Positions 1 to 29,408 of a DNA stretch of 29,408 nucleotides are shown here, piece by piece. Origin of the DNA: a virus; the IMG/VR virus record IMGVR_UViG_3300034198_008969, positions 1-29,408 of that record. One strand, written 5' to 3'. The position numbers and the translations under genes are program-made. The notes under the pieces are model-generated. The model was given only the letters and a program-made list of their open reading frames with translations. It was not told the DNA's origin and made no database searches. Every line of letters starts with the position of its first letter. The first letter of the stretch is position 1.

Positions 1-627
1 GGTTCAACAACATTACCTGGTAATCCAAATATTGTTAGATTTACCACAGATGGAACAGCAAGTAACAGAGATTACTTGGCTGACTTAACAGGTACAACTT
101 TTATTACAAATGATGGAGCAACAGTATTCCAAGTGATTACAAAACCAGCAACAGCAACAATGACAGCATCGTTTAAGATGTATTCAGGTGGAACAAACGG
201 AATATTTACAGGAGCATTCCCTAAGTTCCAACTTAATGCTCAACTAACACAAAATGTTATAACCACACAAATTAATAATGCCACTGGTACAACAAGTAGT
301 ATGGCTACAAGTAATATTAGTGGTTATTCAAAAAATAGCAATTACTTAACGACTTATGTAGTTCCAGCAACAAATGGAGCGTTTATGAAACAATATGTTA
401 ATTCGTTCTATTCGGCATCAACAACTCCTTATGTATTAACCACAGGATTGACAGCAAATAAAGTTATGTTGAATGTGGCAGGTGTAAGTACTCTTGGAGC
501 TATTACAGCAGCTGCATCATCTAATGAGGTTGCTGAAATCATTTACTATAACAGAGAATTAACTCAAAGTGAGATTTATATCGTTCAACACTATTTGGAA
601 AACAAATGGTCATACGATACTTGGTAA
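1..627 (+). CDS. Tail-fibre-like protein, C-terminal part (5' end outside window)
   Basis: The frame is open from base 1 to the TAA at 625-627, so this is the last 208 residues of a longer protein; no start is visible and an internal TTG at 76 is not a convincing start. The sequence is rich in Thr, Ser, Asn and Gly with alternating hydrophobic residues, as in beta-sandwich lectin-like (LamG/concanavalin-type) fibre domains. Its last 35 residues (EVAEIIYYNRELTQSE, then a YLxxKWxYxxW ending) closely match the end of the fibre protein encoded at 17160-20114, which shares AEIxxYxxxLxQxE and KWxYxxW. It probably forms a host-binding or trimerising fibre tip. The end of the transcript is followed by a stem-loop at 678-731. 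Family assignment is by pattern only. Confidence 0.7.
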   Translation, partial: GSTTLPGNPNIVRFTTDGTASNRDYLADLTGTTFITNDGATVFQVITKPATATMTASFKMYSGGTNGIFTGAFPKFQLNAQLTQNVITTQINNATGTTSSMATSNISGYSKNSNYLTTYVVPATNGAFMKQYVNSFYSASTTPYVLTTGLTANKVMLNVAGVSTLGAITAAASSNEVAEIIYYNRELTQSEIYIVQHYLENKWSYDTW

Positions 628-677
628 AAAAATATATTTATTATTTAGTAAATTACCAAACTTCATATATTTATTAT

Positions 678-731
678 CAGGTGAGGGTTGTGTTTATCTC
701 TAAAATGACTCCCATTTTTCCCCCTCACCTG
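678..731 (+). other. Stem-loop with perfect 10-bp stem
   Basis: CAGGTGAGGG at 678-687 pairs perfectly with CCCTCACCTG at 722-731, enclosing a 34-nt loop. There is no U-run directly after the stem, so it is not a classical intrinsic terminator; it could stabilise the 3' end of the upstream fibre transcript. Alternatively it is the 5' end of a transcript, because a TATATTTATTA motif at 666-676 would place a start at about 678. Confidence 0.6.
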
Positions 732-778
732 AATATCTTATTATATTTATTCGCAGAATCTTTTTTTTTTTGTAAAGA

Positions 779-802
779 AACCTGACTTTGTCGGGTTTTT
801 TT
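779..802 (+). terminator. Rho-independent terminator
   Basis: AACCTGAC (779-786) pairs with GTCGGGTT (790-797), with one T-G wobble and a TTT loop, followed by a run of seven T (796-802). This is a clear intrinsic terminator. It ends anything transcribed through 628-778 and insulates the sigma70-like promoter that starts at 813. Confidence 0.85.
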
Positions 803-812
803 ACGCTCATGC

Positions 813-840
813 TTGACTTTTATAATATACCACCTATATT
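813..840 (+). promoter_or_regulatory. Sigma70-like promoter
   Basis: TTGACT (813-818), a 16-nt spacer and TATATT (835-840) form a good -35/-10 pair directly after the terminator at 779-802 and upstream of the gene at 864. The predicted start is near 847, leaving a short leader. The element is very similar to the candidates at 1726-1754 and 2878-2905. The -10 continues as TATATTTA, which also fits the Bacteroidota -7 consensus TAnnTTTG except for the final base. Confidence 0.6.
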
Positions 841-863
841 TATATTATAAAAAAGATAAAACT

Positions 864-1016
864 ATGGGACAAATTAAAAGATTATTAGACGAGTTATTAG
901 ATGAACAGTATTACACATTCTGTGATGATACAGATTTAGATTACCAAACAATTAAAGAAAGACAATTGGAGGCTGAGTATTCAGCTTACGAAGAAATGTT
1001 ATCAGATACTAAATAA
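864..1016 (+). CDS. Small hypothetical protein (50 aa)
   Basis: I do not recognise this protein. It is acidic and mostly helical in pattern, with a Leu/Asp/Glu-rich start (IKRLLDELLDEQ) and many Tyr and Glu residues towards the end. I chose the ATG at 864 over an in-frame ATG at 813, because the region 813-840 looks like a promoter and the extra 17 residues would be an odd Tyr-rich stretch. It is the first gene after a strong terminator and promoter and is followed 18 nt later by another small gene, so the two probably form an early operon. Small acidic proteins in this position of phage genomes are often host-takeover factors, but nothing in the sequence proves that. Confidence 0.65.
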   Translation: MGQIKRLLDELLDEQYYTFCDDTDLDYQTIKERQLEAEYSAYEEMLSDTK

Positions 1017-1034
1017 TTTATAAAAAACAAAAAG

Positions 1035-1253
1035 ATGAGAACTAAAGAAGAAACAATCATTTATCAAAATCAATCACACCTTGTTCAAAAACACTTTCAA
1101 GATTGTGGGTTTTGTCCAACATTATTAGAAATAGCATTAGCTACAGATGTCATGGTAGATTTTGCTACCAAAGGTCCAACCAAAGAAGTATTGATTAGAT
1201 TTGAAAAGATGCAGGCGCATATTGATACTGCCAAATCAAAATTAAAAAAATAA
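1035..1253 (+). CDS. Small hypothetical protein (72 aa)
   Basis: Unrecognised soluble protein starting at ATG 1035 with MRTKEETIIYQNQSHLVQ and ending in a Lys-rich tail. Two cysteines (DCGFC) sit near residue 25, too few for a complete zinc site in a monomer. The second half looks helical. It follows the gene at 864 by 18 nt, probably on the same transcript, and a terminator (1277-1308) lies just behind it, so the two genes form a short unit. No transmembrane segment or signal peptide is apparent. Confidence 0.65.
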   Translation: MRTKEETIIYQNQSHLVQKHFQDCGFCPTLLEIALATDVMVDFATKGPTKEVLIRFEKMQAHIDTAKSKLKK

Positions 1254-1276
1254 TCTTTAATAAATAAATAGTTTAG

Positions 1277-1308
1277 AAACCCCTTATCTTTTAGATTTGG
1301 GGTTTTTT
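1277..1308 (+). terminator. Intrinsic terminator after the first small operon
   Basis: AAACCCC (1277-1283) pairs with GGGGTTT (1299-1305); inside it ATCT (1286-1289) pairs with AGAT (1293-1296) around a TTT loop, separated by a TT/TT internal loop. Six T follow (1303-1308). It ends the + strand operon 864-1253 and sits directly beside the stop of the - strand gene at 1310. On the - strand the hairpin lacks a good U-run. Confidence 0.8.
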
Positions 1309-1309
1309 G

Positions 1310-1705
1310 TTAGTCATCCAATAACTTACCTCTGTACTTATATTCTTCATTGTATGTTCCATCAGAATAGAATGCTGGCATCTCACTCTTTCTTTTCTTT
1401 TGATAAGTCATTGGAACTTTGGTATTTTGATTGTGGCGGTCTAAAAATTGTTGATGAAGGTCTTTGGTCATATCGTATCCGATAACCTCTAACAATCCAT
1501 AGGCGGTGTCATAATCTCTCTTTAATCTATCCTTCACAGTTTGTTCTGTAACCTTCTTCAACATTCTATCTACTGGTATTTTAATTCTTGCATTCACACA
1601 AGTTCTACATCTTCTATTGAGACCATCAGGATTATCTCTTGTAGTCCAATATTCTTTCAAAGGTTGTTCAATTAAACAAGCTGCACATATTTTTGTTTTT
1701 TCCAT
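1310..1705 (-). CDS. Zinc-ribbon protein, possibly HNH-nuclease-related (131 aa)
   Basis: This is the only gene I support on the - strand. The N-terminus carries two CxxC pairs, C7-x2-C10 and C33-x2-C36, with the spacing pattern of the short zinc-ribbon (CxxC, ~20 residues with KEYW and DGL, CRTC) found at the N-terminus of many phage HNH endonucleases and small DNA-binding proteins. No HNH core follows; the rest is basic and helical. A cryptic recombination or regulatory role is possible. I chose ATG 1705 because TATATT lies exactly 7 nt upstream, as at several other genes here; a start at 1732 would add nine hydrophobic residues. It is divergent from the gene at 1874. Its opposite orientation suggests a morons-like insertion or a regulator. 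Confidence 0.7.
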   Translation of the reverse strand: MEKTKICAACLIEQPLKEYWTTRDNPDGLNRRCRTCVNARIKIPVDRMLKKVTEQTVKDRLKRDYDTAYGLLEVIGYDMTKDLHQQFLDRHNQNTKVPMTYQKKRKSEMPAFYSDGTYNEEYKYRGKLLDD

Positions 1706-1710
1706 AAAAA

Positions 1711-1718
1711 TAAATATA
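1711..1718 (-). promoter_or_regulatory. TATATTTA element 7 nt before a start codon (- strand)
   Basis: Read on the - strand this is TATATTTA followed by TTTTT and the ATG at 1705. The spacing TATATT-N7-ATG equals that before the genes at 7249 and 28161. If it works as a -10/-7 element, transcription would begin at or next to the ATG and the mRNA would be leaderless. No convincing -35 sequence is visible at 16-18 nt upstream. Confidence 0.4.
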
Positions 1719-1725
1719 AGAGGAC

Positions 1726-1754
1726 TTGACAATAAATGAAATAGTCCCTATATT
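1726..1754 (+). promoter_or_regulatory. Sigma70-like promoter
   Basis: TTGACA (1726-1731), a 17-nt spacer and TATATT (1749-1754) give a near-ideal sigma70 promoter reading toward the gene at 1874. The predicted start is near 1761, leaving a leader of about 110 nt that contains further dyads. The -10 lies inside one arm of a 10-bp inverted repeat (1746-1755 with 1844-1853). Confidence 0.6.
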
Positions 1755-1858
1755 TATTTTGTAAGTCCCTCATCACAATATAGGACATAAAGAAATTATT
1801 GGAAACCTTATAAAGTAAATTGTGAAGTGATGAGCACAAATTGAAATATAGGGTTTCC
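1746..1858. repeat. Interleaved inverted repeats in the divergent intergenic region
   Basis: Three perfect dyads lie in this stretch: CCCTATATTT (1746-1755) with AAATATAGGG (1844-1853); CTCATCAC (1769-1776) with GTGATGAG (1827-1834); GGAAACC (1801-1807) with GGTTTCC (1852-1858). The second and third are interleaved, so as RNA they would form a pseudoknot or exclude one another. The third is followed by GTTTTT just before the ATG at 1874, terminator-like but with a long loop. The outer dyad places two TATATT boxes facing each other. Confidence 0.55.
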
Positions 1859-1873
1859 GTTTTTATAAACAAA

Positions 1874-2359
1874 ATGGAAAAGCAAAGAATGCTATTATTA
1901 CCAAAATCATTTATTGAATCTTATACACAAGATTTAGATAATGAGGACAGATTAGAAATAATGTCTGTAATCTTTAATTGGTTCTTAGGTGTTAAATCTA
2001 AACCAATTCAAAATAAAACTGTAAAGGTTTTATTCAATAATCTATTACCAATCCTTGAAGGTCATAAATCAAGTTACGCTAATGGAGCTAAAGGTGGAGC
2101 ACCTAAAGGAAATTCTAATGCCAAAAAAACAACTAAAAAAACAACTGAAACAACCCCCCTTGTTTTAGAAAACAACCCACAAACAACCCCCCTTGTTTTA
2201 CAAAACAAGCTTAAGGAGAAAGAGAAAGAGAAAGAGAAGGATAAAGAGAAAGAAAAGGATAAAGATAGAGATAAAGAAAGTTTGTTTAGTTTAGATATGT
2301 TTTCAAAAGAAGCTCAAGAAGCTGCTGATTTAGAATTATTTAGATTATTCAACAAATAA
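1874..2359 (+). CDS. DUF6291-like phage protein, possible replication factor (161 aa)
   Basis: Residues 1 to about 75 contain a helical segment with the pattern EDRLEIMSVIFNWFLGV, then LFNNLLPILEG and a short Gly-rich NGAKGGAPKGN stretch. This arrangement is typical of DUF6291-type domains in phage replication-module proteins, where a small N-terminal helical domain is followed by a low-complexity linker and a C-terminal tail. The linker carries a duplicated TTPLVL motif and a run of alternating Lys/Glu/Asp (about residues 117-137). The DNA under that run is a purine repeat (gagaaa units, about 2216-2276). I chose ATG 1874; an upstream TTG at 1841 would start inside the palindromic leader. 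The exact function is unknown. Confidence 0.65.
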   Translation: MEKQRMLLLPKSFIESYTQDLDNEDRLEIMSVIFNWFLGVKSKPIQNKTVKVLFNNLLPILEGHKSSYANGAKGGAPKGNSNAKKTTKKTTETTPLVLENNPQTTPLVLQNKLKEKEKEKEKDKEKEKDKDRDKESLFSLDMFSKEAQEAADLELFRLFNK

Positions 2360-2374
2360 ATTATAATTTATAAT

Positions 2375-2578
2375 ATGAAAGACCTTAAAAATATACCAGA
2401 AAGATTCCATATTTTATTCACAGATATAACTTGGAATAAAGGTAATGATAGTGAATTAAATTCTCTTCAACGAACTGATATGAATAGTTTGTACCTTGAA
2501 TATAATTCTTGGTCTATAAAAGAATCCTTAAAGAAGCCAGTTCAAGAATCAGCACCTATTGGTTTTATTAGGGATTAG
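2375..2578 (+). CDS. Small hypothetical protein (67 aa)
   Basis: Unrecognised. The ATG at 2375 follows the preceding stop by 15 nt, so it is probably co-transcribed with the DUF6291-like gene. The protein has mixed charge, with aromatic residues around ITWNKG and YLEYNSW, and shows no membrane segment. The lack of larger overlapping frames and the tight packing on both sides (23 nt to the next start) support it being real. Confidence 0.6.
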   Translation: MKDLKNIPERFHILFTDITWNKGNDSELNSLQRTDMNSLYLEYNSWSIKESLKKPVQESAPIGFIRD

Positions 2579-2600
2579 AGACACGAAAAACATTCAAGCT

Positions 2601-2882
2601 ATGGAAGAACTAAGGCGACTACTAAATGAACCAATAAACGACAAGTATGCTATACCAGTCAAAGAGTATTGGTCTCTACCTGAATCAGATAAGAATGATA
2701 TAACAAATGGGGTTGTGGATAATATGTTTATTACTCTTCAACAAGATAAGAAATTATTACACCAGTATATTTTTATGTTAGATTCTCAAATGGAGAACGC
2801 ATTGGAATTAGAATTATTTGAACACGCAGATATAGTTCAACGAATAAAAAATAAATTGATAGAAACTTACGCAACTATTTAA
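2601..2882 (+). CDS. Hypothetical helical protein (93 aa)
   Basis: Unrecognised, predicted to be largely alpha-helical and acidic (MEELRRLLNEPINDKY at the start; LDSQMENALELELFEHAD later). I chose the ATG at 2601 over an upstream in-frame TTG at 2559, because the latter would overlap the preceding gene. It ends just before a promoter-like sequence that drives the next gene, so it likely closes the operon that starts at 1874. No catalytic motif is visible. Confidence 0.6.
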   Translation: MEELRRLLNEPINDKYAIPVKEYWSLPESDKNDITNGVVDNMFITLQQDKKLLHQYIFMLDSQMENALELELFEHADIVQRIKNKLIETYATI

Positions 2883-2905
2883 CTTTTCAACATAGGTGGT
2901 ATATT
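2878..2905 (+). promoter_or_regulatory. Promoter candidate upstream of the winged-helix gene
   Basis: TTTAAC (2878-2883), a 16-nt spacer and TATATT (2900-2905, extended to TATATTTATTA) resemble the promoter at 813-840, with the same spacer length and similar spacer bases. The -35 is weaker than at the other two sites and overlaps the stop of the preceding gene. The predicted start near 2912 leaves about 15 nt before ATG 2927. Confidence 0.45.
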
Positions 2906-2926
2906 TATTAAATAGATAACACACTT

Positions 2927-3184
2927 ATGAAAAATATTTTAGCAAGTCATCAGGACAAAAGAATTTACGACTATATCATCAAGGATATAGAGAATAGCAA
3001 CAAGAACTATTCAACTCTAACAAACAACACCATAGCCCACGCGCTGAACTTATCGGCATTCTCAGTGAGAGATAAAGTAATTAGATTAGCCAAGAGAGGT
3101 TATCTTACAACATTAGTTTATCATTGGGATGATAATAATGTATGGTTCGCAAGAAAAATCTTAAAAGGGAATAGAGTTGAATAA
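2927..3184 (+). CDS. Winged-helix DNA-binding protein (85 aa)
   Basis: The protein is about the size of a single winged helix-turn-helix domain. Residues 31-58 (LTNNTIAHALNLSAFSVRDK onwards) read as a helix-turn-helix in which a small-residue helix (TIAHALNLS) is followed by a recognition helix (FSVRDKVIRLAKRG). Residues 60-78 (YLTTLVYHWDDNNVWFARK) form a beta-hairpin wing. Such proteins act as phage transcription regulators or in replication initiation. It has its own promoter candidate and is followed 19 nt later by the sigma-like gene, so the two may form a regulatory pair controlling later transcription. Confidence 0.65.
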   Translation: MKNILASHQDKRIYDYIIKDIENSNKNYSTLTNNTIAHALNLSAFSVRDKVIRLAKRGYLTTLVYHWDDNNVWFARKILKGNRVE

Positions 3185-3203
3185 ATGTTAAATCACCAAA
3201 ACA

Positions 3204-3713
3204 TTGTTAGACATTTGGATTACCGAAAACTTCAAGGAGTTAAAACAAATCTGTAAGAAGGTTGCAAGGAATAAATATAATGAGGATTTATTTCAAGTTT
3301 GTTTAGAACAATTCTTAAAAAATAAAACAATACATACAATCCCCGAGAAGAGTTTATTATACTTCTTTGTAGGGGTTGTAAGGAATAATGTTAATTCAAC
3401 GACCAGTCCATATTATTATCAATATGGTAAAACTAAGTTTAGTGACTGGAATGATAACGAAATACCTGATGAGGAATACCAAGAATCACCAGTAGATTTT
3501 GAATGGGTTGAACAACAGATAAGAAAGGATAAACTAACACAGAATTGGTATTACAGTCGTCTCTTTGAATTATACATACTTGAGGACTGTAATCTAACCA
3601 AACTATCCAAACGAACACACATACCCCTAAACTCTGTCTCAAGAGATATTAAGATATACAGAGAGAGATTAAAAGAATTAAGACAAAAATTAATAGAAAA
3701 TGGGAACTATTAA
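3204..3713 (+). CDS. Sigma-factor-like protein (169 aa)
   Basis: The N-terminal half (residues 1-70) has the helical pattern of sigma region 2: FKELKQICKKVARN, an acidic DLFQVCLEQFLKN helix, then LLYFFVGVVRNN. The C-terminal part (about 129-156) is a helix-turn-helix like region 4 (CNLTKLSKRTHIPLNSVSRD), followed by a basic helix (IYRERLKELRQKL). This two-region layout and length fit the small sigma-70-like proteins seen in many Bacteroidota phages. It probably directs host RNA polymerase to phage promoters. The start is TTG at 3204; the frame has a stop at 3189 and no ATG, and a nearby ATG at 3185 is in another frame that stops quickly. It overlaps the HNH gene by 14 nt. Confidence 0.65.
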   Translation: MLDIWITENFKELKQICKKVARNKYNEDLFQVCLEQFLKNKTIHTIPEKSLLYFFVGVVRNNVNSTTSPYYYQYGKTKFSDWNDNEIPDEEYQESPVDFEWVEQQIRKDKLTQNWYYSRLFELYILEDCNLTKLSKRTHIPLNSVSRDIKIYRERLKELRQKLIENGNY

Positions 3714-4128
3714 CATAGAAGGTAAAGATAGAAAGATAACCACTCGTAAAGATGGTTATCAAGTAATTACTTTACAAGGTAAAACCAAATACTTACATAG
3801 ACATTTGGCTGAACAACATCTTCCAAATCCAAACAATTTGTCCTGTGTAAATCACATTGATGGTAATCCTTCAAATAATTCAATTGATAACTTGGAATGG
3901 GTTTCATATTTGGGTAATGCTATTCACGCAAGACAAACAGGATTGTGGGGCAAGAATATTTTAAGTAAAAGAAAATTTACAATTGAACAAGCTGAAGAAA
4001 TTAGAAATAAATATATTCCAAGAAAATACTCAATCTATAAATTAGCAAAAGAATATAATGTTGATTCAGCAACAATTTGGGCAATCGTGAATAATAAATC
4101 ATATACAAAAGAATACTTAAACAAATAA
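3700..4128 (+). CDS. Free-standing HNH homing endonuclease (142 aa)
   Basis: The N-terminal part (res 17-67) has the HNH_3/NUMOD-type layout: a beta-strand entry (DGYQVITLQ), the motif LHRHLAEQHL, and the core VNHIDGNPSNNSIDNLEW at 50-67 with H52, D54, N60 and N64. Residues about 95-133 form a helix-turn-helix (AEEIRNKYIPRKYSIYKLAK, then SATIWAIVNN), as in the DNA-binding tail of homing endonucleases. It would make a site-specific nick or double-strand break and spread by gene conversion. It starts at ATG 3700 inside the last codons of the sigma-like gene, as is common for free-standing homing genes that insert between phage genes. It may be linked to the ORF-less group I intron at 25817. Confidence 0.88.
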   Translation: MGTINIEGKDRKITTRKDGYQVITLQGKTKYLHRHLAEQHLPNPNNLSCVNHIDGNPSNNSIDNLEWVSYLGNAIHARQTGLWGKNILSKRKFTIEQAEEIRNKYIPRKYSIYKLAKEYNVDSATIWAIVNNKSYTKEYLNK

Positions 4129-4132
4129 TACT

Positions 4133-4450
4133 TTGGGCTGCTCGTGCAAACAAAACAATCAAACTCAACAGAAACAACAACCTGTAATGGTTCAAGAGAA
4201 TAATGTAATTAACATTATAGATGTACCTGAACCAACATACTCAAGAGAAAATATAATCCGTATCAAGGATTATTTATCAGCAATGAATAAAACTCACGAT
4301 GAGAAACAATTTGTTAGTGATTTATTACTAAATGTATTTGGTGATATCATACCAGATTATTGTGACCAATCTTGTTTTAGTCATATTAGAGCACGAGTAA
4401 ATTATATGGAATCCAAAGTGTCTGACTATGAGAACTTTATAAAGAAATAA
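4133..4450 (+). CDS. Hypothetical protein with N-terminal Cys motif (105 aa)
   Basis: Unrecognised. The protein begins GCSCKQNNQTQQKQQP, a short CxC motif and Gln-rich segment of a type often seen at the start of small phage proteins, followed by a helical domain with a second pair of cysteines (DYCDQSC). The start is TTG at 4133, four bases after the preceding stop; the first in-frame ATG is at 4187 and would remove the Cys motif. It precedes the terminase small subunit by 8 nt and probably belongs to the packaging operon. Confidence 0.55.
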   Translation: MGCSCKQNNQTQQKQQPVMVQENNVINIIDVPEPTYSRENIIRIKDYLSAMNKTHDEKQFVSDLLLNVFGDIIPDYCDQSCFSHIRARVNYMESKVSDYENFIKK

Positions 4451-4458
4451 ATAAAATT

Positions 4459-4824
4459 ATGGCAAAGAAATATTATACCCCAAAAGGTTTTAATCCAAAA
4501 GTATTACAGAACCTCAAACCAGCAGTTAAAGGGGAGGTTAGAAATAAGAATGGAAGACCAAAGAAACTACCCAAGTTAGACGAACTACTTGCAGAAGTGT
4601 TAGGTAATATGACAGAGGAAGGTAAGACAGAAGCACAGAAGGTATTGGAAGCATTACTGAGGAAAGCAAATCAAGGGGATGTGAAAGCAGCCTCACTATT
4701 ATTAGATAGAGGATATGGTAAGGTAAAAGAACATATTGATATCACAACAAATGAGGAGTCATTGAACGATAATAAAATTCAAATAGAGATAATCACACAA
4801 AAGAAAGATGAGTCAGAGAAGTGA
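4459..4824 (+). CDS. terS: Terminase small subunit candidate (121 aa)
   Basis: The protein has a basic N-terminus with an NGRPKKLPKLDELL motif (from about residue 30), then helices EAQKVLEALLRKANQGDVKA and a conserved-looking ASLLLDRGYGKVKEHIDI segment (about 78-96). This resembles DUF5681-type and small-terminase-like proteins, where a GRP motif precedes a helical region ending in LLDRxxGKxxE. In the packaging motor, the small subunit recognises the DNA and stimulates the large subunit. Position supports this: it is the first gene of the block that leads to the large subunit at 6072. It overlaps the next gene by 17 nt. The role is inferred from pattern and context. Confidence 0.65.
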   Translation: MAKKYYTPKGFNPKVLQNLKPAVKGEVRNKNGRPKKLPKLDELLAEVLGNMTEEGKTEAQKVLEALLRKANQGDVKAASLLLDRGYGKVKEHIDITTNEESLNDNKIQIEIITQKKDESEK

Positions 4825-5248
4825 AACAAAGTACCAAGAGTTTAGAATGAACGAATACCCCAAGATTCAATTCAATGGGGGAACAATGGATAAAACAACT
4901 TATAGAGGTTGTTTCCTTGAGGTTAGAGGTCAGTTCAAATCAAAAACACCCAATCACCTTAAGACAATGAGAACTGTTATCCACGAGTTAAAACTATCCA
5001 TTGAAAAGAATATGGATAAGGACTTATTCAAAGATAGATTTATAACGCACGAAGATATATCTGTATCATACAAAGATACTGGTAGTTCATTTACCAAATT
5101 AGAATTTACCCTGTATCCAAAGAGACAAACCGATAAGGTTGAACTACAACATAAACTCAACTCAATATGTGATAAGATATACACAGATATATTTGAAGAT
5201 AATGAACTTATGGAGTTTGAAAAAAGACAAATCAAAAACAGAGCTTAA
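4808..5248 (+). CDS. Hypothetical protein in the packaging block (146 aa)
   Basis: Unrecognised alpha/beta protein. The middle has strands separated by charged helices (RGCFLEVRGQFKS, then LKLSIEKNM), and the C-terminal part is helical (LNSICDKIYTDIFEDNELME). The ATG at 4808 lies inside the end of the small terminase gene, and the stop shares its last base with the next start (5248), so translation is probably coupled. No catalytic or membrane motif is visible. It could be a packaging or neck accessory, which is based only on location. Confidence 0.65.
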   Translation: MSQRSETKYQEFRMNEYPKIQFNGGTMDKTTYRGCFLEVRGQFKSKTPNHLKTMRTVIHELKLSIEKNMDKDLFKDRFITHEDISVSYKDTGSSFTKLEFTLYPKRQTDKVELQHKLNSICDKIYTDIFEDNELMEFEKRQIKNRA

Positions 5249-5928
5249 TGGGGTTTCTAAACTTAAACATACCAACGATTACTTGTTTTATTAGGAATGA
5301 ATTTTTATTTAATCATACAGAGGGGCACGGTGAATACACAGCTTGCGATGTTCATTCGGTGGCATCTATTGAAAAAAGAACCCCATTGTTTGAAGCGTTC
5401 TTAGAGAACGGAGTTAATTGGACAAGAAGACCAATACACGCATTTGTATGGAGGACAGATGCAGAACAACTACCACTAACAGAACATATCTATTGGGATT
5501 GTTTCTCGTCATACATTGATGTAAAAGTTAGGGAACGAATGAGTGGATTGAGAGCAGACCTAATATCAATCACAGGAGTAAAAAGACAGGGAACATATCA
5601 ATTCACTTTGGACTGGTCACATCAAGATAGAAATATGATTGACACCAATTTCTCAGAGACACCTGAACATAAGTGTGGTCACCTATTCAAGATGGATAAT
5701 GGAAACTATTTTATCTACCCCAACAATAGAATTATATGGATGGATAAGGCTTGGACATATAACAGAATAGATAAAAACCCTGGTTATAAAATAGATATGA
5801 ATGTTTATAATGTTGAGAGTGTTGGAGGATACTCAACAGATTATTCATATATGACAGAATTTACAAAAGATACAATACAATATGGGAAAGAAAGCAACAG
5901 AACACAGGAAGAAAGTAGCCAAGCGTAA
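5248..5928 (+). CDS. Conserved phage protein of unknown function (226 aa)
   Basis: The N-terminal sequence pattern IPTITCFIRNEFLFN, followed by EGHGEYTACDVHSV and PIHAFVWRTDAEQLPL, is one I recognise from hypothetical proteins of marine and other tailed phages; no function is known to me. The protein is globular and aromatic-rich, with later elements EHKCGHLFKMDNGNYFIYPN and NRIIWMD. The ATG at 5248 overlaps the preceding stop by one base. The C-terminal 15 residues overlap the next gene (5882) by 47 nt. Position between the terminase genes suggests a late or packaging-associated role, which is inference. Confidence 0.7.
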   Translation: MGFLNLNIPTITCFIRNEFLFNHTEGHGEYTACDVHSVASIEKRTPLFEAFLENGVNWTRRPIHAFVWRTDAEQLPLTEHIYWDCFSSYIDVKVRERMSGLRADLISITGVKRQGTYQFTLDWSHQDRNMIDTNFSETPEHKCGHLFKMDNGNYFIYPNNRIIWMDKAWTYNRIDKNPGYKIDMNVYNVESVGGYSTDYSYMTEFTKDTIQYGKESNRTQEESSQA

Positions 5929-6082
5929 TGAACGATTGGGATTACTTAAAAAAGAAAAGATGAAACAGGCAGAGTTGTTTCGTGATGAACTAATGAAGAT
6001 TATGGGTAATGAAGAAAACTTGGAATCAGAAACAGCCATTAACTCTATGAGAGATGCCATCAAACATTTGAATGGGAATTAA
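5882..6082 (+). CDS. Small basic coiled-coil-like protein (66 aa)
   Basis: The first half is strongly basic and helical (KKATEHRKKVAKRNERL, then LKKEKMKQAE), and the second half is acidic (KIMGNEENLESET), ending in a short helix. This fits a small DNA- or protein-binding factor. The gene overlaps both neighbours: 47 nt at its start with the 5248 gene and 11 nt at its end with the large terminase, so it is probably translated by coupling. A role as an extra small-terminase-like helper is possible but unproven. Confidence 0.6.
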   Translation: MGKKATEHRKKVAKRNERLGLLKKEKMKQAELFRDELMKIMGNEENLESETAINSMRDAIKHLNGN

Positions 6083-7217
6083 GATACAAACCACAAAAGT
6101 ATTTCAAGACCTCATTAGTAATGATGAGAGGGTATGTGTATTTCAGGGGTCATCTCGTGCCTCTAAGACATATAACATCCTGATATACTGGGTTTATAGA
6201 TTACTAACAGAAGATGATAAGGTACTATCATTAGTTCGTAAAACCTTACCAGCATTAAAGGGTTCAATCTTAAGAGACCTAAAAAGAATCCTAATTGACT
6301 TTGGTGTATATGAACCATCCAACTGGCATTCAGTAGATGGATACTATCAATTAGGAACAAATATTATAGAATGGTTTTCAGTTGATGATGAGACAAAACT
6401 ACGAGGTAGAAAAAGGGATTACCTATTCATTAACGAAGCAACAGAAGTAACCTATGATGAATACATCCAATTGGTATTAAGAACATCAGGTAGAGTTACA
6501 TTGGATTTGAACCCCTCATTATGGAAGTCGTGGATATATGACCTTGAAGGACAACCTGATGTGTTCTATACAATCGTAACCTACAAGGACAATCCATTCT
6601 TGGAACAATCGTTAATAGATGAGATTGAGAAACTACAGACAAGAGACCAGAACCTATGGAGAGTATTTGGCGAGGGTCTAAAAGGTATCCCCACAAGAGT
6701 TGTATTCAACCATCAACAATACTATGATGAACTACCCAAAACTGCAAAGTTTCTCGCTTACGGAATAGATTTTGGCTACAATGACCCAACTACCTTAGTG
6801 AGTGTTTATAAGGACGGAGATTCAATCTATTGTGAGGAATTACTCTATCTACGGAACACTACTATCCCCGACTTAATATACAAGATAAAGGACTTAGGAT
6901 TAAACCTTACAGATGACTTCATCTGTGATTCAGCTAATCCACAGAGTATATCAGAAATGGTTAGGTCAGGTATAAACGCGAAACCTGTAAAGAAGGATAC
7001 AATCCTGTCAGGTATTGACCAAATCAAAAGAAGTAACTTCTTCGTGCATGGTGGGTCTAAGAATCTTATTGACGAACTCAATTCTTATGTATGGAAGAAT
7101 GATAAGAACGGAAATAACTTGGATGAACCTGAGGATAAGAACAACCATACCATAGACGCAATTCGCTATGTACTTCAGATGAAGGTCATGAGAAATACGG
7201 GAGTATTTGTGTATTAG
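6072..7217 (+). CDS. terL: Terminase large subunit (381 aa)
   Basis: This is the ATPase/nuclease motor of DNA packaging. The N-terminal ATPase has a P-loop at 26-33 (GSSRASKT), a Walker B with catalytic Glu at 116-122 (DYLFINE, E122) and a motif III-like segment TLDLNP (143-148). The C-terminal RNase-H-like nuclease has GIDFGYNDPTT (D233), DDFICDSANP (D286) and the last acidic helix NNHTIDAIRYVLQ (D362). The length is a little shorter than most PBSX/Terminase_3-type enzymes but all core motifs are present. The P-loop has Ser instead of the usual second Gly before Lys. ATG 6072 overlaps the preceding gene by 11 nt. Translated in the packaging block with the small subunit candidate at 4459. Confidence 0.93.
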   Translation: MGIKIQTTKVFQDLISNDERVCVFQGSSRASKTYNILIYWVYRLLTEDDKVLSLVRKTLPALKGSILRDLKRILIDFGVYEPSNWHSVDGYYQLGTNIIEWFSVDDETKLRGRKRDYLFINEATEVTYDEYIQLVLRTSGRVTLDLNPSLWKSWIYDLEGQPDVFYTIVTYKDNPFLEQSLIDEIEKLQTRDQNLWRVFGEGLKGIPTRVVFNHQQYYDELPKTAKFLAYGIDFGYNDPTTLVSVYKDGDSIYCEELLYLRNTTIPDLIYKIKDLGLNLTDDFICDSANPQSISEMVRSGINAKPVKKDTILSGIDQIKRSNFFVHGGSKNLIDELNSYVWKNDKNGNNLDEPEDKNNHTIDAIRYVLQMKVMRNTGVFVY

Positions 7218-7235
7218 TGAGATAAACGAAAAAAA

Positions 7236-7246
7236 TATATTTATAG
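7236..7246 (+). promoter_or_regulatory. TATATTTATAG element before the chaperone gene
   Basis: TATATT (7236-7241) is followed by exactly 7 nt and then ATG 7249. The same spacing is found before the genes at 28161 and (- strand) 1705, and 8 nt before the gene at 22823. As a -10/-7 element it would give a leaderless mRNA starting at or beside the ATG. No -35 hexamer is evident. Confidence 0.45.
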
Positions 7247-7248
7247 AT

Positions 7249-8003
7249 ATGACGACACAGTTCATAGAATACAAAGGGAAGAAATATCCCATTAAAGAAC
7301 CAACAATTAAGATGTGGAGTGAAGTAATGAAACTCCAAGGCATTATTGATGAACAGGATATGTTTGTCAAAGTAATTGAATTGACTACTGGCTTAACTCA
7401 AGAAGAAATACTTTCAGCAGATGTCAAGGAGATACGAGAAGTTGGTAAACTGGTATTCAGTTTTTTAAATCAACAAGACAAAAAAGTAGCCAATGAATTT
7501 ACCCACAACGGTAAAGAATATGAATTTTTAAATATAGAAGATATTACATTTGGACAATTTGTAGATATTGATACATTCTTGACAAAACAAGAAAATTATA
7601 GAATACAAAATCTAAATGAATTAGCCGCCTACTTATATACTGAGAAGGGAACAAAGTATGGGGAAACAAAAATCAAACAAAGAATAAAGGAGTTTGAAAC
7701 TTTACCTGTAAAGTATCTTGAAGGCTCTGTTTTTTTTTTGTTGAATTTAGCAAAGGCATCAGAAGGGATTACCACAATTTATTCCCAGAGCAAGTTCCTA
7801 TGGATGACGATGAAGATAAAAATAATTTTGCATCTCATTGGGGCTGGTATTCAGCAATCAGCACACTATGTAACGAAAAGGTTTGGTTATTTGACAATGT
7901 TTCTGGCTTATCCCTTTATCAGTGTCTCAATCATCTTTCTTACCTTACGGACTTTAATAGTGAAAAAGAAAAACAAATAAAAAAACAACAAGCTCTTAAA
8001 TGA
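7249..8003 (+). CDS. Probable tail assembly chaperone, full product by -1 frameshift (251 aa)
   Basis: The 0 frame runs from ATG 7249, which I prefer to a TTG at 7207. Its first ~165 residues form a normal-looking protein (FIEYKGKKYPIKEPTIKMW; FTHNGKEYEFLNIED; TFGQFVDIDTF) of the kind found as tail-chaperone-like proteins in Bacteroidota phages. At T10 (7730-7739) the 0 frame continues to 7980 with an unlikely, hydrophobic sequence. The -1 frame instead continues with a phage-like segment (FPEQVPMDDDEDKN; HWGWYSAISTLC; LYQCLNHLSYL) to TGA 8001-8003. That frame opens only at 7722, so a shift near T10 gives one 251-residue protein. Its stop overlaps the next start as ATGA (8000-8003), which supports the -1 end. 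A homopolymer length error in the assembly is the main alternative. Confidence 0.65.
7730..7739 (+). promoter_or_regulatory. T10 slippery tract (frameshift or transcriptional slippage site)
   Basis: Ten T lie in the 0 frame as GTT TTT TTT TTG, giving a T TTT TTT heptamer (7731-7737) that fits the X XXY YYZ rule for -1 slippage. A run this long also allows RNA polymerase slippage. The -1 frame is closed upstream by TGA at 7719-7721, so the frame change must happen between 7722 and the divergence of the two frames. Confidence 0.6.
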
Positions 8004-10291
8004 CGGGTCAAACAATCAACTTCAAGACAATAGCCGATGACTATTCAAAACTGGCTAACCTACACAAACAACTTAAATCGTTTGGGTTAGGTAACTCTAA
8101 TCAGTTATCATATTGGACGCAACAAAGAGACCAAGAAGATAATACTCATTATCAGTCCCCTTATTACCCGTTATTATATGTTGTTCCATCCACAATCACA
8201 AATGACCTACAAGACAAAGTATGGGAGTTTAATACGATTGTAGCCGACTTACTTGAAAGGGACTTATCCAATCAAGTAGACATCACATCAGATACCCTAC
8301 AAATATTACAAGATATAATAGCACAATTTAGGTTAGCTGTCAATGAAAGATTTGGGGCTTACTATGACAAGTATTGGGTTGATGACTCTGTTATCTGTAC
8401 TCCGTTTCTTGAAAAACAAGATGACCTATTGAATGGTTGGAATGGTGTTATTAGAATTAAAACAATGACCCCATTGGATAGATGTGCTGCAGCATACTTC
8501 ACATTCACTGGTACTCCAATCCAACATCTTGAAGGTATCAATATGAAAACCTTTCACGATGACTTCAGATTACTTGCTGACCATCACAAACAATTAAACT
8601 CATTTGGGTTTGGTTCAATGGAGGATTTTACCTATTGGAATGAGTCAAGAGACAAAGAAGAGAATACTCACTATCAAGCCCCTATCTATCCAAATCTATA
8701 TGTTGTTCCTGGTGATGTAGACCAAAACTTTAATTTCATGGAGTATAAGTTTACCATCATAGTATCAGATATTATTGAGAGGGACTTATCAAATCAAACT
8801 GACATATTGTCAGACACCAACCAGATATTAGATGATATCATTAGCCAGTTTAGATTATCAGTAACTGATTCATTAGGTAATTTTAATAATGAATATTACT
8901 TGGATAATCCAATTGTGTGTACTCCATTTTTAGAACAATATGATGACTTATTAGGGGGATGGACAGCAGAACTTACAATACAAGTAATGACACCATTGAA
9001 CAGATGTGATGCTGCATTCTTTCCATTTACAAGTCCAACTCCGACACAGACACCATCACCTACCCCAACGGGTGGAGTTCCATCTCCAACTCCTACTACT
9101 ACAGAGACACCAACTCCAACTATTACGCCAACCAACACAGAAACACCAACTGTTACACCAACAAATACTGAGACAAGTACTCCTACACAAACACCGACTA
9201 ATACTGAAACGCCAACTCCTACTCCTACAACTACAACAACATTAACTGCCACACCAACAAATACGATGACTCCTACAAACACCGAGACATCAACACCTAC
9301 TCCAAGTGTTACTAATACTCAAACTCCTACAACTACAACGACATTAACAGCTACACCGACTAATACTGAAACGCCAACTCCTACACAAACTCCTACTAAT
9401 ACTGAGACAAGTACTCCTACTCCAACTACTACAACAACATTAACCGCAACTCCAACTAATACTCAAACCCCTACAAATACTGAAACACCAACTCAAACCC
9501 CAACTAATACTCCAACAGCAACAACAGCGTTAGATACTAATGCAAGTGCTTACTTAAGTGCGGTTGTAAATGCTGGTGGAACAGGTATAACATCAACAGT
9601 ATCAGCAGCAACAAATACAATGTTTGTTAGTTTGAAAAACGCTAACATCTATACCAAGTTAGATGCTCTATATCCATTCTTAGGTGGTATTGCTGCATCT
9701 GCTAAATGGAATGCTGTAAACCCTGTTGATACAAACGCAGCTTATAGATTAATATTCGGTGGTGGTGGAACATTCTCACAAGCGAAAGGTTATATTGGTA
9801 ATGGTGTTAATAATACAGCAAATACATTCTGGTTTGAAAGTGGAACAACCACAGGTAATACAACTATTGGTTATTTTGTATCTCAAAGTGGTACTACAGG
9901 ATTTGATTTGGGAGCACAATATACAAGTGGATGGCTAACATTACAGGCATCAAATGGAACAAATACAAGAGGTTCAATTCAAACTGGAGCATTAAACACA
10001 ATAACAGCAACAACAAATGCTCAAGCAATAAACTTCTTCGGATTAACAAGAACTAATAATACTCAAGTATCATTTGTAAGAGCTGGTGGAGGAGTTCAAA
10101 CCATAACTCAAAATACAACCATAGGAACATCAAATGTTCAAATGGGAATTGGACACGCACAAGGATTTGGTGGGTCATCAAATAGAGCATGGGGAACAAC
10201 AATAATTGGTAAAGGTATGACCACAACTGAACTTGGAAACTTGAGAGATATCATAACCACATTCAATACGACATTAGGTAGAAACTTATAA
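8000..10291 (+). CDS. Tail/fibre fusion: duplicated N-terminal domain, Thr/Pro linker, lectin-like C-terminus (763 aa)
   Basis: Residues about 8-170 and 183-345 are two clear copies of one domain: both contain HKQLxSFGxG, YVVP, ERDLSNQ, DIIxQFRL, CTPFLExxDDLL, GW and MTPLxRC. I do not know its function; it resembles a conserved structural domain of Bacteroidota phages and sits next to a connector gene (10495), so a neck, tail-completion or fibre-anchor role is possible. Residues about 345-510 are a Thr/Pro/Asn/Glu linker. The C-terminal 250 residues look like a phage fibre lectin-like domain: an opening of type LDTNASAYLSAVV, then KGYIGNGVNN, and an ending FNTTLGRNL that I recognise from many tail fibre proteins. 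It starts by ATGA overlap with the chaperone. Confidence 0.72.
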   Translation: MTGQTINFKTIADDYSKLANLHKQLKSFGLGNSNQLSYWTQQRDQEDNTHYQSPYYPLLYVVPSTITNDLQDKVWEFNTIVADLLERDLSNQVDITSDTLQILQDIIAQFRLAVNERFGAYYDKYWVDDSVICTPFLEKQDDLLNGWNGVIRIKTMTPLDRCAAAYFTFTGTPIQHLEGINMKTFHDDFRLLADHHKQLNSFGFGSMEDFTYWNESRDKEENTHYQAPIYPNLYVVPGDVDQNFNFMEYKFTIIVSDIIERDLSNQTDILSDTNQILDDIISQFRLSVTDSLGNFNNEYYLDNPIVCTPFLEQYDDLLGGWTAELTIQVMTPLNRCDAAFFPFTSPTPTQTPSPTPTGGVPSPTPTTTETPTPTITPTNTETPTVTPTNTETSTPTQTPTNTETPTPTPTTTTTLTATPTNTMTPTNTETSTPTPSVTNTQTPTTTTTLTATPTNTETPTPTQTPTNTETSTPTPTTTTTLTATPTNTQTPTNTETPTQTPTNTPTATTALDTNASAYLSAVVNAGGTGITSTVSAATNTMFVSLKNANIYTKLDALYPFLGGIAASAKWNAVNPVDTNAAYRLIFGGGGTFSQAKGYIGNGVNNTANTFWFESGTTTGNTTIGYFVSQSGTTGFDLGAQYTSGWLTLQASNGTNTRGSIQTGALNTITATTNAQAINFFGLTRTNNTQVSFVRAGGGVQTITQNTTIGTSNVQMGIGHAQGFGGSSNRAWGTTIIGKGMTTTELGNLRDIITTFNTTLGRNL
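9031..9527 (+). repeat. Low-complexity Thr/Pro linker-coding repeats
   Basis: The stretch encodes repeats of TPTNTxTPT and three copies of TTTTTLTATPTNT within the 8000 gene. Thr codons ACT, ACA, ACC and ACG alternate between copies, so the protein pattern is kept while DNA copies have drifted. The same LTATPT block recurs many times in the 17160 gene. The linker is uncharged apart from Glu and should be extended and flexible. Confidence 0.85.
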
Positions 10292-10292
10292 T

Positions 10293-10493
10293 ATGGAAGT
10301 AGGACTTTTAACAATAGAACAAAAAGATAGTTTAATAGGACAATTATGGGAAGATGATTGTTATTTTAATCCAGTTCAAGATAGTAACGGTGATTGGATT
10401 ATTTCAACAACAGAGATGTATGGAAATATAAATCCTGATTTTAGTTGGGTATCAACTTTACCTTTGATTGAATGGGTGCCACCAATATACTAA
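10293..10493 (+). CDS. Small conserved-looking phage protein (66 aa)
   Basis: Starts one base after the stop of the fibre fusion and ends one base before the next start, so it is tightly packed in the tail operon. The sequence YFNPVQDSNGDWIISTTEM and the ending WVSTLPLIEWVPPIY resemble a small protein that often accompanies fibre and tail genes in phages of this group. It is acidic and aromatic. A fibre accessory or chaperone role is possible, based on position. Confidence 0.65.
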   Translation: MEVGLLTIEQKDSLIGQLWEDDCYFNPVQDSNGDWIISTTEMYGNINPDFSWVSTLPLIEWVPPIY

Positions 10494-10494
10494 T

Positions 10495-11079
10495 ATGTAC
10501 GAGATAGCAGATGACGCACTTGAGGCTTTAGGAAAAATGTTTGTTGAAATGATGAAGAAAAAGATTCAACAAAAGATATACCCCTATGGACATCCAGCAA
10601 GAGGTAATAGTAATAAGGTTGCGTCAGGTAAACTATTGAATAGTTTAAGTTCCAAATTGGTGCCAGGTAAAAAAGGACAACCAGGTTATTTGGAAGTAAC
10701 TTATGCTGATTACTTTGAGTATGTCAATTTAGGTAGAAGACCTGGTGTAAAAAAAGTACCTATAAAATCATTATTAGAATGGATTAGTATTAGGGGTATA
10801 AAGCCAAGACAAATAAATAACCCCATCCGTGCTCAACGAGGAAGGTTTGCTAAAAGAGGTAAGAACTGGCAATTGGGTTTGGCATTTGCAATTCAAAAAA
10901 ATATACTTAAATATGGGATACGACCAACAAATCTATACGATAAGTCATTAGAGAGTTTGGATGAAATATTTACCAATCCACCACCTGAATTAGCTCAAGC
11001 ATATAATGAACTATACGGAGCAATAGAACAGGATGTATACAATTTAATTGAAGCAGACATAAGAGAAATTTTTATTTAA
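10495..11079 (+). CDS. Head-tail connector / tail completion protein, HK97-gp10-like (194 aa)
   Basis: The protein has a helical N-terminus, then SGKLLNSLSSKLVPG, a strand-rich core YLEVTYADYFEYVNLGRR, a conserved-looking RPGVKKVPIKSLLEWI and a C-terminal helix FAIQKNILKYGIRPTNLYDK. That combination (GxLxNSL, DYFxYVxxGRxPG, WI, IxxKGIxxTNxxD) is characteristic of HK97-gp10-like neck or tail completion proteins. These proteins close the tail end or join tail to head. The ATG at 10495 is preferred to an upstream TTG at 10468 that would overlap the previous gene. Four bases separate it from the next gene. Confidence 0.7.
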   Translation: MYEIADDALEALGKMFVEMMKKKIQQKIYPYGHPARGNSNKVASGKLLNSLSSKLVPGKKGQPGYLEVTYADYFEYVNLGRRPGVKKVPIKSLLEWISIRGIKPRQINNPIRAQRGRFAKRGKNWQLGLAFAIQKNILKYGIRPTNLYDKSLESLDEIFTNPPPELAQAYNELYGAIEQDVYNLIEADIREIFI

Positions 11080-11083
11080 GACC

Positions 11084-12715
11084 ATGAGTTATAACTTAAC
11101 AATATTACAATCCCCGTTATCTGTAACGGAATCACATAGTGACCACACATGGAATGTGGCTCTCAATCAATATTCCGCATTCACTGATATAAGATTGGTT
11201 GTGGATGTATTTAAGAACCCTTACAAGAACGAACTTGGAACAAATCAAGAGTCAGTTAAGGCGGCTAGATTATTAGTCCCTGTAAACGAATATGGTAATT
11301 GTATATTCAATGTTGAAACAATTATTAGAAACTTCGTTAAAGCCAATCCCCGTAATATGGATATGGTTATTGGAGCAACCTCAGGTACGGCAACAATGAA
11401 CCCATATCAAATATTAAATCAAATATCAGATACAGTACAAATTACGGGTAATACTTCACAAGCCAACATCTCTGCTGACAGGCTTTCTACAGTATCATTT
11501 TCCAATGGTTTTAACGGAGATTATGCAGGGTTTGAAGATATCTATCATGTGAACGAATATCGTTTAATCTTCGGGGTGCAATATACCTCAGGAGCAACAA
11601 CAACTTTGATTATAGATAGTGCAAATTATAGTGCTTATACTGGTAACTCAACAAGTTCTATTTCAATAACTGATGCTAGCACTCAACCCTATGGAGTACA
11701 AATATGGCCAGGTGTTCAAGAGAATAAACAACTAACTACAAAGTATTATTATAGTGGTAATAATTTAGATGGTAGATTTAACTATCTAAATACGGCAGCT
11801 TATAACTGGCAAATGTCTAGTTCAAACCCTGGTCAGTTTATGAGTACCTTTAGTAATGAAACTATACCAATGACTATATTAGGTTCACAGGTATATCAAA
11901 CTCGTTATAGAACTCACTATTATAAGTGTCCTATTATTGTTGGTTTTATGTATGGTCAAAACCCCTTATATAACAATAGCCAAGTTGCTAAAACAATCAA
12001 CTATCTACAGAAGACAGGTTCTAATGGACAATACAATTATGATGTAGCCAACTCATTCCCATTGGATTATTCAACTCCAACTGGTGCTACATTTAACTCA
12101 TACCTATCACAAAGAATTGCCTATGGTATATTCAAACCTAATCCATCATTGAGAACAAACTCAGATGTGGCAATATTCTTAGGTGATGTAAATTGTGGTA
12201 TTGATTATGATAACTACGGAGTATCAGAAATAGTACAATATAAAATGGTTGATGAAGAATGTTTTAATAATCCTATTTCTTTCTTATTCTTGAATAGACA
12301 CGGAATATGGGATACCTACACATTCACAAAGAAAAACCAAAAGACATTTTTACCTGATAAAAAAACTTATTCACAATATAAGAGTTTAAATACTCAAGTG
12401 TGGAATAGACAATCTTATGACTCAAGTGAAACAACTTACTATGGTGTTGCTGAAGAGATGATAACAACAGATAGTGGTTATGTCGCACAAACAGATGTGG
12501 ATGTAATTGAACAATTAATTATGTCCCCTTATGTATACCAAATAGAAGATACGTGGCTTCCAGCAGAAAACACACAAAGTATCTACCCATACCTAATACC
12601 GACAACAATACAAAATAAAGAGGTGAAACAATATCAATCAAAGTATGAAAGGTTATACCAATATACTATTATGATGAAACAAACACCTTATAGACCTTAT
12701 TACTTACCAGTTTAA
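11084..12715 (+). CDS. Large tail structural protein (543 aa)
   Basis: The protein starts with MSYNLTILQSPLSVTESHSD and a WNV pattern, followed by long stretches of Asn/Ser/Thr/Tyr-rich beta-type sequence. Near residue 390-410 it has CFNNPISFLFLNRHGIWDTY, where (L/W)xNRxGxxDxxxF is a pattern I recognise in conserved tail proteins of Bacteroidota phages, of unknown exact role (distal tail or baseplate). There is no signal peptide or coiled coil. It lies between the connector gene and the larger tail protein at 12719, with 3-4 nt gaps, so all are likely translated together. Confidence 0.65.
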   Translation: MSYNLTILQSPLSVTESHSDHTWNVALNQYSAFTDIRLVVDVFKNPYKNELGTNQESVKAARLLVPVNEYGNCIFNVETIIRNFVKANPRNMDMVIGATSGTATMNPYQILNQISDTVQITGNTSQANISADRLSTVSFSNGFNGDYAGFEDIYHVNEYRLIFGVQYTSGATTTLIIDSANYSAYTGNSTSSISITDASTQPYGVQIWPGVQENKQLTTKYYYSGNNLDGRFNYLNTAAYNWQMSSSNPGQFMSTFSNETIPMTILGSQVYQTRYRTHYYKCPIIVGFMYGQNPLYNNSQVAKTINYLQKTGSNGQYNYDVANSFPLDYSTPTGATFNSYLSQRIAYGIFKPNPSLRTNSDVAIFLGDVNCGIDYDNYGVSEIVQYKMVDEECFNNPISFLFLNRHGIWDTYTFTKKNQKTFLPDKKTYSQYKSLNTQVWNRQSYDSSETTYYGVAEEMITTDSGYVAQTDVDVIEQLIMSPYVYQIEDTWLPAENTQSIYPYLIPTTIQNKEVKQYQSKYERLYQYTIMMKQTPYRPYYLPV

Positions 12716-12718
12716 ACT

Positions 12719-15700
12719 ATGGCTTTACAAGCGAGAACTACAATTTCAGGGACACATAAATTCTTAGACCTTTATGGTGATGAGCCAGTAATGATGTCTT
12801 TGTCGTTTGCTGAGTTAAGTGATATTACACAAAAGAACTCTGCATTCTCTCAGTCATTTAAACTACCAGGGTCAAAGAATAATAACGAAATCTTTAATTA
12901 TTTCTATAACCTTAATTCAACTCCATTAGATTTTGACCCCAATAATAAGTTTGAAACAATTTTAATGTGGGATGGTTATGAGGTATTACAGGGTAATATT
13001 AGATTAGACGGGGTAACAATAGATAAGGATGAAATCATTTATCAGGTTACATTCTATAATCAAGTAGGGGACTTATCTGCCAATATTGGTGATAAGTTTT
13101 TAATAGATTTAGACCTAACTGATTTAGACCATCCGTGGAGTGAACAAGTTATATTACAATCAATTACAGATTATAACTTATTTCCATTGACTGGTAATAC
13201 AAATTATTCTTATCAGAATGGTAAGACAATGTGGTCATTATACAATATTGGTTATGATTATCTTTCAGGTAATAGTGTAAATGTCTTTACAACACCATTA
13301 GTTCAGTTCTCACCATTTACTGGAACAACCCCTAACTATAGACCACAATATGGATACTTTGATTTTACAGGTACTCCAGTTCATGACTATTACTATAAGC
13401 CAACAATTCAGATAAAAGAGTTATACACTAAAATATGTAATCAGGCTGGTTATCAAATAGAATCTGACTTCTTTGATACATCATACTTTGAAAGATATTA
13501 TATGCCCCTTAAGTTCTTGGATGATACTATATATTCAAGAAATGCACAAATACCTTGTTTTGCCTATCAAAACTCTGAAATAATACCAACAAGTGGAGGT
13601 GCATATACAAACCCAAGTTCAGGTCAAAGTTGTAATACATTAGGATTATCGGCAAATACAAAAACATTATTTATTCCATTTAAATATCAAGGTATATATA
13701 CTGCCAGAATAAGTTATAGTGTATTACCAACAAGTACTGCATGCCAGTTGTTAGCTACTAACTTTAATTGTAGTGGTCCATTAATATTTGATTACTACAA
13801 TAATGAAGGTAATGTTGATTCATTTTTAGTAGATGGTAGTCAATGTTTCTTAGGTGTATTAGTACCAGGTTGTTGTCCATTTAACATTATTGGTGATGGT
13901 ACTGTAGAACCATTTACTTATAATTCAGCCTCTTTAAAGTTCAGTGCAGCTACTGGTCCTACAACCACCATTAGAACTGATACAAGTTGTGAAGACCAAG
14001 GACTTAATGTATCTTTTGAACAACAATTCAATTTAACAGGTGCTTCGCAGTTGAATTTATTTTTTACAGGTTTTAATACTGAAATTAGTAATTTTACCTT
14101 TGAAATTATTAATGGTCCAAGATTTTTAATATCGGGTCAAACTATAAATTATAGTATTGAGTTCCCACCTAATGACTACAAACAAATTGATTTTATTTCA
14201 AGTATCAATAGGTATTTTAACCTTGTTGTTGTACCAAGTCCTGATAAACCAAGAACATTAATTATTGAACCAATAATTGATTATATGGGGAAAGGTGAAG
14301 TGCTTGATTGGACTAGTAAAGTTGATTATTCACAACCCCAATCAATAGCTGCAACTACTTCTTTAATCAACGGAACATTGGACTATGAATTTAAGTTAGA
14401 CCAAGATTATGCCAATCAAAACTTTAAAACACAATCAAACAGAATATTTGGAACTAAAAAGATTAATTTAAATCTTGAGTTTAAAAACCAAACTACAAAG
14501 TTTGATTATATGTTTTCATCCCCTATTGATATTACTATTAATAGTGCTTATCAATCCATGTTAACATTATCTTCATTCAGTAAAGTTAATACTCAAGATG
14601 TGGCAGGTAGGAATGTTCAAACATTTACTCCGTTTAAGATATTACCAAGATTGGTTTTCAGAGGTGTAACATTACCAAATGACAACTATGGTTTTATTGG
14701 AACTGGTGTTACTCCATATCAAGTGTATTATATGAATAGTAATACCTTATCTAAATTTAATGAAATAAATAGATTTACAACATATCCATTTAGTTTTAAT
14801 GATTTCTCTCATTATAATAATTTTAGGGGTGAAGACGAAACAACAATTCAACCTGCAGAATTTATGTTTGAAAGTGAGAACTTATATGACATCTATTATA
14901 AAAATTATATTGAAGATTTAATATCTCCTGAGAATAAAATATTAAAAGCTAAAATTTACTTATATCCAAAAGAAATACAAGCGTTAAGATTCAATGAAAA
15001 AATCTTAATCAATAATAGTTATTTTAGAATTAACTCAATAACAAATTATAATCTATTAGAACCAAGTGTATGTGATATTGAATTAATAAAATTAACCAAA
15101 GAATATACCCCACATAGAGTTTTATATTATGAATTAACTCCTTGTGTTGCGGGTAATACATTATATAGTAATTCTGATTTAAATTATCACTTGTATGCAT
15201 ATAATGGAAATTATGTTAAATTGTATAATGATAGTTTAACTTACTTGGGTAATTATTTTGTATCATTAACAGTATATGACCCCACACATGATTATCAACA
15301 TTATTATTTAGATAGTGGTGCAACTAATAATTTAGTTGGAGTATTTGCAGATTGTTTTTGTACTGGTAGAACACCATTTAATCTTATACAAGAAACACCT
15401 GGTTTTAGAAAATATTATTATACGGCAAGAGGTTGTCAAGATGGTGTATCTTATTACTTTAATTCACCTGAACCTAATTTACCAAATAATAATGTAATTA
15501 GAATAACTGATAGTAATGGTCTAAATACAATATGCGTTGGATATGTAACTAAAACTTCGGTTCAAGGATTTGGTTTACATGTTACAGGTTTAACTTATAG
15601 TGATTGTGCAGAATGTATTCCACCAACTCCAACACCAACTATTACTCAAACTAATACTCCAACACCATTACCTACACCAACACCTTCACCAACAAATTGT

Positions 15701-16195
15701 CCAAGATATTACGAACTTTCAGAATGTGAGCCAGGTACTGGTTACGCCTTTACATTAATCGTCCCTGATTTAGGACTTAATCAAAGATATGTATTACCAT
15801 CACCTTTCACAACTTATCTATATACTGGAGTAAATAATATTCAATGTGAGGTACCTGGTGGTTATAATGGGTCTATTCAAAAGACATCATTTACAGGATG
15901 TACAACTCCATCCCCAACACCAAGTGCAACTCCACCACCAGTAGCTTATGGAATTTATAGTGGAGCAACATTTGCTAATAGTACATTGGCTTGTGCAGAT
16001 ACAAATTATCCAAATGGGACAGTTTATTTACCTAATGGAAATGTAATTGGAAATGGTCAGTATTTCTTTACTGACCCTGCGTGTACAGTATTATTTGCGG
16101 GTGATAGTAATTATTATCATATCTATAAAGAAACATCTCGTTGGGCTTGTACCATTGGAAGTGGAGGTTATATTAATAACACTACTAATTGTTAA
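12719..16195 (+). CDS. Tail/baseplate protein with C-terminal modular extensions (1158 aa)
   Basis: The N-terminus (HKFLDLYGDEPVMMSLSFAE, then NSAFSQSFKLPGSKNN) has a pattern typical of a large conserved tail protein in Bacteroidota phages, thought to belong to the tail tip or baseplate. This part spans about residues 1-800. From about 800 the sequence turns into short Cys-containing modules: YYELTPCVAG, later YYTARGCQDG and YYELSECEPG, each opening Tyr-Tyr-x-x and a Cys. They are joined by Thr/Pro linkers at about 970-993 and 1061-1076. The final module resembles those at the end of the protein at 16259. The gene is compact with its upstream neighbour (3 nt gap) but is followed by 63 non-coding bases. 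Confidence 0.7.
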   Translation: MALQARTTISGTHKFLDLYGDEPVMMSLSFAELSDITQKNSAFSQSFKLPGSKNNNEIFNYFYNLNSTPLDFDPNNKFETILMWDGYEVLQGNIRLDGVTIDKDEIIYQVTFYNQVGDLSANIGDKFLIDLDLTDLDHPWSEQVILQSITDYNLFPLTGNTNYSYQNGKTMWSLYNIGYDYLSGNSVNVFTTPLVQFSPFTGTTPNYRPQYGYFDFTGTPVHDYYYKPTIQIKELYTKICNQAGYQIESDFFDTSYFERYYMPLKFLDDTIYSRNAQIPCFAYQNSEIIPTSGGAYTNPSSGQSCNTLGLSANTKTLFIPFKYQGIYTARISYSVLPTSTACQLLATNFNCSGPLIFDYYNNEGNVDSFLVDGSQCFLGVLVPGCCPFNIIGDGTVEPFTYNSASLKFSAATGPTTTIRTDTSCEDQGLNVSFEQQFNLTGASQLNLFFTGFNTEISNFTFEIINGPRFLISGQTINYSIEFPPNDYKQIDFISSINRYFNLVVVPSPDKPRTLIIEPIIDYMGKGEVLDWTSKVDYSQPQSIAATTSLINGTLDYEFKLDQDYANQNFKTQSNRIFGTKKINLNLEFKNQTTKFDYMFSSPIDITINSAYQSMLTLSSFSKVNTQDVAGRNVQTFTPFKILPRLVFRGVTLPNDNYGFIGTGVTPYQVYYMNSNTLSKFNEINRFTTYPFSFNDFSHYNNFRGEDETTIQPAEFMFESENLYDIYYKNYIEDLISPENKILKAKIYLYPKEIQALRFNEKILINNSYFRINSITNYNLLEPSVCDIELIKLTKEYTPHRVLYYELTPCVAGNTLYSNSDLNYHLYAYNGNYVKLYNDSLTYLGNYFVSLTVYDPTHDYQHYYLDSGATNNLVGVFADCFCTGRTPFNLIQETPGFRKYYYTARGCQDGVSYYFNSPEPNLPNNNVIRITDSNGLNTICVGYVTKTSVQGFGLHVTGLTYSDCAECIPPTPTPTITQTNTPTPLPTPTPSPTNCPRYYELSECEPGTGYAFTLIVPDLGLNQRYVLPSPFTTYLYTGVNNIQCEVPGGYNGSIQKTSFTGCTTPSPTPSATPPPVAYGIYSGATFANSTLACADTNYPNGTVYLPNGNVIGNGQYFFTDPACTVLFAGDSNYYHIYKETSRWACTIGSGGYINNTTNC

Positions 16196-16258
16196 TATTG
16201 TATCAGGTCAATCAGGATGTTCTTAATTGATTAACAAAAAAATTCTATTTAATAATAT

Positions 16259-17131
16259 ATGAGTTGCACAACATACATACATAATGACCCCGCAGGTGGT
16301 AGTAAATATATTTCAGGAACTACTTGTTTTGGTCAGGTTGTTTATTATACCTTAACTTATGGTCAATCCGTGTGTATGGATGATAGTTTGCCACTTATTA
16401 ACTGTGATGGTTTAGATATTGATGGGGATTGTTTTCCAACAACTCCAACACCCACCCCAACTTCTCCACTTTATTGTTATCAACCTCAACTCTCTACAGA
16501 AAATGTATCTTGGATTTGTCCCAATACTGGTGAAATATACTATGAGATAATTAAAAAAATTAGAATAGATATTTTTAGTCAGTATGGAGTACCATCTTTT
16601 AGTCATCCAAGATATCAATTTACATTATTCAATGGGACTGATACAGAATATTTAGTTGTTGAATCAAATCAATCATCTGCTGAATTTATTTGGATTAGTC
16701 GTGATTATAATTTTAATGGAAGTAGTTGTGTAGCAACAAATTATCCTGATTGGGCAATAGTATCAGCACCTGAAATTTATCTTTGTATTCCACCAACACC
16801 ATCACCAACCGCAAGTATTAATTGTGATTTTGCTGGTTTTGCACAATATGTTCCACCAACTCCAACTCCAACACAAACTCCAACCCCAACACCTGTTTAT
16901 TATTATTATGAGATTGGTAGAGCTCCACTACCTAATGTTGGTTCAGATATTTGTAATTCAATGTGGACTGGTGTTTATACAAGAACTGTTGAACCTTTAA
17001 CAGTTACTAAATTTTATTGTGATTCTAATGGATATAGGATTCGTTGTAATGTTGCTGTAGATGTTGGTTCTTACGCAATAACTTATATTGCATCTGGTCC
17101 AACAGACCGTTGTGATGAGTTAACTTGTTAA
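16259..17131 (+). CDS. Cys-containing modular fibre-like protein (290 aa)
   Basis: Four small Cys-containing segments, each 30-110 residues, are separated by Thr/Pro linkers at about residues 60-69, 179-186 and 198-212. The first (MSCTTYIHNDPAGGSKYISG) and last (YYYYEIGRAPLPNVG) look like small beta modules, similar in style to those at the end of the 12719 protein, and may be surface-binding units of a tail fibre. No catalytic motif is visible and no family name is certain. The ATG at 16259 follows an AT-rich 63-nt gap. The gene lies between two modular tail genes, and may have arisen from their module duplication. Confidence 0.6.
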   Translation: MSCTTYIHNDPAGGSKYISGTTCFGQVVYYTLTYGQSVCMDDSLPLINCDGLDIDGDCFPTTPTPTPTSPLYCYQPQLSTENVSWICPNTGEIYYEIIKKIRIDIFSQYGVPSFSHPRYQFTLFNGTDTEYLVVESNQSSAEFIWISRDYNFNGSSCVATNYPDWAIVSAPEIYLCIPPTPSPTASINCDFAGFAQYVPPTPTPTQTPTPTPVYYYYEIGRAPLPNVGSDICNSMWTGVYTRTVEPLTVTKFYCDSNGYRIRCNVAVDVGSYAITYIASGPTDRCDELTC

Positions 17132-17159
17132 AATAATTAAAATGGAAATAAAATAAAAT

Positions 17160-20114
17160 ATGTTAGTAACCATAACTTTAACTTCAGCATCAATAAACAC
17201 TGGTCCGTTTAATTTATACACAAATTCGGATGGTTATACTACGCCTATTAATGTTGGAGTATCAAGATTAGATTTATTAGCAGGATATACTACCTCAACA
17301 GCACCTGATAATGCAACAATTATTAGAGTACAATCTTCAGGAGCTTGTACTGGTTATGTTGATATGTCAATATCAAATTTACCAAGCCCAACACCAACTA
17401 ATACACAAACAAGTACTGTTACCCCAACCAATACAAGAACGCCAACTCAAACTCCAACAATTTCAACAACTCCAAGTCAAACAGCAACAATTTCAACAAC
17501 TCCAACACTTACATTAACACCAGGTTATGTTGCTGATTGTTTATACTTTAGTGCTTCACCTGAATCATCACCATCATTCCAAGCATATACTGGTTATTTT
17601 TATAGAATTGATAATGTTGCAAGATATTTTAATGCTATAAATGACCAAACTATTTGTTCATATAGAGACGGTAAAGGTTATGCGATGTATAGTGGAGCAA
17701 CAGGATGGCTCGCCGCTTTTACTATTGGGGCAATAGGTGATTTGAAATTTGGTTTATTCCCACCAACTGTTACTAATTTCAGTGTATGTAATTATGACCA
17801 AGGCTATCATCCAGTTAGACAAGATTTAACAAATAATATAACTTTGAATGATGGATTATATGTTCCATCACAAGGTATTCAAACAGCTATTTTTGATAAC
17901 ACATATAATATTATTTGGTGTGGTTTCCCTGGAACTACTCCAACAGCAACGCCTGCTAATACATCAACTCCTACACAAACACCAACTAATACAACAACTA
18001 TAACAAACACACCAACAACAACTTTAACATCTACTCCTACTAATACTACAACTAAAACTCCAACACAGACAACAACACAGACAACAACGCCTACTAAGAC
18101 AACAACACAAACTCCAACGACTACAACAACATTAACGGCAACTCCAACACAAACGACAACAAATACTGAAACTCCAACTCCTTCAGTAACAACTACTAAT
18201 ACTCAAACTCCAACTAAGACAACTACTCAAACACCGACTACTACAACAACATTAACCGCAACTCCAACTAATACACCAAGTATTACTCCAACTAATACTA
18301 CTACACAAACGCCTACAACTACAACTACTCTGACATCAACTCCTACTCAAACACCAACTAATACAATAACTCCAACAAATACAGGAACAGCTGCAGTTAC
18401 TCCTACAACAACAACTACTCAAACTCCTACAACTACAACCACATTAACTGCAACTCCAACTAATACCCCAAGTGTTACTCCAACTAACACTACTACACAA
18501 ACGCCTTCAACAACAACTACTTTAACTGCAACACCGACACAAACTCCTACTAATACAACTACGCCTACTAATACTCCAACTACTACTACAACATTAACTG
18601 CCACACCAACCCAAACTCCAACTAACACTACAACTCAGACCCCAACAACAACTACAACATTAACAGCTACTCCAACTCAAACGCCTACTAATACAACAAC
18701 ATCTACTCAGACCCCAACAACAACTACAACATTAACAGCTACTCCAACTCAAACTCCAACTAATACAACAACACAAACACAAACTCCAACTAATACAACA
18801 ACACAAACACAAACAAGAACACCACAATCAACACCAACAGCAACACCATCTTGTTATACATTACAATTAACAAATCAAAGGTCAGGACAATCAAGTTATG
18901 TCTATACTCTTTGTGATGGAACTACAAGTGATACTCAATTTATGGCAATTGGACAAGTTGATGTAATTTGTTCAAGATTTACATCTGTTACTGTACTTAT
19001 TGGTCCAATTTCTACATCAGTATTAGGAACTTGTCCACTACCAAGTGCGACTCCAACTAACACTGCTACACAAACAAGAACACCAAGTAATACTCCAACA
19101 AATACTAATACACCGACTCAAACAACGACTCAAACACCAACGACTACAACAACATTAACGGCAACTAATACTCCAACTCCGACCAATACTATTACTCCTA
19201 CAAATACAGCAAGTAATACTCCAACTCCGAGTATAACTGCAAGTAATACACAAACACCAAGTAATACTAATACTCCGTCTATAACAACAACACAGACACC
19301 GACTATTACTAATACTCCAACAACTACTATTACTCCAACTATAACTAAAACTCCAACCCCAACAGGTGGATTTAGTCCAAGTTCAATATCTAACTTACAA
19401 GCATGGTATGATGCAGCAGATGCTAATACTATCACATTGAGAAGTGGAACACAGAATGTTACAAGATGGGATGATAAGTCATCTAACAACTTCTATGTAT
19501 ATCAGTCAGGTACAACTCTACAACCAACTTGGTCAGCGTCAACACCTGGTTCAGTTTGGTCTGGTAAGACATTGGTATACTTTGACGGAACAGATTACTT
19601 GGCAAGAACAACAGGAACATCATTCAGTGATTCAGGATTTACTTACTTCTTTGTAGCTTATGCTAATAATGGTAATACTGACTCATTATTATTCAATATG
19701 ACTGACCAAGCACCACCAGTAAATGTTGGTAAATACAGAGCATATATGGGACCAGCAAATCCACCTAATACTAATCAATTAACAATGGGTGATGATAATA
19801 ATGCTATAGCTTGGGTATGGGCTTCACCATTTACATTAGGAGGTAAGAATGGATATATGTTAGGAGCAAGTAGTGGAACTACTGCAGGAGCATTCTCAGG
19901 TAATGTTAATAATGTAATTTATAATACATCATCATCAGCTGGTTCTGTTCCTGATACGGTTAGTGCAATATCAATAGGAGCAAACAACAATGGAGGTGCT
20001 AAGATGACAGGATATATTGCTGAGATATTAGTATATGGAAAAAAATTAAGTCAAACTGAATACAATAATGTCATCAGTTACTTACAAACTAAATGGAATT
20101 ATACAAGTTGGTAG
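17160..20114 (+). CDS. Very long modular tail fibre with Thr/Pro stalks (984 aa)
   Basis: Domain order: residues 1-73, a beta module ending in SSGACTGYVDMS; 74-120, short Thr/Pro linker; 121-256, a Cys-containing module (DCLYFSASPESSPSFQAYTG); 257-563, a 300-residue Thr/Pro/Asn/Gln linker; 564-625, a short Cys module (CYTLQLTNQRSGQSSYVY); 626-735, another linker; 736-984, a LamG-type lectin-like domain beginning SISNLQAWYDAADA and ending KWNYTSW. The C-terminal domain is homologous to the end of the protein at 1-627. The linkers carry almost no charge. The protein is probably an extended adhesin of the virion that reaches host glycans. The start is ATG 17160. The long linkers make repeat-length variation likely. 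Confidence 0.72.
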   Translation: MLVTITLTSASINTGPFNLYTNSDGYTTPINVGVSRLDLLAGYTTSTAPDNATIIRVQSSGACTGYVDMSISNLPSPTPTNTQTSTVTPTNTRTPTQTPTISTTPSQTATISTTPTLTLTPGYVADCLYFSASPESSPSFQAYTGYFYRIDNVARYFNAINDQTICSYRDGKGYAMYSGATGWLAAFTIGAIGDLKFGLFPPTVTNFSVCNYDQGYHPVRQDLTNNITLNDGLYVPSQGIQTAIFDNTYNIIWCGFPGTTPTATPANTSTPTQTPTNTTTITNTPTTTLTSTPTNTTTKTPTQTTTQTTTPTKTTTQTPTTTTTLTATPTQTTTNTETPTPSVTTTNTQTPTKTTTQTPTTTTTLTATPTNTPSITPTNTTTQTPTTTTTLTSTPTQTPTNTITPTNTGTAAVTPTTTTTQTPTTTTTLTATPTNTPSVTPTNTTTQTPSTTTTLTATPTQTPTNTTTPTNTPTTTTTLTATPTQTPTNTTTQTPTTTTTLTATPTQTPTNTTTSTQTPTTTTTLTATPTQTPTNTTTQTQTPTNTTTQTQTRTPQSTPTATPSCYTLQLTNQRSGQSSYVYTLCDGTTSDTQFMAIGQVDVICSRFTSVTVLIGPISTSVLGTCPLPSATPTNTATQTRTPSNTPTNTNTPTQTTTQTPTTTTTLTATNTPTPTNTITPTNTASNTPTPSITASNTQTPSNTNTPSITTTQTPTITNTPTTTITPTITKTPTPTGGFSPSSISNLQAWYDAADANTITLRSGTQNVTRWDDKSSNNFYVYQSGTTLQPTWSASTPGSVWSGKTLVYFDGTDYLARTTGTSFSDSGFTYFFVAYANNGNTDSLLFNMTDQAPPVNVGKYRAYMGPANPPNTNQLTMGDDNNAIAWVWASPFTLGGKNGYMLGASSGTTAGAFSGNVNNVIYNTSSSAGSVPDTVSAISIGANNNGGAKMTGYIAEILVYGKKLSQTEYNNVISYLQTKWNYTSW
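17931..18850 (+). repeat. Long Thr/Pro/Asn/Gln repeat stalk
   Basis: About 300 residues of linker within the 17160 fibre gene. A unit of the form TPTTTTTLTATPTQTPTNTTT recurs eight or more times with substitutions (TSTPT, TNTPSV, PSTTTTL). Nearly all Thr codons vary between copies. Expected to be extended and flexible; slippage or recombination could change its length. Confidence 0.85.
19037..19365 (+). repeat. Second Thr/Pro/Asn repeat stalk
   Basis: Encodes about 110 residues of TPTNT- and TPSNT-type repeats between the short Cys module and the lectin-like domain of the 17160 fibre. It holds one TTTTTLTAT block shared with the longer stalk. Confidence 0.8.
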
Positions 20115-20143
20115 TATAAAATTTAAGATAGAAAAAAAAGAAT

Positions 20144-20311
20144 ATGGAATTTAAAATATATTACGAGAATGTAGAGATTGCTCTACCAATAGTTCATGAG
20201 GATAAAAACATAAATGAAATGTTGAATGAACTTCAGCCAAGATTTTCACAACTTATTGATAATATAAAATTGTTGAAATTCTTTAAATTAGGAATCAAGT
20301 ATGGCAAATAA
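20144..20311 (+). CDS. Small hypothetical protein upstream of the tape measure gene (55 aa)
   Basis: An ATG at 20144 opens a 55-residue frame (MEFKIYYENVEIALP at the start; ELQPRFSQLIDNIKLLKFF later) that ends TAA at 20309-20311, overlapping the tape measure start (20301) by 11 nt. It fills the otherwise empty 186-base gap 20115-20300. The sequence mixes strand-like and helical segments, with an acidic middle. Genes this small just upstream of a tape measure gene may encode tail accessory proteins. It is short, so a chance frame cannot be excluded, but the tight overlap and lack of stops argue for a real gene. Confidence 0.6.
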   Translation: MEFKIYYENVEIALPIVHEDKNINEMLNELQPRFSQLIDNIKLLKFFKLGIKYGK

Positions 20312-22784
20312 AAAAATAACCTTTGAGGTAGACATAGATGGGAAACCCATTGATGTTGTCATTGACAAAACCCTCAATCTAAAACAAGCTGCAAGGGAAC
20401 TTACCAAAGAATTAAATAATACCAAAGAAGGTACAAAAGAGTTCCAATTATTATCAACTGAATTAGGTAATGTTCAGGATAAAATGGCAACTACCAATGC
20501 CAAATCAAGGGACTTATTCGCCTCGTTCTCTTTAATACCAGGACCCATAGGTGAAATTGCTAGTCAATTAAATGGGGCTGTTGGATTAATGAAGACATTT
20601 TCGTCTTTTTCAATAGCAGATTTAAAGTTTCAGTTTAAGGAAACCTTTGATGACATTAGTGATGTTGCAAGTGCTTTAGGTAAAGCTACAGGTATAACTA
20701 AAATTTATACTGTACTTAATAATGCATTATCTAAATCTATGGTTGCATTAGGTGTTGCTGAAACAACAGCAGCGGCAGGTGCTAGAGCTTTATCTGCAGC
20801 TTTGATTAGTACGGGTATTGGGGCATTAGTTGTGGCTTTAGGTTTGGCGGTTAATGCTTTGATGGATTTCTTTGATAGTGAAAAAGCAGCAAAAGAAGAA
20901 AGTGATAGATTTACTGCTAGTTTAGAGTCACAGAATAGAATATTAGATGCTAACGCAAAAGATTTAAAGAGAAGACAAACTCTCAAAATTGCTGAGATGA
21001 AAGCCGCAGGTGCGACTGAAAAGCAAATAAGGGAGGCTGAGCTTAAAAATGCAAAGGCTCAAAGTGTCCAATCGTATAAAGATTTATTAGATGCAAGAAA
21101 AACCTATAATAAATCTTTAGAGGTTACTGATAGTGAAGCATTCAAAAAAGCAAAAGAAAACCTAACACAGAAGGAACAAGCATTTAAAGATGCTGAAACA
21201 AACATAAAGGTTACAGCACTAAACAATAGAGCTGCAGATGCTAAAGATGCTCAATCCGCAGGTGAAAAGGCATTACAAAGACAACAAAAATTATCTGCTG
21301 ATATACTTGCACAAAAAAAAGATGCAATTACCCAATACAAAGAAGCTCTTGATGTTCAAATACAAAATGAGGTAGATGCAGAAAAAACTACTGAAAAGGC
21401 ATTAGCCCCACTTATTAATAAGCGTAAAGAATTAGAAAACAAAGAATTAGATGAAGCTTCTGCTAAATTAAAGCAACAACTTAAGGCGGGTATTGTTAGT
21501 AAGGAACAGGCTCAAGTTATTGAGGCTGGTATTAGTGCAAAAAGAATTGCAGTAGATACCAAATACAGAGAACTTGTTACCAAGGCTTTAGAAGAAGACG
21601 CAAAAAGACAAGAAGAAGAAAACAAAAAAGAAGAAGAAAAAATTAAGGATGCAGAAGAATTTGCAAGAAAGTTAGTTGAGATTCGTATTAACGCTATCAA
21701 AGACGCAACTGAAAAAGAAAAAACTGAACGAACCAACAAGTATAATAATGAATTGGCTGATTTAGAAAGAGATAAAAATTTCATCAAATTAAGTGAAGAA
21801 GAAAAGGCTGTAGTAAGAAAGAATTTACAAATAGCTTTAAATAATGACTTGAAGGCTATTGATGATAAAGCTAAATTAGATGCAAAAGCTGCAGAACAAA
21901 AAGTTTATGATGAACAACTAAGGTTATTAGAACTTCAAGGTCAATCATTACTTGCGGGGACTCAAGCATATTTTGATAATAGACAAGCGATTTTAGATGC
22001 TAGTATGCAAAGAGAGTTAGCAGGAATTGAAAAAGGTTCTGCTGAAGAATATGCAATTAAACAAAAATATGCTAAATTAGGTGATGATTTAAATAGAGAA
22101 AAAACAAATTCTGATTTAAGAGTAATTCAATCGTATTTAGACGCTGTTGGTTCAATTGCAAGTGTTTTAGCAAGTTCTTATGATGAAGAAGCTAAAGCAA
22201 GTAAACAAGCATTTGAAGAACGAAAAAAACTACAAAAAGCAAGTGCGGTTATTGGCGCTGCGGGTGCTATTGTCGGTATTTTATCTGCTCCACCATTAGG
22301 TAATGTTGTTGTTGATGCTATTCTTAAAGGAATTAGGATTGCCGCTGTTGGTCTTCAAACATCAGAACAGATTAAAAAAATTGATGAAACACAATTTGCT
22401 GCACCTTCTAATAGTGCTAGTGAAGGAAAAACTGGTGGACCTATCAATGTTGTGGCAACAAGAGCTCAAGGTGGTATTGTAAGAGGTGCTGGAACATCAA
22501 CAAGTGATTCCATACCAGCACTATTATCTGATGGAGAATTTGTTGTAAATGCAAAAGCAACACAATCATTCTTACCATTATTGAAATCAATAAATAATGC
22601 TGGTTTACAACCAAGATTTAATATGGGTGGATTATCTAATACAAATAATAATCTTGTTGATAACATAACTCAGTCCATTGGTAATTCAATGATTATGGCA
22701 CCACAGAAAACTTATGTGGTTGCAAATGACATGACAAATCAACAACAATTTGAGAGAACAATAAAATCCCGTTCTTTAATATAA
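20301..22784 (+). CDS. Tail tape measure protein (827 aa)
   Basis: The protein sets tail length and is ejected with the DNA. It begins with a small strand-rich piece (ITFEVDIDGKPIDVVIDK) and a coiled-coil helix, then has a hydrophobic segment at about 160-190 (STGIGALVVALGLAVNALM), long Lys/Glu/Ala-rich coiled coils (about 195-640) and a second hydrophobic stretch at about 648-685. Near 722-755 is AQGGIVRGAGTSTSDSIPAL, with LSDGEFVVNAKAT, a motif I know from the C-terminal part of many tape measure proteins. Using about 0.15 nm per residue as a rule of thumb, the tail would be about 120 nm. Start ATG 20301, overlapping the small gene by 11 nt. Confidence 0.9.
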   Translation: MANKKITFEVDIDGKPIDVVIDKTLNLKQAARELTKELNNTKEGTKEFQLLSTELGNVQDKMATTNAKSRDLFASFSLIPGPIGEIASQLNGAVGLMKTFSSFSIADLKFQFKETFDDISDVASALGKATGITKIYTVLNNALSKSMVALGVAETTAAAGARALSAALISTGIGALVVALGLAVNALMDFFDSEKAAKEESDRFTASLESQNRILDANAKDLKRRQTLKIAEMKAAGATEKQIREAELKNAKAQSVQSYKDLLDARKTYNKSLEVTDSEAFKKAKENLTQKEQAFKDAETNIKVTALNNRAADAKDAQSAGEKALQRQQKLSADILAQKKDAITQYKEALDVQIQNEVDAEKTTEKALAPLINKRKELENKELDEASAKLKQQLKAGIVSKEQAQVIEAGISAKRIAVDTKYRELVTKALEEDAKRQEEENKKEEEKIKDAEEFARKLVEIRINAIKDATEKEKTERTNKYNNELADLERDKNFIKLSEEEKAVVRKNLQIALNNDLKAIDDKAKLDAKAAEQKVYDEQLRLLELQGQSLLAGTQAYFDNRQAILDASMQRELAGIEKGSAEEYAIKQKYAKLGDDLNREKTNSDLRVIQSYLDAVGSIASVLASSYDEEAKASKQAFEERKKLQKASAVIGAAGAIVGILSAPPLGNVVVDAILKGIRIAAVGLQTSEQIKKIDETQFAAPSNSASEGKTGGPINVVATRAQGGIVRGAGTSTSDSIPALLSDGEFVVNAKATQSFLPLLKSINNAGLQPRFNMGGLSNTNNNLVDNITQSIGNSMIMAPQKTYVVANDMTNQQQFERTIKSRSLI

Positions 22785-22787
22785 AAA

Positions 22788-22800
22788 GTGGTATATCCAC
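22788..22800 (+). other. Small hairpin in the tail-to-head gap
   Basis: GTGG (22788-22791) pairs with CCAC (22797-22800) around a TATAT loop, just after the tape measure stop. With no U-run it is not a clear terminator. It sits immediately upstream of the TAATATTTATTAG promoter-like motif and marks the switch from tail to head genes. Confidence 0.35.
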
Positions 22801-22808
22801 AAACCTTT

Positions 22809-22820
22809 AATATTTATTAG
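22809..22820 (+). promoter_or_regulatory. AATATTTATTAG element before the protease gene
   Basis: AATATT (22809-22814) lies 8 nt before ATG 22823, and the continuing sequence TATTAG is the same as before the portal gene at 28161. It would give a leaderless transcript if it works as a -10. No -35 is seen. Confidence 0.4.
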
Positions 22821-22822
22821 TA

Positions 22823-24454
22823 ATGACTAAGTTCGGAACGAAAATAATTGAATTATGCATAGACGACGATTTTGATGAGGCTGGTATTGAAGCCATCTCA
22901 TTGGTATCTAAGCCAGCTCACGAAGAAGAGTGGATGGCATTCAACTCCCAAAAGAAATTTGAAACAGAACCTGAATTCTCTCCTTATAAGATTGTGGAAG
23001 ATAACTTCTGCAATAATAATCCAAAGTTAACCACTTTAGGTGAGCCCTATTCAAAGTTAATTGATGAGGGATGGTCTATTGTCAAAGTAGAAAAAATAAC
23101 TCCTCAAATGGTTCATAAAATGAACGAGGAGAAATTCTCATCCCCTAACGAACCCTCCGACTTAGATACTGACGAAACAAGAATTAGATTTAAATATGTA
23201 GGACCAAGAGATGCAAAGAATAGACAATTCTGTTCTGATATGTTGGCAACCAACAGAGTTTATAGAAAAGAAGATATTGATGATTTAACAGATGGAGTAG
23301 CAAATACCGAATTTGGCTCATATGATGTCTTTTTGTGGAGAGGGTCATATAACTGCCGACACCAATGGGTTAAGTTAATCTATAAGAAGGATGGTAAAAT
23401 CATTAACAACGCCAAATCAAGTAAAGGTTTAGAGAATGCACCAGGTGATGGATTGGGTAGTACATTACAACCTGATACAAGAACTGAGTCAACAATCAAT
23501 TCCCCTAACCCTTCTAAACAATGGAAACCTGGTACACCTCGTACTGGTAACTTTGCTGAAGAAAAAGGATTGGAAGATGCTTGTTGGGAAGGATACGAAC
23601 CAATTGGTTTAAAGGACGATGGTAGTCCTAATTGTGTTCCTATTAAGATGACCGAAGATGACTTCGCTGAATCAATCTCTGACTATCCTGAAGGTGTAAA
23701 GAACGCAGCTAAGAAGGCTGTAGATTACGCTGAAAAAAATGGGTGGGGTAGTTGTGGAACTGCTGTTGGTAAAACAAGAGCATCACAATTAGCTAAAGGA
23801 GAACCAATATCTGTGGATACAATCAAAAGAATGTATTCCTATTTATCAAGACACAAAACAGATTTGAGTTCATCAAAATCTTATGACGAGGGTTGTGGGA
23901 AATTGATGTATGATTCTTGGGGTGGTGAAGCAGCACTTGGATGGGCTGAAAGAAAAATCAAACAATTGGAAAAACAGAAAATGGTTTTTGCATTTGATGA
24001 AGAAAAAAGAATATTAGTTGGAGCAGCAATGGTGCCAAATAAGATGATACATAGATACGATTCAATGGGTCGTTTATACTATGTATTTTTCTCAAAACAT
24101 TCAATCAAGAAAATGGCTGACAAATTCTTGAAAGAAAAAAGAACTGATGAAACATCTGTAGAACATGATGGAATGAAGTTAGGTTCTGATAAGGTGTTTA
24201 TTACAGAGTCGTGGGTAAGTGAAGACCCCGTATTAGACAAGTCACATTTTTATGGTTTTGAATTACCTGCAGGAACTTGGTTCGTAGCAATGAAAGTTCA
24301 AGACGATAATGTATGGAAAATGATTAAAGACAAATCTCTGACAGGATTCTCCGTAGAAGGATTATTCGCAGAGAAATCAATGTTCTCCAAAGAGGACAAA
24401 CAAATAAACCAAATAAGAACACTTATTAATCAAATTACAGATTATGACAAGTAA
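22823..24454 (+). CDS. Fused head protein: MuF-like domain plus XkdF-like prohead protease (543 aa)
   Basis: Three parts. Residues about 118-190 (RIRFKYVGPRDAKNRQFCSD, then FLWRGSYNCRHQWV) resemble the C-terminal region of Mu-gpF-like minor head proteins. Residues about 289-385 (PEGVKNAAKKAVDYAEKNGW; GTAVGKTRASQLAKGEPIS; TVKRMYSYLSRH; DSWGGEAALGWAER) are a phage domain I know from other head proteins. Residues 397-515 (LVGAAMVPNKMIHRYDSMGR; TSVEHDG; GTWFVAMKVQDDNVW; TGFSVEGLF) match XkdF-like serine prohead proteases, with His in SVEH and Ser in GFSVEG as candidate catalytic residues. It would cleave scaffold and capsid during head maturation. The stop overlaps the scaffold start by 11 nt, so translation is likely coupled. 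Confidence 0.72.
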   Translation: MTKFGTKIIELCIDDDFDEAGIEAISLVSKPAHEEEWMAFNSQKKFETEPEFSPYKIVEDNFCNNNPKLTTLGEPYSKLIDEGWSIVKVEKITPQMVHKMNEEKFSSPNEPSDLDTDETRIRFKYVGPRDAKNRQFCSDMLATNRVYRKEDIDDLTDGVANTEFGSYDVFLWRGSYNCRHQWVKLIYKKDGKIINNAKSSKGLENAPGDGLGSTLQPDTRTESTINSPNPSKQWKPGTPRTGNFAEEKGLEDACWEGYEPIGLKDDGSPNCVPIKMTEDDFAESISDYPEGVKNAAKKAVDYAEKNGWGSCGTAVGKTRASQLAKGEPISVDTIKRMYSYLSRHKTDLSSSKSYDEGCGKLMYDSWGGEAALGWAERKIKQLEKQKMVFAFDEEKRILVGAAMVPNKMIHRYDSMGRLYYVFFSKHSIKKMADKFLKEKRTDETSVEHDGMKLGSDKVFITESWVSEDPVLDKSHFYGFELPAGTWFVAMKVQDDNVWKMIKDKSLTGFSVEGLFAEKSMFSKEDKQINQIRTLINQITDYDK

Positions 24455-25487
24455 AGAAGCAATTAGCAAGATTATGAATATCTTGAATATTTCAAGTCAA
24501 TCATTCTTTGAGGCAAAGACCGACCAAGGTGTAGCCGTAAAACAAGAAGGAGACAACTTAGAAGTAGGAAAGGTTTTATATGTTGCTACAGACGAAGGTA
24601 TGATACCAGCACCAGCAGGGAAACATATTCTTGAAGATGGAGCTGAAGTAGAAGTTGATGAAGAAGGCATGGTTTCTAAAATCAAAATGGGTAGTATGGA
24701 AGATTCTGAAGAATCTACTGACGACGCAGAAATTGAGAAAAAGAAAAAAGAAGCTGAAATCAAAGATATCGGAATGGCTGAATCACAAGAACCTGAAATC
24801 CCAATGGAAGATGGTGACATCAAATTAGCAGACGGACAAGTTTTGAGAATCGGAGGAGACAAACCAGAGTTCGGTGTGAATATCAAAAAAGTTATGTATG
24901 ACGGAACATTATCAGCTATTGCTGATGGTAGTTATGAAACAGCTAACGGAATGGTTATTAGCATCGTTGGTGGTGAAATTCAAGGAATGCAAACTATAGC
25001 TGAAAGCAAAGCAAGAGGTGGAGAATTTGTTGAAGCAAAATCGGGTGACATTAAATTAGAATCCCCAACATTTGATGTTGGAGAGAAGATTGAAGTTGTT
25101 GCAGAGGATGGTTCAATGAGTCCAGCACCAGATGGAGAACACCAAGTTGAATTGAAAGATTCAGATGGCAACGAAGTTAAAATTAGAGTACAAGTTAAAG
25201 ACGGAAAAATTGTAGAAAGAGAGAATGTAGAAGAAGCTCCTGAAATGGAAGAAGGTGATGACGATATGTCAGCATTTATGGAAGCATTTGCATCTGCTAT
25301 GAAAAAGTTTGAAACTAAGTTAGATGAAATAACTAACAAACAAATGTTACTTGAGAAATCATTCAAAAAATTCTCTAATGAACCAGCAGGTTCAATGGTT
25401 AAAAAACAAATAAACGGTGAATCTTTTTCAACACCAACTTCAAGTAAGTTGGAAGGTTTTAGAAGATTAAGAGACACTATGTCTTAA
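24444..25487 (+). CDS. Capsid scaffold candidate (347 aa)
   Basis: The protein is acidic, with a Lys/Glu-rich segment at about 90-110 (AEIEKKKKEAEIKD) and a helical C-terminus (MSAFMEAFASAMKKFETKLD, then ITNKQMLLEKSFKKF), both typical of scaffolding proteins between protease and capsid genes. Between them are three versions of a beta unit ending in a glycine turn: IPAPAGKHILEDGAEVEV, IADGSYETANGMVISIVG, and APDGEHQVELKDSDGNEVKI. Similar units occur in scaffold-like proteins of Bacteroidota phages. It probably drives prohead assembly and is then removed by the upstream protease. ATG 24444 overlaps the protease stop by 11 nt; the capsid gene starts 31 nt downstream. Confidence 0.65.
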   Translation: MTSKEAISKIMNILNISSQSFFEAKTDQGVAVKQEGDNLEVGKVLYVATDEGMIPAPAGKHILEDGAEVEVDEEGMVSKIKMGSMEDSEESTDDAEIEKKKKEAEIKDIGMAESQEPEIPMEDGDIKLADGQVLRIGGDKPEFGVNIKKVMYDGTLSAIADGSYETANGMVISIVGGEIQGMQTIAESKARGGEFVEAKSGDIKLESPTFDVGEKIEVVAEDGSMSPAPDGEHQVELKDSDGNEVKIRVQVKDGKIVERENVEEAPEMEEGDDDMSAFMEAFASAMKKFETKLDEITNKQMLLEKSFKKFSNEPAGSMVKKQINGESFSTPTSSKLEGFRRLRDTMS

Positions 25488-25518
25488 AAATAAATTAAAT
25501 TAAAAACAAAATATCAAG

Positions 25519-26749
25519 ATGAAAAAAAATCTTTCAAAATTGAATTTTAGTTACGATTTAGCAGGATTGAACACTTATGTAGATGCGTTAAATAGCGATA
25601 TCATCTCAGAAGCAGTTTTAACCCCCGTAACTATGGAATATGTTAATGTAATTCCAGGAATCAAAGGAACACAAAATGTCAACCTTTTGAATGAAACATT
25701 AGCAGTACAAACAGGAACAACTTGTGGTTGGTCTAACGAAGGTCAAGTGACTTTCACAGTAGCTGCTTTGTCAGTACAGGCATTAAAGGTCAACCAAAGC
25801 CTTTGCCTTCAACAGTATGAACTAGTGTAAATAATGCTGTGCCTATTAGGAATAATAGGGTAATAAATTGGGTAAAATCGGTGAAGGGTGTGATTCCTAA
25901 TACCGAGTCAAAGTTTCAGATTACGAAAGGCTGAAACCGATGTAGAGCATAGAGAGTGAATAAATATAATCTCTCCAAGAGTATCCAACAACGAGAACCG
26001 TTGAAAATGTATGCCGAACTAACACGAATGAGAAGTGTTAGAAGTAGAGGATAAAAAGCCACTACGATAACAAATTTGTAAACACACTTTGGCTTGGCCA
26101 GTATTTGAATGCTGGTAGTTACAATGAAAATGCTCCGTTTGAGCAAGCAATTGTAGATTTGCAAACTAAGCAAATCAAAAGATACAATGAGGACTTAATT
26201 TGGAACGCAAGTTCAGGTTCTTCTTCATTCAGTGGTTTCAAGCAATTATTAGCTAACACAGCTGGTGTTGTTGCTTTAACTGGTCAAACAGCTTTATGTT
26301 CTGTAACAGGTTCTTCAGCACAAGAAAAAGCTAACGCAGTATTAGCACAAGTTGATAACATAATCACTGCAATGGATAGAAATATCTATGACAGAGATGA
26401 TATTATCATCTTTATGAGTCAATCTCAATTTAAGTGTTACTTAACGGCAATCCGTAATGTAAACAACTTCTACATTGATTCAAGTGAAAATAAATTAGGT
26501 TCAGTTTATTCTGTATATCACCCGCAAACTAACTACAAAGTTGTAGGTGTTCCAGGATTGAATGGTTCTAACTTAATCGTAGCAGCTCCACAACAATACT
26601 TCTTAGTAGGTGTTGACTTAGTTTCTGATGAGGATTCATTCAGAGCGTGGTGGAGTCAAGATTTCCAAGAAGTAAGAATTATGGCAGCTTGGAAATTAGG
26701 AACACAAATCGCGTTCCCTGAGTTCTTCGTAACTAATGGATTAGCTTAA
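25519..26749 (+). CDS. Major capsid protein, interrupted by a group I intron; join(25519..25816,26067..26749)
   Basis: HK97-fold-type major capsid protein candidate by position (after protease and scaffold) and by strands and helices typical of the family: an N-terminal arm (DLAGLNTYVDAL), TPVTMEYVNVIPGIKGTQNV, and a C-terminal half with IMAAWKLGTQIAFPEFFV. The uninterrupted reading stops at 25828-25830 after QQYELV. Joining at 25816/26067 restores codon TAT and reads SLCLQQYNKFVNTLWLGQYL, giving 326 residues, a normal length. The two halves cannot both be complete genes: the second has no good start and would begin at TTG 26105 in mid-domain. The start is ATG 25519; a GC-rich hairpin (26759) follows the stop. 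Confidence 0.8.
25817..26066 (+). ncRNA. ORF-less group I intron (250 nt) in the capsid gene
   Basis: Splicing is inferred from a full set of pairings. P1: exon ACAGT plus intron AT (25812-25818) pairs with ATGCTGT (25834-25840), with the U-G wobble at the splice point after 25816. P2: 25842-25847/25854-25859. P3: TTGGGTA (25868-25874)/TATCCAA (25982-25988). P4: TCGGT (25878-25882)/ACCGA (25902-25906). P5: about 25885-25887/25896-25898. P6: GTTTCAG (25913-25919)/CTGAAAC (25931-25937). P7: GCATA (25947-25951)/TATGC (26010-26014). P7.1-like: GAGAG (25952-25956)/CTCTC (25971-25975), suggesting subgroup IA. P8: CAACG (25989-25993)/CGTTG (25999-26003). P9: 26019-26025/26035-26041. The intron ends in omega-G at 26066. 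It holds no endonuclease frame. Confidence 0.85.
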
Positions 26750-26758
26750 TAACCAAAT

Positions 26759-26782
26759 ATGGGGGGACGAATTGCCCCCCAT
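26759..26782 (+). terminator. GC hairpin after the capsid gene
   Basis: ATGGGGGG (26759-26766) pairs perfectly with CCCCCCAT (26775-26782) around ACGAATTG. There is no long T-run after it (TAACAAAATA), so it may act as a partial terminator or as a 3' end stabiliser of the abundant capsid mRNA. Confidence 0.65.
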
Positions 26783-26818
26783 TAACAAAATAAACTAACT
26801 TAATAAATTTAATATATT

Positions 26819-27346
26819 ATGGCTTGTAATTTAAGCGCTGGTATCCAATTAGGATGTCGTGATAATACAGGGGGTTTAAAAACTCTTTGGATTACTGATT
26901 ATACAAATATCTCATCTATCACACAAACTACTGGAGATACAATCACAGCAATCTCAGGAACAGGTACTTTCTATGAATTCCAATTATTGAGAACAAGTTC
27001 TTCTTTGACTGAAACAGTAAATGCTTCATTACCAAACGGAACTGTATTCTATGATGGACAAGTAGTAACTTACTTCAACAAACTGGGTCAAGAAAAAAGA
27101 AACATCCTTAAAACTTTAGCTCAATCTCAAAGATTGGCAATCGTTGCTGAGGACAATAACGGACAATATTTCTATTTAGGTCAAACTTACGGTTGCTTTG
27201 TTTCAGCAGGAACATCAGTAACTGGTTTAGCATTAGGAGACCAAAATGGTTACAATGTTACATTCCAATACTTAGAACCAAATCCAATGAATCAATTAGC
27301 AGGTTCATTAGCGGCAATCGCTCAAGGTATCAATGTTCAAGGATAA
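26819..27346 (+). CDS. Abundant virion structural protein, tail tube or head decoration candidate (175 aa)
   Basis: I recognise the overall pattern from conserved structural proteins in Bacteroidota phages but not a settled function: an opening of ACNLSAGIQLGCRDNTGG, WITDYTNI, GTFYEFQLLRTSSSLTE and the ending LGDQNGYNVTFQYLEPNP. That GY-x-VTF-x-(Y/G)-x-E ending is reminiscent of tail tube and related proteins; a decoration protein is an alternative. It is Gly/Thr-rich with strands and no charged runs. The gene is framed by two GC hairpins (26759-26782 and 27353-27380), which suggests a separately stabilised and heavily expressed transcript, as for a major structural protein. ATG 26819 follows an AT-rich gap. 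Confidence 0.6.
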   Translation: MACNLSAGIQLGCRDNTGGLKTLWITDYTNISSITQTTGDTITAISGTGTFYEFQLLRTSSSLTETVNASLPNGTVFYDGQVVTYFNKLGQEKRNILKTLAQSQRLAIVAEDNNGQYFYLGQTYGCFVSAGTSVTGLALGDQNGYNVTFQYLEPNPMNQLAGSLAAIAQGINVQG

Positions 27347-27352
27347 TAAATC

Positions 27353-27380
27353 AAGGGGGGGTAAAATCCCCCTTTATTTA
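27353..27380 (+). terminator. Intrinsic terminator after the 26819 gene
   Basis: AAGGGGG (27353-27359) pairs with CCCCCTT (27368-27374) around GGTAAAAT, followed by a T-rich stretch (TTTATTTAATTT). It is of the same type as the hairpin behind the capsid gene, with a better T-tract. Confidence 0.7.
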
Positions 27381-27390
27381 ATTTACAAAA

Positions 27391-28110
27391 ATGTTATTAA
27401 TCAAAACAAATCAAGAAAATGTATTGGTGGTTACGGTGTCACAGAATGCGACAATCTCTAACCCTGAATGGTTATTCTCTTTTACTCACATCTTTTCAAA
27501 ACAAAATGTGTCTTTTATACCAACAAATGTATCTACATCCAAAGTTAGATATGATGAGTTCTTGGTATATGAAGGAACGGGTGCAGGACAAGTTCAGTTT
27601 CCTTATGAGGGTTTGTATGTTTATAACATTTATCAACAGCCACAAGGTTCAGGAAACTTAAATCCACAATATAGTAGTGGTTTAATTGAGACAGGACAAG
27701 CACAAGTCATCGTTCAATCAGCAAATACAACGAATGACTATTACATTGAGTATGTATCTAATAATGAGTATAATTCTAACTTTATATTTGCCCCTGATGA
27801 ATTAACTCCATCATCAACAGTATCAGTTTATTCACAAGTTGTTAGTTTTTCATCAACTCCTATGAATAGTATTGTTTATAGATGTGATGGTAATTTTGCA
27901 GCAGCATCATACGGAACAAATCAAACCAATTTAACAGACCTTATTTCAATGTTTAATGCAGTTCCACCAGTTCAATCTTATGCAACATTCTTAGATTATG
28001 GTATATCATACGATAACGGAGATGGTAGAGTTAGAATGGAAATGGATGTATCGGTTTATAATTCTTTATGTTCAGGTGGCACATTAACATTAGATGTAAT
28101 ATATGATTAA
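27391..28110 (+). CDS. Virion structural protein (239 aa)
   Basis: Unnamed structural protein. The beginning has LLIKTNQENVLVVTVSQN, followed by EWLFSFTHIFSKQNVSF and a GLYVYNIYQQPQGSGN segment, a pattern that I associate with conserved proteins of Bacteroidota phage head or neck regions. Residues about 100-160 are Asn/Tyr/Ser-rich; the last 80 residues contain NAVPPVQSYATFLDYGISYD and end in a strand (GGTLTLDVIYD). The start is ATG 27391 after the terminator. It lies between the capsid-associated protein and the portal, which supports a role in the head or its connector. Confidence 0.55.
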   Translation: MLLIKTNQENVLVVTVSQNATISNPEWLFSFTHIFSKQNVSFIPTNVSTSKVRYDEFLVYEGTGAGQVQFPYEGLYVYNIYQQPQGSGNLNPQYSSGLIETGQAQVIVQSANTTNDYYIEYVSNNEYNSNFIFAPDELTPSSTVSVYSQVVSFSSTPMNSIVYRCDGNFAAASYGTNQTNLTDLISMFNAVPPVQSYATFLDYGISYDNGDGRVRMEMDVSVYNSLCSGGTLTLDVIYD

Positions 28111-28147
28111 TCACAATATCTTTATTATAATTGCTGGCACAAAAAAC

Positions 28148-28159
28148 TATATTTATTAG
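28148..28159 (+). promoter_or_regulatory. TATATTTATTAG element before the portal gene
   Basis: TATATT (28148-28153) is 7 nt before ATG 28161. The stretch TATTAG that follows matches the site before the protease gene. A TTG at 28131 could start the same frame but lies upstream of this element; the spacing supports ATG 28161 as the real start. Confidence 0.5.
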
Positions 28160-28160
28160 T

Positions 28161-29357
28161 ATGGAAGAACAAAAACCAATTGAAGATATCTTCAAGGTAT
28201 TCAATTTCGCAACAGCAAGAGTTCCAATTATTGAGGAACAAGCTCAAATGAATAACAGATGGCCTTGGGTTAGTTATGGTATCGCCAATCTTGCACCTCA
28301 AGAATTAATTGTTTTATTTAACACATCCCCGACCCACAGAGCGGCAGTAATGTCAAAATGGTATGGAGTTAGGGGAGAAGCAATATCACTTGCTGGTGGG
28401 GACGATTCAAGGTTACAGATGGCTAATTCAATGGGAGATACCATCTATGATATTTGGAACAAAGCAACTTTAGATTTTATTCTTTATGGAGCGTTCTCAT
28501 TAAATATTGTATGGAGAAGAGACAGAGATTTAGGTTTTGAAATCTATTCAATGGATACTTCCAAATTAAGAGCCGAGAAAGCCGATTTAGATGACCACAT
28601 CAAAAACTATTACTATTCAAGTGATTGGGCTTTCATTAAGAAATTCCCACCAAGAAAGATACCAGCATTTAATCCTGTAGATGAATTACCATCACAGGTA
28701 TTCTACTATACAACACACTCACCAGGTAATGAGTATTATGCTACACCTACATATTGGGGTGGAGCTACGGCAATCTCAACAGAGGTTGAAATCTATAATT
28801 GGTGGCATTCAAATATAATCAATGGTCTTAACCCATCATTGTTTGTATCAATCAATTCAGGTATCCCTGCACCCGAAGAGAGACAGCAGATATACGAAAC
28901 ATTAACTGCCAAGTATTCATCAAGTAATAATCCTGGTAAGTTGATGCTTACATTTGCTAACTCAAAAGAGGAGGCACCTGAGATTACAACTATTCAACCA
29001 AATGGTTCAGATAAGATGTATATTGAAATGGGTAATTCAGTTCAACAATCCATCTTAACATCACACCAAATTAGTTCCCCTGAGTTATTGGGTATTCAAA
29101 CCCCATCAGCTCTTGGAACACCAAATCACCTTGAGGCACAAGACCACTTCCAACACTTGGTTATTAAACCAATCCAAGAAGAAATCAAAAGAGTATTTGA
29201 GAAAATACTTTTATTGAGAGATAAACAACCAGCAGATATCCAAATTAAACAATTCCAAATGGTAACCATTCCTGATGAAGCACCAGTGAGAACTGATGTT
29301 GTTGATGAAACAAAGGATGTTGCTGTTGATGAAAATAAAGACGAAAATATAACCTAA
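28161..29357 (+). CDS. Portal protein (398 aa)
   Basis: This ring-forming protein is the DNA entry and exit channel at one capsid vertex. The order of features fits the HK97/PBSX-type portal family: WPWVSYGIANLAPQELIVLF, then SPTHRAAVMSKWYGVRGEAI, the stem-like stretch DTIYDIWNKATLDFILYGAF with NIVWRRD, and a C-terminal part with SVQQSILTSHQISSPELLGI and FQHLVIKPIQEEIKRVFEKI. The length is within the usual range. The last residues are acidic (DETKDVAVDENKDE). The portal lies downstream of the capsid gene, not directly after the terminase as in many phages. A new gene starts 6 nt after its stop. Confidence 0.88.
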   Translation: MEEQKPIEDIFKVFNFATARVPIIEEQAQMNNRWPWVSYGIANLAPQELIVLFNTSPTHRAAVMSKWYGVRGEAISLAGGDDSRLQMANSMGDTIYDIWNKATLDFILYGAFSLNIVWRRDRDLGFEIYSMDTSKLRAEKADLDDHIKNYYYSSDWAFIKKFPPRKIPAFNPVDELPSQVFYYTTHSPGNEYYATPTYWGGATAISTEVEIYNWWHSNIINGLNPSLFVSINSGIPAPEERQQIYETLTAKYSSSNNPGKLMLTFANSKEEAPEITTIQPNGSDKMYIEMGNSVQQSILTSHQISSPELLGIQTPSALGTPNHLEAQDHFQHLVIKPIQEEIKRVFEKILLLRDKQPADIQIKQFQMVTIPDEAPVRTDVVDETKDVAVDENKDENIT

Positions 29358-29363
29358 CTTACT

Positions 29364-29408
29364 ATGTCTCAAGCACTTATTCCACAAAATGTGTTATTGG
29401 TTTCGGAA
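29364..29408 (+). CDS. Start of a further head-region gene (partial)
   Basis: An ATG at 29364, six bases after the portal stop, opens a frame (MSQALIPQNVLLVSE) that runs out of the window at 29408. Only 15 residues are visible, so no function can be given. Its position, following the portal, suggests a head or portal-associated structural gene. Confidence 0.55.
   Translation, partial: MSQALIPQNVLLVSE

Follow-up and report, generated by a model that had tools for sequence, protein, structure and literature searches.

Which RNA may be made from the non-coding DNA between a zinc-ribbon gene and a DUF6291-like gene in an uncultivated virus, and what might it do there? The region lies in a virus record of 29,408 bases, which is taken here over its whole length and referred to as the window. 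For the large terminase the nearest isolates are Bacteroides phages, at about 35-37% identity, and the virus has at least 80 close uncultivated relatives. A first-pass annotation had read the region as face-to-face promoters with overlapping transcripts, that is, as a genetic switch between the two genes, and every string it named lies where it had been placed. On the minus strand, TTGTTT (1872-1867) and TATATT (1850-1845) are separated by 16 nt. The dyad arms CCCTATATTT (1746-1755) and AAATATAGGG (1844-1853) match at 10/10 positions, CTCATCAC (1769-1776) and GTGATGAG (1827-1834) are complementary at 8/8, and GGAAACC (1801-1807) and GGTTTCC (1852-1858) precede GTTTTT (1859-1864) and the ATG at 1874. 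Altogether, 1706-1874 contains two exact inverted repeats of at least 10 nt, a number reached in 2 of 300 shuffles.

The rightward promoter was rightly proposed. With TTGACA at 1726-1731, a spacer of 17 nt and TATATT at 1749-1754, it ranks first, at 11/12, among the 32 promoter-like sites of positions 1-6000 in a promoter scan, and in 10/10 copies of the region examined a TTG is found 18-20 nt upstream of the TATTTA (-7) box. Bacteroidota sigma-A promoters have the form TTG...TAnnTTTG, with the box at -12 to -5 (PMC9723704); applied to TATATTTA at 1749-1756, this box position predicts +1 at 1761. Both the promoter and the predicted transcript start are supported by conservation. A second clear promoter, TTGACT-16-TATATTTA, is present at 813-842, ahead of a 50-aa ORF (864-1016), and two terminator-like hairpins were noticed by eye upstream of it, at about 678-735 and 779-803.

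From the predicted start onwards, the window carries a conserved structured element (Table 1), of which the annotated strings are fragments. GGAAACC and GGTTTCC form the foot of a longer pairing of two 24-nt arms (1801-1824/1835-1858), which enclose a 10-nt apical loop containing GTGATGAG, while CTCATCAC lies within the loop of a small hairpin, GTCC/GGAC (1765-1768/1783-1786); these features had been overlooked. The pseudoknot-like pairing that had been suspected does exist, as a kissing helix between the loops of the two hairpins, P1 and P2. The stems need not exclude one another: P2 stays intact while its apical loop pairs with loop 1, so that all of the predicted interleaved stems can form at once and are compatible, not alternatives. 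In one homolog (L087), P1 reads AUCC/GGAU. The AGUA/GAAA internal loop of P2 presumably resembles the loop-E/sarcin-ricin module.

Table 1. Features of the leader region and its neighbours in the window.
Feature	Position	Strand	Evidence or remark
Zinc-ribbon gene (C-x2-C ... C-x2-C), divergent neighbour	1310..1705	-	
Promoter of the leader RNA, TTGACA-17-TATATTTA	1726..1756	+	TTG before the box in 10/10 copies examined
Conserved structured leader RNA (kissing-loop element), ~104 nt	1761..1864	+	9 distinct homologs; alignment A5, covariance model R1, pair counts
P1 hairpin, GUCC 1765-1768 / GGAC 1783-1786	1765..1786	+	4 bp; pair counts, folding
Loop 1, CUCAUCAC, 5' half of kissing helix	1769..1776	+	pairs with 1827-1834
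Unpaired A-rich linker, consensus AAGAAAUUAUUG	1788..1800	+	nearly invariant in alignment A5, in part imposed by the search
P2 hairpin, 1801-1812/1847-1858 and 1818-1824/1835-1842	1801..1858	+	19 bp (12 + 7); 7/19 pairs with changes on both sides
AGUA internal-loop strand, opposite GAAA 1843-1846	1814..1817	+	invariant in 9/9 sequences, in part imposed by the search
P2 apical loop	1825-1834	+	
Loop 2, GUGAUGAG, 3' half of kissing helix	1827..1834	+	covarying with loop 1
GUUUUU adjoining P2 at its 3' end, tail resembling an intrinsic terminator, 9 nt from the start codon	1859..1864	+	U-rich tail in 10/10 copies examined
Minus-strand promoter of the first-pass annotation	1845..1872	-	considered incidental to the sequence of the P2 3' strand; window only
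DUF6291-like gene (161 aa) for a putative protein of the replication-initiation type	1874..2359	+	72% identical to the L087/L088 gene

The boundaries of the element are equally regular. In ten copies examined the leader is 105-113 nt long, P1 begins at +2 to +6, and a U-rich run follows P2 with the start codon close behind, so that transcript and fold coincide. The distance from the end of the element to the ATG is 6-10 nt, and P2 of the window ends 15 nt upstream of the ATG. Some copies have a short or interrupted U-run (GTTTTA in L239, TTTTATTTTA in L254).

Covariation among the copies shows the predicted fold. Of its 31 pairs, 4 belong to P1, 8 to the kissing helix and 12 + 7 to P2. Across nine aligned sequences, some of them close to each other, 98.2% of the 276 cells are paired, and 11 of the 31 pairs have two-sided changes, in 19 cells; each of these three values was reached in 0 of 500 shuffles, and slid structures had 34-49% of their cells paired. 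In the kissing helix all 72 cells are paired and three of the eight pairs have changed on both sides, one pair appearing as AU, UA and CG, changes that are to be counted as at least two separate events, not nine. Besides CUCAUCAC/GUGAUGAG, the partners read CUCUUCAC/GUGAAGAG in L238, L239 and L282, and CUUCUAAC/GUUAGAGG, with one G-U, in L254. Two of the pattern scans by which copies were collected left both loops unspecified, and the kissing pairing was therefore not imposed by the search. Other bases must be read with more reserve: AAGAAATTATTG, AGTA, TTGTG, CAC and TGAAA were fixed in some scans and the linker was within the search pattern for some copies, so that the conservation of these bases, including the linker and the AGUA/GAAA loop, is partly imposed. 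RNAalifold recovers P1 and P2 unaided, and the single sequences tested fold likewise (z about -1.7 to -3.8), with upper P2 formed less fully in L254. G-U occupies 26 cells and A-C only three, an excess that assigns the structure to the plus-strand RNA. Thus, the covariation that the first-pass annotation had proposed to look for is present, but for a plus-strand RNA.

The element was found in 13 records, namely the window and 12 uncultivated viral contigs, with one copy per record and nine distinct sequences (A5); the model R1 scores 112.8 bits in the window and 94-124 bits over the records. A DUF6291-like protein profile led to L087 and L088, where this leader also occurs and is preceded by the zinc-ribbon gene in parallel orientation, and four DNA pattern scans of viral contigs added L090, L103, L109, L110, L238, L239, L241, L246, L254 and L282. 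The element was not found in the phage-isolate and plasmid collections, where the weak phage matches are chance pieces of 19-26 nt, and R1 had no match in 395 Bacteroidota genomes, a sample scanned with strict filters. Matches to the loop pattern in genome contigs (at least 118 stretches across unrelated phyla) were taken as chance. The nearest DUF6291 relatives without the element, L038 and L041 (gene 73% identical), have a gap of about 90 nt to the next gene; each gene there has a single promoter box immediately ahead of it, and a leader is missing. The element is therefore dispensable in the group, since these relatives lack it behind the same kind of promoter.

These copies also bear on the opposing promoters. 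Temperate phages such as P2 and 186 have face-to-face promoter switches, and in the window the divergent genes around one control region resemble theirs. A switch of this kind, in which overlapping antisense transcripts would decide between the zinc-ribbon and the DUF6291-like gene, could also draw on the two hexamers that are present in the window. However, the first hexamer of the leftward promoter matches at only 3/6 positions, and the promoter is absent from the list of the promoter scan. A minus-strand TTN-17..21-TAnnTTN at this place occurs in the window only; the same stretch in the nine other copies examined reads CCCTTGTCTTTC, CCCTTGTATTTC, CCCCGTGTGTTTC and similar, and the 3' strand of P2 has changed there in step with its 5' strand. 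The 10-bp box-to-box dyad, though present in the window, is likewise not conserved; it reflects a chance resemblance, confined to the window, of the promoter to one of the P2 strands. The G-U pattern is wrong for a minus-strand RNA, and a TATATTTAT box at 1718-1710 (minus strand) lies directly before the zinc-ribbon ATG, with a similar box at that position in nearly all divergent relatives; it is the likelier promoter of the zinc-ribbon gene. This gene runs parallel to the leader in L087, L088, L090, L109, L110 and L282, and because it does so in five of the eight other rows of the alignment (L087, L090, L109, L110 and L282), a leftward promoter is not needed. Neither conserved opposing promoters with overlapping transcripts nor a conserved divergent arrangement was found among the copies examined, and no repressor gene was identified. 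A promoter switch is therefore exceedingly improbable; of the earlier proposal, the rightward promoter and the regulatory-looking leader, with its pseudoknot-like pairing and its U-run before ATG 1874, stand.

The zinc-ribbon gene has 28 matches among the terminase relatives. Its family shares a C-terminal motif, Y..MYeFL..iGYd...DIH.QF, varies in orientation between relatives, and shows weak matches to endonuclease VII/HNH families. At 1277-1309, an AAACCCC...GGGGTTTTTT hairpin between two converging genes is likely a two-way terminator.

On the other side, the gene directly 3' of the element is always of a putative replication type: DUF6291-like or, in L254, DnaD-like/replication initiation protein. 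The Pfam match to DUF6291 is above the cut-off for the genes of L090, L109 and L238 and below it for those of the window (15.3 vs 27.2 bits) and L087, two genes clearly related to each other; a longer-tailed DUF6291 protein (L002) matches replication-initiation PHROGs. Two contigs, L238 (locus 10397-10983) and L246 (locus 7690-8267, reverse), have an identical 102-nt element and similar flanks, with different DUF6291-type genes directly downstream. This pattern suggests gene exchange at the leader and counts against a gene-specific sensor.

From these comparisons we infer that the leader regulates the gene behind it, and we consider it somewhat better than an even chance (about 0.55) that it is a cis-acting, transcription-attenuating leader of the plus strand with a terminator braced by kissing loops. 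Transcription would start at about 1761, P1 would fold first and P2 next, and the P2 apical loop would pair with the P1 loop in the 8-bp kissing helix; the resulting single, compact structure would end in the U-run just ahead of the DUF6291-like ATG. P2 and the U-run would form an intrinsic terminator, in which case many transcripts would stop as an RNA of ~104 nt and the replication-type gene would be made only when the polymerase reads through. Read-through might occur by chance, or a protein, a metabolite or another factor might shift the outcome by acting on the linker, the internal loop or the kissing core. In shape, the element has what an attenuator requires, a stable hairpin and an immediate U-run between promoter and start codon. 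P2 was not flagged by a terminator scan, which allows only loops of 3-8 nt. Attenuators with intrinsic terminators and riboswitch-type 5' leaders likewise start at +1 and have a hairpin and a U-run upstream of the start codon in the gene they control. Here, however, the terminator-like hairpin is itself an integral part of the fold that is conserved, a loop-loop helix links it to the 5' hairpin, no pairing that could serve as an alternative antiterminator was found (the kissing helix being compatible with P2), and the element matches no known ligand class or Rfam family. No upstream ORF common to the copies was found, which argues against a leader-peptide attenuator.

The main rival is a stand-alone small RNA: promoter, compact RNA of ~104 nt and terminator would form a unit whose product has its target in trans, be it a protein of the host, the polymerase or another RNA, with the downstream gene merely expressed by read-through. 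With its start at about +1 and its end at a U-run, the element would be complete in itself; the identical element with similar flanks before two different genes in L238 and L246, and the unrelated non-coding stretches that occupy the same slot in other relatives (see below), would also suit such an RNA. Against this, a replication-type gene always follows the element after 6-10 nt, too short a gap for a further promoter, and a free small RNA gene would be expected elsewhere too, yet there is one copy per record. We regard this explanation as unlikely.

Control of translation, in which the opening of P2 or the kissing state would determine how readily ribosomes reach the start codon, appears improbable; plasmid leaders of the RepZ type and phage genes under autogenous repression work in this way. 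Bacteroidota do without Shine-Dalgarno sites, and initiation tends to be reduced by structure lying within about 20 nt of the start (PMC6847099); such control is conceivable because P2 ends close enough to the ATG for this sensitivity to matter, and the downstream genes are of the replication type. However, the U-rich run kept after P2 in every copy examined would be needless for it, no leader peptide is conserved, and the gene exchange between L238 and L246 also speaks against it. An RNA of a replication origin (primer or origin transcript) beside the initiator gene would account for the constant link with replication-type genes of two families, but the terminator-like end and the fixed start suit a leader equally well, and no origin-like repeat array was noticed in passing beside the element; this role is very unlikely.

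The attenuating leader favoured here has its nearest working analogies in two systems named in PMC10724649, the pseudoknot leader of repZ and the attenuator of pT181. Both precede replication initiators and use antisense RNA. Like the repZ leader, the element has a leader hairpin loop that would pair at a distance upstream of a replication gene, and this long-range pairing is supported by covariation in the kissing helix. It would differ from that leader in having a U-run behind it, no conserved antisense RNA promoter and no leader peptide, the copies sharing neither a minus-strand promoter nor an upstream ORF, and in belonging to a phage, not a plasmid. As in the countertranscript-driven attenuator of pT181 (cited in PMC10724649), the leader ahead of a replication initiator gene would contain a terminator hairpin; here, by contrast, no countertranscript promoter is conserved and the kissing pair lies within one RNA.

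None of the 4227 families of Rfam 15 matched the window or its relatives at the gathering score, and permissive Rfam scans of the element (window, L238 and L090) gave chance-level matches only. The best of these in the window, to RT-14/STnc260, scored 19.7 bits against gathering scores of 48.1/100, and a retron-like RT-14 RNA was rejected. A hammerhead ribozyme was considered for UGAUGAG and GAAA and rejected: the CUGAUGAG core, stem II, GAAA and stem III in a three-way junction were not found, UGAUGAG becomes UGAAGAG or UUAGAGG in homologs, the gap between UGAUGAG and GAAA is just 7-8 nt, and there is no Rfam match. No published description of the RNA was found in a literature search that covered few subscription papers.

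More tentatively, and with some doubt, the element may represent a class of regulatory RNA new to phages, with its 5' and terminator hairpins clamped together by kissing loops; such an RNA would form an exchangeable promoter-leader cassette gating replication genes of at least two families, as one of several structured RNAs in the same slot of this phage group. In Bacteroidota, where genes are controlled without Shine-Dalgarno sites, little is known of leader RNAs that gate the replication genes of phages. If the kissing loop controls termination, the element would be a small RNA gate unlike the usual terminator/antiterminator switch.

Different RNAs in the same slot of related phages would provide a natural comparison set. 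A different non-coding stretch of ~115 nt, GGGGGUAAACC ... GGGGGGUAAACUCUCUAACC, occupies the leader slot between the plus-strand promoter and the first plus-strand gene in L032:4360-4475, L080:7512-7620, L021:6511-6625 and L065:3911-4045; it is probably structured and had no Rfam match at gathering. The same holds, as regards Rfam at gathering, for a non-coding stretch of about 250 nt in L052:5620-5870 and L054:5950-6190, which share GUUUCCAAAUA..AGUUUUCACUGAAACU. A third kind, of ~300 nt and also non-coding, is found in L077:1600-1840 and in L079, L082 and L083.

Elsewhere in the window, 8000-10291 and 17160-20114 encode large proteins with long threonine/proline-rich repeat arrays, probably virion surface proteins, with GC skew down to -0.68. 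The gene at 3204-3713 has 43 matches among the relatives and weakly matches a family of phage sigma factors (phrog_1740, 4.9e-05).
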